Shown here: piece after piece, positions 1 through 49,462 of the stretch
How the letters are laid out: every line of letters starts with the position of its first letter
Numbering within the stretch: the first letter of the stretch is position 1
Origin: a virus
Direction: 5' to 3' (one strand)
IMG/VR virus record: IMGVR_UViG_3300047564_003525
Coordinates: 1 to 49,462 of that record
Length of the DNA: 49,462 bases
Notes under the pieces: model-generated
The model's database searches: none
The model's input: the letters and a program-made list of their open reading frames with translations, nothing else
What the model was told of the DNA's origin: nothing
Translations under genes and position numbers: made by a program

Positions 1-1
1 A

Positions 2-1948
2 ATCGAAGACCCCAAAGAGGATCGAGCCCTAGCCGATCTGTCGGAGGAGCAGGTAGCTGCAGTCGGCGATGCTGTCGCCGAGATTGTGGCTGAGCACATG
101 ATGGAAGTGGTGGAAGACACCATGGAAATGCTTCAGGGCGAAGAGCCCGAGGGGGAGGCCGAGGCCAAGGAAGCGGTGGAGGAGCGCTCACTGGAAGGCA
201 AGTACACCCGCACCGAAGTCACGTCTTTCGCGGAGGTGGAGGATCGAACTTTCGAGTTCCCCTTCTCCTCCGAGTACCCCGTGGCCCGGTACTTCGGCAA
301 CGAAGTGCTGAGCCATGAGCGCGAGGCCGCCGATCTTGGCCGGCTTAACGACGGAGCACCCCTGCTCTTCAACCACGACCCTGACAAGGTGGTGGGCGTC
401 GTCGAGCGTGCCTGGATCGACGGCGACAAGAAGCGTGGCTACGTGAAAGTCCGCTTCTCTCGCAACAGCTTCGCCAAAGAAGTGATGGCTGATGTCAAGG
501 ATGGCGTCCTTCGGGGTGTCAGCTTTGGCTACGCCATTAACAAGATGGAGGAGCGTGGCGACAACTTCGTGGCTACCAATTGGGCGCCCTACGAAGTGTC
601 GGTCGTTAGTATCGCAGCTGACCCCACTATCGGGATCGGCCGTTCTCTGGCGACCGATTCTGCGGCCACCGCCGCATCACCAACCCCCGAACCAAAGGTT
701 CTCCAAATGGAAAACACCACCCCTGACGTGGAGGTGATCCGGTCCAAGGCCGCCGAGGCCGAGCGTAGCCGTATCGCCGCCATCACCGCCCTCGGTGAAA
801 AGCATGGTCTCCAGGAGCTCGCTCGCGAGCTCGTTGATGGTGGCCGCTCTGTGGACGAGGCTCGCGCCGCCGTCCTCGAAAAAATCGACACCCGCGCCGC
901 CAAAGTGGAACACCGCATCGCTGACGAAAAGGCCAACGATCTTGGCCTTACCGCCCAGGAGACCAAAGAGTTCTCCTTCCTCCGCGCCTTCAACGCTCTT
1001 GCCAACCCCAGCGATAAGAAAGCCTGGGAAGCGGCCGCTTTCGAGCGCGAAGTGTCTGAGGCTGCCTCCAAGAAGTACGGCAAGCCCGCGAACGGCATCA
1101 TGGTGCCGAACGAGGTGCTTCGTCGTGACCTGACCGTCGGCACCCCCACCGCTGGCGGCAACCTGGTTGCTACCGAGCTGCTGGCTGGTTCGTTCATCGA
1201 CCTGCTGCGCAACCGCATGGCTCTGATGCAGGCTGGCATCACCATGCTGTCCGGCCTCCAGGGCAACATCAGCATCCCCCGGCAAACCGCAGCAGCCACC
1301 GCTTACTGGGTCGGCGAGGGCAGCGCTCCCACCGAGAGCCAGCAGTCGATCGACCAGGTCAACATGTCGCCCAAGACCGTGGGTGCCTTCGTTGACTACT
1401 CCCGCCGCCTGCTGCTTCAGAGCAGCGTCGACGTGGAAGCCATGATTCGTCGTGACCTGGCCAGCGTGATCGCGCTTGAGCTGGACCGCGCCGGCATCTA
1501 CGGCACCGGCTCTGCCAACCAGCCCCTGGGCCTGACCGGCACCTCCGGCATCGGCACCCAGACCATCAGCACCTACGGAACCTTCGCCGAGTACATCGGC
1601 ATGGAGACCGACGTTGCTTCCGCCAACGCTGACGCTGGCTCCCTGCGTTACATCATCAACGCTGCCGCCCGCGGCGCGCTGAAGAGCACCGCAGTGGTCG
1701 GCACCGAAGCTCGCTTCGTGTATGAGGACGACGAGATCAACGGTTACCCCGTGATCGTGTCGAACCAGCTCTCCAGCAACGATGCTCTGTTCGGTGACTT
1801 CAGCCAGTTCGTGATGGGCATGTGGTCTGGTCTCGACCTGACCGTTGATCCCTACGCCGGCGCCACCAGCGGCAACGTGCGGATCATCGCCCTTCAGGAT
1901 GTTGACTTCGCAGTCAAGCAGCCTGGCGCCTTCTGCTACGGCACCTGA
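2..1948 (+). CDS. Prohead protease - major capsid protein fusion (5' partial)
   Basis: The reading frame is already open at base 2 with no stop, so the true start lies left of the window; 648 residues are visible. A GTG at 86 and an ATG at 98 are possible starts but the coding-like sequence continues upstream of both. The N-terminal part (to about visible residue 225) is an HK97-type prohead protease: the NHDP segment carries the probable catalytic His and RGVSFGY the probable catalytic Ser. A charged helical segment follows (ERSRIAAITALGEKHG, scaffold or delta-domain like), and then an HK97-fold major capsid protein (SIPRQTAAATAYWVGEG, a typical capsid N-arm/E-loop region). Family knowledge: the protease matures the procapsid and the capsid domain forms the icosahedral shell. 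Fusion of the two is known but less common than separate genes. No frameshift is visible between the domains. Confidence 0.93.
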   Translation: MEDPKEDRALADLSEEQVAAVGDAVAEIVAEHMMEVVEDTMEMLQGEEPEGEAEAKEAVEERSLEGKYTRTEVTSFAEVEDRTFEFPFSSEYPVARYFGNEVLSHEREAADLGRLNDGAPLLFNHDPDKVVGVVERAWIDGDKKRGYVKVRFSRNSFAKEVMADVKDGVLRGVSFGYAINKMEERGDNFVATNWAPYEVSVVSIAADPTIGIGRSLATDSAATAASPTPEPKVLQMENTTPDVEVIRSKAAEAERSRIAAITALGEKHGLQELARELVDGGRSVDEARAAVLEKIDTRAAKVEHRIADEKANDLGLTAQETKEFSFLRAFNALANPSDKKAWEAAAFEREVSEAASKKYGKPANGIMVPNEVLRRDLTVGTPTAGGNLVATELLAGSFIDLLRNRMALMQAGITMLSGLQGNISIPRQTAAATAYWVGEGSAPTESQQSIDQVNMSPKTVGAFVDYSRRLLLQSSVDVEAMIRRDLASVIALELDRAGIYGTGSANQPLGLTGTSGIGTQTISTYGTFAEYIGMETDVASANADAGSLRYIINAAARGALKSTAVVGTEARFVYEDDEINGYPVIVSNQLSSNDALFGDFSQFVMGMWSGLDLTVDPYAGATSGNVRIIALQDVDFAVKQPGAFCYGT

Positions 1949-1953
1949 TCGCC

Positions 1954-2166
1954 ATGAAGATCGAGATCCTTCGCTCGGTCATGATCTCGGGGGAGCGGGC
2001 TGAGGCCGGCTCCCTTACCGAGGTCTCCGTGGCCGACGCCAATCTGCTGATCGGCATGGGCAAAGCCCGCCTCGCCCCCGAGGTAGCACCTGCGCCCGAA
2101 CCCCAGCCAGAGGCTCCCAAGAAGAGCCGCAAGCCTGCTGCCCCCACCGCCTCCGAGGAGGACTGA
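1954..2166 (+). CDS. Small capsid-adjacent protein (head completion type, hypothetical)
   Basis: A 70-residue protein beginning five bases after the capsid stop. The N-terminal 40 residues (MKIEILRSVMISGERAEAG ... VSVADANLLIGMGKA) resemble the small SH3/KOW-like proteins that commonly follow capsid genes in siphoviruses. The C-terminus is a low-complexity Ala/Pro/Glu/Lys tail. The role is inferred from position only: probably head completion or a capsid accessory. The tight spacing on both sides indicates co-translation with the capsid gene. Confidence 0.75.
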   Translation: MKIEILRSVMISGERAEAGSLTEVSVADANLLIGMGKARLAPEVAPAPEPQPEAPKKSRKPAAPTASEED

Positions 2167-2169
2167 ACA

Positions 2170-2574
2170 ATGGCAATCATCCAACAGGCGCTGGAAAAGC
2201 TGGAGCACTTTGCCCTGGCCCCCACCGCTTCCCGCAACGCTGCACTCGATGGCACTGCTGTCGATCTGCGCCCCTATGACGGCGACGTGCTGCTGATCCT
2301 CGACGTGGCTGCTGGTGGTACTTCCACCTGCACCGTCACGCTGCAGGACAGCGCCGACAACGTCACCTTCACCAACGTGACCGCCGTTTTCACTCTCGAC
2401 GGCACGCTGCAGCCCTCTGGCACTGTGTCCTTCGCCCAGGTCAGCACCTCTGCTTCCAAGCAGACGCTGGTGCTGAGCAAGGATGGCCTGCGCCGCTACG
2501 TGAAGGCCGTGTCCGCCGAAGCCGGCACCCACGTCTATTCCGTCAACGGACTGGGCGTGAAGAAGTACGGCTGA
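2170..2574 (+). CDS. Probable capsid decoration/virion protein
   Basis: A 134-residue, Thr/Val/Ser-rich, beta-strand-type protein starting three bases after the previous stop. It has alternating hydrophobic strands (GDVLLILDVAAGGTSTCTVT, VTFTNVTAVFTLDG) and no enzymatic motif. Its place right after the capsid pair, before a terminator-like hairpin, suggests a head decoration or other abundant virion protein. This is inferred from context and composition; I do not recognise a named family with certainty. Confidence 0.72.
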   Translation: MAIIQQALEKLEHFALAPTASRNAALDGTAVDLRPYDGDVLLILDVAAGGTSTCTVTLQDSADNVTFTNVTAVFTLDGTLQPSGTVSFAQVSTSASKQTLVLSKDGLRRYVKAVSAEAGTHVYSVNGLGVKKYG

Positions 2575-2591
2575 TTGCCGTACCCGATCTG

Positions 2592-2622
2592 CCCCAGCTC
2601 GCGATTGTGGGCTGGGGCTTTC
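2592..2622 (+). terminator. Possible intrinsic terminator after the capsid cluster
   Basis: A seven-base perfect stem CCCCAGC (2592-2598) / GCTGGGG (2611-2617) encloses a 12-base loop and is followed by a short pyrimidine run (CTTTCT). It lies in the 70-base gap between two + strand genes. The T-run is weak, so it may attenuate rather than stop transcription. Confidence 0.5.
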
Positions 2623-2644
2623 TGCTGCGACCTAGGATGGCGTC

Positions 2645-3079
2645 ATGGCATTCACTGAAGAGCTCGATCTGTTCCTGTCTGACTTCGGCGTGCCGGTGTC
2701 AGCTGGTGCGGTGACGGGCTTTGGCGTGCTGGATATGCCGAGCCAGGTGGTGGCTGAAGGCATGGTGCTGACGACCGATTACAAGCTGACGGTGAAGACT
2801 TCGGTCTTCGGCGGGCTGCTGTACGGCGACGGCATTACGGTCGACGGCGTCAACTATCAGGTCCGCGAGGCCATGAAAGTCGATGACGGCAAGTTCACTG
2901 ATCTGACGCTGACCAAGCTGGCCGCTGATGCGGTGGCGCCTGGCGGTGCGCCTCGTGAGTTTAGTCTGCAAGATCTGGCTGACGTGAACATCACGAATGT
3001 CCAGCAAGGTGACGCGCTGATTTACGACGGCACTGGCTGGGTCGACACCAACGAAATCGACGGCGGAGGCGCCAGCTGA
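2645..3079 (+). CDS. Head-tail joining-like protein with fibre-type C-terminus
   Basis: A 144-residue protein. Residues 1-95 (MAFTEELDLFLSDFGVPVSA ... VDGVNYQVREAMKVDDGKFT) resemble small head-tail joining or stopper proteins (lambda FII-like). The C-terminal segment LADVNITNVQQGDALIYDGT is the short motif common in phage tail fibres, so this looks like a hybrid of a joining domain and a fibre-type tag. Its stop shares one base with the ATG of the next gene (TGATG), indicating translational coupling. Function is inferred from context. Confidence 0.65.
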   Translation: MAFTEELDLFLSDFGVPVSAGAVTGFGVLDMPSQVVAEGMVLTTDYKLTVKTSVFGGLLYGDGITVDGVNYQVREAMKVDDGKFTDLTLTKLAADAVAPGGAPREFSLQDLADVNITNVQQGDALIYDGTGWVDTNEIDGGGAS

Positions 3080-4197
3080 TGGCTACGACTCGCCAACGGA
3101 TCAAGCTACGGCGTGACACGGCAGCAAACTGGACGGCTGCCAACCCGGTGCTGGCGGCCGGTGAAGTCGGCTACGAGAGCGATACCAAGCAGGCCAAGGT
3201 CGGCAACGGCAGCAGCGTGTGGTCGTCGTTGGAGTATGCGCCGCTAAACCGCAACCCGGTCCTGCAATCGATCCAGCTGCTAACCACCGGCGGCAATGCT
3301 GACACGGCTGGCGAGCTGGCATGGAACGAAGATGAGCAGACGCTGGATGTCGCCAAGGGTGGCGGTACGGTGCTGCAGGTCGGCCAAGAGATGGCCTTTC
3401 TTGTCTACAACGACACCGCCAACCCGATCACTGAAGGCACTGGCGTGATGTACGCCGGCACGAACGGCGCGAGCGGCCACCTGCAGGCGGCGCCGATGAT
3501 CGCCAACGGCAGCCTGCCGGGCCATGTGTTCCTCGGCGTGATGACCGAGACAGTCGCGCCTGGCGACAGCGGCTTTGTCACGTCTTTTGGCAAGGTGCGC
3601 GGCATCGACACCACCGCCTATCCGGTTGACTCAATCCTTTACTGTGATCCGGTCAACCCTGGCGGTTTTGTCACTGTTGAGCCGGACGGGCCGAATCTGA
3701 AGCTGCCGGTGGCGGCGGTGATCACGTCGGCCAACAACGGCATCATCTTTGTCCGCGCCGCAACCGGGCAGTTCATCAAGGACTGCCACGATGTTGAAAC
3801 GAGCGACGCTGCAGACGGCGACGTGCTGACCTGGGTCGACGCGGCAAATCGCTGGGAGCACAAGCCACCTGTCAATGGCTCCGCGCCCCGCAGCGTCACA
3901 ATTGCCGGGCCAGCGGCGGGTGACAGCTTCACGCTGTTTCGTACCGGTCGGGAAACGACAATGGCCAGTGTGGTCGGATTGGTGTCCGGCGGTTCTGTGA
4001 CATACGAGCTGCGCTATGCCATGGACCGCTCGACAGCGGGCACGTTGGCGACGGTTCCAGACACGGTGACCAATACGACCACTGGCGACACCGCCACGCT
4101 TCAGAATCAACCAGTCCCCGCTGATCGCTGGGTCTGGGTGGAGATCACCGGCGTGTCGGGCACGGTGGATGAGTTCAGTTTGTCTATTGCTTTCTGA
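3079..4197 (+). CDS. Tail fibre-like protein with Mtd-type N-terminal domain
   Basis: A 372-residue virion protein. The N-terminus (RIKLRRDTAANWTAANPVLA ... GYESDTKQAKVGNGSSVWSS) matches the short 'hyaluronidase/major tropism determinant N-terminal' fibre domain that attaches receptor-binding proteins. The middle is beta-rich (FLVYNDTANPITEGTGVMYA) and is followed by a DGDVLTWVDAANRWEHKPP motif of the kind that links fibre modules. A C-terminal beta domain could bind host surfaces. No reverse transcriptase or template repeat accompanies it, so there is no sign of a diversity-generating retroelement. Its position among head genes rather than tail genes is somewhat odd and could mean a head fibre. 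Confidence 0.75.
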   Translation: MATTRQRIKLRRDTAANWTAANPVLAAGEVGYESDTKQAKVGNGSSVWSSLEYAPLNRNPVLQSIQLLTTGGNADTAGELAWNEDEQTLDVAKGGGTVLQVGQEMAFLVYNDTANPITEGTGVMYAGTNGASGHLQAAPMIANGSLPGHVFLGVMTETVAPGDSGFVTSFGKVRGIDTTAYPVDSILYCDPVNPGGFVTVEPDGPNLKLPVAAVITSANNGIIFVRAATGQFIKDCHDVETSDAADGDVLTWVDAANRWEHKPPVNGSAPRSVTIAGPAAGDSFTLFRTGRETTMASVVGLVSGGSVTYELRYAMDRSTAGTLATVPDTVTNTTTGDTATLQNQPVPADRWVWVEITGVSGTVDEFSLSIAF

Positions 4198-4235
4198 TCT
4201 AGACTGATCCCAACGCAGAGGAGCCCCTACGTCTC

Positions 4236-4655
4236 ATGGCGACCTTTAACAAATTTCAATCGTTCGTCGAGGCCTTGGCCGAGAAGACCCACAACCTGGG
4301 CTCCGACACGCTGACTGTTGCTCTGACCAACACGCTGCCGGTGAACACCAACACCCAGCTGAGCAACATCACTCAGATCAGCTACACCAACATCCAGAAC
4401 GGCACGACGACGGGCCGCAACCTGGCTGGTGTGACATCGGCGCAGACTAGCGGCACCTACAAGCTGGACGCCAACGATCTGGTGCTTACTGCGACGGGCA
4501 CGGTTCCCGACTTCCGCTATGTCGTGCTTTACAACGACACTGCCACTAACGACGAACTAATCGGCTGGTACGACTACGGCACGACCGTGTCACTGCAGAA
4601 CGGCGAAACGTTCACGATCACGTGGGACGCTGCTGGCATCCTGACCCTGGCCTGA
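4236..4655 (+). CDS. Phage virion protein, function unknown
   Basis: A 139-residue protein starting MATFNKFQSFVEALAEKTHN, with NLGSDTLTVALTNTLP and a C-terminal FTITWDAAGILTLA. This type is widespread among phage structural genes, but I know no assigned function. The composition is beta-rich with many Asn/Thr, as in surface-exposed virion proteins. It lies between two fibre-like genes in the same orientation. Confidence 0.72.
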   Translation: MATFNKFQSFVEALAEKTHNLGSDTLTVALTNTLPVNTNTQLSNITQISYTNIQNGTTTGRNLAGVTSAQTSGTYKLDANDLVLTATGTVPDFRYVVLYNDTATNDELIGWYDYGTTVSLQNGETFTITWDAAGILTLA

Positions 4656-4677
4656 TAATCGCTGACGGAGGCAGACC

Positions 4678-6708
4678 GTGGCTGTAGCCCATAGCGCTGC
4701 CTCCGAGTCCCACACAGGGACAACGGGCTCAACTAACCAGACGGCGTTCAGCTGGACGCACACCCAAAGCGGCACGCCGCAGGGCGTGGTCGTGTTTGTC
4801 CACACGGTCAGCGCCAGCAACTTCATCACCTCCGTCACCTACGGCGGCACGGCACTGACCCGTGTCGCTGGGGCGGTCGCTATTGACACCGCTGGCGAAC
4901 CAGGCCGGACTGACATGTTCTTCCTGGGATCTGGCTTGTCATCCGGCAACCAGACCATCACGGTTAACCGGACCAACAACGCCACGGTGATGTATGCCTC
5001 GGCGGCGACAGTCACTGCCGCGACAGATACGACCTGGGCCGGAGTGCTGGTCGAGGAGGATAACCAGGCCCTTGCTCCGGTAGCGATCGACGATGGCAGC
5101 GTCGGAGTCAACAGCGTCCGCTACGCCGCTACTTATTACGGCGCTAACTCTCCGGCCCCCGCCGGCACTGGCAGCACCCTGCTAACGAGCATTGACCTCG
5201 GCAGCTTTGGCAACTCGATGGTCCGGGAGACCACGGCTGGCCAGGGCGCTCGCAACGTGGGTTTCAACGCAGCGTCAGATGACGTTGCTGCTGTTTACGT
5301 CGCGATTCGCGAGCTGGTGCCCCGCACCGAAACACCAATCGTCGGCACCTTCACGCTGACGGGCAACGCGGCGGATCTTGCGATCGTCAGCCCGAAGATC
5401 CTCGAGCCGGTCGTCGGCGCTTTCACACTTACGGGTAACAATGCCACGGCATTGCGTGGGTACGTCGTCGAGGCAGAGGCGGGCGCGCTGAGCCTGGCAG
5501 GCAACGATGCCACCCTGCGTCACCAGCACCAGATCGCGGCGGACATCGGATCGTTCGCGCTCACAGGTAACGACGCCACCCTCCAGGCCGTTGCTGTCAC
5601 CGAGCTGGCCGTCGAGGTCGGCGCATTCACGCTGGCCGGGCAAGCCGCAAACCTCAGCCGCACCTATTCGCTACAGGCTGACGCTGCGGCGTTCTCGCTC
5701 GCCGGCAATAACGCTGGTTTAGCCGACACCGATGAGCTGGCCGGCCAGACGGGCGCGTTTGCGCTCACGGGCGGCTCGCCGAGCCTGACCCGTGGCTACC
5801 AGCTGGCTGTCGAAGCTGGCACGGTGGCGCTCACGGGCAACGCTGCCACCCTGCTCCACGATCAGGATCTGCCAGTTGAGGCCGGGCCTTTCGCGATTAC
5901 TGGCGGCGAGCCTGCCCTGCTCCGCGGCTACTACCTCAGCGGTGGTGCTGGCGAGTTCATCGAAACTGGCCAGTCGGTCACGTTCAGCCGGACGTGGAGC
6001 CTGCAGGTCAGCGCCGGGGCATTCAGCCTCACGGGCACCCCGGCCAGCCTGACGACGTTCGGGCAGTTTGAGATCGATCCGATCGCCGGGTCGTTCGCAC
6101 TCAGCGGCAACCAGGCCGGACTGGCCTACGGCCGCGCACTCTCCGCCGATGCGGGCGCCTTCAGCCTCACCGGGGAGCCTGCCGAATTCTCCGAGGGCGA
6201 CGCACTGCTGGCCGATGCAGCCAGCTTCGCTCTCACCGGAAACGCCGCCGACCTAGCGCGGGGTTATGCGCTGGGCGCAAACGCCGGCGCTTTTGCGCTG
6301 ACGGGTGGGTCGGCAACGCTGCAGAAGACGGGCGGCTTTGCCGTAGACCCCGGCCAGTTTGCGCTCACCGGTGGTGCGCCAGAGCTCAGCAGGTCTTACC
6401 GGCTCGACGCAGATTCAGGCTCGGTGGTGCTCGCCGGCAACAGCGCCACCCTCACTAGGGTCGGAGCGCTGGCGCTCACCGTCGACGCGGGCACGTTCAC
6501 CCTCAACGCCGAGCCGGCCGCCATCGAGTGGCGGAGAGTTGCTCAAGCCACGGTGGGCGCGTTTGAGCTCACCGGCAACAGCGCATCGCTCACGGAAGCC
6601 GGCAATTTTGAGCTATCGGCCGACGCTGCGGCATTCACCTTCGCCGGCAATCAAGCCAGCCTGTCAAAGTCAGGCGGCGGGCGTCGTCGAAACGTGCTCA
6701 TCTTCTAG
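4678..6708 (+). CDS. Large repeat virion/fibre protein (about 20 copies of a 22-residue repeat)
   Basis: A 676-residue protein with a GTG start at 4678, preceded by GGAGG at 4667-4671. Residues 1-215 form a beta-rich domain (SWTHTQSGTPQGVVVFVHTV) of a type seen in bacterial and phage surface proteins. From about residue 222 to 665 the protein is a tandem array of about 20 degenerate repeats averaging 22 residues, with consensus AGAFxLTGNxAxLxxxxxLxa. It ends with a basic RRRNVLIF tail. Such GAF/TLTG repeats are typical of predicted extended beta-solenoid or fibre proteins of phages. Probable role: elongated head or tail fibre, or surface decoration. This is inference; the repeat number probably sets the length. 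Confidence 0.75.
   Translation: MAVAHSAASESHTGTTGSTNQTAFSWTHTQSGTPQGVVVFVHTVSASNFITSVTYGGTALTRVAGAVAIDTAGEPGRTDMFFLGSGLSSGNQTITVNRTNNATVMYASAATVTAATDTTWAGVLVEEDNQALAPVAIDDGSVGVNSVRYAATYYGANSPAPAGTGSTLLTSIDLGSFGNSMVRETTAGQGARNVGFNAASDDVAAVYVAIRELVPRTETPIVGTFTLTGNAADLAIVSPKILEPVVGAFTLTGNNATALRGYVVEAEAGALSLAGNDATLRHQHQIAADIGSFALTGNDATLQAVAVTELAVEVGAFTLAGQAANLSRTYSLQADAAAFSLAGNNAGLADTDELAGQTGAFALTGGSPSLTRGYQLAVEAGTVALTGNAATLLHDQDLPVEAGPFAITGGEPALLRGYYLSGGAGEFIETGQSVTFSRTWSLQVSAGAFSLTGTPASLTTFGQFEIDPIAGSFALSGNQAGLAYGRALSADAGAFSLTGEPAEFSEGDALLADAASFALTGNAADLARGYALGANAGAFALTGGSATLQKTGGFAVDPGQFALTGGAPELSRSYRLDADSGSVVLAGNSATLTRVGALALTVDAGTFTLNAEPAAIEWRRVAQATVGAFELTGNSASLTEAGNFELSADAAAFTFAGNQASLSKSGGGRRRNVLIF
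5341..6672 (+). repeat. Tandem protein-coding repeat, about 66 bp x 20
   Basis: This segment of the preceding gene encodes about 20 successive copies of an average 22-residue unit starting (A/V)G(A/S/T)F(T/A/S)LTGN. The copies are recognisable in protein but well diverged in DNA, which suggests old duplications under selection rather than recent slippage. Confidence 0.8.
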
Positions 6709-6763
6709 GAATGTCCCAGAATTGCCCGCGCTTCGATCCACTCAATACCGCTAATCTGATCTC

Positions 6764-7186
6764 ATGACCAAGCGCGAACAGATCCTTGCCGCTATCCGCA
6801 CGGCGCTGAACGGCACCACCGGTGTCGGCAGTCGGATCTATCGGTCTCGTGTCGAGCCATTAGCTAGGCAAGAGAGCCCGGCCATCATCGTGGAACCCGT
6901 CAGGGACAACTGCGACCAGAACACCAGCCTTCCAACGCTTGATTGGAGTTTGCTGGTCCGCGTGGCGGTTGTTGTTCGCGCCAACGTACCTGATCAGGCT
7001 GCAGATCCGACAATCGAGTCGCTTCACTCCAGGCTGATGGCTGACCTGACGCTGGGTGGGCTCGCAATCGACATTCAGCCAGTTCAGGTAGAGTTTCAAA
7101 CAGTAGAGGCTGATGTGCCTGCAGGCGTTGCTATGTGCGACTACCTCGTGAAGTACAGAACCTCTGTTGTCAACCTGAGCAGCTGA
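6764..7186 (+). CDS. Tail terminator / tail completion protein
   Basis: A 140-residue protein (MTKREQILAAIRTALNGTTG ... RVEPLARQESPAIIVEPVRD ... LLVRVAVVVRANVPDQAADP). The N-terminal helix, the 'ESPAIIVEPxxD' strand and the terminal YLVKYRTSVVNLSS strand fit the lambda gpU-like tail terminator fold that caps the tail tube and joins it to the head. The usual gene order also supports this: it sits two genes before the tail tube protein. Its stop overlaps the start of the next small gene (TGATG). Confidence 0.7.
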   Translation: MTKREQILAAIRTALNGTTGVGSRIYRSRVEPLARQESPAIIVEPVRDNCDQNTSLPTLDWSLLVRVAVVVRANVPDQAADPTIESLHSRLMADLTLGGLAIDIQPVQVEFQTVEADVPAGVAMCDYLVKYRTSVVNLSS

Positions 7187-7365
7187 TGATGGCTATCACA
7201 GTCGACGAATACCATGGTCGAGGAGGGTCGTATCTAATTGACCCGAAAACCGGCAAGCGGAAGCCCGTAGTGCAAGAAGCGGCGCCGGCCAGCTCCACCC
7301 CCAACTCTGAGGTAACCAGCGATGCCGCTCCTGACACGCAAGCGCCTGATTCTGTCAAAGATTGA
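7186..7365 (+). CDS. Small conserved protein between tail terminator and tail tube
   Basis: A 59-residue protein (MMAITVDEYHGRGGSYLIDP ...). The first ATG (7186) overlaps the previous stop as TGATG; a second in-frame ATG is at 7189. The DEYHGRGGSYLIDPKTGKRK segment is a familiar short motif of small phage proteins at this position, with no known role. The acidic/Ala/Pro C-terminus overlaps the next gene by 44 bases in another frame, an unusually long overlap for this region. Confidence 0.65.
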   Translation: MMAITVDEYHGRGGSYLIDPKTGKRKPVVQEAAPASSTPNSEVTSDAAPDTQAPDSVKD

Positions 7366-8482
7366 AGGCACCTACGCGCAAGATTCCTCCCCAACGGGCG
7401 GCGAGGCCATTCTTGTCCGCAACCTGGACATCACCCCGATCGAGGCTGATGTCGTGAGTCGCGATCTGATTCGTCCCTACCTGGGCAACTACGACCAGCT
7501 GCTGGCTCAGACCCGCGTTTCCATCACCTTCCAGGTGGAAATGGCTGGCTCCGGCACTGCTGGCACCGCGCCGAAGTTCAACTCGCTGCTGCGCGCATGT
7601 GGCCTTGCTGAGACCGTCCTTGGCACCCCGGTGACTGGCAGCGCACAGGCTGGCGCCGCTGGCTCTATCACCCTGGCTGCTGGCGCCAGCGCTGTTAACG
7701 ACTTTTACAACGGCATGGTGATCAGCATCACCAGCGGCACGGGCAACGGAAGCTCCGGCATCATCGTCGACTACGTTGGCAGCTCCAAGGTTGCCACCGT
7801 GCAGCCAATCAGCACCAGCTTCACGCCAGCCGCTTCCAGTGGTTACAGCATCGCCGCCAACGTGGGCTACAAGCCCGTGAGCACCGGCTTTGAGTCTGCC
7901 ACCATCTATTTCAACAACGATGGTGTGCTGCACAAGGCCACTGGTTGCCGCGGATCCTTCAGCCTGAATGCTGAAGTCGGTCAGATTCCGACCATCGATT
8001 TCACGATGACCGGCATCTACAACGCTCCTACTGACACGGCAGCCCCGGCAGTCACCTACACCGATCAGGCAACCCCGCAGATCTTCAAGTCTGGCAACGC
8101 TAGCGCTTTCAGCCTGCTGGACTACAGCGGCTGTCTAATGTCGGTCAACTTCGACATCGCCAATGAAATCGTCTACCGCGAGCTGATCGGCTGCACCAAG
8201 TCGGTCATCATCACTAACCGCGCCCCCAGTGGTGAGGCTGTGATTGAGGCGCCGACGATCGCGCAGAAGGACTATTTCACCGCCGCCAACGACGACACCA
8301 CGGGGCGTCTGTCGTTGCTGCATGGCACTACCGCCGGCAACCGCGTTGGTGTCGTGGCCGGGAAGGTCGACATCGCCAACCCCACGTATAGTGACAGCGA
8401 CGGCATCCAAATGCTGAACCTGCCTTACGTGGCTATCCCCACCGACGCAGGCAACGACGAGATCAACCTCGTCTTCTCGTAA
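7322..8482 (+). CDS. Major tail tube protein
   Basis: A 386-residue protein (MPLLTRKRLILSKIEGTYAQ ... VRNLDITPIEADVVSRDLIR) matching the phage tail tube family of siphoviruses. The first 100 and last 190 residues form the tube domain. Between them (about residues 105-185) is an inserted beta domain with the motif TSGTGNGSSGIIVDYVGSSK, probably exposed on the tail surface. Hexamers stack to form the tail tube. It precedes the tail chaperone pair and the tape measure gene, the standard order. Confidence 0.85.
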   Translation: MPLLTRKRLILSKIEGTYAQDSSPTGGEAILVRNLDITPIEADVVSRDLIRPYLGNYDQLLAQTRVSITFQVEMAGSGTAGTAPKFNSLLRACGLAETVLGTPVTGSAQAGAAGSITLAAGASAVNDFYNGMVISITSGTGNGSSGIIVDYVGSSKVATVQPISTSFTPAASSGYSIAANVGYKPVSTGFESATIYFNNDGVLHKATGCRGSFSLNAEVGQIPTIDFTMTGIYNAPTDTAAPAVTYTDQATPQIFKSGNASAFSLLDYSGCLMSVNFDIANEIVYRELIGCTKSVIITNRAPSGEAVIEAPTIAQKDYFTAANDDTTGRLSLLHGTTAGNRVGVVAGKVDIANPTYSDSDGIQMLNLPYVAIPTDAGNDEINLVFS

Positions 8483-8501
8483 CCCCCAAGGAGCATCCTG
8501 C

Positions 8502-8828
8502 ATGGCTTTCGTCCGCAAGAAGTCTTCCACATTCAAATGGCCGGTCACCGTCGAATTCCCCGTCGACGGCGGCCGGTTTGAAAAGGAGACTTTCGACGCC
8601 GTGTTCAAGCGCATCGGCCGTTCTGAATTCCAGAGGTTGGTCGACAAGGGCGACACGGATCTGATCGAAGCCGTCATGGCCGGCTGGGAAGGCATGCAGG
8701 ATGAGGCCGGGAAGGATATCCCGTTCACTTCTTCGACCCTGAAGGAGCAGATTGAGGATCCCTACTGGACTCGCGGAGTGATCGGTTCCTACTTGAAAAG
8801 CCTCGAGGGCGCTGCAGCAAAAAACTAG
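8502..8828 (+). CDS. Tail assembly chaperone, gpG-like
   Basis: A 108-residue protein (MAFVRKKSSTFKWPVTVEFP ...) in the position of lambda G. It is the short product of the G/GT pair: it terminates at TAG 8826-8828, directly after the slippery sequence A AAA AAC (8819-8825). Family knowledge: G and GT coat the tape measure protein and recruit tail tube subunits, and are absent from the virion. The DAVFKRIGRSEFQRLVDKGD segment resembles the N-terminal chaperone domain of many Gram-negative siphoviruses. Confidence 0.82.
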   Translation: MAFVRKKSSTFKWPVTVEFPVDGGRFEKETFDAVFKRIGRSEFQRLVDKGDTDLIEAVMAGWEGMQDEAGKDIPFTSSTLKEQIEDPYWTRGVIGSYLKSLEGAAAKN

Positions 8829-9157
8829 AAGAGGCGGCTCAGTATTGGGCTGCCGCCGGGGGTGACGACGGGAAGAAGGCAGAGGACGATGCCACGTTGA
8901 TGGGCATCGTCCTGCCTGAAGAAGAAAAGCCGTCCGAAGACTTCGAGGTCTGGGACGAGAACTGGGAGATTGTGGAGATGTTCCTGCGTGTTCAGACACA
9001 GTGGAACGTCGTCATGGGCGGCTTTACGGGGCTGAAGTACGAGGTGCTGCCGTGGCTGTGCGGCCTATACTCGGTAGAGGATCCCAAGGCCATGCTTGAA
9101 GGACTTCAGGTCATGGAGGCCGCCGCCCTGCAGGTGCTGAACGACAATGGCAAATGA
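8502..9157 (+). CDS. Tail assembly chaperone, gpGT-like, made by -1 frameshift
   Basis: This is the extended product of the previous gene. A -1 slip on A AAA AAC (codons at 8820 and 8823) continues reading at 8825 as LEEAAQYWAAAGGDDGKKAE and stays open to the TGA at 9155-9157, giving about 218 residues (join 8502-8825, 8825-9157). The downstream part (WDENWEIVEMFLRVQTQWNV ...) resembles the T domain that contacts tail tube protein. An in-frame ATG at 8900 is internal, lacks a convincing ribosome binding site and is probably not the normal start. The gene overlaps the tape measure ATG by 11 bases. Confidence 0.85.
8819..8857 (+). promoter_or_regulatory. Programmed -1 ribosomal frameshift site with stimulatory stem
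   Basis: The heptamer AAAAAAC at 8819-8825 is in phase as A AAA AAC, the most efficient bacterial slippery type, and the 0-frame stop follows at once (TAG 8826-8828). Seven bases after the heptamer, a perfect six-pair GC stem GGCGGC (8833-8838) / GCCGCC (8852-8857) with a 13-base loop can form, at the usual stimulatory distance. Confidence 0.85.
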
Positions 9158-12100
9158 GGATCTCAGGGTAAGAATTTCGACCCAGGTCCAGGGCCTGGAT
9201 CAGGTCGAAAGTCTGAAGAACGCCGTTCGGCAGCTGCAGGGTGCAGCTACGCCGGCTGCGGCGGACCTGCAGAAGCTGAAGAACGCGGCGATGGCGCTAG
9301 GAAGCGCCACTGACCGCACCGAGAACGATCTGCGGCGATCGATCAACGCCCTCAAGGATGTCCGGGCTCAGTTGTCGCTGACGGACGGCGAATACAAGAA
9401 GCTGACGCGCACCATCAATCAATACCAGACGCAACTGGACAAGGCGACTGGCGCGCAGCAGCGTGGCGGTCGAGCGTCGCAGTTTGCGCAAACCGCTGGC
9501 GCGGTGGCTGCGTCTGGGGTGTTTGGCGGACCGGAAGGTCTGATCGGTTCTGGTATTGGCGCCGTCGTGGGAGGGCCTGCCGGAGCCCTAGCTGGCGGCG
9601 CGATCGGCGCCCAAGTTGGCATGCTTCGCCAGCAGCTTGGCGGCACAGCCACGCTTGCCGCAGATCTAGAAAAACAACGCATCGCTCTCAAGCTGGTCCT
9701 AAAAGACACGGCGGAATACAACGACGCCCTCCAGTTCTTAGCAAAGACCAGCAAGGACTACGCGATCCCGCAAGATCGTTTAATCAAAGGATTTACCCAG
9801 CTTGCAGCTTCCGTCACTGGAGCTGGCGGAAACATTAAGGACACTAAGACGGCGTTTGAAGGCGTTGCCGCTGGAATTCGCGGCACCGGCCGAAGCCTGG
9901 AGGATCTTGACGGAGCGCTACTGGCCACCGCGCAGGTATTCAGCAAGGGCAAAGTTACCGCAGAAGAGCTTCGCGGTCAGATTGGTGAGCGACTGCCTGG
10001 CGCGTTCACCCTATTTGCCGAGGCGATCGGCAAGACCCCGCAAGAGCTGGACAAGGCCCTTGAGCGTGGTGAGATTAGCCTGCAGGACTTTTTGACTTTC
10101 AGCAAAAAGGTCTTCGGGGAATATGGCGAAAACGCCAAAATTATCGCGGAATCCCCCGCTGCGGCTGGCGATCGCCTGCAGACCAGTCTTAAAAATCTTG
10201 GCGAAAGTGTAGGCAAACTACTGCTGCCAATCGGCGCGTCTTTTCAGAATACATTTGCGGATATTGCAGGATATATTGACGGCGCAGCAAGACGCCTTGC
10301 GAATTTTCTTGGTCTCAACAAAACCGACACTCAAAAAATTGGCGAGCTAAACAATCAAATAATTATTCAACAGCGAGCGATTCAGCGGGAGCGGGACAAG
10401 GTTCAATCTGGTGTCACAACTAAGGACGCTGCAGAGTATGCCATTAAAGAGTTTGAAGGCCGCATCGTTAAATTGCAAGCCGAGGCAAAAACGCTAAAGG
10501 CTCTCCAGCAAGCAACCGCAGACCAGCAGAAAGATACGCGCAAGGGTTTGGCAGATCAAGCGTCTGGCAAGGCGGATCTCGACACCAAAGCGCTGGACAA
10601 GCTTAAAAAAGAGCAAGAGCGAAATGCCTTAGAGCAGCAGCGGCTCAACGAAGTAACCGCTAAGGCTCGCATTGCGCTGGATGACGCAGTCTTCCGTAAT
10701 TCAATGGAGCTCGTTCGCAAGCGATACGAGTACGAGCAAGAACTGATCACCAAGCAGCGCGATCTCTGGGTTAAGTCGCAGGTCGGTGCGGCGCGTGGCG
10801 CAGCTGGACTGATTTCCGGCTTCCTCAACGAGATGGACGGGCTGAGCACCCGCCTACTGCAGGCAAAAGATGCAGTTGAGAGCGCTAAGCAGGGGCTCAA
10901 GTCGGCTCAATCAATGGCCGCGACCACTATTGGCGCAAGCGGGGCAGCTAGCGCTGCCGGTCGCTACATCCAGGGTGGCATCGGTCCCCGCGGCGCCAAC
11001 CAGTACGGCCCGCACTTCGACATCAAGCGCAGCGACGGCGGCTACTACTCCCGCAATGCGCTTGATGCCTACGTGCAGGTAAATGGAAGGCCGTTGTCCA
11101 GTGGCGTAACTGTGCCCGGCGGCGAGTATGGCGCGCCTCGTAGCTACGGCGGCCATGCCGGCCGGGATTACGCCTTTGGGGCTGGCGCTGCATTGACGCT
11201 GACTGGCGGCGCCAAGTGGATGGGCAGCCAGAAGGGCTCCTACGGAGATGCTGCTGCGTTTATGACTCCGGACGGAAAGGTCTACAAGATCATCCACGGA
11301 AGGTTCGAAGGCTCGGCTGGCGCCGGCGCCGGTGCCGCCGCTCGCCGAGACGTTACTGCCGAAGGTGGCGCAGACGTGGCCAAGGCCGGGCTGGACTCGG
11401 CCAATCAGGCCTTTGCCATGACGGAGCAACAGCTTGGCCGGCTCAAGGGCATCATCGGCCAAGGCTTTGTGCTCGATTTCACCGATCAGATCCGCCAGCA
11501 GATTGAAGCGCAAAAAGAAGCCAATTTCATGCTGGAGTATCGCAACAAGCTCGAGGAGTCGGGCATGCGGTCCGAGTTTGTCGATGCTGAGCTGAAGAAG
11601 GCTGAGGCTTTCAAGGAAGTCACGGGGCAGATTAGCTCTGCCAATCAGGCGCTAGAAATTCTTGAGGCAAACGGCCAAGGCAACACCGAGCAGGCCAACC
11701 TTTTGCGCCAGGCGATCGAAGCCTTGGTCAAGCTGTTCCCTGATCTAAAAAAAGGCATTGACGATGCCGCCAAAGCTCAGGCGGCCGCAGCAGACAAGGC
11801 CAAGTCGTTTGGCAGTCAGTTCAAAGACACCTTTAAGCAGGCTTACGACTCCGCAACCAATCTTGGCGCCAACTTGGCCGGCATCGCCACCAGCGGCATC
11901 GACGGCTTGACCAACGCGATCGTCAACTTTGCCTCAACGGGCAAGGCCGCATTTAAGGAGTTCGCCGCATCGGTGCTGAAGGATCTCGGCGCGATGCTGA
12001 TCAAGTTTGCCATTTTCAAGGCGGTGGGCAGCATCTTTGGCTTTGGCGCAACAGGTGGCGCCACTGGTCCCGACAGCTCGGCGCCGCTGAAGACGTTTGC

Positions 12101-12539
12101 CACCGGCGGCGTGATGTCCAACAACGTGGTGCCGATGCGGCGCTACGCCAGCGGCGGCATCGCCCGTTCGCCTGAGGTGGCAATTTACGGCGAGCGCGGC
12201 CCCGAGGCCTATGTGCCCCTGCCCGATGGCCGCAGCATCCCGGTGAAGATGCAGCAGCGCAACGATGCATTGAACCGCTACCGGCCGATGGGCGCCACTG
12301 GCACGATGACCGCCGATGGCGATCCTGCAGCAGCCACAGGTGGCGCTGCACCAGGATCAAGCGCGATCGACGTGCGCTACAGCGTCGAGCGGATCAATAA
12401 CGTTGAGTACGTCACCGCCGAGCAGTTCCGCAGCGGGATGCAGCAAGCTGCCAGCCAGGGCGCGCAGCGCGGTGAGCAGCGGGCGCTGCGTAGCCTCCAG
12501 CAGTCCACCGCAGTCCGCAGCCGAGTTGGGATCCGATGA
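9147..12539 (+). CDS. Tail tape measure protein with embedded M23-like domain
   Basis: An 1130-residue tape measure protein that sets tail length and is ejected at infection. Residues 1-110 are charged coiled coil; 115-160 are Gly/Ala-rich and hydrophobic (GPEGLIGSGIGAVVGGPAGA), possibly membrane-active. Residues about 180-330 match the tape measure N-terminal domain (LAKTSKDYAIPQDRLIKGFT ... GKVTAEELRGQIGERLPGAF), and further coiled coil runs to about 590. Residues about 600-725 form a peptidase M23-like domain with GGHAGRDYA (HxxxD) and IIHGRF, where the second expected HxH reads HGR, so activity is uncertain. The C-terminus (ASGGIARSPEVAIYGERGPE, AYVPLPDG) is the lambda-like tape measure end. 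The start overlaps gpGT, and the stop overlaps the next gene (ATGA). Confidence 0.92.
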   Translation: MANEDLRVRISTQVQGLDQVESLKNAVRQLQGAATPAAADLQKLKNAAMALGSATDRTENDLRRSINALKDVRAQLSLTDGEYKKLTRTINQYQTQLDKATGAQQRGGRASQFAQTAGAVAASGVFGGPEGLIGSGIGAVVGGPAGALAGGAIGAQVGMLRQQLGGTATLAADLEKQRIALKLVLKDTAEYNDALQFLAKTSKDYAIPQDRLIKGFTQLAASVTGAGGNIKDTKTAFEGVAAGIRGTGRSLEDLDGALLATAQVFSKGKVTAEELRGQIGERLPGAFTLFAEAIGKTPQELDKALERGEISLQDFLTFSKKVFGEYGENAKIIAESPAAAGDRLQTSLKNLGESVGKLLLPIGASFQNTFADIAGYIDGAARRLANFLGLNKTDTQKIGELNNQIIIQQRAIQRERDKVQSGVTTKDAAEYAIKEFEGRIVKLQAEAKTLKALQQATADQQKDTRKGLADQASGKADLDTKALDKLKKEQERNALEQQRLNEVTAKARIALDDAVFRNSMELVRKRYEYEQELITKQRDLWVKSQVGAARGAAGLISGFLNEMDGLSTRLLQAKDAVESAKQGLKSAQSMAATTIGASGAASAAGRYIQGGIGPRGANQYGPHFDIKRSDGGYYSRNALDAYVQVNGRPLSSGVTVPGGEYGAPRSYGGHAGRDYAFGAGAALTLTGGAKWMGSQKGSYGDAAAFMTPDGKVYKIIHGRFEGSAGAGAGAAARRDVTAEGGADVAKAGLDSANQAFAMTEQQLGRLKGIIGQGFVLDFTDQIRQQIEAQKEANFMLEYRNKLEESGMRSEFVDAELKKAEAFKEVTGQISSANQALEILEANGQGNTEQANLLRQAIEALVKLFPDLKKGIDDAAKAQAAAADKAKSFGSQFKDTFKQAYDSATNLGANLAGIATSGIDGLTNAIVNFASTGKAAFKEFAASVLKDLGAMLIKFAIFKAVGSIFGFGATGGATGPDSSAPLKTFATGGVMSNNVVPMRRYASGGIARSPEVAIYGERGPEAYVPLPDGRSIPVKMQQRNDALNRYRPMGATGTMTADGDPAAATGGAAPGSSAIDVRYSVERINNVEYVTAEQFRSGMQQAASQGAQRGEQRALRSLQQSTAVRSRVGIR

Positions 12540-13000
12540 GCACCACGCAAGCCTTCGGCCAGTACCTCACCTTTACCGGCAGCCAGACGCTGCGGTTCCA
12601 GAACTACTGGATCGGTGAAAACGTCAGCTACGGCGGCAACACGTTCGGTTTCCTGCCGTTTGCGTTTAGCGGCGCCACCACCACCAAGTCCGGCGACAAC
12701 CAGCCGGCCAACCTGGCGTTTCCCAACAACGCGCTCGCACGCGGCTGGGCCGAAACCGCAATCCGCGATCAGTGGCTGGTGACGTGCCAGGTGATGCTGA
12801 TCAACCCCGATGACCGCAACGCCCCGATCTTGCTGAGCAGCTACACCGCGCAAATTGTCAGCGGCAACTGGAGCGACATTGGAATTGAGATCCGCATGGC
12901 GTCAGTGCTCGACGCAGTGGGCGCTGACATCCCGCGCAAGAAGCTGACCAAGCAGCTGGTGGGCAACCTGCCGGTGACATCAAGCGTCAGGCTGCAGTGA
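12536..13000 (+). CDS. Minor tail protein (lambda L / DUF1833-like position)
   Basis: A 154-residue protein (MSTTQAFGQYLTFTGSQTLR ... GAT TTKSGDNQPANLAFPNN). Its position directly after the tape measure and before an NlpC/P60-like gene and the J-like gene is that of lambda M/L distal tail proteins. The last segment (IEIRMASVLDAVGADIPRKK) is reminiscent of minor tail protein L. Family assignment rests mainly on synteny. It overlaps both neighbours by four bases (ATGA and GTGA). Confidence 0.68.
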   Translation: MSTTQAFGQYLTFTGSQTLRFQNYWIGENVSYGGNTFGFLPFAFSGATTTKSGDNQPANLAFPNNALARGWAETAIRDQWLVTCQVMLINPDDRNAPILLSSYTAQIVSGNWSDIGIEIRMASVLDAVGADIPRKKLTKQLVGNLPVTSSVRLQ

Positions 13001-13356
13001 TCGACCTGATTGGGAGGCCGTATCGGCTAGGAGCTGATGGGAGTGGAGAAGAGATTGACTGCATACACCTTGTCTACACAGTGCTCGATCGGCTGGGCAT
13101 TGAGACGCCGCCGTTTCGGCAGGACTGGTACGACGCCAGCCGGATCACCATCGCCCGCGACCTGTTGCGCTGGGGCAGCCGGATCCCAGCACCCGCCTAT
13201 GATGGCGATGTGGCGCTGCTCCCACAGGAGGCGGCTGCGTTCGCAGTGACATGGCAGAACGGTCTCCTCTACATCAACCGGGGTCTGCAGCAGGTGGCAT
13301 GGTGCCCTATCGGCGCTCTGCCCACATGCCCCTGCTTCCGTACGAGAGGCAGCTGA
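12997..13356 (+). CDS. NlpC/P60-like tail assembly protein (lambda K-like), possibly degenerate
   Basis: A 119-residue protein with a GTG start overlapping the previous stop (GTGA). The N-terminus IDLIGRPYRLGADGSGEEID followed by CIHLVYTVLDRLGI places a probable catalytic Cys at residue 22. PAYDGDVALL matches the NlpC/P60 'GDV' strand. The conserved His expected in the following strand (usually HVGI/Y) is replaced by NGLLYI, so hydrolase activity is doubtful. Family knowledge: lambda K-type proteins assemble at the tail tip and may cleave peptidoglycan on entry. Its 3' end overlaps the J-like gene. Confidence 0.72.
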   Translation: MIDLIGRPYRLGADGSGEEIDCIHLVYTVLDRLGIETPPFRQDWYDASRITIARDLLRWGSRIPAPAYDGDVALLPQEAAAFAVTWQNGLLYINRGLQQVAWCPIGALPTCPCFRTRGS

Positions 13357-16300
13357 TTGAGGCGCTGGGTTGCACTGAAGAGGAGTACCGCGAGTTTATT
13401 CAACAAGCTGAACGCCGGGCCTATGTGCGGCCGGCGGGGTATGAGCACATCCCCGACATCCGGATGGATCCGGTGTCGATCATTATCAGCCTTGTCGTTG
13501 GCGTTGCGCTGTCTGCGGCTTCCTACTTTCTGACGCCAAAACCCAAGCAGCCTGCAGAAGTCAAACAGAAGCAGCTCGGCGGCGTTGACGGGGCAACTCG
13601 CTACAGCCCCACGCAGGGCTTTGAGTCCATCCAAGACCTTGCGAGGTACGGCAACGTCGTCCCGATCGCGTTCACGCTGCGCCAGGACCAGCCGGGCGGC
13701 TACAGCACTGGAGGCTTGGTGATCTCGCCGTCGCTGGTGTGGTCGCGGCTCAAGAGCTGGGGCGGCTTTCAGGTGCTTGAGATGGTTGCCGTGGCGGGGC
13801 AAGGCCGCATGGATCGGCCGGACCGCGCAGGGTTGTTCATCGGCAACAACGCCCTTGACGGGATGTTTGACGACCTGTTCCAGTTTTACTGGAACAACGG
13901 CGAGGTCGCTGGCGACAGCCGCCTGCGCGGCCGCAACTTGCGCTATGGCACGTTGGCCATCCCCGCCGCTCCATCTGCTGGCGAAGATGCCTTTGTATGC
14001 GCCACTGCACTTGGCGCCAACGACACGGGCTTCAGCGGTGCATTTACGCCGACAAACCAAACCAAGTTTGGCGTTTATGGCGGCGTTCCTAATGGCACGC
14101 CGTACCGCCCCAACTGGGAAATTGTTCAGGTCTTGGAAAGCCAAGACGACAACGGCAAGGATCAAGGCCGGACAAACCAGCAGAAGTTTGTTAGCCCCTA
14201 TGTCCGCGACGACCATCCCTATGGTGGCGGCCAAGCATCCGGCTTCCAACGCACCAAACAAGGAATGCCAGGGACCGGCCGAAACTACGGCAGGCACGTC
14301 GGCGTCGTTTCGCATAATGGCTATTTTGTTCCGGAGCCGATTTCTGGCTTGGATAGGTTTGGTCATCAGACATACATCGGCGCTATTACCGCAGAGCGAA
14401 TTGTCAATAAGGGCGATTTGATTCAGATTTATGTCGGCTATGGACGCCAAAATCCAGAACCGTTCGGCAAGTTTGATTCGGACAACTCTCCGATCCGTTT
14501 GGATGACGTGAGGTCTGCGACAGACGCCGAGATGGTTGAGTTTGACCGTGTTTTCAGTCGCGGCGCAATGTTCATGATTGGCCGCAGCGTATGGCAAGTC
14601 ATCAACCGCCCAAGTCGAACGTTCAAGCCTGGCGACACGCACATTGAGATTGGGCTGAAGTGCGTTGAAGCATGGGGTGAAGCCACAAGACAGATCGGCC
14701 TGGTTGCAAGGTCTGTCGTTGGCAACGAAACCGCACTGCCAGAAGGCGCTGATGTCGATGAAACTTTCTACCCGATCTTGAAGGTAGAGCTTGCTAACGT
14801 CCGCAACACGCGCCCGTGCGAAACAACAGAAATTGGCATCAAGTCGCAGGTGTGGGTTCAGTTCAACGGAATCACCAATTTCAACACTATCCCTACCCCC
14901 TTTGAGCTGTATCGTTACAACGAAAAGAATGTTCAGGTTCGAGAAGGCAAAAACAACAGCTACGCGCGGCGCACGTCTTTTTTTGCTTTGGACGTGAGAC
15001 CAGCCAACAGCGAGCCATACCGTGACTACAACAGAAACGAAGGCTTTGTAAACTTGGCCACCTTTGCGGTGACCGGCAGCACACCGCAAGACCTGTTCAG
15101 CTTCATCCGTATCAAGCATCCCAGCGTTGAGATGTTTGAGTACAGGCTGCGTCCGTTCAACAGCGCTGTGTATGCACAGCAAAGCGGCGGCTTTGAGGAC
15201 ATCTTTGAGCTGAACGGCGCCACAGACCCATTCCAAGAGTTTTCGGTCAACACTTACATGGGGCCGTTTGTGGTCGGCGGACGCGGAAAGTACATCAAGC
15301 CGCGAGATTACTTCACGCACCCCCAAATGGTTGCCAGGCCGGAGCTGCTAAACAACCTGATCTACGGGGAGTGGGTGCAGGGCTCAACGTTTGTCGAGCT
15401 GATCAGCGTCACATCATCCGTGACCGGACAACCCGCCGATTGGCGCAAGATTAGCAACCTGATGCGCGAGGCAATCGGGATTAACCCCTACACCGCAGGG
15501 TATCCCGTCGGCTACGAAACAACTCTCCCCGGCTGGAACTACGACCGCGATCTCCCAACCCGCGCAATCTATTCGACTGTCAGGCTGCGCGTCATTCAGC
15601 GAGATGTCCCTGACACGCCCGTAAACAAGTGGTGGGAAATTGTCAGCACCAACGTGACCAGCACTGTTGGTGAATGGCCAGCCGGCACCACCTACATCAA
15701 GACCTCTCGGGACGGCTTTGGCGAACAGTGGCAGTTTCAGTACCGCACAAACTTCACCACTTCTTACATCACCTACGACACGCCGATTTCCGCGACTCGC
15801 ATCTGGGAGGAGTACAGCGGGATCGCTGAGGTCTCGCATTATGGCGACCTGATCGCCAGAAGCTGCGACAACAATCCCGAGCATGAAATTATCTATGTCA
15901 ATGAAAGCATTTCTGAAGACCGAATCGTTTCCTACAGCAACTGTGCCGTAGCAGGGCTCAAGCTGCAGTCTGGCAGCAATTTCACGTCATTCGATCAGCT
16001 CCGTTGCTACCTGTCCGGCGGCGTCCACGTTGAGCGGTTGACCGATACGGGCACTGGACCAAGCAACCTGTTCACGGATTTGGTTTGGTATCTCGCCACC
16101 AACACTGACACCGGAGCTGGCGGCATCATTGACCCGTCGCTGCTTGATCGTGAGCAGCTGGCCGCCACCGGCCGCTACCTGCGCGCCAACGGCCTGTTCT
16201 TTGATGACGTGATTGCAGAGCCCACAAACCTCCGCACCTGGCTAGCAGAGAAAGCCCCGTCGATGCTTTGCTTCATCGCCATCAAGAACGGCAAACTCAG

Positions 16301-17072
16301 CGTGAACCCGGCTCTGCCAACCGACAGCAGCAATGTGATCGGCAACGTGCCGCCCACGATCAGTGGCATGTTCACTGATGGCAACATCATCGACGGCAGC
16401 CTGAACGTTGAATGGCTGGAGCTGGAGGAGCGCAAGATGTTCCAGGCGGCGGTCATCTACCGCACTGCGCCGCTCAACAAGCTGCCTCAGCGCGAGACCG
16501 TGGTGGTTCGCTATGCCGGCGTTAGCGCCGACAACTTACCGCTTGAAGAGTTCGACCTGCCGCATGTCACCAGCCGAGACCATGCCGTCAAGGCTGCCAA
16601 ATACTTCCTGGCGATCCGCAAGCATGTGACCCACACCATCAGCTTCCAGACGCTGCCTTACGGCCTGTCGTTGGCGCCGGGCGACTTCATCATGGTGGCG
16701 GTCGAGCAGAGCCCCTACAGCCCGGCCAACAACGGCATTGTGGCTGCCGATGGCACAGTCGTCAGCGTGACCGCGCTAGATGATGGCGATTACGACGTGT
16801 ACTACTGGGACCGCACCCAGCCCGAGATCAGCGAAGGCACCCTCACGATCGCCGGCGGCATCGCTCAGAACCGCCGCGGGACCATGTTCTCAGTCAAAAA
16901 CTCGATGGTCAGCAAGCAGGTGTATCAGGTCGAGGCGCTTGAGGTGAACGAAGATGGCATCGTCACCATCAAGGCCAGCAGCTTCCCGGTTGATGACCAG
17001 TCGCGCAGTCTGGTTGCCGCTGACGTGGTTTCCTCGTCTAACTTTGAGATCGTTGGCGGAGGTGCCGACTGA
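13299..17072 (+). CDS. Central tail tip protein (host specificity protein J-like)
   Basis: About 1257 residues. Candidate starts are ATGs at 13251, 13299 and 13326. I chose 13299 because 13251 overlaps the previous gene by 106 bases; MPLLPYERQLIEALGCTEEE at 13326 is also plausible. A short acidic N-terminus is followed by a hydrophobic helix (VSIIISLVVGVALSAASYFL) and TPKPKQPAE, characteristic of J-like central fibre proteins. Then come a tip-assembly region (QDLARYGNVVPIAF, GLFIGNNAL) and later receptor-proximal domains. The C-terminal third contains FAIKNGKLSVNPALP-like and AAKYFLAIRKHVTHTISFQT segments typical of phage tail hub/tip baseplate domains. Role: tail tip organisation and host recognition. 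Confidence 0.85.
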   Translation: MVPYRRSAHMPLLPYERQLIEALGCTEEEYREFIQQAERRAYVRPAGYEHIPDIRMDPVSIIISLVVGVALSAASYFLTPKPKQPAEVKQKQLGGVDGATRYSPTQGFESIQDLARYGNVVPIAFTLRQDQPGGYSTGGLVISPSLVWSRLKSWGGFQVLEMVAVAGQGRMDRPDRAGLFIGNNALDGMFDDLFQFYWNNGEVAGDSRLRGRNLRYGTLAIPAAPSAGEDAFVCATALGANDTGFSGAFTPTNQTKFGVYGGVPNGTPYRPNWEIVQVLESQDDNGKDQGRTNQQKFVSPYVRDDHPYGGGQASGFQRTKQGMPGTGRNYGRHVGVVSHNGYFVPEPISGLDRFGHQTYIGAITAERIVNKGDLIQIYVGYGRQNPEPFGKFDSDNSPIRLDDVRSATDAEMVEFDRVFSRGAMFMIGRSVWQVINRPSRTFKPGDTHIEIGLKCVEAWGEATRQIGLVARSVVGNETALPEGADVDETFYPILKVELANVRNTRPCETTEIGIKSQVWVQFNGITNFNTIPTPFELYRYNEKNVQVREGKNNSYARRTSFFALDVRPANSEPYRDYNRNEGFVNLATFAVTGSTPQDLFSFIRIKHPSVEMFEYRLRPFNSAVYAQQSGGFEDIFELNGATDPFQEFSVNTYMGPFVVGGRGKYIKPRDYFTHPQMVARPELLNNLIYGEWVQGSTFVELISVTSSVTGQPADWRKISNLMREAIGINPYTAGYPVGYETTLPGWNYDRDLPTRAIYSTVRLRVIQRDVPDTPVNKWWEIVSTNVTSTVGEWPAGTTYIKTSRDGFGEQWQFQYRTNFTTSYITYDTPISATRIWEEYSGIAEVSHYGDLIARSCDNNPEHEIIYVNESISEDRIVSYSNCAVAGLKLQSGSNFTSFDQLRCYLSGGVHVERLTDTGTGPSNLFTDLVWYLATNTDTGAGGIIDPSLLDREQLAATGRYLRANGLFFDDVIAEPTNLRTWLAEKAPSMLCFIAIKNGKLSVNPALPTDSSNVIGNVPPTISGMFTDGNIIDGSLNVEWLELEERKMFQAAVIYRTAPLNKLPQRETVVVRYAGVSADNLPLEEFDLPHVTSRDHAVKAAKYFLAIRKHVTHTISFQTLPYGLSLAPGDFIMVAVEQSPYSPANNGIVAADGTVVSVTALDDGDYDVYYWDRTQPEISEGTLTIAGGIAQNRRGTMFSVKNSMVSKQVYQVEALEVNEDGIVTIKASSFPVDDQSRSLVAADVVSSSNFEIVGGGAD

Positions 17073-17449
17073 TGCCATTCCCGACCCTTAAGCCGACTTC
17101 ACGCGATTTCAACGCCGGAGACTATCCGGTCAAGTCCTTCAAGGCGCAGAATGGCGCTGAAGCACGGATCCTCTACGGCAGCAAAAGGACTGGCATGTCC
17201 ATCGGTTTGGGCTACGACAACATCGCAGACACGTCGGCCGATGATTTCGTCGCGCACTTTGATGAGGTCAAAGGCACCTTTGACACCTTCACGCTGCCGG
17301 ATGAGGTGCTCGCTGGTTGGCAGGGCGCCAGCAGCGCACTGGATGCCACCGCCACCGGCAACCGCTGGCGCTACGCCGAGGCGCCATCTGTCACAAGCGT
17401 TCGACCTGGCCGCAGCAGCGTGCAGGTGAGTTTGATTGGCGTTCTCTAG
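17072..17449 (+). CDS. Minor tail protein, hypothetical
   Basis: A 125-residue protein (MPFPTLKPTSRDFNAGDYPV ...). The C-terminal half (LPDEVLAGWQGASSALDATA ... RPGRSSVQVSLIGVL) is recurrent in siphovirus tail gene clusters downstream of the tip protein. No catalytic motif is present. It starts on the stop of the J-like gene (TGATG) and belongs to the tail operon. The family is known to me only as 'phage tail protein'. Confidence 0.68.
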   Translation: MPFPTLKPTSRDFNAGDYPVKSFKAQNGAEARILYGSKRTGMSIGLGYDNIADTSADDFVAHFDEVKGTFDTFTLPDEVLAGWQGASSALDATATGNRWRYAEAPSVTSVRPGRSSVQVSLIGVL

Positions 17450-17471
17450 ACTGCTCGCAGGAGGCTGACCG

Positions 17472-17903
17472 ATGGCAAAGGCTTACACCGGACGCGATGG
17501 ACGCCTGCTGCTCGGCAGCGATGCGCTGGTCAAGGTCACCAGCTGGAACCTGCAGGCGGATCTTGAGTTGCTGGAGACCACCAGCTTGGGCGATGCGTTG
17601 CGCTCCTTCACGCCGGGCATCCAAAGCTTCTCAGGCTCAGCCAGCCTGATCTATTACAAGGCTGACGCTGGCGGTATCGACGCCAGCCGGCTGCTCACCA
17701 AGCTGGTCAAGGCAGGCTCTGATGGGGTGGCCGACAGCGACACGGTGACATTGACACTGCGTCTGGCAGACGGCAGCGACCTGAACGACATCACTCTGAC
17801 CGCATACATCACCAGCGCCACCATCGGTGCAGCGGTCGGTGAGATCGTTTCCGCGCAGATCAATTTCCAAGCCACCGGCGCCCTTACAACGGCGAGCGTC
17901 TGA
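17472..17903 (+). CDS. Tail tube-fold-like tail protein
   Basis: A 143-residue protein (MAKAYTGRDGRLLLGSDALV KVTSWNLQADLELLETTSLG). This opening is very like major tail tube proteins of the TP901-1/gpV type (VTSWxLxxxxExxETTxLGD). A second tube-like protein downstream of the tip gene suggests a fibre collar or an Ig-like tail protein rather than the main tube. GGAGG lies at 17460-17464. It overlaps the next start by one base. Confidence 0.65.
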   Translation: MAKAYTGRDGRLLLGSDALVKVTSWNLQADLELLETTSLGDALRSFTPGIQSFSGSASLIYYKADAGGIDASRLLTKLVKAGSDGVADSDTVTLTLRLADGSDLNDITLTAYITSATIGAAVGEIVSAQINFQATGALTTASV

Positions 17904-18799
17904 TGGCTGTCTACCTCGGCACTTTTGGCAAGGTCACACTGAGGCGCAAGTCAGATCAGGGCGCGCTTGAGTCGGTGGTGAACCCATCAGACGTGAACGT
18001 ATCGCGCAAGCGGTTCTCGTTTGACTTTGACCAGGGCTACCTGATCACCGGCGATCAGATCGAGATAACCAGCACCAACGGCGCCACGCTTGCCTGGGTG
18101 GATGAGACTGGCTGGGCCAGCGGGACTAAGCAGTCAAACGGCAAGTGGTTTGTGAACGTCGATGAGCTTGGTGGAGTCAGGCTGTACTCCAGCTTTGCCA
18201 ACGCCGTGAACGGCGGTAGCGCCAATGCCATTGCAATGGATACGATCGCCACCGACATCCCAATTCGGGTGGTCATTGCCAACACGCAGAGGCGGACACT
18301 GGGCGCCATCACCAGCTATGAGCTGAGCACGCAGCGAGAAGCGGTGGACATCACCGCGTTGTCTGATCAGTTCCGCTCGCAGCTCTCGTCGTTGATGTCA
18401 GGCTCGGGCCGTCTCAGCTGTCAGTGGGACTACAAGGACTGCTGCGGCGGTGGCGAGTATGAAACGGCGCAATACCTGCTGCAGCTGGCGGTGCGCACTG
18501 AAGTCGGCAGCGAGTTCTCGGCGCAGCTGTTTCTCAAGACCGATAGCTACAACCCGAGCGGCGTGGCAGGCCAAGCCGATGATCAGATCTGGTATGAGGT
18601 CGATGGAGTCATCACCGGATCGGCGGTGCAATTTACGCCTGGCACGATCGTGGAGATGACGGCCGAGTTCATCACCACCGGCCCGATTCGCCTCAAGGTG
18701 AAGACCACCCCCGACAACAAGGTGCTGCAGGAGAACACCGACGACATCCTTCTGGATCAGGATGCCACTGCTAGCCTGCTGCAAGAGGCTGACGGGTAA
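17903..18799 (+). CDS. Tail-associated protein, hypothetical
   Basis: A 298-residue protein (MAVYLGTFGKVTLRRKSDQG ...). It contains FSFDFDQGYLITGDQIEITS, a Cys cluster (WDYKDCCGGGEYETAQYLLQ) and a C-terminal beta domain (AVQFTPGTIVEMTAEFITTG). It looks like a companion of the preceding tube-like protein, being coupled to it (TGATG) and similar in its C-terminal EI/AxFxxTG pattern. The function is unknown; a structural tail protein is the best inference. Confidence 0.62.
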   Translation: MAVYLGTFGKVTLRRKSDQGALESVVNPSDVNVSRKRFSFDFDQGYLITGDQIEITSTNGATLAWVDETGWASGTKQSNGKWFVNVDELGGVRLYSSFANAVNGGSANAIAMDTIATDIPIRVVIANTQRRTLGAITSYELSTQREAVDITALSDQFRSQLSSLMSGSGRLSCQWDYKDCCGGGEYETAQYLLQLAVRTEVGSEFSAQLFLKTDSYNPSGVAGQADDQIWYEVDGVITGSAVQFTPGTIVEMTAEFITTGPIRLKVKTTPDNKVLQENTDDILLDQDATASLLQEADG

Positions 18800-18811
18800 C
18801 ACGGAGCTGCT

Positions 18812-21565
18812 ATGGCGGATCTGAAGATTTCTGAACTCGCAGCCTTAGCCGGCGCCAACCTGGCAGCCGGCGACCTGCTGCCGATCGTTGACGTATCCGC
18901 CAGCGAAACCAAGAAGATCACCGTCACCGACTTGGTGGGCAATGCCACCACGTTGATTGCCGACGCAACGATCCCCGGCGCCAAGATCCTGTTTGGGTCT
19001 GGCTCGATCGCTGGCAGCAGCATTGCCACCGGCGGCATTGGCGCAACACAGCTGGCTGATGATGCTGTAACGGCCGCCAAGCTGGGCAATGAGTCCACCG
19101 TCGATCTCGTCACCACGCTGCCTGGCTCAGGCGCCTTCACGGGCCAGCTGGCGCTCGATACGGATGACCTAAAGGTCTACTGCTGGGATGGATCCAGCTG
19201 GCAGTCGATCAAGGCTGCGGGCTCGATCAACGCCGTTGTCGGCGGAACCTCCGGCATCGTCAACATCACCGTCAGCACCAGTGGTGACACGGTGACGATC
19301 AGCACCACGCTGGACAACACCAGCGCCGCTGCTCAATTCTTAGCTGGCCCTACCGCCAGCTCGGGCGCTGCCAGCTATCGGACCATTGCGGCGGGTGACC
19401 TGCCAACCGCCACAAGCGGTGCCAAGGGCGCTGTGCAGGTGAACGGTTCTGGCCTGACAATGAGCGGCGACACCGTTCAGATCGACAACACGGTGGCCGT
19501 CAACAACTCGGCCTATCACGTTGTCCAGTACACCGCCAAAGGCCTGGTGACTGCCGGCCGCACTGTTCAGCCAGGTGACCTGCCACTGGCTGGCGCCAGC
19601 AGCGTTGGCGGCGTCTATCCCGGCAGCGGCCTCAGCGTGGCCGTTGATGGCCAGCTCAACCACACCAACACAGTCGCCACTGGCACCTACACCAAGCTGA
19701 CTGTCGATGCACAAGGCCACGTCACCGCCGGCGCGTCGCTGGTGGCTGGCGACATCCCCGAGATCAGCACCGACAAACTGACCAGCGGCTTCTTGCCAGC
19801 TGATCGCATTGCCAGCGACGCCGTGACTGGCGCCAAGCTGGCAAATAGCTCCACAGCTCAATTCGGCGCCTCGCAGCCAGTAGCTGAGTACACCGGCCAG
19901 CTGTACTTCAACTCGCTGACCCGCGACATCTACATCTGGGACGGCAACGTCTGGCAGCCCATCGGTATCTCGGTGGGTGAGATCGTTTTCGCCGGCACCT
20001 ATGACGCCAGCACAAACCTGGTCGCCAGCGTCACCAGTGATGGCACTGCTGTTGGCTTGAGCATTGGCCAAGCGCTACCTGCTGCTGCTGCTGCAAACAA
20101 CCGCTACTACTTGGTGGTGGCCGAAGCTGGCACTGGCACCTCGCCGGCTCCGACCGTTGCGCTGAGCCCGCCAGACATCATCCTGTCCAACGGCAACGCA
20201 TGGACCGAGATCGACGTGTCGCAGACGATCACGTCGCAGGTGGCCAGCAACGTGTCGGTGACGCCAACTGGCGGCATCAGTAGCACCAACGTTCAAGCGG
20301 CACTAGAGGAGCTGGACACTGAAAAGCTGCCTACAGCTGGCGGCACGATGAGCGGCGAGCTGCTGATCGGCATTGCTGGCAGCCTTGCCTTTGAGGGCAG
20401 CACCGCAAACGCTTACGAGACCTACCTGGCGGTGGTCGATCCGACTGCCGACCGCACAATCACGTTCCCAGACGTGAGCGGCACGGTGATCACCACCGGC
20501 GACACCGGCACCGTCACCAACGCGATGCTGGCGACGATCAGCACAGCAGACAAGGTTTCGCTGTCGGCGCTCAACATCGACGGCGGCACCGACATCGGCG
20601 CAGCGCTGGCCGACGCGGACCTGTTCATCGTTGACGACGGCGGCGCTGGCACCAACCGCAAAGCAGCAGCTACGCGGATCACCGATTACGCCTTCGGCAA
20701 GGTCTCCGGTGACATCACGATCACCAGCGGCGGCACCGCCGCGATCGGCAGCGGCGTGATCGTCAACGCTGACGTGAACGCCTCGGCGGCGATTGCAGGC
20801 ACCAAGATCAGCCCAGACTTCGGATCGCAGGACATCGCGACCACCGGCAAGGCGGCAGTCGGCGGCGCAGGTCGCGCTGTGGGTGGTGCGGTTGTCCCGC
20901 AGGTGGCGATCGAGACGCTCGGCCAAGGCTTTGCCTGCGTCCGCAACAGCGCTGACACATCCGGCGGCATCATCGCGCTGGGCAAGAGCCGGGGCACCAG
21001 CACTGGCGCCGTGACCGCGGTGCAGCTCGACGACATCCTGGGCGAGATCCGCTTCGCTGGTGCTAACGGCACCGACATGACCAGCGTCGGCGCTCACATT
21101 CGGGCGCTGGTCGATGGCGAGGTCGGCACTGCTGGCGACACGACCGACATGCCGACACGGCTGGTGTTCAGCACCACGCCGGATGGATCGGCAACGGCCT
21201 CGCAGCGGCTGGCGATTGCCTCGACTGGTCGCGTCACGGTGACGAACAGCGTGGTTGGCACGCCGACATCGCTGGTGGATGGAGCAACGATCACCCCGGA
21301 CTTTGCTGAGGCTTCCAACTGGACGCTGACCATCGGCGGCAACCGCACACTGGCTAACCCGACGAACCTGACGGCCGGCCAGAGCGGCACGATCGTGATC
21401 ACCAACAGCGGCGGCAACCGGACGCTCGCTTATGGCAGCTACTGGAAGTTTCCGGGCGGCACTGCGCCTACACTGACCACGACCGCCAGCGCGGTAGACG
21501 TGATCGCCTACTACGTTGAATCGGCCACCCGCATCACCGCCCGCATGATCTCGGACGTGAAATGA
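18812..21565 (+). CDS. Tail fibre protein
   Basis: A 917-residue fibre beginning MADLKISELAALAGANLAAG DLLPIVDVSASETKKIT, the characteristic attachment sequence of cyanophage-type tail fibres. It is built from repeating modules (VAGDIPEISTDKLTSG, FTGQLALDTDDLKVYCWDGS SWQSI, LYFNSLTRDIYIWDGNVWQP I) and ends with SGTIVITNSGGNRTLAYGSY WKFPGGTAPTLT, a fibre C-terminal domain type. Composition is rich in Gly/Thr/Ala/Ser with no Cys-based enzymes. Role: host contact. Its stop overlaps the next start (ATGA). Confidence 0.85.
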   Translation: MADLKISELAALAGANLAAGDLLPIVDVSASETKKITVTDLVGNATTLIADATIPGAKILFGSGSIAGSSIATGGIGATQLADDAVTAAKLGNESTVDLVTTLPGSGAFTGQLALDTDDLKVYCWDGSSWQSIKAAGSINAVVGGTSGIVNITVSTSGDTVTISTTLDNTSAAAQFLAGPTASSGAASYRTIAAGDLPTATSGAKGAVQVNGSGLTMSGDTVQIDNTVAVNNSAYHVVQYTAKGLVTAGRTVQPGDLPLAGASSVGGVYPGSGLSVAVDGQLNHTNTVATGTYTKLTVDAQGHVTAGASLVAGDIPEISTDKLTSGFLPADRIASDAVTGAKLANSSTAQFGASQPVAEYTGQLYFNSLTRDIYIWDGNVWQPIGISVGEIVFAGTYDASTNLVASVTSDGTAVGLSIGQALPAAAAANNRYYLVVAEAGTGTSPAPTVALSPPDIILSNGNAWTEIDVSQTITSQVASNVSVTPTGGISSTNVQAALEELDTEKLPTAGGTMSGELLIGIAGSLAFEGSTANAYETYLAVVDPTADRTITFPDVSGTVITTGDTGTVTNAMLATISTADKVSLSALNIDGGTDIGAALADADLFIVDDGGAGTNRKAAATRITDYAFGKVSGDITITSGGTAAIGSGVIVNADVNASAAIAGTKISPDFGSQDIATTGKAAVGGAGRAVGGAVVPQVAIETLGQGFACVRNSADTSGGIIALGKSRGTSTGAVTAVQLDDILGEIRFAGANGTDMTSVGAHIRALVDGEVGTAGDTTDMPTRLVFSTTPDGSATASQRLAIASTGRVTVTNSVVGTPTSLVDGATITPDFAEASNWTLTIGGNRTLANPTNLTAGQSGTIVITNSGGNRTLAYGSYWKFPGGTAPTLTTTASAVDVIAYYVESATRITARMISDVK

Positions 21566-23952
21566 GCCTGATCAATAACAGCCTGCTGCTGGGTGCTGAT
21601 GCTGCTGCTGGCGGCTACCAGATCCAAAGGTCGCTGCGGTTCAACTCAGCCGACTCGGCGTACCTCAGCCGCACGTTTGGTACACCCACAACGCAAGGCA
21701 CATTTACTTGGGCAGGATGGGTCAAACTTGCGGCACTAGGTACAACGCGCCACCTGTTTGGAGTATCGACCAATCACAGTTTCGGATTTACGTCAGGTGA
21801 TGCGCTGAACCTGACCTTTGGTGGCACAAGTGCGCTGACCACTACTGCGCTATTCCGCGACCCAAGCGCCTGGTATCACATTGTCTGGAAGCAAAGCGGC
21901 ACGTCCCACACCATTTATGTCAACAACGTAAGCGTTGGCACAGCCACGGCGACCAGCAGTGTCTTCAATACGGCTGTTGCACATCAGCTTGGAGCTGCCA
22001 ACACCGCCAACTACTTCAACGGCTACCTCGCCGACATCCACTTCATCGACGGTCAGGCGCTAGACCCCACCAGCTTCGGTGAATTCGACGCTGACGGCAT
22101 TTGGCAACCCAAGGCGTACAGCGGCAGCTACGGGACCAACGGGTTCAAGCTCGACTTCGCGGATAACGCATCAACCACCACTATCGGCTACGACGCCGCT
22201 GGATCCAACGATTGGACTGCCACCAACCTCAGCGTCACGGCAGGCAGCGGCAACGATTCGCTCGTCGATAGCCCCACCAACTACGGCACCGACACCGGAG
22301 CAGGCGGGGAGGTGAGGGGGAATTACTGCACGTTGAATCCGCTTAGCAACAATTTGACAACACAGGCAGATATTCAAAATGGGGCGCTAGAGATCGTCCC
22401 AGCTGCTAGCTACGGAGCGTCTATTACTCAGGGAGCAAATTGCACGATCGGCGTTTCGTCTGGCAAATGGTACTTCGAAGGAAGCCCTGTTCTTTTTGCT
22501 GGAACCGGAAACCAAAGCTCGTTTGGCTGGACTCAAAGCGTTTCGCCAGCCGGTACGTTTTACGCCAACACCAAAACAAGTTCCATTGGTGTTCTCTGCG
22601 ACAACTTTGGGGGTGTATCTAATTTTAAAACTAACGGTGTCAGCGCATCACTAGCAAACGATACAAGCCTTGCTCTTGGTGCTGCGTCAGGAGACGTATT
22701 TCAAATTGCTATTGATTTCGATGCAGCAAAAATCTGGATTGGCAGAAACGGAACTTGGTACAACTCCGGCAACCCTGCAGCCGGGACAAACGCAACTTCA
22801 ACGTTTACCAATTCCGGGGCCAACTGGGTTCCGTGGATTGAAAATGCTTCTTACATAGGCAACAGGAACAAAACAGTCGCCAACTTCGGCCAACGCCCCT
22901 TCGCCTACACGGCTCCTAGCGGCTTCAAGGCGCTCTGTACGGCCAACCTGCCCACGCCCACCATCACCAAAGGCAGCAGCGTGATGGACGTGGTGACGTA
23001 CACCGGCACTGGCGCCACGCTGACCCCCACTAGCACCCTTGGCTTCAGCCCGGATCTGGTGTGGATCAAGGGTCGCTCTGGTGCCACTGATCACGCGATC
23101 TACGACGCTGTGCGTGGAACAACAAAGCAGCTTGAGAGCAACACCACCACCGACGAAACCACTGAATCAACTGGGCTCACCGCCTTCAACAGCAACGGCT
23201 TTACGGTGGGGGCTTTGGCTCAAGTCAACACCAGCACCGCCACCTATGCGGCCTGGTGCTGGGACGAGAGCGTATCGGCAGGCTTCGACATCGTGACCTA
23301 TACAGGCAACGGTTCGGCCCGGACCATCGCCCACAGCCTCGGCGTGGCGCCGTCGCTGATCATCGTCAAGGCACGCACTACTGCCGGCACCGATCAAGGC
23401 TGGCCTGTGTACCACGCCGCCAACACCAGCGACCCGAAGACGGACTACCTGCTGCTCAACAGTGGCGCCGCAACCGCTGACCTTGATACGGTCTGGAATG
23501 ACACGGCACCTACGTCATCGGTATTCAGCGTTGGCACCAATGCGTTGGTCAACGCCAACAGTGATACTTATTTGGCGTATCTCTGGGCCCCAGTCTCCGG
23601 CTACAGCGCGTTCGGCAGCTACACCGGCAACGGCAGCGCGGATGGGCCGTTTGTGTATCTGGGCTTCCGGCCAAGGTGGGTGATGGTAAAGATTTCAAGC
23701 GGAGATACTGCAAACTGGGTCATCTATGATTCCAGTCGGGGCGATTTCAACTTAAACAGCAAAAAGTTAGCTGCAAACCTTTCCGTTAGTGAAAACGACG
23801 GATCCAACTTAGGGGACGACACTGTTGGTTTGGACTTTCTGTCTAACGGATTCAAGATCAGAACAACGGGGGCAAACCACAACACCAACGCCGCCACCTA
23901 CGTCTACGCCGCCTTTGCCGAAAACCCATTCTCCCTGGCCCGCGCCAGGTAA
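21562..23952 (+). CDS. Tail fibre/lectin-like receptor-binding protein
   Basis: A 796-residue protein. Residues about 20-170 form a LamG/concanavalin A-like lectin domain (LRFNSADSAYLSRTFGTPTT ... WYHIVWKQSGTSHTIYVNNV) ending in GYLADIHFIDGQALDPTSFG. The middle (about 270-450) looks SPRY-like (SSGKWYFEGSPVLFAGTGNQ ... WIGRNGTWYNSGNPAAGTNA). The C-terminal half holds three related repeats of the form VVTYTGTGA...LGFSPDLVWIKGRSG (also DIVTYTGNGSARTIAHSLGV and SAFGSYTGNGSADGPFVYLG) of a cyanophage fibre family. These are carbohydrate-binding folds, so a role in binding host surface glycans is likely. The middle of the gene is more AT-rich than its neighbours, a hint of module exchange. Confidence 0.83.
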   Translation: MSLINNSLLLGADAAAGGYQIQRSLRFNSADSAYLSRTFGTPTTQGTFTWAGWVKLAALGTTRHLFGVSTNHSFGFTSGDALNLTFGGTSALTTTALFRDPSAWYHIVWKQSGTSHTIYVNNVSVGTATATSSVFNTAVAHQLGAANTANYFNGYLADIHFIDGQALDPTSFGEFDADGIWQPKAYSGSYGTNGFKLDFADNASTTTIGYDAAGSNDWTATNLSVTAGSGNDSLVDSPTNYGTDTGAGGEVRGNYCTLNPLSNNLTTQADIQNGALEIVPAASYGASITQGANCTIGVSSGKWYFEGSPVLFAGTGNQSSFGWTQSVSPAGTFYANTKTSSIGVLCDNFGGVSNFKTNGVSASLANDTSLALGAASGDVFQIAIDFDAAKIWIGRNGTWYNSGNPAAGTNATSTFTNSGANWVPWIENASYIGNRNKTVANFGQRPFAYTAPSGFKALCTANLPTPTITKGSSVMDVVTYTGTGATLTPTSTLGFSPDLVWIKGRSGATDHAIYDAVRGTTKQLESNTTTDETTESTGLTAFNSNGFTVGALAQVNTSTATYAAWCWDESVSAGFDIVTYTGNGSARTIAHSLGVAPSLIIVKARTTAGTDQGWPVYHAANTSDPKTDYLLLNSGAATADLDTVWNDTAPTSSVFSVGTNALVNANSDTYLAYLWAPVSGYSAFGSYTGNGSADGPFVYLGFRPRWVMVKISSGDTANWVIYDSSRGDFNLNSKKLAANLSVSENDGSNLGDDTVGLDFLSNGFKIRTTGANHNTNAATYVYAAFAENPFSLARAR

Positions 23953-23966
23953 CACGGAGCAGACCC

Positions 23967-24458
23967 ATGTTTATTCTCGATGGGCGCCCGCTGGCGCCAG
24001 ACACCGCCTTCACCCACGAAGGCATCCAATACCCTGCCAATTTTCTCCGCCTCGCTTCTCCTCAGGAACGCGCAGCCATCGGCATCACCGAAGAACCCGA
24101 CCCCGCCTTCTACGACCAGCGCTTCTACTGGGGCCCTGACCTGCCGAAGGACCATGCCCAGCTGGTTGAGCAGTGGACCCAGCAGACCCGCACCACCGCC
24201 GGCACCCTGCTCGCGCCCAGTGACTGGCTGGTGATCCGCGAACTGGACAACGGTACCGTTGTGCCCGATGCTTGGCGCACCTGGCGTGAGTCAATCCGCA
24301 CCGCCACTGGCGAAAAAGTCGCGGCAATCGAACAAACTGCTGACACCGATGTGCTGGCGGCCTACATTACGGGCGCCGACTACTCCGCCTGGCCCCTTGA
24401 TCCCAACGCTCCTGCTAGCCCTGCTCCTGCTGATGGGCTGGAGCCTGCTGGCAATTAA
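23967..24458 (+). CDS. Fibre-adjacent protein, possible fibre assembly factor
   Basis: A 163-residue protein (MFILDGRPLAPDTAFTHEGI QYPANFLRLAS). It has a Pro/Trp-rich middle (LLAPSDWLVIRELDNGTVVP) and a helix (TWRESIRTATGEKVAAIEQT) resembling the small tail fibre assembly proteins that follow fibre genes. Position supports this; no experimental family is certain. GGAG precedes the start by about eight bases. Confidence 0.62.
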   Translation: MFILDGRPLAPDTAFTHEGIQYPANFLRLASPQERAAIGITEEPDPAFYDQRFYWGPDLPKDHAQLVEQWTQQTRTTAGTLLAPSDWLVIRELDNGTVVPDAWRTWRESIRTATGEKVAAIEQTADTDVLAAYITGADYSAWPLDPNAPASPAPADGLEPAGN

Positions 24459-24476
24459 CCCTCGCACCGACGACTG

Positions 24477-24629
24477 ATGGCAGTCAAAGCCAAGGCTGGC
24501 GCCGCTCGGATCGAGCATCAGCCCGGCCCGCCGAAGAAGACCCGCCAGGGCCGGAGCCTGCGCACCAAGCTCAGCGGCACCAGCCGCAATCCGCAGCGCA
24601 AGCGGCGTTACCGCGGTCAAGGCCGGTAA
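24477..24629 (+). CDS. Small Arg/Lys-rich protein
   Basis: A 50-residue, strongly basic protein (MAVKAKAGAARIEHQPGPPK ... ending RKRRYRGQGR). Small basic proteins of this pattern ending in YRGQG are frequent in cyanophages near fibre and lysis genes, with no known role. The final base of its stop is the first base of the next ATG (TAATG), so translation is coupled. Confidence 0.65.
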   Translation: MAVKAKAGAARIEHQPGPPKKTRQGRSLRTKLSGTSRNPQRKRRYRGQGR

Positions 24630-24772
24630 TGGATGCCCAAACGAGGGACAACTGGCGGAAGGTCAAGGAAGCCCTTGAGAAGGCGGGAAAAACCGACAAC
24701 CACTACTACAGGCGCGCCCTTGCCATCCTCGCCACCGGCCGCGATCCTTTCGACAGCGTGTTGCCTCGGTAG
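24629..24772 (+). CDS. Small hypothetical protein
   Basis: A 47-residue protein (MDAQTRDNWRKVKEALEKAG ...) made of two short helices, with RRALAILATGRDPFDSVLPR at the end. It overlaps the previous gene by one base. Similar small proteins occur in cyanophages next to the basic protein above; the function is unknown. Confidence 0.6.
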   Translation: MDAQTRDNWRKVKEALEKAGKTDNHYYRRALAILATGRDPFDSVLPR

Positions 24773-24796
24773 CATCGTCCAGTCGAAGGAAGCGGT

Positions 24797-25066
24797 ATGG
24801 AGCCTCAGGTGTCTCACAACGACATCTACCGCGAGCTCGGTGAGCTCAAGGGCATGATGTCTGCCCTGATCCTTCGTACTGAGAAGGATGACGACGACAA
24901 GAAAGACATTTTCAGGCGCATTGGCACCCTCGAGACCCGCATGGGTCAGGTGGTCCTCGCCGCAGTGATCGCCAGCTTGGTGTTGCCCCCGCTCGCTTCA
25001 TTTGTCGGCCAGCACTTCCAGCTCAACTTGCGCCCCACTGCTGCTGTTGTTGGCAGGCAGGGCTAA
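24797..25066 (+). CDS. Putative holin-like membrane protein
   Basis: An 89-residue protein. A charged helix with coiled-coil character (residues 5-48, EKDDDDKKDIFRRIGTLETR) is followed by one transmembrane segment (VVLAAVIASLVLPPLASFVG) and a short tail. It lies upstream of the lysin genes. Single-span proteins with an N-terminal coiled coil in this position are often annotated as holin or lysis-accessory proteins. The assignment is by context and topology only. Confidence 0.62.
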   Translation: MEPQVSHNDIYRELGELKGMMSALILRTEKDDDDKKDIFRRIGTLETRMGQVVLAAVIASLVLPPLASFVGQHFQLNLRPTAAVVGRQG

Positions 25067-25083
25067 CCTGAAAGGACACTTCA

Positions 25084-25230
25084 TTGCCCAACATGGACCC
25101 CACCACCATTGCCGTCATCGCCGTCATCGTTGCCGCAGGCTCTGAAATCATTGCTCTGTTGCCCATCCGCTCCAACAGCTGGGTGCAGCTGATCGTCAAG
25201 GCGCTGAAGATCGCTTTCCCAAAGCGCTGA
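25084..25230 (+). CDS. Small membrane protein, possible holin or antiholin
   Basis: A 48-residue protein from a TTG at 25084, chosen because AAAGGA (25071-25076) sits seven bases upstream; an in-frame ATG at 25093 gives a 45-residue form. One transmembrane helix (TTIAVIAVIVAAGSEIIALL) is followed by an amphipathic, basic C-terminus ending FPKR. It is a typical small cyanophage membrane protein beside lysis genes. The sequence TTTCCCA at 25215-25221, in phase as T TTC CCA, just precedes the stop and could permit a -1 slip into the following open frame. Confidence 0.6.
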   Translation: MPNMDPTTIAVIAVIVAAGSEIIALLPIRSNSWVQLIVKALKIAFPKR

Positions 25231-25256
25231 AGCGGGACGCGGAAATTCGCATTCAG

Positions 25257-25409
25257 GTGACCGACGCCATCGAGCAGTGGCACGCAACACAGCCACCCTC
25301 GATGCCGCGCCCTGAAATCATTCATCACCCTGTCGACCCGCAGCTTCAGACTGGCGAAAGTGCCCTGCTTGGTGGCGCCCTTGAAATCAAATCCCCATGG
25401 CGAGACTGA
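25257..25409 (+). CDS. Small hypothetical protein or frameshift extension
   Basis: A 50-residue frame with a GTG start at 25257 (VTDAIEQWHATQPPSMPRPE ...), ending TGA 25407-25409 and overlapping the next gene by 13 bases. Coding-like sequence (ALKRDAEIRIQ) extends upstream in the same frame to within the previous gene, where no start codon exists. It may therefore be expressed as a -1 frameshift extension of the small membrane protein. The product is soluble and Pro-rich; no family is recognised. Confidence 0.45.
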   Translation: MTDAIEQWHATQPPSMPRPEIIHHPVDPQLQTGESALLGGALEIKSPWRD

Positions 25410-26095
25410 TTGAACACGTCAAGCACACCGACCTGACGCTGAGCCATCACGTCGCGTTTTGGAACGCGGTGGAGGATGCCCTGCCGCCAGCGTCCCTAGC
25501 GCCTGACGGCGCGCTGGGCAGCATCTGGAAGGCAGCTGTTAAGCCCAAGCCTGCAGCGCCCACCAACCCGCTTAAGGTGCCCTATTACAGCCAGCGGGAC
25601 TCCGGCACCCAGCATGCAAGCCGCATGTGCTTCTCCTCGAGCTGCGCAATGCTGCTTGAGACCTTGAAGCCCGGCACGCTTGCTGGCTCAAACGGCGACG
25701 ATGTCTACCTCGGCCGGGTGTTCAAGTACGGCGACACCACCGACAGCCAGGCACAGATTAAGGCGCTGGCCAGCTTTGGCATCAAGGCTCGTTTTACGAC
25801 CGCCGGCAATTTCGGGTTGATCGAGAAGCAGATCAAGGCTGGCATTCCGGTGCCGATGGGCTTCCTTCACAAAGGCCCTGTCGGCAATCCAGTCGGCGGT
25901 GGTCACTGGCTTACCGCGATCGGCTTTAACCGGACAGCCATCATCGTCAACGACCCCTACGGTGACCTTGACCTAGTCAATGGCACCTACATCAGCAACA
26001 AGGGCGCTGGCCTCAGCTACAGCCGCAAGAACTTTGGCCCCCGCTGGATGCCTGACGGCCCCAACACCGGCTGGTGCATCATCGCAGAGAGGTAA
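25397..26095 (+). CDS. C39-like peptidase, probable endolysin or virion lysin
   Basis: A 232-residue protein. The first 55 residues are a linker-like N-terminus; the rest resembles the peptidase C39-like family. VPYYSQRDSGTQHASRMCFS SSCAMLL supplies the Cys (C78), GGGHWLTAIGF the His (H170) and VNDPYGD the Asp (D186), in the order of papain-fold peptidoglycan endopeptidases. No signal peptide is visible, so release would need a holin. Its place between membrane proteins and a muramidase gene supports a role in host lysis, cutting the peptide stems of peptidoglycan. Confidence 0.75.
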   Translation: MARLIEHVKHTDLTLSHHVAFWNAVEDALPPASLAPDGALGSIWKAAVKPKPAAPTNPLKVPYYSQRDSGTQHASRMCFSSSCAMLLETLKPGTLAGSNGDDVYLGRVFKYGDTTDSQAQIKALASFGIKARFTTAGNFGLIEKQIKAGIPVPMGFLHKGPVGNPVGGGHWLTAIGFNRTAIIVNDPYGDLDLVNGTYISNKGAGLSYSRKNFGPRWMPDGPNTGWCIIAER

Positions 26096-26101
26096 TGAGC
26101 A

Positions 26102-26533
26102 ATGCCAGACCGCCAGAAGATGATCCAGCAGCTCCGCCTACATGAAGGCGAGCGGCTAAAGCCCTACCGCTGCACGGCCGGCAAGCTGACGATCGGCGTC
26201 GGCCGCAACCTTGAGGACCGCGGCATCACCGCCGAAGAGTCCGCCTACCTGCTAAATAACGACATCGATCGGGAATGGAAGAACCTGACGACGGCCCTGC
26301 CATGGGTGACTGGGCTGAGCGATGTGCGGCAGCGTGTGCTGCTCGACATGGCCTTCAATCTCGGAATCGCTGGCCTGCTCCAGTTCAAGAACACCCTGGC
26401 GACCATCCAGCGGGGCGAGTACGAGCGAGCGGCGAGCATGATGCTGGACAGCCTGTGGGCCCGGCAGGTAGGGACCAGGGCGACTCGCCTGGCGGCGATG
26501 ATGAAGACGGGCACCGATGGACGGACCCGGTAA
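26102..26533 (+). CDS. GH24 muramidase (T4-type lysozyme family endolysin)
   Basis: A 143-residue lysozyme of the GH24 family (LRLHEGERLKPYRCTAGKLT IGVGRNL). E15, C24 and T30 have the spacing of T4 lysozyme E11-D20-T26. The Asp-to-Cys change is common in this subfamily. The C-terminus contains the usual WARQVGTRATRLAAMMKTG. It hydrolyses the glycan backbone of peptidoglycan. It starts six bases after the C39-like peptidase gene, forming a two-enzyme lysis cassette. It lacks an N-terminal membrane or signal-anchor segment. Confidence 0.88.
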   Translation: MPDRQKMIQQLRLHEGERLKPYRCTAGKLTIGVGRNLEDRGITAEESAYLLNNDIDREWKNLTTALPWVTGLSDVRQRVLLDMAFNLGIAGLLQFKNTLATIQRGEYERAASMMLDSLWARQVGTRATRLAAMMKTGTDGRTR

Positions 26534-26592
26534 ACCGCAAGATCGAGCCCGGCCTGTGGAAGCTGTTCGATCCGGCCCGCGGCACGATCTGG

Positions 26593-26736
26593 ATGGGCTG
26601 CTGGGGTAATTACACCGTGAGCACGCACTACGAGGCGTTTGCACGGCTCTGGCTGGCCCGGGTGCAGTCGCAAAACGTAATCTCGGACCCCGCAGGTGGC
26701 GGGTACGCTGAGGCCGCCGACAGTCCGACCCAGTGA
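26593..26736 (+). CDS. Small protein of uncertain start downstream of lysozyme
   Basis: From ATG 26593 the frame encodes MGCWGNYTVSTHYEAFARLW ..., 47 residues to TGA 26734-26736, whose first two bases overlap the GTG of the next gene (GTGA). Protein-like sequence continues upstream in the same frame (NRKIEPGLWKLFDPARGTIW) to about 26520 without any standard start codon, overlapping the lysozyme end. Either a non-standard start, a -1 frameshift from the lysozyme, or a lost start could explain this. The function is unknown. Confidence 0.45.
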   Translation: MGCWGNYTVSTHYEAFARLWLARVQSQNVISDPAGGGYAEAADSPTQ

Positions 26737-27254
26737 TACTTCACGACACCGAGATCCGCCGGTTGTGCGACCACGACCGCATGATCGTGCCCTTCAATGA
26801 AGAGCAGCTCAACCCGGCCAGCTACGACCTCCTGCTGGGCGGCGAGATCATGATTGAGAGCGTGGCCAGTCGCCAGCTGGTGCGGCTCAGCATCGCCGAA
26901 AACAGCGAATGGGATCCCTACTGGCTAAAGCCCGGCCAGTGGATCCTCGCGGAGACCTGGGAGACCTTCAACATGCCGCAGGATGTGGCTGGGCTGTTCT
27001 TTCTGAAATCCAGCCGGGCCCGCGAGGGCCTCGAGCACATGCACGCTGGTTTCGCGGACCCTGAGTGGAACGGCTCCAAGCTGACCCTCGAGCTCACCAA
27101 CGCCCGCCAGCTGCATCCCCTGCCCCTCTGGCCCGGCATGAAGGTCGGCCAGATGGTGTTCATGCTAACCGCCGGCAAGCCCGAGATCTCCTACGCGGAG
27201 CGCGGACATTACAATCTTCAACCCCGAGTGATGCCCTCATGGGAGTCGAACTGA
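26733..27254 (+). CDS. dcd: dCTP deaminase (Dcd/DUT family)
   Basis: A 173-residue protein with a GTG start coupled to the preceding stop. Family signatures are LNPASYDLLLGGEIM, SSRAREGLEHMHAGFADPEW and KLTLELTNARQLHPLPLWPG, with E120 in TLEL as the probable catalytic glutamate. The enzyme deaminates dCTP to dUTP (or dUMP in bifunctional forms), feeding thymidylate synthesis. The next gene is ThyX, so the two genes form a short dTTP supply cassette for phage replication. Its 3' end overlaps thyX by 16 bases. Confidence 0.88.
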   Translation: MILHDTEIRRLCDHDRMIVPFNEEQLNPASYDLLLGGEIMIESVASRQLVRLSIAENSEWDPYWLKPGQWILAETWETFNMPQDVAGLFFLKSSRAREGLEHMHAGFADPEWNGSKLTLELTNARQLHPLPLWPGMKVGQMVFMLTAGKPEISYAERGHYNLQPRVMPSWESN

Positions 27255-27865
27255 TCCACTGCACGCCCGACGCCGAGCGCCTGATCGTCAAGATGGCGCG
27301 GGTGTCGGCGCCGCAGAATGCCGACAACTGGGAGACCGGGCCGAAGCTGCTGCGTTACCTGATCCGGCACAAGCACTGGAGCCCACTGGAGATGGCTTCA
27401 ATGTGCGTCAAGATCGACACCCAGCGCGACATCGCTGCGCAAATCCTCAGACACCGCTCATTTTCTTTTCAGGAATTTTCAACTCGCTACGCCGTGGCCC
27501 AAGAGCCAGCCGTGCCTGAGCTGCGCCGGCAGGACACCAAGAACCGCCAGAACAGCATCGACGACCTGCCTGAGGACGTGACCGCCGAGCTGCGCCAGCG
27601 GGTGCGCCTGCTGTTCGGTGAGTCCAGCAAGCTCTACAACGACATGCTGACCCAGGGCGTCGCCAAGGAGACCGCTCGCCGAATCCTGCCGCTCAGCACC
27701 AGCACGACCATGTTCATGCACGGCACACTTCGCAGCTGGTTGCACTACATCGACGTGCGCTGCGATCCCTCCACCCAGCTCGAGCACCGGTTGATCGCCG
27801 AAGCCTGCCGGGAGATCTTCCGCGAGCAGTTCCCTACCATTGCAGAGGCCGCATGGAGCACATGA
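27239..27865 (+). CDS. thyX: Flavin-dependent thymidylate synthase ThyX
   Basis: A 208-residue ThyX. The start at ATG 27239 (MGVELIHCTPDAERLIVKMA) is chosen over more upstream frame-open sequence, which is the antisense-like shadow of dcd. The diagnostic RHRx7S motif is present (R71-H72-R73 to S81, RHRSFSFQEFSTRY). MARVSAPQN near the N-terminus and LRSWLHYIDVRCDPSTQLEH further on are conserved in the family. It methylates dUMP to dTMP using FAD, NADPH and methylene-tetrahydrofolate. ThyX is common in cyanobacteria and their phages. It overlaps the next gene by 13 bases. Confidence 0.95.
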   Translation: MGVELIHCTPDAERLIVKMARVSAPQNADNWETGPKLLRYLIRHKHWSPLEMASMCVKIDTQRDIAAQILRHRSFSFQEFSTRYAVAQEPAVPELRRQDTKNRQNSIDDLPEDVTAELRQRVRLLFGESSKLYNDMLTQGVAKETARRILPLSTSTTMFMHGTLRSWLHYIDVRCDPSTQLEHRLIAEACREIFREQFPTIAEAAWST

Positions 27866-28161
27866 GATTCGCTTCCCGTGACGGCACGGTCGACCCCGAG
27901 GAAGGCCTGCTGATGGCCTACCAGCTGTTTGCCGAAGGCCGGCCGCAGGAGGCAGCCATGATGTTCCTCGCCTACGCCGACCAGGAAAACGACATCGGCA
28001 TTGTCGGCCAGAGCGAATACGACGCTTTGGCCAAGCACCTGAAGGAGGTGCTGGCGCACGTTGCGCTCTACAACATGATCACCAGCTGCCAGATCCAGCC
28101 GGTGCTCACCGACGAGCTGGAGCCGGCCTACAAGCCCTCGCCTTGGTACACCGAGAGCTGA
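27853..28161 (+). CDS. Conserved hypothetical protein after thyX
   Basis: A 102-residue, mostly helical acidic protein (MEHMRFASRDGTVDPEEGLL MAYQLFAEGRPQEAAMMFLA). Its helix-turn-helix repeat-like pattern resembles a small TPR-type unit, but no family is certain. It is the last gene of the + strand late and metabolic block. Its 3' end overlaps the oppositely oriented integrase gene by 34 bases, and no separate terminator was seen between them. Confidence 0.62.
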   Translation: MEHMRFASRDGTVDPEEGLLMAYQLFAEGRPQEAAMMFLAYADQENDIGIVGQSEYDALAKHLKEVLAHVALYNMITSCQIQPVLTDELEPAYKPSPWYTES

Positions 28162-29252
28162 TCGGCCACCGCCGCAGCCATCGCCTTAGCGCCGTCCTCG
28201 AGCAGGTGCGCGTAGCGGCTGGTGGTCAGCGGACTAGCGTGACCGAGCAGATTGCCGACTTGCGGCAGCGTCAGACCGGCTTTGGTGATCGCTACTGAGG
28301 CCCAGTGATGCCGCGCATCGTGAACCTTGAAGTCTTTGATGCCGGCAACCTGCATCAGCTCTTCCCATAGTTTCTGATAGCCAACAAGGTGGCCATCGCC
28401 CTGCCCTGCGATAATCCATTGTGTATTCGATTTGAGACGCAGTTCTCTCAAAATGAGAATTGCCGAAGGAGGAATATGCACTATCCGCTCATGGCCAGTC
28501 TTTTTGCCAGTCTTGTGATCGCTGGCGGGCACCACCAGCAGCGCTGCCTGCTCGTCGAACCAATCCCATTTGCCGCGGCAGATTTCGCCCACCCTGCAGC
28601 CGGTCAGCATCAGCAGCCGCACCAGTTGGGCAAAGCGCCAGCGCAGTGGGCTGGTGGCGATCGTGTCCAGTGCAGCTACCAGCCGCTGCCGCTCTTCGCC
28701 TGACAGGTAACGCCGCCGCTTGCGCTCGGTGTTGGTCGGAATCTTCTGGCAGGGGTTGTCCGGCCGCAGGCCCCACAGGATCGCAAGGTTGAACGCCTTG
28801 CGCAGCACCGCCAGCGTCCGGTTGGCCTGAATTGGACGTATCGAGCCGATCAGCTTCATGACCTGCGCACTGGTCACGGCCTGCACCTTTTCGCGGCCCA
28901 GTCTGGGGATGATGTGGACCTGCCAAATGCTCCGGTAGTTCTTCGCCGTGCCCGGCCGCAGCTTCGGGTAATGCTCGGCCAGCACCCGCTGATACAGATC
29001 GGCCACTGTCGGAGCGCTGCGCAGCTCTTGGCGGGCACTGGTGGGCGATTTGCCCTGGGCGGCCGCCACGAGGATCTTGTGGGCCTCCTCGCGGGCGAGC
29101 GTGCGGTTGAGGACATCGGCTCGACCGATCTTGTGGTGCTGCTGCTTGCCGCTCGGTTCGCGGTAGCGCAGATACCAGGTTTCGACCCCGCTCGGCAGCG
29201 CCAGCAGCCCCAGCCCGGCGACCTTGGTATCGGGCTTCCACTCGCGTTTCAT
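28128..29252 (-). CDS. int: Tyrosine-type site-specific integrase
   Basis: A 374-residue tyrosine recombinase. Residues 1-75 are an N-terminal arm-binding domain (DUF4102-like, WYLRYREPSGKQQHHKIGRA), 80-165 the SAM-like core-binding domain, and 180-365 the catalytic domain. Visible catalytic residues are R220 (TGCRVGEI), K247 (DHKTGK), H311 and R314 (HDARHHW), H338 (LLGHAS) and nucleophile Y347 (SRYAHL). The start has GGAGGG upstream on its strand. It inserts and, with an excisionase, excises the phage genome. The gene faces a tRNA gene about 245 bases from its start, with repeated CGCGCAA sites between, as expected for attP. A DNA-binding HTH gene at 37026-37256 could be its excisionase. Confidence 0.95.
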   Translation of the reverse strand: MKREWKPDTKVAGLGLLALPSGVETWYLRYREPSGKQQHHKIGRADVLNRTLAREEAHKILVAAAQGKSPTSARQELRSAPTVADLYQRVLAEHYPKLRPGTAKNYRSIWQVHIIPRLGREKVQAVTSAQVMKLIGSIRPIQANRTLAVLRKAFNLAILWGLRPDNPCQKIPTNTERKRRRYLSGEERQRLVAALDTIATSPLRWRFAQLVRLLMLTGCRVGEICRGKWDWFDEQAALLVVPASDHKTGKKTGHERIVHIPPSAILILRELRLKSNTQWIIAGQGDGHLVGYQKLWEELMQVAGIKDFKVHDARHHWASVAITKAGLTLPQVGNLLGHASPLTTSRYAHLLEDGAKAMAAAVADQLSVYQGEGL

Positions 29253-29262
29253 GCGTCCCTCC

Positions 29263-29315
29263 GTTCGCGCACTATTCGCGCAGATTTGCGCGAATTAGCG
29301 GTAAGTTGCGCGAAT
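29263..29315. repeat. Integrase arm-type sites, left group
   Basis: This stretch holds GTTCGCGCACTATTCGCGCA (29263-29282) and two inverted copies of the core, TTGCGCGAAT at 29286-29295 and 29306-29315, spaced exactly 20 bp. The core ATTCGCGCAA recurs at 29481-29490. Ordered direct and inverted short repeats beside an integrase gene are typical of arm-type integrase binding sites; they may also autoregulate the integrase promoter. Confidence 0.65.
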
Positions 29316-29469
29316 CAGTGGGTAAAAGCAATCTCAATAATCGTTGTTTACTCAGATACTTAATGAGTTCGCGTGAAGTTCCGTGAGACTTTCAAAAGAG
29401 ACTTTTAATCGTTTGGTACAGGCCAAATGCGCGAGTGAAAACAAGGGGATAGACAGTAGCAAAAGCGCC

Positions 29470-29490
29470 GTTCGCGCAGTATTCGCGCAA
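29470..29490. repeat. Integrase arm-type site, tRNA-proximal copy
   Basis: GTTCGCGCAGTATTCGCGCA at 29470-29489 repeats the 29263-29282 sequence with one mismatch, in direct orientation, ending seven bases before the tRNA. The two copies bracket about 190 bp of AT-richer DNA that would be the P arm of an attachment site. Confidence 0.62.
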
Positions 29491-29496
29491 CTCTTA

Positions 29497-29570
29497 GGGC
29501 CCATAACTCAATGGTAGAGTGGCGAACTTTTAATTCGCAAATCTCGGTTCAACTCCGAGTGGGCCTACCA
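29497..29570 (+). tRNA. tRNA-Lys (anticodon UUU), CCA encoded; possible part of attP
   Basis: A full cloverleaf can be drawn. The acceptor stem is GGGCCCA (29497-29503) with TGGGCCT, having one G-U pair at the end. The D stem is ACTC/GAGT. The anticodon stem is GCGAA/TTCGC with loop CTTTTAA, giving anticodon TTT. The variable loop is short, and the T arm is CTCGG-TTCAACT-CCGAG. It ends with discriminator A and an encoded CCA. It lies in a non-coding gap beside the integrase. A tRNA here usually marks the attachment site; a complete rather than 3'-partial tRNA is notable and could be functional. Confidence 0.93.
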
Positions 29571-29584
29571 ATCCCGCATTGATC

Positions 29585-29601
29585 CCAAAGGAATCCTTTG
29601 G
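29585..29601. repeat. Short palindrome downstream of tRNA
   Basis: CCAAAGGA-A-TCCTTTGG is a perfect 17-base palindrome 14 bases after the tRNA end. It may be a binding site or processing/termination hairpin; there is no T-run after it. Nothing else is evident between it and the next gene at 29650. Confidence 0.5.
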
Positions 29602-29649
29602 TGGCCGTCGCCTTCGCTACGGTTTTCCCAGGCCTTGCCGGTGGCGCCG

Positions 29650-29883
29650 ATGGCGACCTACCTCCTGGAAGTAACCGCCAAGGTCGTGGTGCATAGCGAC
29701 GAGGAGTCCATCGAGGACTTTCTGGCGAACACCTACTCGCGCATCGTTGAGTTCGTCCCCGATGACGAGCACATCATGGACATCGAGCTGGATGCCTTTC
29801 CCCTACCCCAGGAACCAGGTGGATCACCAGATTTCGGAGACGGAGTTGATCCCCAGGAAGGAGGCGAAGCTCCGGTTTCGTGA
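29650..29883 (+). CDS. Small acidic hypothetical protein
   Basis: 77 residues from ATG 29650 (MATYLLEVTAKVVVHSDEES IEDFLANTYSRIVEFVPDDE); a TTG at 29635 would add five residues. The N-terminal half looks like a small alpha/beta protein with a mixed strand, helix and strand. The acidic Gly/Pro C-terminus is encoded in a 92-base overlap with the HNH gene in another frame, so the last 30 residues may be constrained by that gene. No family is recognised. Confidence 0.55.
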   Translation: MATYLLEVTAKVVVHSDEESIEDFLANTYSRIVEFVPDDEHIMDIELDAFPLPQEPGGSPDFGDGVDPQEGGEAPVS

Positions 29884-30130
29884 TCAGATCATGCTTAGCT
29901 GGGACCATGCTTGCGCCTATTGCCGGGCGCCGCTGGGCAGCAGGGAGGCCACTCTCGACCACGTCGTGCCCAAGGCCAAGGGCGGCCTTACGGTGAAGCA
30001 GAACCTCGTGGCCTGCTGTCTTCAGTGCAACGCCTCCAAGCAGCATGCCGACTGGCAGGACTGGCTGCGCGATCAGGCGTTCCACTCACTGGCCGGCGAG
30101 GACGCGATTCGCTCCTGGCTCAGTTCCTGA
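29792..30130 (+). CDS. HNH endonuclease family protein
   Basis: 112 residues from ATG 29792 (MPFPYPRNQVDHQISETELI ...). The HNH fold is clear: C41-xx-C44 (CAYC), LDHVVPKAKGG with D56-H57, N71 (QNLVACC) and the second zinc ligands in CCLQCNASK. Family members cut DNA; in phages they serve as homing enzymes, packaging nucleases or nicking enzymes. A packaging role is unlikely because terminase is not adjacent. The start lies within the previous gene. The 3' end converges with another HNH gene on the opposite strand, with 11 bases of overlap. Confidence 0.8.
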   Translation: MPFPYPRNQVDHQISETELIPRKEAKLRFRDQIMLSWDHACAYCRAPLGSREATLDHVVPKAKGGLTVKQNLVACCLQCNASKQHADWQDWLRDQAFHSLAGEDAIRSWLSS

Positions 30131-30434
30131 AGCTGCCGTGCCCCTCGTCCTTTGAGCGGCGCCGGTGGCAGTTGGCGCAGCGCACGTCGCACTTCTCGAC
30201 TTCCGTCTTGATGCGTTCGACGCTGCATCGGTCAGCCACCATTCGACTAATGGCTGCGCTCTTCTCGGCCGGATTGCGATGGTCGAATTCGAGAACGCGG
30301 ATATCTTTCTCGCCGCAGTCAACGCACGGGTGCTCAAGCAGATAGCTCCACACCCACATGCGTGCTCGAATCTTGGCGTGGTGGTCCTTTGTCTGGTGGC
30401 CAGCCATCCGCAGCACAAGCGCGGTCTGGCCCAT
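30120..30434 (-). CDS. HNH-type zinc protein (second, distinct type)
   Basis: A 104-residue protein. Motifs are HPCVDCGEKDIRVLEFDHRN (C37, C40, D51-H52) and KCDVRCANCHRRRS (C86, C89, H90), with IRARMWVWSYLLEH before them. This is a known small HNH subfamily (CxDC ... LxFDHR ... VRCANCH). The start could be the internal MAGHQTKDHHAK (Met 10). It is the last gene of the long leftward early block and converges with the other HNH gene. Confidence 0.78.
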   Translation of the reverse strand: MGQTALVLRMAGHQTKDHHAKIRARMWVWSYLLEHPCVDCGEKDIRVLEFDHRNPAEKSAAISRMVADRCSVERIKTEVEKCDVRCANCHRRRSKDEGHGSFRN

Positions 30435-30465
30435 GGTAGGGACTGATACCTGTTAGTCTCGCCGT

Positions 30466-30639
30466 CTATCGCGCCAGCAGGTGATCCAGATACAGCTCGG
30501 CCTGCCACAGGTCGCTGCTGTAGCGGCAGTAGCCCTTGGCGCAGCTGCGGTAGTAGAGCTCACCGCCACCCTCCGGCTCGAGCGTTTCAATCAGGCCACC
30601 GTCGCGCTTGAGGGTGCTGACTACTGTCGGGTTGGGCAT
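30466..30639 (-). CDS. Small hypothetical protein
   Basis: 57 residues (MPNPTVVSTLKRDGGLIETL ... DLWQAELYLDHLLAR). The start at 30639 overlaps the preceding gene's end by 19 bases. It is a compact alpha/beta-type small protein with two Cys (RSCAKGYCRYSS). No family is known to me. It belongs to the leftward chain of overlapping small genes. Confidence 0.62.
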   Translation of the reverse strand: MPNPTVVSTLKRDGGLIETLEPEGGGELYYRSCAKGYCRYSSDLWQAELYLDHLLAR

Positions 30640-30959
30640 GCTTTGAACACCGAGCATTGGGCTGCAAATCTTCCACCAGTCTGGCGAGCCTCCGGCCAGC
30701 CGAAGCTGCAATTTGCATCTACCGGCAGCCAGTGGATGCACTGCCAGCACAGAATCCGATCTTCGCCGCCGCATGAATGGCGACGCTTGAAATCCGCGTA
30801 GATGCGCTCAGCCTTAAAGATGGCCTCTTCCTGCTCGGTGGTTTCGAGGCAGGTGCGCATCTGCAGCTCATCCGTGGCGCCGAGGCGAATGCGAAGATGC
30901 CACACCCCGGCATCCTCGGAGAGGATCATCCGGCCGGCGTGGTATCGCTTTTGAGGCAT
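30621..30959 (-). CDS. Small protein with C-terminal Cys4 zinc-type module
   Basis: A 112-residue protein. The N-terminal half (GVWHLRIRLGATDELQMRTC LETTEQEEAIFKAERIYADF) looks like an Arc/IHF-type strand plus helix. The C-terminus CWQCIHWLPVDANCSFGWPE ARQTGGRFAAQCSVF has four Cys in a CxxCxxW-C-GGxFAAxC pattern. A related pattern ends the HTH protein at 33274-33759, suggesting a shared zinc-binding unit. The function is unknown; nucleic-acid or protein binding is likely. Confidence 0.68.
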   Translation of the reverse strand: MPQKRYHAGRMILSEDAGVWHLRIRLGATDELQMRTCLETTEQEEAIFKAERIYADFKRRHSCGGEDRILCWQCIHWLPVDANCSFGWPEARQTGGRFAAQCSVFKACPTRQ

Positions 30960-31492
30960 TCAATCGCGGCGTCGATCTTGCGACGGAATTCTTCAAGACT
31001 GCCGTCATTATGAATGACGACATCAAATTCGTCCCATTCGTCCAGCCCGCCTTCAGAAATGTGCAAGCCATCGTGTACGGCGTTTTGCCGTACCACCTTC
31101 CACATTTGGCCACCCATGGCTTTGACGGCCTTGGCTTCGTTGGGGAACCGCACGTCGTCTGTCACGACGTTGTCATGGCGGCTGGCCTGGGCCTGCCAGC
31201 AGCGCAGCCAGGTGTCTGCACCGATCCGGTCGCGCCCCCACTCGGTGCCGAGCGTTTGCAGAATGTGGCGGACGCTGCAACCAAGCTCGGGTACGACAAA
31301 GCTCTTGTCGACCCACACCAGCTTCATGGCTTCGTCTTCGCGGTAGCCGAGGCTTATCAGGAACGACATTGCCATGCGCTTGAGCGGCTCGGCAAAGCTC
31401 ACCGGTTGAAAGCCACGATGAGCAAGCACTGTGGCAATAAAGGTCTTCCCGGACTGTGGCGCCGGGCTGTAAATGCCGATGATTGCGTTCAT
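30926..31492 (-). CDS. Deoxynucleoside monophosphate kinase (T4 gp1-like)
   Basis: A 188-residue P-loop kinase. The N-terminus IIGIYSPAPQSGKTFIATVL is a slightly unusual Walker A (SGKT). LQTLGTEWGRDRIGADTWL and VVTDDVRFPNEAKAVKAMGG are strong signatures of the phage dNMP kinase family, which phosphorylates dTMP, dGMP and modified dNMPs to diphosphates. Together with dcd and thyX it completes a deoxynucleotide supply set. It overlaps both neighbours (ATGA upstream). Confidence 0.85.
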   Translation of the reverse strand: MNAIIGIYSPAPQSGKTFIATVLAHRGFQPVSFAEPLKRMAMSFLISLGYREDEAMKLVWVDKSFVVPELGCSVRHILQTLGTEWGRDRIGADTWLRCWQAQASRHDNVVTDDVRFPNEAKAVKAMGGQMWKVVRQNAVHDGLHISEGGLDEWDEFDVVIHNDGSLEEFRRKIDAAIECLKSDTTPAG

Positions 31493-31701
31493 CGGTCGAA
31501 TGCCTCTGGATCAATCTGCTTGATCTCCCACCAGGCTAGTCGAGCTTCCTCGGCCGAGTGCTGGCAGAACTCTTGCCACAGCCCGGTGTAGGTCATGTGC
31601 AGGGGGTGGCCTTCGGGCAGCTTGTCGCGACCGGAGTCTTCATACAGCTTGTCGATGAATTCGGCCTTCATCTGTTCAATTCGGGGGTGGCAGTCAAACA
31701 T
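31489..31701 (-). CDS. Small hypothetical protein
   Basis: 70 residues from ATG 31701 (MFDCHPRIEQMKAEFIDKLY EDSGRDKLPEGHPLHMTYTG). It is helical, acidic and Trp-rich at the end (LAWWEIKQIDPEAF). The stop overlaps the dNMP kinase start (ATGA). No family is recognised. Confidence 0.62.
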   Translation of the reverse strand: MFDCHPRIEQMKAEFIDKLYEDSGRDKLPEGHPLHMTYTGLWQEFCQHSAEEARLAWWEIKQIDPEAFDR

Positions 31702-31888
31702 CGTTTCCAGCGAGCGAGCGTGCGTAGGCCCTGGCCTCCGAGTGCGTCTCGAAGGTCGGGCCCCAGGTGACAAGGGCGCCGTCAAAGCACCACGGCTGGA
31801 ACGCTAGCCCCAGTCCGCGGTCAACGGGCTGGACGCCGTAAGAGGGCTGGTTTTGCCCCCGATACGGGCCCTGTTCAGATTGAATCAT
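31694..31888 (-). CDS. Small hypothetical protein
   Basis: 64 residues from ATG 31888 (MIQSEQGPYRGQNQPSYGVQ PVDRGLGLAFQPWCFDGALV). The Gly/Gln/Pro-rich N-terminus is followed by a strand-helix end (THSEARAYARSLAGNDV) typical of small phage proteins. It overlaps the next gene by eight bases and the preceding gene by 14. The function is unknown. Confidence 0.6.
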   Translation of the reverse strand: MIQSEQGPYRGQNQPSYGVQPVDRGLGLAFQPWCFDGALVTWGPTFETHSEARAYARSLAGNDV

Positions 31889-32051
31889 CACCACTCCACT
31901 CGGGCAAGAGGCCGAGCACGTTGACCTGACTGCCGGGGTTGAGCTCGGTGGCGATGTAGTGAGCGTGGGTGGATCCGTTGGCGTAGAAGACGCTGATTTC
32001 GCGGGATCCATCGGGGCGCACCAGCTGGATCTGGTAAGGCTGGACGGTCAT
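31875..32051 (-). CDS. Small hypothetical beta-type protein
   Basis: 58 residues from ATG 32051 (MTVQPYQIQLVRPDGSREIS VFYANGSTHAHYIATELNPG). It resembles a small domain with strands and one helix; I recall near-identical small proteins in Synechococcus phages and genomes but know no function. The ATG overlaps the stop of a 29-codon membrane gene (ATGA). Confidence 0.63.
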   Translation of the reverse strand: MTVQPYQIQLVRPDGSREISVFYANGSTHAHYIATELNPGSQVNVLGLLPEWSGDDSI

Positions 32052-32137
32052 GGCAGGAGTTTCTTGCAGATACAGAGGAACGCGGCGCAGATTAGCCAGT
32101 AGGCGATCGACAGCCACAGGATATGAGTGAGAGTCAC
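32048..32137 (-). CDS. 29-residue single-span membrane micro-protein
   Basis: A GTG start (complement of 32135-32137) overlaps the upstream stop as GTGA, and its TGA overlaps the downstream ATG as ATGA, so the frame fits exactly into the overlapping gene chain. The product VTLTHILWLSIAYWLICAAF-LCICKKLLP is one hydrophobic helix with a basic end. The perfect couplings at both ends are the main evidence. Confidence 0.55.
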   Translation of the reverse strand: MTLTHILWLSIAYWLICAAFLCICKKLLP

Positions 32138-32397
32138 GCGGCACCTCCCCAACGTCGCAAGACGTAATCAGCGAACTCGGCCATATCGCCAGACGCGACC
32201 GCTTCGGCGACGGTGTACTCGTCGGTGTCATCTCCCCACCAAAACACCGCAGCCTCGTTGAGGTCGTCCTCGGTCGGTGACGACACTTCCAGCTCGGCCC
32301 GCACCTCGTTGCACAGATCCCGATGCGCCTTGGGCTTCAACGGATACTTGTCGATGGCTTGCACCAGCTGATCGCAGCGAGCACGAAAGTCAGGCAT
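32134..32397 (-). CDS. Small hypothetical protein
   Basis: 87 residues from ATG 32397 (MPDFRARCDQLVQAIDKYPL KPKAHRDLCNEVRAELEVSS). It is helical and acidic, with WWGDDTDEYTVAEAVASGDM near the end. No known family. It overlaps the previous gene by eight bases and the membrane micro-gene by four. Confidence 0.62.
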   Translation of the reverse strand: MPDFRARCDQLVQAIDKYPLKPKAHRDLCNEVRAELEVSSPTEDDLNEAAVFWWGDDTDEYTVAEAVASGDMAEFADYVLRRWGGAA

Positions 32398-32566
32398 CGG
32401 TCTCTCCCACGTAGTCGAAGTGTCGCGCATCGTCGAGGCGCTGCTGGTAGATCAGCTCCTTCAGGCCAGCTCGGGTGAACTGCGGAAGCGCCAGTATGTC
32501 TGTGCGGTAGGCCAGGGTGATCACCCTGCCGTCTTCAGGGCCGCCCACCAGCTCGATGGCGCTCAC
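32390..32566 (-). CDS. Small hypothetical protein
   Basis: 58 residues from a GTG at 32566 that overlaps the upstream stop (GTGA). The sequence (SAIELVGGPEDGRVITLAYR TDILALPQF) has the LVGGPxDG motif common to small phage proteins of unknown function, ending with a DDARHFDYVGE segment. Confidence 0.63.
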   Translation of the reverse strand: MSAIELVGGPEDGRVITLAYRTDILALPQFTRAGLKELIYQQRLDDARHFDYVGETDA

Positions 32567-32952
32567 GACTGCACCTCCCCCGGCACAAGCATCTGCCGGA
32601 TCCGGGTGGCAGTGAACGGGCCTCGAGCGATTGCTCGCCACACAGCACGCATCACGTAGGGCGCCTGCGTCTCAGCGACCACGCTGCCGGTGTCATGCAG
32701 GGCTGCAACGACCTCCCGGTACATCTCCTGGTACAGCGCCGGATCGGGCAGCATCAGTGCATCGCGCCAGGCTGCCACCTGGCTCAGTGCTGTGTAGCCA
32801 AAATTGCGCAACTTGAGCAGGTCGTCGGTGGTGGCCATCATGAGCTGTTGGGCCGTGAAGTATCCGCCGCGCAGCAGCGCATTGATCGTCTTTAGCGACA
32901 TGTGCTCGCTGGTTTCCGGCAGTAGCCGGAAGTCGTCTTCAGTGGGGTGCAT
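32563..32952 (-). CDS. RNA polymerase alpha-CTD-like (helix-hairpin-helix) protein
   Basis: 129 residues from ATG 32952; an upstream Met at 32979 is possible. Residues 18-64 (MSLKTINALLRGGYFTAQQL MMATTDDLLKLRNFGYTALS) closely resemble the C-terminal domain of bacterial RNA polymerase alpha subunit (SxRxxNxLxxxxIxTxxxLxxxxxxDLLxIxNFGxxSLxEI). This domain binds UP-element DNA and transcription activators. The rest is helical with no N-terminal alpha assembly domain. A stand-alone phage copy could bind DNA at promoters or compete with or mimic host alpha-CTD; that role is inference. Confidence 0.72.
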   Translation of the reverse strand: MHPTEDDFRLLPETSEHMSLKTINALLRGGYFTAQQLMMATTDDLLKLRNFGYTALSQVAAWRDALMLPDPALYQEMYREVVAALHDTGSVVAETQAPYVMRAVWRAIARGPFTATRIRQMLVPGEVQS

Positions 32953-33103
32953 GGGTTTCTTCGGGGTCGAGCCATTCAATGAGGTTCCACCAGGGCCCGT
33001 ATTCGTCGAAGGCTTTGGCCTTGGCTTCGGTAAAGCTGGCAGCGGTCACAAAATCGAGGATGTTCGACTGGGGGATAGCGAAGTGGTAGTTGCGTTCAGT
33101 CAT
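32939..33103 (-). CDS. Small hypothetical protein
   Basis: 54 residues from ATG 33103 (MTERNYHFAIPQSNILDFVT AASFTEAKAKAFDEYGPWWN), a strand-helix mini-protein with Trp pairs. It overlaps the alpha-CTD-like gene by 14 bases and the next membrane mini-gene by four (ATGA). The function is unknown. Confidence 0.6.
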   Translation of the reverse strand: MTERNYHFAIPQSNILDFVTAASFTEAKAKAFDEYGPWWNLIEWLDPEETHAPH

Positions 33104-33213
33104 TCGCAAACAGGCATGGCGGATTGGGGGACGGCAGCGCATTGCTTGCCGTGCTCGCTGATGATGCTGGCGATCACCACAACGGGGATCAAGAACAAGA
33201 ACACGCGGGTCAT
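33100..33213 (-). CDS. 37-residue membrane mini-protein
   Basis: The ATG is the complement of 33211-33213 and the TGA overlaps the next ATG (ATGA). The product begins MTRVFLFLIPVVVIASIISE and then has two Cys. The N-terminus resembles a signal peptide or single membrane helix; there is no clear lipobox. The tight coupling supports expression. Confidence 0.5.
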   Translation of the reverse strand: MTRVFLFLIPVVVIASIISEHGKQCAAVPQSAMPVCE

Positions 33214-33273
33214 GAGGTCTGTCGGTTGACTGGGTCATCATGCCGGTTGCGGCAGAAGCTGTGGGGCCCGTTG

Positions 33274-33759
33274 TCACACTTCGTAAAAGTCGCAGTCGGC
33301 AGCAAAGCCGGTGCCCTCCTCGAGAGGATCTGGAAATCCGATGCGGCATTCGCCGTCGCTCCAGTTGCGACACTTTTCGCACGACCGACGTGCCACCTTG
33401 CGCGGGATCTCTGGGAATACGTCCCCCCAGGTTGCACCAGAACGGATCTGCTGGATGCACTGGCGGACTACTCCCAGCTCAGCCGCCAGTCTTTTCTGAG
33501 ATGTCTGCGTCTCAGTCAGCACTCGGTAGACCTGCTCAAGCGTGAGCTTGCGGCGAAGGCGCTTGGCGATTGGCTTAAGCGGTTTGCGGCCGGGCTTTTC
33601 TCCTGGACTGATCACCGTCCAACGCTCGCCACAATCGCGACACTGATAGCGCCGGCGCACCGACCCATCGACGCGGGTCTTGGTCTCCAGCACAAATCTG
33701 TTGTTGTGACTACAGCCGGGCGTGCCTACGGTGGTGTGGTCGACGTAATTGGGCCCCAT
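33274..33759 (-). CDS. Zinc-finger plus HTH DNA-binding protein
   Basis: 161 residues from ATG 33759 (MGPNYVDHTTVGTPGCSHNN ...). Residues 16-50 are a zinc-ribbon like those of InsA/transposase-type proteins (CSHNNRF...YQCRDCGERWTVI). Residues 75-115 form a helix-turn-helix (LTLEQVYRVLTETQTSQKRL AAELGVVRQCIQQIRSG). The C-terminus is a Cys4 unit (CEKCRNWSDGECRIGFPDPL ... GFAADCDFYE). It is a likely transcription regulator of the early block; target unknown. Its ATG shares two bases with the ATG of a divergent + strand gene at 33758, so each promoter must lie inside the other gene. Confidence 0.72.
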   Translation of the reverse strand: MGPNYVDHTTVGTPGCSHNNRFVLETKTRVDGSVRRRYQCRDCGERWTVISPGEKPGRKPLKPIAKRLRRKLTLEQVYRVLTETQTSQKRLAAELGVVRQCIQQIRSGATWGDVFPEIPRKVARRSCEKCRNWSDGECRIGFPDPLEEGTGFAADCDFYEV

Positions 33760-33949
33760 GTCTTTTGGTGAGTGGCTGATTGCTGAAATGCCAGCAGAAG
33801 ATAAGTGGAAAATCGAGCTGGATGCTCGCAAAGAAGATCCCCGTACAGCAATGCTGTACAGGTTGTGCTGTCAGCAACAGTTTCAGCTCCAGAAGGCGGT
33901 CAACGAGATCGCCCGGCTGGAGCTCATGCTGATGGACGCTAGTCGTTGA
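33758..33949 (+). CDS. Small + strand hypothetical protein inside the leftward block
   Basis: 63 residues (MSFGEWLIAEMPAEDKWKIE LDARKEDPRTAMLYRLCCQQ ... IARLELMLMDASR), acidic, with a coiled-coil C-terminus. It is the only + strand gene in the 30.1-38.8 kb leftward run. Its start overlaps the divergent HTH gene's start (CATG) and its 3' end overlaps the next - strand gene by 11 bases. A pairing with the HTH regulator is possible but unproven. Confidence 0.58.
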   Translation: MSFGEWLIAEMPAEDKWKIELDARKEDPRTAMLYRLCCQQQFQLQKAVNEIARLELMLMDASR

Positions 33950-34247
33950 GCTGCAGCGCCTGCTCGTAAGTGGGCGCTTGCACGTGACGGCTAATCTCGG
34001 TGCCGTCAGGTTGCGGGGTCTCCACGACCCAGGTCGGCATCTCCTGGCGCCAGCGGAACATCAGCTCTCGAACCTCGTCAGCCAGCGTGCCGGCATCCTC
34101 GTAGCTCCAGCCCTTCCGGGCCACATTGAAGTGCGCCAAGGTTTCGATTCGATCGGCCCAGCGGATCAAAGTCGCAACGTCGGGATCGAAGCTGGGGGAC
34201 ATCTGCTCTCGATAGATCTGCAGCAGGCGGGCTTTGGGGTAAGTCAT
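33939..34247 (-). CDS. Small hypothetical protein
   Basis: A 102-residue protein (MTYPKARLLQIYREQMSPSF DPDVATLIRWADRIETLAHF). It has a helical N-terminus with R/W-rich amphipathic helices, then EMPTWVVETPQPDGTEISRH. No known family. Coupled to its upstream neighbour by ATGA overlap. Confidence 0.65.
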   Translation of the reverse strand: MTYPKARLLQIYREQMSPSFDPDVATLIRWADRIETLAHFNVARKGWSYEDAGTLADEVRELMFRWRQEMPTWVVETPQPDGTEISRHVQAPTYEQALQLND

Positions 34248-34447
34248 GGTTTAAGGAGGCGTTCCCAGCCGGCAACAAGGTGGCCGTGCTCAGAAGGAGC
34301 AGCGACCGCCGTGTTCTTACTGCACACGTCGCAGCGACCATGGTGGTGAGCAGCGCTGTGCTTGGCAGGTCCGACCCACCGGCCATCAATGTAAAAGCGG
34401 CCAAGGCGCCGGCCGCAGGGATCACAGATCCAGGTTGGGTAGTCCAT
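34244..34447 (-). CDS. Small Cys/His-rich (zinc-type) protein
   Basis: A 67-residue protein (MDYPTWICDPCGRRLGRFYI DGRWVGPAKHSAAHHHGRCD VCSKNTAV). CxxC pairs at the N-terminus and CDVC in the middle with intervening His make a two-knuckle zinc ribbon. Probably a nucleic-acid- or protein-binding mini-protein. It overlaps its upstream neighbour by 26 bases. Confidence 0.66.
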   Translation of the reverse strand: MDYPTWICDPCGRRLGRFYIDGRWVGPAKHSAAHHHGRCDVCSKNTAVAAPSEHGHLVAGWERLLKP

Positions 34448-34616
34448 CGTCTTTGAAGGTAAACCAGTCGTGAAATTCGGCCATCACCGCGTCGGTGATG
34501 CGCTCAATGATCGCTTCTTGGGAGGGGTGTTCGACGTGCTTGTGGGCCAGTCTGCAGCCTCTTGTCACGCCGGTCTCGACGCACTGCTGGACGAGGGGAA
34601 GGATGCGGGGTTTCAT
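34422..34616 (-). CDS. Small hypothetical protein
   Basis: 64 residues from ATG 34616 (MKPRILPLVQQCVETGVTRG CRLAHKHVEHPSQEAIIERI). Similar short proteins (LVQQCVxTGVxRG...LAHKH) occur in many phages of diverse hosts, with unknown function. It overlaps the next membrane mini-gene by four bases. Confidence 0.66.
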   Translation of the reverse strand: MKPRILPLVQQCVETGVTRGCRLAHKHVEHPSQEAIIERITDAVMAEFHDWFTFKDDGLPNLDL

Positions 34617-34735
34617 GGCCTGAGGTTTGCGTAAAACACAGCGTGCCGTTGGCACTGGTCCCGACCACCGGAGAACCCGGCGCCGTAGATCATCATCAGC
34701 ACCACCAGGACGGTGATGCGGCCGGCCCAGATCAT
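34613..34735 (-). CDS. 40-residue membrane mini-protein
   Basis: From ATG 34735: MIWAGRITVLVVLMMIYGAG FSGGRDQCQRHAVFYANLRP. One hydrophobic helix with a short basic tail. The stop overlaps the next start (ATGA) and its start overlaps the upstream stop. It is a third very small membrane protein of this block. Confidence 0.55.
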   Translation of the reverse strand: MIWAGRITVLVVLMMIYGAGFSGGRDQCQRHAVFYANLRP

Positions 34736-34953
34736 GCCGCCTCTACCGCAGCGCCTGGCCAGCGGTTTGCGGCGTAGCGCAGCGCCAGCTTCTTGTTTTC
34801 GGCCAGCAACGTCACCTTCATCGGCTGGGACATCTGCTGGCGCACCACCAGCGTGTACCGCCGGGCACGTTCTGGCACCGCCGGACGGCTGACGCCTGGC
34901 CCGAACGATCCGCGGATCGGCTCTTCCCATTGAAGGGGGATCATTTTATTCAT
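34732..34953 (-). CDS. Small hypothetical protein
   Basis: A 73-residue protein (MNKMIPLQWEEPIRGSFGPG VSRPAVPERARRYTLVVRQQ). It has a basic middle and a helix end (LALRYAANRWPGAAVEAA). The in-frame Met 4 is an alternative start. No family is recognised. Confidence 0.62.
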   Translation of the reverse strand: MNKMIPLQWEEPIRGSFGPGVSRPAVPERARRYTLVVRQQMSQPMKVTLLAENKKLALRYAANRWPGAAVEAA

Positions 34954-34957
34954 GGTG

Positions 34958-35101
34958 TTAATGGGTGAGGATGAACAGTGCTGTGGTCAGGCACAGCACT
35001 TGCAGGGTCATGACGGCGATGAGAGTGTACCGCTGCACGCGCAGGGTCTTTCGCACCGCCTTGAGTTGCCGCAGCGTGGCCAGCTGCTGGTCAGTTGTCA
35101 T
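34958..35101 (-). CDS. 47-residue membrane protein with basic helix
   Basis: From ATG 35101: MTTDQQLATLRQLKAVRKTL RVQRYTLIAVMTLQVLCLTT ALFILTH. A charged coiled helix precedes one C-terminal transmembrane segment, giving a tail-anchored look. It overlaps the upstream gene by 11 bases. Confidence 0.58.
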   Translation of the reverse strand: MTTDQQLATLRQLKAVRKTLRVQRYTLIAVMTLQVLCLTTALFILTH

Positions 35102-35348
35102 TGGCCTCCTGGCAGTATTCGACGGTCTTGCGGATCCGTCCAGCCAGTGCTTCGTGCCCCTCGTGGGTGGCAATGTCGGCGGCGCACAGCATGCCCGACT
35201 CGAATGCTTCGCGGACCGATGCTGCCACGTGCTCGGTGGCGACCTCGATGTCGATGGTATTCGGCTCGCGGCGGGGGAAAAGCCGGCCGAGAACGCTGAA
35301 TCCAAGCATGACGAGGGTCGTTGCTCCAACAATTTCCAAAGGCGTCAT
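35091..35348 (-). CDS. Small membrane-anchored hypothetical protein
   Basis: 85 residues from ATG 35348, which has CAGGAGGG just upstream on its strand. The N-terminus (MTPLEIVGATTLVMLGFSVL GRLFPRR) is a membrane helix with a basic stop-transfer. The rest (IEVATEHVAASVREAFESGM LCAADIATHEGHEALAGRIR) is a soluble helical domain. The function is unknown. Confidence 0.63.
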   Translation of the reverse strand: MTPLEIVGATTLVMLGFSVLGRLFPRREPNTIDIEVATEHVAASVREAFESGMLCAADIATHEGHEALAGRIRKTVEYCQEANDN

Positions 35349-35421
35349 GTGCCCTCCTGGGGCGTGAACTCGCCAATCAAAGCGCAGCCGAGCTAGCCCG
35401 GCCGCTGTTCGCAACATTTCT

Positions 35422-35907
35422 TCATGTCAAATACAGCTGCTCGTAGCTGTGCTCTTCCAGCCACGCCTTAAATTCCGCCTCGGCTTTGTCGTGCGCTTCG
35501 CATTCGATCTCCTCAAGCACGCCAGGCCCCAGCTCCTCTTTGAGTAGCGCCCGGAGCCGATCGTGCCGGAGCCCCATGAACCGATTGCGCTGCGCTTCGT
35601 ACAGCGTCCTGCGCTGCCGCTGATCGGTGCCGTCAACGCCTTCCAGCTTCAGCAGCCGGCGCTTTGCCTCACTGGCAAACGCGATCGTGATCCGCCGCTT
35701 CTTGCGCGCCTTGTGCATCCAGTCGCGATCGAACGGCAGGCCAGCCTCGCTCTCAAGCCGGTTGGCCTCGCTGATCGCGTCATCCATGCCCTGGATGGCC
35801 ATCGTCAATTCCACGTGAAACGCTCTGGCCTCCTCCAAGTCCATCTCATGAACTGCCTCGATCGGCACTTCGCGGCCCATCTCGCGGCTGTTGAAAGTCA
35901 GTTTCAT
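35422..35907 (-). CDS. Helical hypothetical protein
   Basis: A 161-residue, highly charged helical protein (MKLTFNSREMGREVPIEAVH EMDLEEARAFHVELTMAIQG) with a basic central region (KARKKRRITIAFASEAKRRL) and an acidic C-terminus. This is consistent with a coiled-coil nucleic-acid-binding or scaffold protein. No family is recognised. Coupled to the upstream HTH gene by a four-base overlap. Confidence 0.66.
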   Translation of the reverse strand: MKLTFNSREMGREVPIEAVHEMDLEEARAFHVELTMAIQGMDDAISEANRLESEAGLPFDRDWMHKARKKRRITIAFASEAKRRLLKLEGVDGTDQRQRRTLYEAQRNRFMGLRHDRLRALLKEELGPGVLEEIECEAHDKAEAEFKAWLEEHSYEQLYLT

Positions 35908-36374
35908 CGGGTCACAAATTCAATGGGGTTGGTCTTGATCGCCCACTCCCCGAGCAGGCGGTGGTCGCCGTAACGACCGCTCAGGAAATTGCTCAGCGTC
36001 TTTGGGTGAACGCAGAGACTTTGCGCTGCTTGCCGTTCCTTACCAAGTAAGACTTCGGCTTCTTTGGCGGCATTGGCCCGCAGCACCCAGCGAGGATACT
36101 GCGTTGCCGGATCTGGGCTGACGTTGTCCCAGTCGGCAATCCACCAGATCAGTCGCCCCTTTTTGCACCAGCCCTCGTAGCGCAACAGACCTGCGCACTT
36201 CAGCCGGCCCAGGGACAGGTTGGTGGAGCTTGACTGGACGCCCAACAGCTCCACCAGCTCCTGCGTGGTGTAGAGGCCCGGCCCGAGTTCCTGCAGCTGA
36301 AGCAGCGTCAAGATGGTCTCAGGCCGGTGGGAGCAGCGCAATCTGGCGAGCCAGGCTGTGCGCTCGGTGGGCAT
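35904..36374 (-). CDS. Winged-helix DNA-binding protein
   Basis: A 156-residue protein. Residues 18-75 (ETILTLLQLQELGPGLYTTQ ELVELLGVQSSSTNLSLGRL KCAGLLRYEG) form a winged helix-turn-helix of the replication-initiator/MarR style. Residues 100-145 contain a second HTH (AAQSLCVHPKTLSNFLSGRY). It directly follows ssb in the same transcript, so a role in replication or early gene control is likely; the target is unknown. Confidence 0.68.
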   Translation of the reverse strand: MPTERTAWLARLRCSHRPETILTLLQLQELGPGLYTTQELVELLGVQSSSTNLSLGRLKCAGLLRYEGWCKKGRLIWWIADWDNVSPDPATQYPRWVLRANAAKEAEVLLGKERQAAQSLCVHPKTLSNFLSGRYGDHRLLGEWAIKTNPIEFVTR

Positions 36375-36769
36375 CAGAACGGCACTTCGTCGTCGATGGG
36401 CTCGTAGCTGGCCGGTGCAGCCGCCTGCCGAGCCGGGGCTGGGGCAGGGGTGGCCTGCTCAGAGCGAGCTTGCCAGCTTTCGACTGAGGCGTTCTTGACC
36501 ACCAGCGCCTTCTTCAGCTCACCAGTGGCCTTATCGCTCCACTGCTCTTCTTCTACCTGGCCGGTGACGCAAACGCTGGCGCCCTTTTTCAGGTAGTTGG
36601 CCACATATTCGGCCTGCTTGCCCCAGACCTCCACCTTCACCCAAAACGCCGGAGCGTCTTTCTTGGCTTGGCGAATGGCCAGGCTGAACTTCGACACCAT
36701 TTGCCCTGTTTGGGTAGTGCGAAATTCGGGATCGCGGCCGAGGTTGCCGGTAACTGTTGCGTTGAACAT
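36374..36769 (-). CDS. ssb: Single-stranded DNA-binding protein
   Basis: A 131-residue SSB of bacterial type. The OB fold runs through residues 1-100 (MFNATVTGNLGRDPEFRTTQ TGQMVSKFSLAIRQ ... KKGASVCVTGQVEEEQWSDK). An Ala/Pro/Gln linker leads to the acidic tail IDDEVPF, which recruits partner proteins. It coats ssDNA in phage replication and recombination. It lies next to the RecE/RecT-type genes and overlaps the HTH gene stop by one base. Confidence 0.93.
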   Translation of the reverse strand: MFNATVTGNLGRDPEFRTTQTGQMVSKFSLAIRQAKKDAPAFWVKVEVWGKQAEYVANYLKKGASVCVTGQVEEEQWSDKATGELKKALVVKNASVESWQARSEQATPAPAPARQAAAPASYEPIDDEVPF

Positions 36770-36777
36770 GGTTGAGC

Positions 36778-37029
36778 TCAGTTAGTGGTGGATTGACAGA
36801 TGACAAAACAGCCATTGCCGTCTCGACGCTTGCGCACCGAAAAACGACGAGTCGACTGTCGGCGGCTGAGGTTGCCCGCCACCTGCGTGATCGTGCCGGC
36901 TTTGAATTCGTCGAAGTTCACCTCGATCGCCTCGCCGGGTTCGAGATCAAGAATCTCGTTCCGCAGCGAAGCAGTCTTGGATTGGCGGCCGACCTGCTCA
37001 AGAGCCTGTTCAGCTGTGATGCGGTTCAT
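36778..37029 (-). CDS. Small basic hypothetical protein
   Basis: 83 residues from ATG 37029 (MNRITAEQALEQVGRQSKTA SLRNEILDLEPGEAIEVNFD). The C-terminus is rich in Arg (SRRQSTRRFSVRKRRDGNGC). The layout suggests a small DNA-associated protein with a helix, then a strand-turn module. It lies between ssb and the excisionase-like gene; the role is unknown. Confidence 0.62.
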   Translation of the reverse strand: MNRITAEQALEQVGRQSKTASLRNEILDLEPGEAIEVNFDEFKAGTITQVAGNLSRRQSTRRFSVRKRRDGNGCFVICQSTTN

Positions 37030-37256
37030 TTGTTTCCTGGAATGGAATTTGGAAAGCCGCGCATGTTGCGCTGCTCGTATTGGAGGACTTCGTTCACCGG
37101 GTACAGGACTCGGCCCCCAGCCTTGAACCACCGGGGACCACGTTGCTGTGACCTCCAGTTGTCGAGTGTGCTGAGCGATACGACATTACGCCATCGCTCA
37201 GCCAGCTCGGTTGGAGTAAGATAATTTGTTTCACCAGACTGCACCATCATCGTCAT
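37026..37256 (-). CDS. Excisionase/AlpA-like HTH protein
   Basis: A 76-residue protein with an HTH_17/MerR-like fold: LTPTELAERWRNVVSLSTLD NWRSQQRGPRWFKAGGRVLY PVNEVLQYEQ. This pattern (YLTPxELAxRW...LxxWRxxxxGPxxxKxGxxVxY) is that of phage excisionases and AlpA-type regulators. It could direct integrase toward excision, or regulate the early operon. It overlaps the RecT-type gene's end by 26 bases in another frame. Confidence 0.78.
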   Translation of the reverse strand: MTMMVQSGETNYLTPTELAERWRNVVSLSTLDNWRSQQRGPRWFKAGGRVLYPVNEVLQYEQRNMRGFPNSIPGNK

Positions 37257-37938
37257 TGCTAACCGCTCCTTCCCGCATAGCCGTGTCGTTTTGGGTCACT
37301 GATTCGGTTTCTTCCACTTTTTGTGCGGTTGAAATCGTATTATTTAATTCTTTGATTGTTACCGCTGCGACAGGCTCAACTTCCACGGAGTCCACGTCGA
37401 TCACTTCTTCTTGAGTCTTGATGCCAACCAAGAACTCAGGGACATATAGGCGGCCCCAGAATGCTGCAGCGCGGTAGCGCAACATCAGATCCGGCATGGT
37501 CTGCCACTTCGATCCGGTCTTGCCGTACCAGCCTTCCTTCTTCGCCATCTCAATCGACACTACGGGGCCCTTCAGCTCCTTGCCGGTCTTCAGATCGGTG
37601 GCCATCGCGTAACAGCTCTCGCCCTCGAGCACGAACTCCAGCGGCGAAAACCGTCCGCAGCCGTTGACCATCGCGATGATGAACTGCGACGACCAGCTGG
37701 GGCGGCCGTGGATCACATGGAGGTTCTGCATCACTTGAAGCGGGCTCAGCCCCATCCGGCCGGCGATCTCCATCGCTACCAGCGTGTTGGCCAGGCCGTT
37801 CTGGCCCTGGTACTCCTTTGGCACCAACGCACTGCTGGCCAGCGCCTTGCCGATGCGTTGCGCGTTCTCGAACTGTTGGATGCCGGTGAAGACACCGTCT
37901 TGACTGAACGTGGTCAGCGCCGTTGATTGATCGGACAT
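37231..37938 (-). CDS. recT: RecT-family single-strand annealing protein
   Basis: A 235-residue protein. The segment IGKALASSALVPKEYQGQNG LANTLVAMEIAGRMGLSPLQ VMQNLHVIHGRPSWSSQFII with YGKTGSKWQTMPDLMLRYRA AAFWGRLYVPEFLVGIKTQE EVIDV is characteristic of RecT/RecT-like annealing proteins of phages. It coats and anneals 3' ssDNA produced by the neighbouring nuclease. The acidic C-terminus is shaped like an SSB-type interaction tail. Gene order (RecE-like, RecT, HTH, SSB) is a recombination module. Confidence 0.86.
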   Translation of the reverse strand: MSDQSTALTTFSQDGVFTGIQQFENAQRIGKALASSALVPKEYQGQNGLANTLVAMEIAGRMGLSPLQVMQNLHVIHGRPSWSSQFIIAMVNGCGRFSPLEFVLEGESCYAMATDLKTGKELKGPVVSIEMAKKEGWYGKTGSKWQTMPDLMLRYRAAAFWGRLYVPEFLVGIKTQEEVIDVDSVEVEPVAAVTIKELNNTISTAQKVEETESVTQNDTAMREGAVSNDDDGAVW

Positions 37939-37941
37939 GAG

Positions 37942-38823
37942 TTAGAAACCTTCGATTTCAGAAATGAGAGCAACAGTGGCGGGATCGTCGAGCCACTTGG
38001 GCAGTGGCAGCTCTTCGATCTCCTCGCTGTAGGACGGCCAGTCGTCAGCCGCCCGACAGGCAGAGATCAGGGCAAGGTCGGCTTTAGCCTCCCTGAGCCC
38101 GCGCTCCACCAGCGCTGGCGGCAAACTGTAGACCGCCACCGCAAACGGCGGCTTCTTCTCGACGCAGCAGAACAGAAACACCTCGGCCTCTGGGAGCCCC
38201 TGCATGTAAAACGCTGCCTGCACGTGGTAGCGCCATCCGAGCACCGAGCTGCGCAGGAACTTTGCCGGGCTGGCGTCTTCGGTAGTCTTCACGTCAACGA
38301 TGATCTTGCCGTCAGCGCTGTGCCAGTCCGGCCGGCACTTGCACCTCTCACCCGTCTCATCGTCGGTCCAAAAGTAAGACTGCTCGGCCTTGCCTGGCAT
38401 CGTCAGCAGGAACGACGCTGCTTTGTGTTTGCCGATTGCATCGGCCATCGCCGTGATCCGCAGCGCATCGTCTGCCTTCAATAGCGTCTTGCCTGCAGCC
38501 TGCTGCTCGAAGTCCGCCCAGATCATCTTGCCTTCTTTCGTGCGTCGATCGCAGTGGGGCGCTACCACGTACTCGTCGTCGAACAGATGCGGCTCTAGCA
38601 CCCTGGCGTGCAGCGCCGAGCCAAGGATCATCGCCTCTGTCGGCGGCTCTGCCACGCGGTCAGGGTTCAGGTAACGGTTCCAGAAATGCAGCGGGCTACG
38701 GTGCGCCAAATCGAGGCCGGATTTCGAAACCTCCGGTCTGGCGTGGTACTCGGAATTGGTTAGCTCCATAAGCTCATCAGTCGTCTGTGGACAGAAACTT
38801 ACCGCAAATTCACGCATCCTCAT
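37942..38823 (-). CDS. RecE-like exonuclease (PD-(D/E)XK, ExoVIII family)
   Basis: Up to 293 residues. Possible starts are ATG 38823 (shown), 38817 and 38769; the family-typical opening MELTNSEYHARPEVSKSGLD begins at 38769, so the true start may be there. Conserved features are SKSGLDLAHRSPLHFW, AMILGSALHARVLEPHLFDD and CRPDWHSADGKIIVDVKTTE (the D...DxK metal-binding core), followed by QAAFYMQGL. It resects dsDNA 5' to 3' and hands ssDNA to the RecT-type partner. It is the first gene of the leftward early transcript, 105 bases from the divergent helicase. Confidence 0.87.
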   Translation of the reverse strand: MRMREFAVSFCPQTTDELMELTNSEYHARPEVSKSGLDLAHRSPLHFWNRYLNPDRVAEPPTEAMILGSALHARVLEPHLFDDEYVVAPHCDRRTKEGKMIWADFEQQAAGKTLLKADDALRITAMADAIGKHKAASFLLTMPGKAEQSYFWTDDETGERCKCRPDWHSADGKIIVDVKTTEDASPAKFLRSSVLGWRYHVQAAFYMQGLPEAEVFLFCCVEKKPPFAVAVYSLPPALVERGLREAKADLALISACRAADDWPSYSEEIEELPLPKWLDDPATVALISEIEGF

Positions 38824-38894
38824 CCCCCTTTGTCACAACTCTTCATTTCTCTCGGTTCTTACTGCTAAGCCCTTATGATCGCTTGGCTTTTTCT

Positions 38895-38923
38895 CTTATC
38901 CATTACTGACCATTCACGGTCAA
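38895..38923 (-). promoter_or_regulatory. Predicted sigma70-type promoter for the leftward early genes
   Basis: On the - strand a -35 box TTGACC (complement of 38918-38923) and -10 box GATAAG (complement of 38895-38900) are separated by exactly 17 bp, in the only intergenic gap between the divergent RecE-like and helicase genes. The transcript would run into the leftward block starting at 38823. Confidence 0.55.
38907..38922. promoter_or_regulatory. Dyad operator candidate
   Basis: TGACC-ATTCAC-GGTCA is an inverted repeat with five-base arms, overlapping the -35 box of the leftward promoter and ending five bases before the helicase ATG. Such placement would let one regulator control both directions. 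The binding protein is unknown. Confidence 0.45.
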
Positions 38924-38927
38924 GACT

Positions 38928-40298
38928 ATGCTCAGACCTCGTCAACAGAAAGCTATCCAAGACGTTCGGGCTGCCTATCGGGCTGGCCATCGCAGCGTCC
39001 TGCTCTGCGCCAGCACCGGTTTTGGCAAGACCCACACGGCTGCCGAAATCATCAAATCCGCCATCGACCGCGGCAACGACGTGTGGTTCCTTGCACACCT
39101 GCGTGAGATCCTTGATGACACCGCCAGGCGGCTTCGTGATGCCGAGATTCCGCACGGCTTCATCATGGCCGGCATGCCCCGCAACCCTTACCAGCCAGTG
39201 CAGGTGGTCTCAGTCCAGACCGCTGTCCGCCGGCCCGTGGTGCGCAAGCCTGGCCTGATCATCGTCGATGAATGCCACCTTGCCATTGCAGACACCTACA
39301 AGAAGGTGATCGAGGCCGCTGGCAACCCGCCGCTCTTGGGTTTAAGTGGCAGCCCGCAGAGGTTGGACGGGCGTGGCCTGGGTGAGATGTTCGACGTGAT
39401 GGTCCCCACCTGCTCCACCGGTGACCTGATCGCCGAGGGTCTGCTGGCCCCCATCCGCTACTACGCCCCAACCAAGCCGGACCTTGCTGGTGTTCGCTCT
39501 CGGGCTGGCGACTTCGCGCTAGACCAGCTCGCAGAGGCGGTCGACCGGCCGTCCATCATCGGAGACGCAGTTGCTCACTACCGCAAATACGCCCACGGTC
39601 GCCGCGCTGTCGCCTTCTGCGTCAACATCGCTCACGCCGAGCACACAGCTGCTGCCTTTGCTGCGGCCGGCTACCGCGCTGTCGCCATCTCCGGCAAGTC
39701 CACCCGCCAAGAGCGCACCCAGGCGCTAACCGGTCTGCGCCAGGGCACCATCGACATCGTCTGCAACTGCGCCCTCTGGGTCGCTGGTGTCGACTGCCCT
39801 GAGATCGGCTGCGTCATCCTGCTCAGGCCCACCAAGAGCCTGACCATGTACCTGCAGTCGGTTGGTCGCGGTCTGCGAACATCACCCGGTAAGGCCGATC
39901 TGGTGGTCTTAGACCATGCAAGTTGCGTCTTTACCCATGGCTTACCCCAAGACCCTCGAGAATGGACCCTCGACGCCAAGCCCAAGCGAGCTGGCGCCCC
40001 CGCCCCTGCTGTTCGTGAATGTCCGTCCTGTTTTGCCTGTCATCCTCCAGCTCCTGTTTGCCCCGCTTGTGGCCATCAGTACCAACGCGACACGGTGGCA
40101 AGCGGCCCCACTCAAGTCGACGGCTTGCTGGTGGAGGTGGATGAAGCAGCTCTACGCCGTGAGCGGAATCGAGAGCAGGCCGGCGCCCAAACCCTTGAGC
40201 AGCTCATCGAAATAGGCCGCCGCCGCGGCATGAAGCACCCGCAGGGCTGGGCGCGGCACGTCCTGGCAGCACGGCAGCGCAAAGGAAGAGCAGCTTGA
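38928..40298 (+). CDS. Superfamily 2 (DEAD/H-type) helicase
   Basis: A 456-residue helicase. RPRQQKAIQDVRAAYRAGHR is the Q-type N-motif, STGFGKTHTA (29-38) Walker A, IIVDECHLA (D114-H117, DECH) Walker B, LSGSPQRLDG motif III, and LQSVGRGLR motif VI with arginine fingers. A Cys-rich C-terminal insert (CPSCFACHPPAPVCPACGHQ) is a zinc unit. It is similar to phage RadB/UvsW-like and type III restriction-type helicases in replication modules. Probable role: unwinding forks or recombination intermediates. It lies opposite the RecE-like gene and is coupled to the next gene. Confidence 0.9.
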   Translation: MLRPRQQKAIQDVRAAYRAGHRSVLLCASTGFGKTHTAAEIIKSAIDRGNDVWFLAHLREILDDTARRLRDAEIPHGFIMAGMPRNPYQPVQVVSVQTAVRRPVVRKPGLIIVDECHLAIADTYKKVIEAAGNPPLLGLSGSPQRLDGRGLGEMFDVMVPTCSTGDLIAEGLLAPIRYYAPTKPDLAGVRSRAGDFALDQLAEAVDRPSIIGDAVAHYRKYAHGRRAVAFCVNIAHAEHTAAAFAAAGYRAVAISGKSTRQERTQALTGLRQGTIDIVCNCALWVAGVDCPEIGCVILLRPTKSLTMYLQSVGRGLRTSPGKADLVVLDHASCVFTHGLPQDPREWTLDAKPKRAGAPAPAVRECPSCFACHPPAPVCPACGHQYQRDTVASGPTQVDGLLVEVDEAALRRERNREQAGAQTLEQLIEIGRRRGMKHPQGWARHVLAARQRKGRAA

Positions 40299-40504
40299 CG
40301 AACGATTACACCTACCCCGGCCAGGCACACTTCGCCGACTCGTCGATCGGCGCTGATTGTAAAGACTGCATCTTCTACGTCCCTCGGCCGTTCGTGCAAA
40401 TTCAGCGCCACTGCTGCGCCAAGGCGAAGGTCATGACCGGCAAGTGGCTTAAGCCCATCCCGCCCTATGCGACGGCGTGCAAGTATTTCCAGCGCCGGAC
40501 ATGA
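40295..40504 (+). CDS. Small Cys-rich protein
   Basis: 69 residues with a TTG start whose last two bases begin the helicase stop. The sequence (GADCKDCIFYVPRPFVQIQR HCCAKAKVMTGKWLKPIPPY ATACKYFQRRT) has a CxxC-C-C arrangement typical of zinc or iron-sulfur knuckles, broadly like the Cys4 units of two leftward genes. Its role is unknown; coupling to the helicase suggests an accessory. Confidence 0.66.
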   Translation: MTNDYTYPGQAHFADSSIGADCKDCIFYVPRPFVQIQRHCCAKAKVMTGKWLKPIPPYATACKYFQRRT

Positions 40505-40529
40505 TGGAGCTCAGCAGCTGCCCAGATTT

Positions 40530-40901
40530 GTGGCGAACGCCGAAACCGATCTCCAGCAAAGAATCCGCCTGGCCCTCGGCCTGCTGCCCGATCTCCGCCT
40601 CTGGCGCAACAACTCCGGCAAACTCCCAGATCCGCGCACCGGCCGCTGGGTCCAGTTCGGTGTCGCCTCGCCTGGCGGCTCCGATCTCATCGGCTACCGG
40701 TCGGTCACGATCACGCCTGACATGGTCGGGCAGCGGATCGCTGTATTCACCGCCATCGAGATCAAGACAGCCACTGGCCGGGCTACCCCTGCCCAGCAGC
40801 ACTTCATCGATCACATCCGGCGGGCTGGTGGGATCGCGGCGATCGTCAGGTCGGTGGCGGAGGCGCAGAGGATTCTACAAAGCCCTTTCCCCGAGCCTTA
40901 G
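40530..40901 (+). CDS. VRR-NUC family nuclease
   Basis: 123 residues from a GTG at 40530, chosen because the family usually opens (A/V)xAExxLQxRIRLALG; an ATG at 40467 is also in frame. Motifs are ETDLQQRIRLALGLLPDLRL WRNNSGKLPDP, GVASPGGSDLIGY (catalytic D) and FTAIEIKTATGRATPAQQHF (ExK). VRR-NUC proteins of phages are Holliday-junction or flap-type nucleases. It belongs to the replication and recombination cluster. Its 3' end overlaps the oppositely oriented CoiA-like gene by 56 bases. Confidence 0.85.
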   Translation: MANAETDLQQRIRLALGLLPDLRLWRNNSGKLPDPRTGRWVQFGVASPGGSDLIGYRSVTITPDMVGQRIAVFTAIEIKTATGRATPAQQHFIDHIRRAGGIAAIVRSVAEAQRILQSPFPEP

Positions 40902-42147
40902 CCGCCTCAAACGAGCCCAAGCACGACTCGATAAACGGGGTTTCGAGACGGCCGAATCCGCCCACTGGAGCGCCTCGATACGACAGGAACTCCTTAATCA
41001 GATCGCCGCGGCGCCACTCCAGCACCAGTGGCGCAACCTGCTCCAGCAACTCAGCAGCTCTAATTCTTGCTCGCTCGGCTCGCTCAGTCTGTCGACGCTC
41101 CTCGGCTTGCCTGGCTTGCTCCTGCTCAAACCGCTCTCGACTAATGAAACTTGCCTCTTGAAGCGCAAGCTGAGCACGGCGCTCCCGCTCAAGCCGCTCC
41201 CATTCCTCCCGATCGCTCTCGTCGCGATGCCGCTGCCTCGCCCCTGCTTGGCGTATCTCCTCTTCTGCCAAGAACGCATCAATGGCTTTGCGGCGTTCAC
41301 TCCATCTCGAGACCGAATCGACGGCCTCCTGAATCGGCACGATTGCAAGCCATTCCCTGATCCCCATAAACATCATCCACTTAGGCAGCGCAGACGGGAT
41401 CAATCCCTGCGCGCACAAGTCCGACGTGCTCCAGCCGGTTCTGCGTTGCGCATCCCTGTACCAGTCGCGAAGCTCTTCAAGCTGAGCTGCGCAGCGGACC
41501 ATCTTGCCGCGCCACGCTGCAAGCGGGGCGTCGCCGTCGCACCACAGCTTGTCAGCCTCAACCGACTCGGATCGATCCAAAAATTTCATCAGCTGGCTTG
41601 GCTGGATAAAAACACCGTTCACAAACGTCCAATGACTGGCGTTGATGCTTTTTACACGCAAGAGGCCCCACGGCGTGTCAATCAACAAAGGCTTCTGTGC
41701 CGCCAGCCATACCTTGCGTGCGTGTTTCCAGCGAAAGCTGTAGCGGCCATCTTGCGAGCCAAGCCATTCCAGGTTTTTCCAGAAATCATGGCCGCACAAC
41801 AGCCAGCACATCCGACCGTAGAACTCCTCACGTTCGCGGACCTCTTCGATCGAGATGCTGCTTTTCTGAATCTCGAGCACCCCGTCGGGGCCCTTCACGT
41901 CAGCTCGGTGCGGCCCCATCGTGACCTCTTGCCACTCCGACGGGAAACGAGCCTTCCAACCTCGGTGCCATTCCGACTCCGGCTCAGACCACGGGTCGCA
42001 ATCCGCCACCGTATGCCGCCAGTGCGGCACGACGAACTCGGAAGTGACAGCAACCGCCTGCACCTCGCCGCCGCACCCCGGGCAGACGCCCCGCACACCA
42101 GAATCGACGGCCAGCGACCTCACCCCGTCAATGAGCGCCCACTTCAT
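40846..42147 (-). CDS. CoiA-like nuclease-domain protein
   Basis: A 433-residue protein. The N-terminus carries a Cys pair (CPGCGGEV), then HWRHTVADCDPWSEPESEWH RGWKARFPSEWQEVTMGPHR ADVKGPDGVLEIQKSSISIE EVREREEFYGRM, a clear match to the CoiA competence protein family, whose core is a PD-(D/E)XK nuclease fold. The C-terminal 130 residues are a long charged coiled coil (REEWERLERERRAQLALQEA). In phages its role is unestablished: ssDNA or recombination processing, or DNA uptake/defence-related, are possibilities. It is transcribed opposite to the surrounding replication genes. Confidence 0.8.
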   Translation of the reverse strand: MKWALIDGVRSLAVDSGVRGVCPGCGGEVQAVAVTSEFVVPHWRHTVADCDPWSEPESEWHRGWKARFPSEWQEVTMGPHRADVKGPDGVLEIQKSSISIEEVREREEFYGRMCWLLCGHDFWKNLEWLGSQDGRYSFRWKHARKVWLAAQKPLLIDTPWGLLRVKSINASHWTFVNGVFIQPSQLMKFLDRSESVEADKLWCDGDAPLAAWRGKMVRCAAQLEELRDWYRDAQRRTGWSTSDLCAQGLIPSALPKWMMFMGIREWLAIVPIQEAVDSVSRWSERRKAIDAFLAEEEIRQAGARQRHRDESDREEWERLERERRAQLALQEASFISRERFEQEQARQAEERRQTERAERARIRAAELLEQVAPLVLEWRRGDLIKEFLSYRGAPVGGFGRLETPFIESCLGSFEAAKARGKGFVESSAPPPPT

Positions 42148-42225
42148 AGAAATCTGAAGAATTGTCCAAATAGTACCACCAGAGTGGCCAATGGGGTATC
42201 ATTCAGTGCGCACTCCCCGACGCTG

Positions 42226-42366
42226 ATGAAGCGCATACCGCTCCTCCTTCCGCCCGAGATGATCGCTTGGCTGGAAGCCAAGACCACAGGCATCGAAAAC
42301 CGTCAGACCTTCATTCGGCGCCTTCTCTCCGAGGCCATGAAGGACGACCTGCGGGCCAAGGGTTGA
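42226..42366 (+). CDS. Ribbon-helix-helix (CopG-like) protein
   Basis: A 46-residue protein (MKRIPLLLPPEMIAWLEAKT TGIENRQTFIRRLLSEAM). One strand followed by two helices fits the RHH fold, which binds DNA as a dimer. It lies immediately upstream of the primase-helicase gene (stop to ATG, two bases) and divergent from the CoiA-like gene. It is a plausible local repressor of this intergenic region. Confidence 0.68.
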   Translation: MKRIPLLLPPEMIAWLEAKTTGIENRQTFIRRLLSEAMKDDLRAKG

Positions 42367-42368
42367 TC

Positions 42369-45002
42369 ATGCGCACCAGCATCAACGACCTCGCCCAAGG
42401 CCGCTGGGTCGAGATCCTCTCGACCGTTGGCGGTATCCCTGTTCATTACCTCGACAACAAGCACAAGCCCTGTCCCTCCTGTCGTGATGGCGACGATCGC
42501 TTTCGCTTCGACGATCAGGACGGCAATGGCACATGGTTCTGCTCGCACTGCGGCGGCAAGGACGCCACAGGCGGCGGCGGCAGCGGCATGTCGCTCTTGA
42601 TGCGCGTCAAAGGCTGGGAGTTCAAGGAAGCCGCCCGCGCAGTCGAGGACTATCTCGGCGTTCCTCGCCCATCCAGCTCAAAGCCCGTGACCCCTCGCCC
42701 CATCAAGCCGCCCGTCGACGCCGCAGCGCCTGCCCTCGACGGCGCATCACACCAGTGGTGTTACACCGATGCCGCCGGCGAGCCGCTGTTCTGGATTCAG
42801 CGCATCACCCGCCCGAACGGCGACAAGATCTTCCGCCCCCGCACCTGGGTCGATGGCATCGGTTGGCAGGGCGACAAGGGCACTAGCTGGCCTGCCCCAC
42901 GCCCGCTCTACAACCTCGCCGCTCTCCACGCCCGGCCCGAGGCGCAGGTGGTCGTCTGCGAAGGCGAGAAAGCCGCCGATCGCGCACAGGAGCTCTTCCC
43001 CCGCCTCGTTGTCGTCGCATGGCCCAACGGCGCACAGTCTGTCGGCAAGGTTGACTGGTCGCCCCTCGCTGGCCGCAGCATTCTCCTGTGGCCCGACAAC
43101 GATGACGAAGGCCGCAAGGCCATGGCCAAGATCGCCACGCTGATCAAAGAGCCGGTCAAGCTGTTCACCATCGATGCCCCGCCAGACGCGCCCGAGAAGT
43201 GGGACATCGCCGATGCTGACTGGACGCCAGCGGAGGCTCTTGCCTACGTCAAAGCAAATTGCCGACCGATGGAGCCGCCCGAGCCGGAGCTCGAGCCCGA
43301 GCTGACCGCCGAGCTCGTCGAGATTACCGAGTCACCCGCCAAGCCGCAACGCACTCGCGATGCAGGTCGCCTTGAAGGCATGCCGTTTCGCTGCCTTGGC
43401 TTTGACCGCGGCCTTTACTTTTACCTTCCCGAGAAAGCCGGCCAGGTCATTGCACTCACTCCAGCGCAGCACACCCGCAGTTACCTCAACACGCTGGCAC
43501 CGCTGCTGCGGTGGTCCGACGCGTTTGGCAGCATCAACGAGAAGAGCGGCGAAACCCAAATCGCCTGGGCCAGTGCCGCCGACGCGCTGATAGAGGCCTG
43601 CACTGAAGTCGGGGTCTACGATCCCGCTCGTGTGCGCGGCCGTGGCGCCTGGGCCGACGCCGGCCGCGTCATCCTGCACCTCGGCAACCGCTTGGTCATC
43701 AACGGCGCATCAAGCCCTATTACCAAGCTCCCGGAGGAGTTCGCGAGCTACTACTTCTACGAAAACGCCAAGCCGATCGAAGGGCCCGGCCAAGATACCC
43801 TCGCCGACACCGTCGCCGCCGAGATCAAGCAAATCGCCTCCTGCTTTCGCTGGGAGACCCAAGCATCCGCCAACCTCGTGCTCGGTTGGATCGTCCTCGC
43901 GCCCGTCTGCGGTGCTCTGGACTGGCGGCCACACATCTGGGTCACTGGCCCCGCCGGTTCCGGCAAGACCAGCCTGTTGAAGCTGTTCATGAAGCCCATG
44001 CTCGGCGGCATGTTCGAAGGCGCAACTGGCGGCACCACTGAGGCCGGCCTTCGCGGCCAGCTGCGCTCTGACGCCATTCCGATCGTCTTCGACGAGCTCG
44101 AGCAGAACGAACAGAAGGACAAGCAGCAGGTTCAGAACATCCTGTCGCTGGCCAGGATCGCCAGCTCTGAGGGCGGCAAGATCTACAAGGGCACCACAAA
44201 CGGCGGCGTCAATACATTCGAGATCCGCTCGATGTTCTGCGTCTCTTCGATCAACGTTGCTCTCGTTCAACGCGCTGACCTTGATCGATTCTGCGTCCTT
44301 AGCCTGCGCAAAGACCAAGTGCCGAAAGACGACTGGAACGCTTTCGAAGCTCGCATCATGAAGGCTTGCACTGACGAAAACGGCCGCGAACTTGTCGCTC
44401 GGACAATTAGTCAGATCCCCATCATTAGAAAGAACGCCAAGACACTCGCTGGCGCCCTATCCAGCAAATTCGGCCAGCGATTCGGCGACCAGTACGGCAC
44501 CCTGCTTGCCGGCGCTTGGACACTCGAACCCAGCGGCGGCGGTGAACTGACCCCAGAGAAAGCCACCGAGTGGATTGATTCCATGGACTGGCAGAACCGT
44601 GAGGTCGACACCAACGATGCCGACGAGGTCAAGTGCATCAACAAGATCCTGCAGACCATCTTGCAGCTCGACGGCGGGCGCCGGATTTCAATCTTTGAGC
44701 TGGTGCAACTTGCCGCCAGCGGCAAGGTCTTCGTGACTGAAGGCAGCCTGTCCCCAGGTGACGAGGTGGAGACCCTCCTAGGCCGCTACGGGCTCAAGGT
44801 CACCAACGGATGCCTGGCGGTGGCCAACAGTAGCACCAACCTGCAGGCCTTGCTGCGTGACACGCCATGGGCCGGAACGGCGTATCGGCAGGCCCTGCGC
44901 CGCCTGCCAGAGGCGACCAGCGCAACATCGACCGTGCGCTTCAAAGGCATGGGTCCGTCACGCGCAACATTGGTCTCACTTGAGACGCTTGAGATCTTGT
45001 AA
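42369..45002 (+). CDS. Primase-helicase with TOPRIM and AAA-type ATPase domains
   Basis: An 877-residue protein starting MRTSINDLAQGRWVEILSTV. Residues 25-65 hold a CHC2-like zinc ribbon (C35-C38 and C58-C61). The TOPRIM primase domain lies at about 190-270 (AQVVVCEGEKAADRA, LLWPDNDDEGRKA). A linker with Pro/Glu repeats follows, and then an ATPase/helicase domain with Walker A TGPAGSGKTS (about 525) and Walker B IPIVFDELEQ (about 570). It synthesises primers and unwinds DNA at the phage fork, like T7 gp4 and phage DUF927/D5-like proteins. Its stop is directly followed by an AACGGT-rich, AT-rich region, a candidate origin. Confidence 0.92.
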   Translation: MRTSINDLAQGRWVEILSTVGGIPVHYLDNKHKPCPSCRDGDDRFRFDDQDGNGTWFCSHCGGKDATGGGGSGMSLLMRVKGWEFKEAARAVEDYLGVPRPSSSKPVTPRPIKPPVDAAAPALDGASHQWCYTDAAGEPLFWIQRITRPNGDKIFRPRTWVDGIGWQGDKGTSWPAPRPLYNLAALHARPEAQVVVCEGEKAADRAQELFPRLVVVAWPNGAQSVGKVDWSPLAGRSILLWPDNDDEGRKAMAKIATLIKEPVKLFTIDAPPDAPEKWDIADADWTPAEALAYVKANCRPMEPPEPELEPELTAELVEITESPAKPQRTRDAGRLEGMPFRCLGFDRGLYFYLPEKAGQVIALTPAQHTRSYLNTLAPLLRWSDAFGSINEKSGETQIAWASAADALIEACTEVGVYDPARVRGRGAWADAGRVILHLGNRLVINGASSPITKLPEEFASYYFYENAKPIEGPGQDTLADTVAAEIKQIASCFRWETQASANLVLGWIVLAPVCGALDWRPHIWVTGPAGSGKTSLLKLFMKPMLGGMFEGATGGTTEAGLRGQLRSDAIPIVFDELEQNEQKDKQQVQNILSLARIASSEGGKIYKGTTNGGVNTFEIRSMFCVSSINVALVQRADLDRFCVLSLRKDQVPKDDWNAFEARIMKACTDENGRELVARTISQIPIIRKNAKTLAGALSSKFGQRFGDQYGTLLAGAWTLEPSGGGELTPEKATEWIDSMDWQNREVDTNDADEVKCINKILQTILQLDGGRRISIFELVQLAASGKVFVTEGSLSPGDEVETLLGRYGLKVTNGCLAVANSSTNLQALLRDTPWAGTAYRQALRRLPEATSATSTVRFKGMGPSRATLVSLETLEIL

Positions 45003-45259
45003 CGGTTTTGGGGCGCCTGAAACGGTGATGTAACGCTGCAAGCCCTTGGTATGACTGGGATGTGTCGCCAGAAACGGTTGTAACGGTTTTTCCCGGGAAA
45101 GCCCCTAAGACATACACACAGCCCCTGAGCCCCTTTGACCCCCTCTCTACTACTACTACTACTATCTATTAATATAGATTTGTTTGTTACAACGTTACAA
45201 CCCAGTCAGGGCAAGGGGTTTGGGTGTAACGGTCACCGTTACGCCACCGTTACACCGTT
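45001..45259. other. Candidate replication origin: AACGGT iterons and AT-rich element
   Basis: Eight copies of AACGGT (or its complement ACCGTT) occur at 45001, 45021, 45073, 45082, 45228, 45235, 45246 and 45254. Two tandem GTTACAAC copies lie at 45186 and 45194. GTAACGGTCACCGTTAC at 45226-45242 is a perfect 17-bp dyad. Between the groups lies an AT-rich stretch with (CTA)x6 at 45147-45164 and the dyad ATCTAT-TAAT-ATAGAT at 45164-45179, unusual in this GC-rich genome. Iterons around an easily melted stretch, beside the primase-helicase, suggest an origin. It could instead be an operator array. Confidence 0.55.
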
Positions 45260-45264
45260 ACGCC

Positions 45265-45477
45265 ATGCCTAAAGCCACCCCCGACCACCAACGTCTAGCC
45301 GGCAGCCCCACCAGCTGGCCCTCCTGGCCCCGTGGAAGGGCTTGCAAGGTCTTCATGGGATGTGGATGGGCATCAGGCACCTGGGACGGCCTTACAGGCG
45401 ATTGTGGGCGTGTCTGGCTAGGGAAGGACCAGCGGCACGTCATGGTCAGGGATGCGCGGAACATCAAGCCGGGGTAG
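45265..45477 (+). CDS. Small Trp/Gly-rich hypothetical protein
   Basis: 70 residues from ATG 45265 (MPKATPDHQRLAGSPTSWPS WPRGRACKVFMGCGWASGTW DGLTGDCGRVWLGKDQRHVM). The second half resembles a small KOW/SH3-type barrel (FMGCGWASGTW...GRVWLGKDQ). The start lies three codons after the last AACGGT-type repeat, so expression may be controlled by the repeat-binding factor. Unknown role. Confidence 0.58.
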   Translation: MPKATPDHQRLAGSPTSWPSWPRGRACKVFMGCGWASGTWDGLTGDCGRVWLGKDQRHVMVRDARNIKPG

Positions 45478-45504
45478 AATGACCGCGGACAAGGATGGAT
45501 CCGG

Positions 45505-45530
45505 GCCCCTGCTGCGACAGGGGTCTTTCT
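45505..45530 (+). terminator. Possible terminator upstream of the next gene
   Basis: The stem CCCCTG (45506-45511) / CAGGGG (45518-45523) with a six-base loop and a flanking G-T pair is followed by CTTTCT. It lies between two + strand genes, just before the ribosome binding site TAGGAGG (45532-45538). The T-run is weak. Confidence 0.45.
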
Positions 45531-45543
45531 GTAGGAGGCCGCG

Positions 45544-46299
45544 ATGAGCAAGGGCGCGATCGACTTCAACGGCAACGCCCTGGTGCGGAACCTCGACGTG
45601 TTCGGCAAAGTCCAGCTGCCGTTCATGGCGTCGCTGACGCTCAACCGCACCGCCACCCAGGTCAAGGAGTCCCTAAAGGGCTCGATGCGTGGCACCTTCA
45701 CCTACTTGGCGCCGTACACCCAGAACTCACTGTCGATCCGCGTCAGCAGCAAGCAGAAGCTTTACACCGACATCTTCGTCAAAGAGTTCGGCATCAAGGG
45801 CAATGCGGCGGCTGATTATTTGCGGCCGCAAGTGTATGGCGGCCAGGTTTATCGCACCCGGTTTCAGAAGCGCCTGCAGCGCAACATGGGCATGCAGGGA
45901 TACATGCTGCCGATCCACAGCAGTGATGCTGCGCAGCTGAACGCCAGTGGTCGGGTTCAAGCCGGGCAGTACACCGCGGCGCTATACGGCATCAGGGCAA
46001 TGGAAGATGTTCGCGGGTCGGGCAATTACGGGAAATTTGATTACAAGACCCTCGGCAACTATGTGTACATCAGGCCGGGGCAGAGCGTGTTTGGTCGACA
46101 GAGCAACCGACCATTAGCGCCGGGTATTTACCGCGTGAAGGGCTCGGACCTTTCGATGCTGTTCAAGGAGCTGCGGCGGCCACCGACCGTGCCGGCGAAG
46201 TGGGATTTCTTCGGAATTGCGCGCACGAGCGCAGAACGGAAGATCCAGCCGGTGTTCGATCAGGTTTTCCGCGAGGTGATGGGGCGGCCAAACCTGTAG
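45544..46299 (+). CDS. Possible minor structural protein
   Basis: A 251-residue protein with a strong TAGGAGG before it. MSKGAIDFNGNALVRNLDVF GKVQLPFMASLTLNRTATQV KESLKGSMRGTFTYLAPYTQ resembles a family of phage proteins (GKxQLPFAxxLALNxTAxxV) found among morphogenesis genes, usually annotated only as hypothetical. It is basic with an alpha/beta mix. Its place after the replication genes, at the start of a new + strand block, may precede packaging genes beyond the window. The function is not established. Confidence 0.66.
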   Translation: MSKGAIDFNGNALVRNLDVFGKVQLPFMASLTLNRTATQVKESLKGSMRGTFTYLAPYTQNSLSIRVSSKQKLYTDIFVKEFGIKGNAAADYLRPQVYGGQVYRTRFQKRLQRNMGMQGYMLPIHSSDAAQLNASGRVQAGQYTAALYGIRAMEDVRGSGNYGKFDYKTLGNYVYIRPGQSVFGRQSNRPLAPGIYRVKGSDLSMLFKELRRPPTVPAKWDFFGIARTSAERKIQPVFDQVFREVMGRPNL

Positions 46300-46321
46300 G
46301 GACATGCGGGCAATCGGTTTA
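46299..46321 (+). repeat. Dispersed 23-bp repeat, copy 1
   Basis: This is a copy of a 23-bp element GGGAC(A/T)TGC...TCGGTTTA that starts on the last base of the preceding gene's stop. Two other copies lie at 48011-48033 and 48074-48096. Function unknown; it may be a binding site or a structural element tied to gene ends. Confidence 0.55.
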
Positions 46322-46409
46322 CAGGGGTTGTTTTTACACACCCCTGGCGACCGGTTTATGGGTTTGCCCGAACAGGGGTACTACCACCCTGGTGTGGGGT
46401 GGACCAGGG
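46322..46409 (+). other. Two hairpins in a 241-bp gene-free gap
   Basis: CAGGGGT (46322-46328) / ACCCCTG (46340-46346) encloses an 11-base T-rich loop, and CCCTGGT (46387-46393) / ACCAGGG (46403-46409) a nine-base loop. Both are perfect seven-pair stems. A second CGGTTTA lies between them at 46352. They may be terminators, attenuators or a structured leader/small RNA for the gene at 46541. No gene is evident between 46300 and 46540. Confidence 0.45.
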
Positions 46410-46540
46410 CACACGGTCCCGCTGTTTGTCTACCACATCACCCGCCCTGCGCATTAACGTGTCGAATTGTTACAGCAGTGTGTTGCTGGGGTGCGTCGTG
46501 GGCTTACTGTTCCGGGGCGTTCAGCAATTACCTGCGCATC

Positions 46541-46864
46541 ATGACTATTCGCTCTTACACCCCCACTGGCACCATCGGCAAGCGCCTGGCCCGTGCCAAG
46601 GCCCTGCAGCAGCAGATCCAGCAGCTCGAGGCTCAGCTGTCGGCCGATCGTGAATTCCTGCTCGCCCACATGGAGCGCCGCAACCTCGACCGCATCGAAA
46701 CCGAGGGCCTGCTGGTGGTCCGCAAGCATCGCCATAACTGGAGCTACAGCGCCTTGTGCGACAACAAGGCCCTGGAGCTGCGCCAGCTCCAGCTCGATGA
46801 GCAGGTGCTAGGTGTGGCCAGCGATCGGCCGCGGTCCTACGTGAGCCTGACGGCTGTCGGCTGA
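46541..46864 (+). CDS. Coiled-coil hypothetical protein
   Basis: 107 residues from ATG 46541 (MTIRSYTPTGTIGKRLARAK ALQQQIQQLEAQLSADREFL). The first 55 residues are a coiled coil. Then TEGLLVVRKHRHNWSYSALC DNKALELRQLQLDEQVLGVA resembles small phage proteins of unknown role, loosely like Gam-type. CAATTACCTGC sits upstream, related to the TTACC leader of later genes. Confidence 0.62.
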   Translation: MTIRSYTPTGTIGKRLARAKALQQQIQQLEAQLSADREFLLAHMERRNLDRIETEGLLVVRKHRHNWSYSALCDNKALELRQLQLDEQVLGVASDRPRSYVSLTAVG

Positions 46865-46956
46865 TTGTTTCGGTTTGTAACGAAGCGGCTGCCGGGTTCC
46901 GGTGGCCGCTTATTGTCTGCTCATCGGCCACTGAGCCGCCTTTACCGCTTACCGCC

Positions 46957-47208
46957 ATGACCCGCTTCGAAGTTGGCCAGACCTACTACGGCAGCCTCTC
47001 CTGCGCTCACAGCTCCTTCCCGGTGACCTGCGTCAAGCGCACCGACAAGACCGTGTGGTTTCAGCACGCCACCTTGCCCCACGCTTACGCCCCAGCCCGC
47101 AGCCGCGTGCGCTCCTGGGCGGACGGCAGTGAGAGCGCAAACTTTCACCGCTGGTACATCTCTGCCGATTCCGTCCAGGACAACGGCTGGGACATGCAGT
47201 TCGCTTGA
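46957..47208 (+). CDS. Small hypothetical protein with TTTACCGCTTACC leader
   Basis: An 83-residue protein (MTRFEVGQTYYGSLSCAHSS FPVTCVKRTDKTVWFQHATL) that looks like a small beta barrel (VGQTYYGS...DKTVWFQ...RWYISADSV). No family is known. The leader at 46941-46953 is nearly identical to those of the genes at 48908 and 49178. Confidence 0.62.
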   Translation: MTRFEVGQTYYGSLSCAHSSFPVTCVKRTDKTVWFQHATLPHAYAPARSRVRSWADGSESANFHRWYISADSVQDNGWDMQFA

Positions 47209-47215
47209 TTACCCC

Positions 47216-47425
47216 ATGACCCTCAACAAAGTCCGCGACTACACCCGCCGCGTCATTCGCGCACTGCATGACGCCGGCTGGCACATCGAAGCCCACGGCC
47301 TTAGCAACGACCTCTACAGCATCAGCTACCAGCCTCTGCCCAAAGATTATCTGATGGTGCTCGACGACGCCGAGCGCATGGCTGAGCAGCTGCTTGCTAA
47401 CGACCACCCTGCTCCGGTGCTTTGA
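47216..47425 (+). CDS. Small hypothetical protein
   Basis: 69 residues from ATG 47216 (MTLNKVRDYTRRVIRALHDA GWHIEAHGLSNDLYSISYQP LPKDYLMVLDDAERMAEQLL). An alpha/beta mini-protein. GATTACCCC lies just upstream. The stop overlaps the first of three TTTGAGTCCC repeats. Confidence 0.62.
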   Translation: MTLNKVRDYTRRVIRALHDAGWHIEAHGLSNDLYSISYQPLPKDYLMVLDDAERMAEQLLANDHPAPVL

Positions 47426-47465
47426 GTCCCCCAGACCTTTTGAGTCCCCTTACCTTTTGAGTCCC
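47421..47465 (+). repeat. Triple TTTGAGTCCC direct repeat before a GTG start
   Basis: TTTGAGTCCC occurs at 47421-47430, 47439-47448 and 47456-47465, at 18- and 17-bp steps, directly abutting the GTG start at 47466. The spacing (under two helical turns) suggests protein binding or a translation-leader element. No Shine-Dalgarno sequence is visible for this gene. Confidence 0.6.
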
Positions 47466-47795
47466 GTGAACATCACCGAAGCCGACCAGTTCCCCGCCAC
47501 CGTCAACATCCAGCGCAAGGGCGACGACATCCTCGTGCCCAAGGCCCTGGTGCAGACCATCGCCCTGCCCGATGGCACCGAGCAGAAGCTGCTCCGCAAT
47601 GGCGTCGTGGGCCGCTTCACCCGCAAGGATGGCACCCAGTTCCTGAAGCTGCGCTGGCGCTCGAAGTGGTGGGCCGTGCCTGCCATGGAGGACGTGCAGC
47701 GCTGGACCCTGGACAGCGTGTGCGAGACCCCCGCCGGCGACATCATCGAGCCCGATGCCGATGATTCCTGGCTGCGCCTGCTGGGGCTGGTCTGA
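47466..47795 (+). CDS. Small hypothetical protein, GTG start
   Basis: 109 residues from GTG 47466 (NITEADQFPATVNIQRKGDD ILVPKALVQTIALPDGTEQK). It resembles an SPOUT/AbrB-free beta-rich mini-domain; FTRKDGTQFLKLRWRSKWWA VPAMEDVQ suggests a hydrophobic core with Trp. The start follows the repeat array directly. Its stop overlaps the next gene by one base (TGATG). Unknown role. Confidence 0.6.
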   Translation: MNITEADQFPATVNIQRKGDDILVPKALVQTIALPDGTEQKLLRNGVVGRFTRKDGTQFLKLRWRSKWWAVPAMEDVQRWTLDSVCETPAGDIIEPDADDSWLRLLGLV

Positions 47796-48034
47796 TGACA
47801 ACCCAGGAGCAATACGTGATCGCCCTGGTGCTGGGCTCGATCACCAAAGTCGAGGCCTACACCGACATCAGCGTGGAGATGGCCCTGAGTAACGACTGGA
47901 GCGCCGAGGAGCGCATGCAGTTGCGTGATGCAGCTGGGATGGTGTTGCGTTCCCTGCATCCCGAAGTGCCGATCGATGTAGCGGCGCGATCGGCAATCGC
48001 AAAATGCCTGGGGACTTGCGGGGGGTCGGTTTAG
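47795..48034 (+). CDS. Small hypothetical protein
   Basis: 79 residues (MTTQEQYVIALVLGSITKVE AYTDISVEMALSNDWSAEER MQLRDAAGMVLRSLHPEVPI), helical and acidic. Its 3' end carries the second copy of the 23-bp repeat (48011-48033), which supplies the last codons and most of the stop (TAG 48032-48034). Unknown role. Confidence 0.6.
   Translation: MTTQEQYVIALVLGSITKVEAYTDISVEMALSNDWSAEERMQLRDAAGMVLRSLHPEVPIDVAARSAIAKCLGTCGGSV
48011..48033 (+). repeat. Dispersed 23-bp repeat, copy 2
   Basis: This copy overlaps the end of the gene stopping at 48034. It differs from copy 3 at two adjacent bases and from copy 1 more in the middle. Confidence 0.55.
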
Positions 48035-48073
48035 AGGAGTCTTGTGGCCGGCCCCCTGGTCCCAAAAGTTCAA

Positions 48074-48096
48074 GGGACTTGCAAGGGGTCGGTTTA
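48074..48096 (+). repeat. Dispersed 23-bp repeat, copy 3
   Basis: The third copy lies 63 bp after copy 2 and is followed by TAGGGGGTG, similar to the CAGGGGTTG that follows copy 1. The surrounding 48035-48138 has no gene; it contains several G-rich runs. Confidence 0.55.
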
Positions 48097-48138
48097 TAGG
48101 GGGTGTGTGGTCACCCTCCTGGCGAGGCTTATAGGGGT

Positions 48139-48190
48139 GATAATGAGAATCATTCTCAACACCGCGTGCCGATAATGAGAATCATTCTCA
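48139..48190. promoter_or_regulatory. Two Fur-type iron boxes
   Basis: GATAATGAGAATCATTCTCA occurs identically at 48139-48158 and 48171-48190, a 32-bp step (about three helical turns). Each matches 17 of 19 positions of the classical Fur box GATAATGATAATCATTATC. Fur represses iron genes when Fe(II) is replete. Two such perfect palindromes are very unusual in a phage. The regulated gene, if any, is not obvious; the next coding gene begins at 48908. Confidence 0.75.
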
Positions 48191-48227
48191 ATAGGACGGT
48201 GTCAGCGATCGCCCACACGAAACCGTT

Positions 48228-48426
48228 GGTACATTTGTACGCTAGTACATATGTACTATCAGCAAACTAGTACATTTGTACTATCAATGTTGGTACATTT
48301 GTACGCTAGTACATATGTACTATCAGCAAACTAGTACATTTGTACTATCAATGTTGATACATTTGTACGCTAGTACATATGTACTATCAGCAAACTAGTA
48401 CACTTGTACGCTAGTACATTTGTACT
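48228..48426. promoter_or_regulatory. Array of ten LexA (SOS) box-like palindromes
   Basis: Palindromes of type AGTACATWTGTACT start at 48228, 48244, 48269, 48292, 48308, 48333, 48356, 48372, 48397 and 48413. Six (48244, 48269, 48308, 48333, 48372, 48413) fit the cyanobacterial LexA motif AGTACWNWTGTACT exactly; nine fit the looser RGTACNNNDGTWCB as I recall it. The 16/25/23-bp steps repeat as a 64-bp higher-order unit (48226-48289, 48290-48353, third partial). This is far more than any ordinary operator needs. Confidence 0.78.
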
Positions 48427-48436
48427 AGCTAAAGTA

Positions 48437-48689
48437 TCACTCAGGTGCGCGCACGGTGAGCGTCACTCAGGTGCGCGCACGGTGAGCATCACTCAGGTGC
48501 GCGCACGGTGAGCATCACTCAGGTGCGCGCACGGTGAGCATCACTCAGGTGCGCGCACGGTGAGCGTCACTCAGGTGCGCGCACGGTGAGCATCACTCAG
48601 GTGCGCGCACGGTGAGCATCACTCAGGTGCGCGCACGGTGAGCATCACTCAGGTGCGCGCACGGTGAGCGTCACTCAGGTGCGCGCACG
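48437..48689. repeat. Ten 26-bp tandem repeats
   Basis: TCACTCAGGTGCGCGCACG recurs ten times at exact 26-bp intervals (48437, 48463, 48489, 48515, 48541, 48567, 48593, 48619, 48645, 48671), linked by GTGAGC(A/G). Each unit has two dyads: GTGCGCGCAC and GTGAGC(A/G)TCAC. The variable base is G only before copies 2, 6 and 10, giving a 104-bp (four-unit) higher-order period. There are no spacers, so it is not CRISPR. Iterons of a replication or partition site, or a protein-binding array, are possible. Confidence 0.9.
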
Positions 48690-48907
48690 CGCCGCGCGAG
48701 CGGCTGACCTTATATATGGGTCGCAACGGCGCGACCGTTCTCTAGGTGCGGCCGACGTGGTCGCCGGCATGCACACGCTCGCCGATGGCGCCGTGCAACC
48801 CGCAACGCGGCCAATCGCCGAACCGGCACACGCGCGCCTAGCACGCGCGCCGACGCGCGAATAGGATTCCGGCACGCCTAACGGCGAACCTTTACCGCTT
48901 ACCTGCC
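48690..48907. other. CpG-rich gene-free segment with hairpin
   Basis: This segment between the 26-bp array and the next gene has many CGCG/GCGC runs. It contains TATATAT at 48711-48717 and the hairpin GGTCGC (48719-48724) / GCGACC (48731-48736). A GTG-initiated open frame across it begins in the repeats and is not convincing. It ends with the TTTACCGCTTACC leader at 48891-48903. Confidence 0.5.
48891..48903 (+). promoter_or_regulatory. TTTACCGCTTACC leader, shared by three genes
   Basis: TTTACCGCTTACC lies four bases before the ATG at 48908. Nearly the same sequence lies at 46941-46953 (three bases before ATG 46957) and as CTTACCGCTTACC at 49161-49173 (four bases before ATG 49178). It contains a repeated TTACC(G)C heptamer. 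It may be a translation-initiation or RNA-protein element; none of the three genes has a purine-rich Shine-Dalgarno sequence. Confidence 0.6.
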
Positions 48908-49150
48908 ATGCCTGAGAACCTTTACCGCGTTGAGACGTTCGCCGGCACGCGCGCCGGGTGGGTTGCCGCATCGCCGGCGATCGTGCCGCACGCCGTCGCC
49001 GTGCGCCGCGTCGACCTTTACCGCGCCGTGCGCGGCGACGCGTGGCTTTACCGCGTCGCGCCGATCGTGCTGCCGGGTGAGCGCGTCGACGCCGTGGCAT
49101 CGCTGCCGCGCCGACGTGCTACCGGCGCCGCGCTGCCGGCGTTCTGCTGA
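48908..49150 (+). CDS. Small hypothetical protein, CpG-rich
   Basis: An 80-residue protein (MPENLYRVETFAGTRAGWVA ASPAIVPHAVAVRRVDLYRA) with three LYR-containing repeats, each encoded by CTTTACCGC. It is Arg/Ala/Val-rich and looks like a small beta/alpha protein. Codon use is far richer in CG dinucleotides than elsewhere in the window, a possible sign of a different origin. Unknown role. Confidence 0.58.
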   Translation: MPENLYRVETFAGTRAGWVAASPAIVPHAVAVRRVDLYRAVRGDAWLYRVAPIVLPGERVDAVASLPRRRATGAALPAFC

Positions 49151-49177
49151 TCCGTCAACCCTTACCGCTTACCTGCC

Positions 49178-49462
49178 ATGCTCACCATTCAAACCAGGAC
49201 CGGCGCCGCAACGGTGCAACCCGTATGGGTTGGCGATTGTCTCGCTGTGCATGCACCATTCAACGCCGACGGCAAACCGGCGCCGCGTGGTCGCTGGACT
49301 ATCAGCCACGCCGGCAGCGGCTACAGCGCCGGCACGTTTCACGGTTCGCGCGTCGACGCCGTCAAGCTTGCGCGCTTGTGGGATTCGGCGTTCGCTGCCG
49401 TCACGCCGGCGAACGTTCGCGCGTGGCAGCTGCGCGATCAGTGGGCGGCGCTGATAAAGCGC
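49178..49462 (+). CDS. Hypothetical protein, 3' partial
   Basis: 95 codons from ATG 49178 to the window end with no stop. The sequence (MLTIQTRTGAATVQPVWVGD CLAVHAPFNADGKPAPRGRW TISHAGSGYSAGTFHGSRVD AVKLARLWDSAF) looks like a small beta domain with a helical end. It shares leader and codon style with the previous gene. The rest lies beyond the window, where packaging or late genes may begin. No family is recognised. Confidence 0.6.
   Translation, partial: MLTIQTRTGAATVQPVWVGDCLAVHAPFNADGKPAPRGRWTISHAGSGYSAGTFHGSRVDAVKLARLWDSAFAAVTPANVRAWQLRDQWAALIKR

Follow-up and report, generated by a model that had tools for sequence, protein, structure and literature searches.

A proposed iteron replication origin next to a phage primase-helicase gene, and its covariation with the C-terminal domain of the encoded protein

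A primase-helicase gene closing the replication block of a viral genome is followed by a cluster of short repeats around an AT-rich stretch, which raises the question of what this region does and which protein reads it. The window analysed is the whole linear IMG/VR record IMGVR_UViG_3300047564_003525 (49,462 nt). Besides the replication block, with the primase-helicase as its end, it carries head, tail, lysis and integrase genes, its own virion genes including those for the major head protein, tape measure, tail fibre, endolysin and other structural proteins. Relatives of the locus were found by protein and alignment scans, 27 at the outset and then more from viral contigs; 74 loci come from bacterial and archaeal genomes. 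Since the nearest of these belong mostly to Cyanobium, Synechococcus and Vulcanococcus, the host is most likely a picocyanobacterium and the phage a virus of freshwater cyanobacteria. The features of the locus are the following.

42369-45002, plus strand: primase-helicase gene (877 aa), proposed initiator, with matches to PF08273 and phrog_35358; its parts are a zinc ribbon, a Toprim primase, an AAA+ helicase and a proposed C-terminal DNA-binding domain
44595-44999, plus strand: C-terminal domain (CTD), proposed to bind the iterons; it covaries and is exchanged with them
44937-44939, plus strand: codon of Arg857, in a predicted wing strand; the residue tracks iteron base 2
44998-45262, no strand: proposed replication origin, iterons plus AT-rich element, with a layout conserved in relatives
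44998-45004, plus strand: iteron TGTAACG, exact, overlapping the stop codon
45018-45024, plus strand: iteron TGAAACG, one mismatch
45029-45035, plus strand: iteron TGTAACG, exact
45043-45059, plus strand: second conserved element, left copy, CCCTTGGTATGACTGGG, inverted repeat with 45197-45220; similar elements are seen by eye in relatives
45070-45076, plus strand: iteron-like AGAAACG, two mismatches
45079-45085, plus strand: iteron TGTAACG, exact
45147-45185, no strand: AT-rich stretch with CTA trinucleotides, proposed unwinding element; in relatives an AT maximum lies at a fixed distance
45185-45191, minus strand: iteron, one mismatch
45193-45199, minus strand: iteron TGTAACG, exact
45201-45217, minus strand: second element, right inverted copy, CCCAGTCAGGGCAAGGG on the plus strand
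45225-45231, plus strand: iteron TGTAACG, exact, left arm of the dyad
45237-45243, minus strand: iteron CGTAACG, one mismatch, right arm of the dyad
45248-45254, minus strand: iteron TGTAACG, exact
45256-45262, minus strand: iteron CGTAACG, one mismatch

The start of the gene was placed at the Met codon at 42369, where homologues begin or close to which they begin; a TTG at 42267 was discarded as the start on the same ground. The earlier note on this DNA had described eight AACGGT/ACCGTT copies here, and all of them are present (plus strand at 45001, 45021, 45073, 45082 and 45228; minus strand at 45235, 45246 and 45254), together with the 17-bp dyad at 45226-45242, the tandem GTTACAAC at 45186-45193 and 45194-45201, the CTA repeats and ATCTAT-TAAT-ATAGAT. 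The repeats are therefore real, but AACGGT, which occurs 25 times in the window, eight of them here (chance mean 16.3 per window, 25 reached in one of 100 shuffles), had to be abandoned as their unit, being only the 3' part of TGTAACGG/CT. In full, the unit reads TGTAACG(G/C)T, with GT or CT after TGTAACG. It also takes in the GTTACAAC copies that had been listed apart, and it is present in about 11 copies at 44998-45262.

The iterons stand on either side of the AT-rich (CTA)n stretch, directly 3' of the gene, and the first one (44998-45004) overlaps its stop codon (45000-45002). When one mismatch to TGTAACG is allowed, the densest 300-nt windows of the whole record fall in this region, with nine sites. 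The five iterons on the left are all on the plus strand (three exact, one with one mismatch and one with two); on the right, two on the minus strand lie close to the AT-rich stretch and are followed by the dyad and by two more on the minus strand. The second element has its inverted copy across the CTA stretch, which gives the region as a whole an approximate mirror symmetry centred there. An Rfam scan gave a tRNA as its sole match, a scan of the region found no terminators, and a DNA search of the region against GenBank phages returned no match.

Among relatives above 40% identity, most have this layout downstream of the gene, but the iteron itself differs from lineage to lineage, with TGTAACG, TGTCACG, TGTGACG, TGTTACG, TCTAACG, TCTCACG, TCTTACG, TCATACG, CATTACG, CCTAACG and other types. 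Loss of the repeats in close relatives had been named as an observation that would speak against an origin; an array of at least three copies is instead kept in 21 of 22 loci at 60% identity or more and in 38 of 41 at 45-60%. The proportion then falls to 46 of 58 at 40-45%, to 8 of 16 at 35-40% and, under 35%, to 1 of 22; at identities lower than about 35% the downstream array is mostly gone. Eight of nine further relatives among GenBank phages (L177-L183 and L185) have no iteron array within 420 nt after the gene, the ninth (L184) having one. The layout is not universal among relatives.

The motif used in the scans, [TC][GCA][TA]N[ACG]C[GC], was fixed after the discovery loci had been seen. 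Control windows elsewhere in related loci reached at least three copies in 92 of 840 cases and at least five in 2 of 840, against 56 of 84 origin regions with at least five, these 84 having been picked for at least three copies. In 83 nonredundant loci the AT maximum over 40 nt contains on average 28.8 A/T, whereas stretches drawn at random from these loci have 21.2; it lies at a median of 165 nt past the stop codon (interquartile range 151-180). Iterons with at most one mismatch flank this maximum on both sides in the window and in all 83 loci. Their orientation is a tendency, with 317 left-side sites on the plus strand and 138 on the minus strand, and 293 right-side sites on the minus strand and 120 on the plus strand; only 50 of the 83 loci are convergent by majority on both sides. 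Separately, the genome of Cyanobium sp. Cruz-8D1 contains five loci of the family, with TC- and TG-type iterons both present, a mixture compatible with a requirement for distinct origins.

This layout, its conservation and the covariation described below all favour the reading put forward in the earlier note, an iteron origin that includes an AT-rich unwinding element, and we hold it very likely that the region is the replication origin of the phage. The host could participate, had DnaA opened the origin at the CTA trinucleotides. On the lower strand these read TAG and resemble DnaA-trios, and short tandem trinucleotide tracts are found in 23 of 84 loci compared with 41 of 1680 random stretches. 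The tract is nevertheless absent in 61 of the 84 loci, the conserved repeats track a phage protein, and no DnaA box lies near the array, the sole TTWTNCACA match being at 46332. Opening by DnaA is thus scarcely credible, and the region lacks the DnaA boxes beside iterons of a DnaA-dependent or Rep_3/RepA iteron-plasmid origin. GC skew, proposed as another check, gave a divided answer. In the window the mean-corrected cumulative skew reaches its minimum 160 bp from the site. In the isolated phage S-H1 (39 kb genome) it does so 15.2 kb away, and in six relatives of 53-58 kb the distance is 773 and 766 bp in two and 6.6-7.6 kb in four. Because gene direction and kinship confound this measure, we gave it little weight.

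Which protein reads the iterons was approached through their variation. For the loci of the discovery set, those with fewer than three motif copies were removed (100 of 128 kept) and then near-duplicates, leaving 65; four loci without a stop codon and 25 of 166 that could not be anchored were left out. In a partial Mantel test on this set, motif distance on CTD identity, given the identity of the core, gave -0.243, with none of 2000 permutations as low, and motif distance on the core given the CTD reversed the sign (0.107). Eight loci (L015, L017, L019-L022, L025 and L029) match only from about residue 333 and have a different N-terminal half, with the iteron TGTAACG or a near form. As the iteron is kept despite the swapped primase half, that half is not the iteron reader.

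The relation is also visible in a natural exchange. In loci L258 and L261 the DNA agrees at about 90% both along the helicase core and in the stretch that starts about 340 nt past the stop codon; only between about -300 and +280, some 600 bp, does identity drop to 36-73%. All of the origin and the greater part of the CTD fall in this diverged block, and within it residue and iteron have switched together, from Arg857 with TGTTACG in L258 to Tyr857 with TCTGACG in L261. A comparable pattern at greater distance is given by L012 and L015, whose cores are 68-90% alike and whose CTDs are 30-48% alike, the iteron of L012 being TCATACG. None of the 287 pairs more than 80% identical on both sides combines a CTD below 70% with an origin above 80%. 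The converse was seen in the cyanobacterial loci L113, L117, L120-L122, L129 and L145, with origins below 65% and CTDs at 66-84%; hence drift can be faster in the origin than in the CTD.

These results bear on readings in which the repeats have another function. A cluster of operators for a regulator of the downstream genes would agree with the inverted dyads, typical of operators, with the position of the site before the structural genes and with the one promoter-like match of the scan, on the minus strand at 45200-45171. However, the same scan found no promoter-like site on the plus strand, the AT-rich element keeps a fixed distance between two arms, the iteron changes follow the primase-helicase CTD residue by residue, and the exchange between L258 and L261 is confined to CTD and repeats, so that we regard operators as very unlikely. 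A packaging (cos/pac) or partition site read by terminase or a ParB-like protein would explain why clustered repeats adjoin structural genes, yet it leaves the covariation with the primase-helicase aside, and the scans of window proteins recognised neither a terminase nor a ParB; its probability is minimal. The earlier note had named the primase-helicase or a host factor as the binder. Covariation and joint exchange point to the former, and we propose with good confidence that its CTD reads the iterons.

A scan of 384 alignment columns indicated where in the protein the specificity might reside. Residue 857 tracks iteron base 2 with a partial r of 0.89, the next column reaching 0.56. All 65 discovery loci agree: Arg857 occurs with G at base 2 in 44 of 44, Tyr, His or Trp with C in 17 of 17, and His with A in 4 of 4. 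Since the residue had emerged from a scan, it was tested on loci fetched afterwards. From 219 such loci, three without CTD, nine with a short downstream region and 106 with tails identical to earlier ones were removed, and 29 of the 101 left had fewer than three copies. The remaining 72, which are relatives of the discovery loci and include near-identical tails, agree in 71 cases (35 Arg with G, 36 other residues with C, and one Arg with C).

In the 84 nonredundant loci, Arg occurs with G in 54 and with another base in one, and other residues with G in none and with another base in 29; 83 thus fit, among them 30 of the 31 new loci of the set. Trp857 is accompanied by CC (8 of 8) and Tyr857 by TC (11 of 11), and there is no exception in the 70 loci with at least four copies. 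The lone misfit, L395, has a GC-rich CCACCCC that we take for a false motif but counted as an exception. Fisher's test gives p 1e-21, a value that ignores relatedness, and control windows show no such link (Arg with G 17, Arg with other 46, other with G 6, other with other 23). On a tree of the helicase core, built with the CTD left out, the residue class changes nine times, at least five of them forced by starred branches, and base 2 changes ten times, the extra change being L395. Independent pairs on starred branches go in the same direction in five of five cases, by itself a two-sided p of 0.0625. By eye, and outside these counts, L052, L116, L147, L149, L158, L164 and L184 (Arg, G) and L075 (His, C) also fit, L176 being left aside as illegible.

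The guess that base 2 is determined by Gln/Ser of the preceding helix or by a Cys-Trp does not agree with L098-L101 and was abandoned. Base 4 of the iteron has no tracking column and varies among near-identical proteins, which means that not all iteron bases are read. At base 2 itself, residue 857 could be a linked marker while another part of the CTD does the reading, an objection to the contact and not to the origin: the relation is statistical, and the CTD lies next to the origin and is traded in one block with it. Against this, other CTD columns of the same block track base 2 far less (at best 0.39), and there have been about nine changes of this kind, involving Tyr, His or Trp. Arg-G is, moreover, a common protein-DNA contact. 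Linkage is therefore a doubtful explanation, though one to be kept in mind, and residue 857 would probably be a direct base-reading contact, Arg to G.

Structural models were compared with solved proteins. The full-length model (pLDDT 77, pTM 0.46) matches a DnaG-type Toprim with Z 14.0. For residues 337-746 the best helicase match is SCCmec Cch (5dgk_B, Z 13.9, 341 residues aligned, rmsd 5.5), and SaPI5 Rep (7ola_C) gives Z 12.6 with 306 aligned and rmsd 6.2. The model thus has a predicted AAA+ helicase fold of the Rep/Cch kind, to which MCM chains score alike (Z about 13). By single sequence or profile, solved Rep or Cch gave no match to the primase-helicase, and PDB sequence searches found no solved relative with the CTD profile and nothing credible with whole-protein profiles. 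Modelled alone, the CTD (pLDDT 89, pTM 0.83) consists of helices and a wing-like hairpin, with residue 857 (model residue 115) in the strand 114-116 of the hairpin that follows helix 96-102. Its VIA-align matches are weak, led by an uncharacterised Coxiella protein (Z 4.5) and followed by SaPIBov1 Rep (8tch_B, Z 4.4, 105 residues aligned, rmsd 4.3), PriRep1 with DNA (Z 3.1) and Cch (Z 2.9); initiator helicases are nonetheless among these few rows, which did not include the P4 origin-binding domain. Foldseek returned no match below E 0.001. Because these matches are weak, "winged helix" is a reading of the model and not a firm fold assignment.

On these grounds we propose a model for initiation. 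The primase-helicase would bind the TGTAACG iterons on both flanks through its C-terminal winged-helix-like domain, whose predicted target is the TGTAACGGT duplex. The bound protein would position two helicase rings, one per flank, and the AT-rich (CTA)n stretch between them would melt. The rings would load as self-loading helicases, the fused Toprim primase would make the first primers, and initiation would be bidirectional. The association of residue 857 with base 2 further suggests how start sites change type. We lean, by a little, towards a view in which residue 857 is an evolvable direct reader (Arg for G, Tyr or His for C after T, Trp for CC), the types shifting by substitution or by trade of CTD plus origin, and yielding among cyanophages a set of mutually incompatible origins that bar satellites, prophages and rival phages from each other's initiator. 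Escape from satellites or rival prophages as the reason for the diversification is our guess.

Judged by title and abstract, none of the open PubMed Central papers listed by the searches seemed to describe this origin family or the residue relation. The iteron origin is ordinary in kind; its carrier is unusual, and the case is unusually informative. New are the carrier of the proposed PICI-type origin, complete tailed phages, the scale, the putative single-residue specificity switch and the natural cassette exchange. A satellite-type layout is thereby extended to complete tailed phages, and many natural initiator-origin pairs with changed specificity are now at hand. Single-residue exchanges and the natural chimaeras offer a way to test how a multi-copy origin and its initiator can co-evolve while avoiding an unfit intermediate, and cross-activation of origins among co-resident phages or satellites would become predictable from sequence alone.

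Among known systems, the lambda-type origin has its iterons inside the initiator frame, whereas here they follow the stop codon, only the first overlapping it. In satellite P4 the origin layout differs, with ori1 and crr apart. The alpha protein of P4 joins a Toprim primase and a helicase to a winged-helix domain at the C-terminus that binds the origin (passages in PMC4234260, PMC10516667); the protein here is alike in its Toprim and helicase folds, and the wing of its CTD is a reading of the model. The crenarchaeal plasmid pRN1 encodes in ORF904 a primase-helicase with a C-terminal winged helix and has its origin just downstream of the gene, but that origin is described as a large stem-loop without iterons and the primase is not of the Toprim type (PMC4234260). 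In PLE, a phage satellite of Vibrio cholerae, the DNA-binding domain of RepA covaries with the origin and both were swapped together several times, an origin-directed phage nuclease being the proposed driver (PMC8263062); PLE differs in its RepA_N initiator, its iterons of about 30 bp and its satellite nature, and the cited passages of that report name no single tracking residue. SCCmec provides the best helicase fold match, Cch. Iterons downstream of the operon that encodes Cch2 are bound by the CTD of this protein on its own (passages in PMC7581432); the iteron there is a different unit, of five bases, the primase-polymerase is separate and the carrier is a chromosomal cassette.

The closest likeness is to the SaPI/PICI module. 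There the origin lies immediately 3' of the initiator-helicase gene, as here, where the first iteron overlaps the stop codon. The iteron origin on which the CTD of SaPI Rep acts comes directly after the gene for this protein (PMC7581432), and PICI origins have two iteron sets around an AT-rich region, a layout that the cited passage of a satellite survey called unique to satellites (PMC6092414). Recognition of the origin by a C-terminal domain is described in these sources (PMC7581432, PMC6092414), and in the phage the same role is suggested by covariation and block exchange; the helicase fold, as compared with 7ola, agrees. The differences are the Toprim (DnaG-like) primase fused to the helicase, with no sequence match to solved Rep, and the carrier, a tailed phage that encodes head and tail itself. 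Because of these virion genes the element is not a PICI, a satellite without a structural gene set of its own, though the region would work alike.

A different N-terminal part stands in place of the primase half of the primase-helicase in the relatives' loci L015, L017, L019-L022, L025 and L029, and despite this change the helicase, the C-terminal domain proposed to bind the iterons and the iterons themselves are all retained. In these loci the primase has been exchanged as a module. A second kind of variation affects the helicase core, which in loci L028 (2921-6670), L134 and L140 is enlarged by about 340-350 residues, as judged by comparison of core lengths (629-632 amino acids, versus 281 in the shortest and 293 in the longest of the others). 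Since LAGLIDADG homing endonuclease models match the insert of the L028 protein, this insert is probably an intein.

The surroundings of the proposed replication origin contain further features:

40477-42366, 629-aa ORF immediately upstream of the primase-helicase gene
45043-45059 and 45201-45217, the two copies of a second inverted element that is conserved, one on each side of the proposed unwinding stretch
45265-45477, 70-aa ORF starting MPKATPDHQRLAG, directly after the proposed origin

The half-sites of the inverted element, CCCTTGC and GCAAGGG, are present in many relatives. Frames resembling the 70-aa ORF were seen by eye in L012, L015, L017, L020 and L028, and the PHROG search assigned it no family; the 629-aa ORF matched no family in Pfam or PHROG.

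Elsewhere in the window lie an integrase gene and a tRNA gene:

28128-29252, minus strand, integrase gene
29497-29570, plus strand, complete tRNA-Lys(ttt) beside the integrase gene

This points to a temperate phage, with the tRNA gene perhaps located at the attachment site. Because neither terminase nor portal was recognised among the scanned proteins of window 1-49462, and the IMG/VR class of the record is linear, the record may be incomplete.

Among the relatives, one Cyanobium genome (Cruz-8D1) holds five family loci (L104, L105, L124, L132 and L140), in which both TCTAACG-type and TGTAACG/TGTGACG-type iterons are present. L184 is a GenBank phage, Pararheinheimera phage KLER1-1, where inspection by eye located a TGTNAGC array with ATT repeats directly 3' of the primase gene and an arginine at the wing position (residue 857 in the window's protein), making this phage a cultured, non-cyanobacterial candidate.

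Follow-up and report, generated by a model that had tools for sequence, protein, structure and literature searches.

A 26-bp direct-repeat array as a candidate operator in the control region of temperate cyanophages

The phage and the region around the array

The window, by which is meant the whole stretch of DNA analysed, is a linear IMG/VR virus record of 49,462 bp. It carries the genes of a siphovirus-like tailed phage (major head protein, tape measure, tail fibres and endolysin) together with replication and recombination genes (integrase, RecT, exonuclease VIII, helicase and primase), and its nearest relatives among cellular genomes are mostly Cyanobium and uncultured cyanobacteria. Judged by its sequence, the phage is a temperate cyanosiphovirus of freshwater picocyanobacteria. 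As such it resembles S-LBS1, a freshwater cyanosiphovirus that likewise bears an integrase (PMC6157547); the words repeat, LexA and repressor are absent from the main text of the S-LBS1 paper. Relatives of the window phage have 13-bp end repeats and terminate at tRNA-like att sequences. The early-gene region also encodes an NrdR-type zinc ribbon protein (33274-33831, minus strand), whose Pfam match, with E = 3e-6, lies just above the cut-off.

The array sits in an 870-bp non-coding gap (48035-48907) between the replication module and the small-ORF, terminase and late genes. The gap opens with GGGACTTGC..GGTCGGTTTA repeats, the first of which overlaps the preceding ORF at its end. Two Fur-like boxes come next, then nine boxes of the LexA type, the array, the TTATATATGG motif and the TTTACCGCTTACC leader before a small ORF (Table 1). 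No TTGACA-like -35 element was seen for the TTATATATGG motif. The TTTACCGCTTACC leader also precedes 46957 and, slightly shortened, 49178. In the form TTACCGCTTACC(T)GCCATG it stands at 46942, 48892 and 49162, directly before three cassette ORFs and with no obvious Shine-Dalgarno sequence, and the cassette ORFs of relatives are preceded by a related leader. In the relative L022, the cassette is followed by a gene for a GP88-family protein and then by the terminase.

Table 1. Positions of the principal features of the window
Feature	Position	Strand	Remark
Tyrosine integrase	28128..29252	-	marks a temperate phage
tRNA-Lys	29497-29570		near the tyrosine integrase gene
911-aa primase/helicase	42267..45002	+	query for finding relatives
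Two copies of GGGACTTGCnnGGGGTCGGTTTA	48011..48099	+	in most relatives, the first element of the control region
Two Fur-box-like sites GATAATGAGAATCATTCTCA	48139-48158, 48171-48190	.	kept in relatives; Fur sites putative
Nine LexA-type boxes RGTAC-N4-GTAC	48228..48425	.	partly in 64-bp tandem repeats
26-bp direct-repeat array	48436..48689	+	nine full units and a 20-bp tenth
TTATATATGG promoter-like (-10-like) motif	48710..48719	+	conserved 3' of the array slot
TTTACCGCTTACC leader	48891..48903	+	immediately 5' of the first cassette ORF's start codon
80-aa cassette ORF	48908..49150	+	conserved in L022, L030, L031 and L040
Second cassette ORF	49178..49462	+	cut off by the contig end; also kept in several relatives

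Structure of the array and its occurrence in relatives

Tandem Repeats Finder delimits the array at 48436-48689, with a period of 26, 9.8 copies and 97% matches. Units 1-9 each read [A/G]TCACTCAGGTGCGCGCACGGTGAGC and unit 10 matches over its first 20 bases only, so that the tenfold repeat described in the first-pass annotation is real in its repetition but has a partial last copy and a 26-bp frame that begins at 48436. Each unit contains the palindrome GTGCGCGCAC and the sequence GTGAGC(A/G)TCAC; the latter, originally called a palindrome, is present in the array but is more exactly a 4-3-4 dyad with an unpaired centre. The two occur ten and nine times, respectively, and nowhere in the window outside the array. 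Self-matching within the array at a lag of 26 extends over 52 of 52 bases, compared with 35 of 52 for the next-best lag anywhere in the window.

The sole polymorphism among the units is the A/G at base 1, and comparison unit by unit confines G to units 2, 6 and 10, whence a four-unit block of 104 bp has been duplicated. The near-identity of the copies and the 104-bp higher-order period were thus correctly recognised at first pass, and the suggestion of recent expansion or homogenisation is backed both by the four-unit repeat and by the turnover of arrays described below. Copy numbers are assembled counts and must be taken as approximate, since the contigs of two relatives end within their arrays. 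That the repeat might be an assembly artefact, as had been allowed for, is ruled out as the sole cause: independently assembled relatives have period-26 arrays in the same place.

These relatives were gathered through a primase scan of IMG/VR, which yielded 27 loci, and a tail-protein scan and two array-pattern scans, which added more. Their arrays lie at the corresponding place and contain from 2 to about 30 copies. Those of the GTGA type comprise 10 copies in the window, 6.5 in L024, 10 in L025, 5.6 in L027, about 30 in L058, at least 5 in L062, about 14 in L064 and 3 in L060. A second type, built on a GTTAGGTG core and without the GTGA-N3-TCAC dyad, is found in L021 (3 copies), L057 (at least 6), L030 and L031 (2-3), L105 (4) and L104. 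Some irregular units in L064 and the additional presence of 25-bp units in L104 indicate that the period of 26 is strong without being absolute.

Eight phage contigs provide six distinct units with the dyad, namely GGTGAGCRTCACTCAGGTGCGCGCAC, GGTGAAGCTCACTACCCCGTGGGGTT, GGTGATGCTCACCGACCCGTTGAGTA, AGTGATGYTCACCGCCCCGGTGGGTT, AGTGAGGTTCACCGCCCCGCTGAGTT and AGTGAGGCTCACCTCCTCGGTGAGTT. All eight letters of GTGA-NNN-TCAC are invariant across the six, as is one other column; variation between unit types lies in the loop and over most of the spacer, and the period of 26 is kept. The main polymorphism within arrays falls in the NNN loop, being A/G in the window and C/T in the 29 units of L058 in which it was seen. 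Such invariance of the dyad would be expected if a dimer bound it in a sequence-specific manner.

It is very improbable that the units instead act as an array of RNA or single-strand hairpins, for example as a structured leader. The second palindrome of the unit differs between types and is often self-complementary, and triple units fold better than their shuffles in seven of eight cases (z -1.3 to -4.5), both of which favour such a reading; the exception, L021, folds worse than its shuffles (z +1.9), and the Rfam scan of the window matched nothing beyond the tRNA-Lys. The predicted shapes differ by unit type and a shared fold was not found, so conserved RNA structure is unsupported, and the invariance of the GTGA and TCAC arms argues for recognition of sequence rather than structure.

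The 26-bp array is present only in the control region of these phages. The first-pass annotation had proposed searching host and phage genomes for the motif, and the search, once run, returned arrays confined to this phage group: a pattern scan of viral contigs gave seven matches, all traceable to it, and 399 genomes from the order of the host yielded no triple array, from which we conclude that the array is phage-specific. A search of the phage collection with the DNA of 47800-49000 gave no match, and Synechococcus phage S-H1, whose annotation is the best among the primase relatives, has no such repeat in the 22.6 kb examined. The exact 18-mer had a single match in IMG/VR, in L009, which is isolated and outside any tandem array and was dismissed as chance. 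One of the relatives, L040, belongs to a MAG labelled gammaproteobacterial, probably by a binning error, since it is near-identical to L031 in the control region.

Neighbouring boxes and exchange at the array slot

The window boxes AGTACATTTGTACT fit the published cyanobacterial LexA consensus, AGTACWNWTGTACT (PMC3091678); the 26-bp unit, in contrast, is unlike a LexA box. Of eight lexA loci of the host genus, six have AGTACGGATGAAC or a near variant some 30 bp upstream of the LexA match; near a seventh there is a GTAC-arm box, GGTACAGGTGTAC. The arrangement at these host promoters is seen again in L062, where a tandem array repeats AGTACTAATGAACT and up to 11 LexA-type units are present. In all seven phage records that carry exact LexA boxes, these are confined to the control region, also when a relaxed pattern is used. 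The host lexA promoters therefore support the reading of the phage boxes as putative sites for host LexA.

L022 has a second Fur-box-like array with a period of about 34 bp (12073-12167), just upstream of its small-subunit and GpA-type terminase genes, and L014 has similar sites further downstream (18834-19015). In L118, a contig found through its LexA sites, at least 10 LexA-like boxes are interleaved with Fur-like boxes at about 575-920, so the combined architecture recurs elsewhere. Phages of 74 kb and 46 kb (L128, 8351-8685, and L129, 350-950, respectively) have paired LexA boxes with different palindromic arrays of 24-26 bp nearby. Extra palindromes, possibly another class of operator, accompany the array in some relatives: AAACAGYGCTGTTT in L021, L030, L031 and L057, between the LexA boxes and the array, and AACTCGCGGTGAGTT and AACGCGCGGGGTGTT in L024, L027 and L105.

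Comparison of two sets of phages demonstrates that the content of the array slot is swappable. In the first set, the left flanks of L014, L022 and L044 are 63-70% identical to that of the window and the right flanks, including TTATATATGG, 54-60%. Between these flanks lie nine LexA boxes and the 26-bp array in the window, LexA boxes followed by one Fur box in L014 and L022, and, in L044, where LexA boxes are missing, about eight Fur-like boxes that are TATAACG-N4-CGTTATA palindromes. The second set, L024, L027, L023 and L105, has flanks that are 67-91% identical, or 67-89% when only L027, L023 and L105 are compared; here GTGA-type arrays occupy the slot in L024 and L027 and the GTTAGGTG type does so in L105, whereas L023 is without an array although its flanks are 85-89% identical to those of L027. 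Homologous flanks may thus hold another array type, one or more Fur boxes, or nothing. The exchange suggests that the arrays could serve as interchangeable sensors that time the attack on the host.

The same comparisons bear on two further possibilities raised at first pass. Iteron-type theta origins consist of tandem direct repeats of constant period, and the array could be one of these, its 26-bp repeats binding a phage initiator beside an AT-rich stretch that unwinds. Direct repetition at a constant period is indeed what was found, with a conserved core and one array per genome; the LexA array adjoining is AT-rich, the primase lies about 6 kb away and, in several complete relatives, a bend in the cumulative GC skew lies no more than several kb from the region. 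The last point was set aside as evidence for an origin, gene orientation changing there too. We nevertheless consider an iteron origin quite improbable. The array is not retained along with the replication genes: it is missing from L023, and two whole or nearly whole genomes, G006 and G003, whose primases are 70-72% identical, have neither the 26-bp array nor any other iteron-like array genome-wide. That relatives sharing replication genes can be without the array argues against an origin, whereas an operator array can be dispensable. Moreover, the number of copies varies between 2 and about 30, the phage integrates, and no dedicated initiator was found, the primase/helicase being the only replication protein of this kind recognised beside several small proteins that match nothing. 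Dispensability and replacement in close relatives, as well as the lack of a recognised initiator, thus set the array apart from iteron theta origins.

Tandem dyad repeats are also what a partition site, similar to the parS or parC centromeres, might offer, but this proposal is scarcely credible and proved to be unsupported. The phage encodes an integrase, its relatives have tRNA-like att sequences at their ends, close relatives have lost the array, and neither ParA nor ParB was recognised in the proteins scanned, which come from a contig short of several kb of the genome.

The array as a candidate operator

On balance, the array is probably a tandem operator, one input among several at the control region. 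This reading is preferred because the array lies in a non-coding gap between LexA-type boxes and the conserved TTATATATGG, because the neighbouring boxes match known operators, because GTGA...TCAC and the period of 26 are kept across six unit types, because arrays swap between conserved flanks, and because the array is limited to this phage group and absent from the 399 host-order genomes. On the other side, the roughly 30 copies in L058 exceed the need of a simple operator, and the GTTAGGTG type is devoid of the dyad. The distance from the array to the TATA-like motif is about 20 bp in the window but roughly 130-220 bp in relatives, a variability that makes the fixed geometry of class I or class II activators unlikely.

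We infer protein binding, transcription control and a role in a lysogeny switch from the sequence. A candidate dimeric DNA-binding regulator would recognise GTGA-NNN-TCAC, with one site in every 26 bp. Host LexA and Fur, bound to the neighbouring arrays, would hold the control region in check, and the 26-bp array would bind a third regulator, whether repressor or activator. The combined inputs would then set the timing of the small-ORF cassette and of the late genes beyond, so that transcription of the region, and hence lytic development, might respond to DNA damage, to iron status and to a third signal. Of the first-pass suggestion that this is a third host-regulator array, the operator part fits best, being in line with the LexA-type and Fur-type arrays with which the 26-bp arrays are exchanged; the regulator itself may be the host's or the phage's.

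Single copies of RGTGANNNTCACY occur about 50 times per host genome, compared with about three for a reversed control. Their reading as a regulon was rejected, since GTG-A..-.TC-ACC is a common codon context and coding and intergenic sites were counted together.

A narrower form of the operator reading makes the array the operator of the phage's own immunity repressor, in which case swapping would change superinfection immunity. The exchange of array types among phages with similar flanks and the lack of the array in host chromosomes both favour this version, which we regard as possible though rather doubtful: the proteins scanned, some of them small and uncharacterised, included no recognisable CI/Cro-like repressor, and no protein cluster followed the presence or type of the array in a comparison of 11 genomes. 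No cognate binding protein for the 26-bp unit was found.

The abundance of sites could also be explained by titration: once the phage genome has multiplied, the arrays would soak up host regulators (LexA, Fur and a third) and so release regulons of the host or the phage from repression. Tandem sites for several regulators do occur together in large numbers, as in the LexA-type units of L062 and the 26-bp units of L058. However, a conserved promoter-like motif directly follows the arrays, and a pure sponge would have no need of one. Sequence alone does not separate the two readings, but we judge the sponge unlikely.

Returning to the operator reading, it may be extended, tentatively, to a plug-in sensor region in temperate cyanophages. 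In a fixed promoter frame, operator arrays (LexA, Fur, at least two 26-bp families and further palindromes) would be gained, lost, expanded and exchanged, and an undescribed regulator, from host or phage, could use the 26-bp array as its operator and so provide a third input to the lysis decision. Two known systems invite comparison. In GIL01, a non-integrating linear phage of Bacillus thuringiensis, host LexA serves as phage repressor (PMC4551915, PMC6182141). The window phage similarly has host-type LexA boxes in its control region, and no CI-like repressor was recognised among its proteins scanned. It differs in being an integrase-bearing tailed phage of cyanobacteria, in combining long LexA arrays with Fur boxes and a 26-bp operator-like array, and in having a LexA module that relatives can lack. 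Alphaproteobacterial phages have an intergenic region dense in CtrA sites, read as timing lysis by host state (PMC9437464). In the window phage regulator sites are likewise concentrated in one large intergenic region, although several regulators and swappable tandem arrays appear to be involved.

The signals that wake prophages in picocyanobacteria are poorly known, and here the inputs might be read from DNA: DNA damage via LexA, iron via the Fur-like sites and a third signal via the 26-bp array. Few cases of modular rewiring in a phage switch would be as clear as this exchange of whole arrays between conserved flanks, and the candidate regulator could be sought directly with the 26-bp unit as bait.

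Finally, the small-ORF block that follows the array (48690-49462) is dense in phage-specific palindromic 6-mers that are rare elsewhere in the genome. CGCGCG occurs seven times in the 773 bp of the window block and once in the remaining 48.7 kb; corresponding counts for the matching blocks and the rest are 9 and 0 for GAGCTC in G027, 11 and 4 for CCCGGG in G009, and 5 and 0 for ACGCGT in G008. The effect is weak or absent in G003, G005 and G025, and is seen in the window, G008, G009, G012, G024 and G027. The proteins of the block are partly conserved, and its DNA 'dialect' differs from phage to phage.
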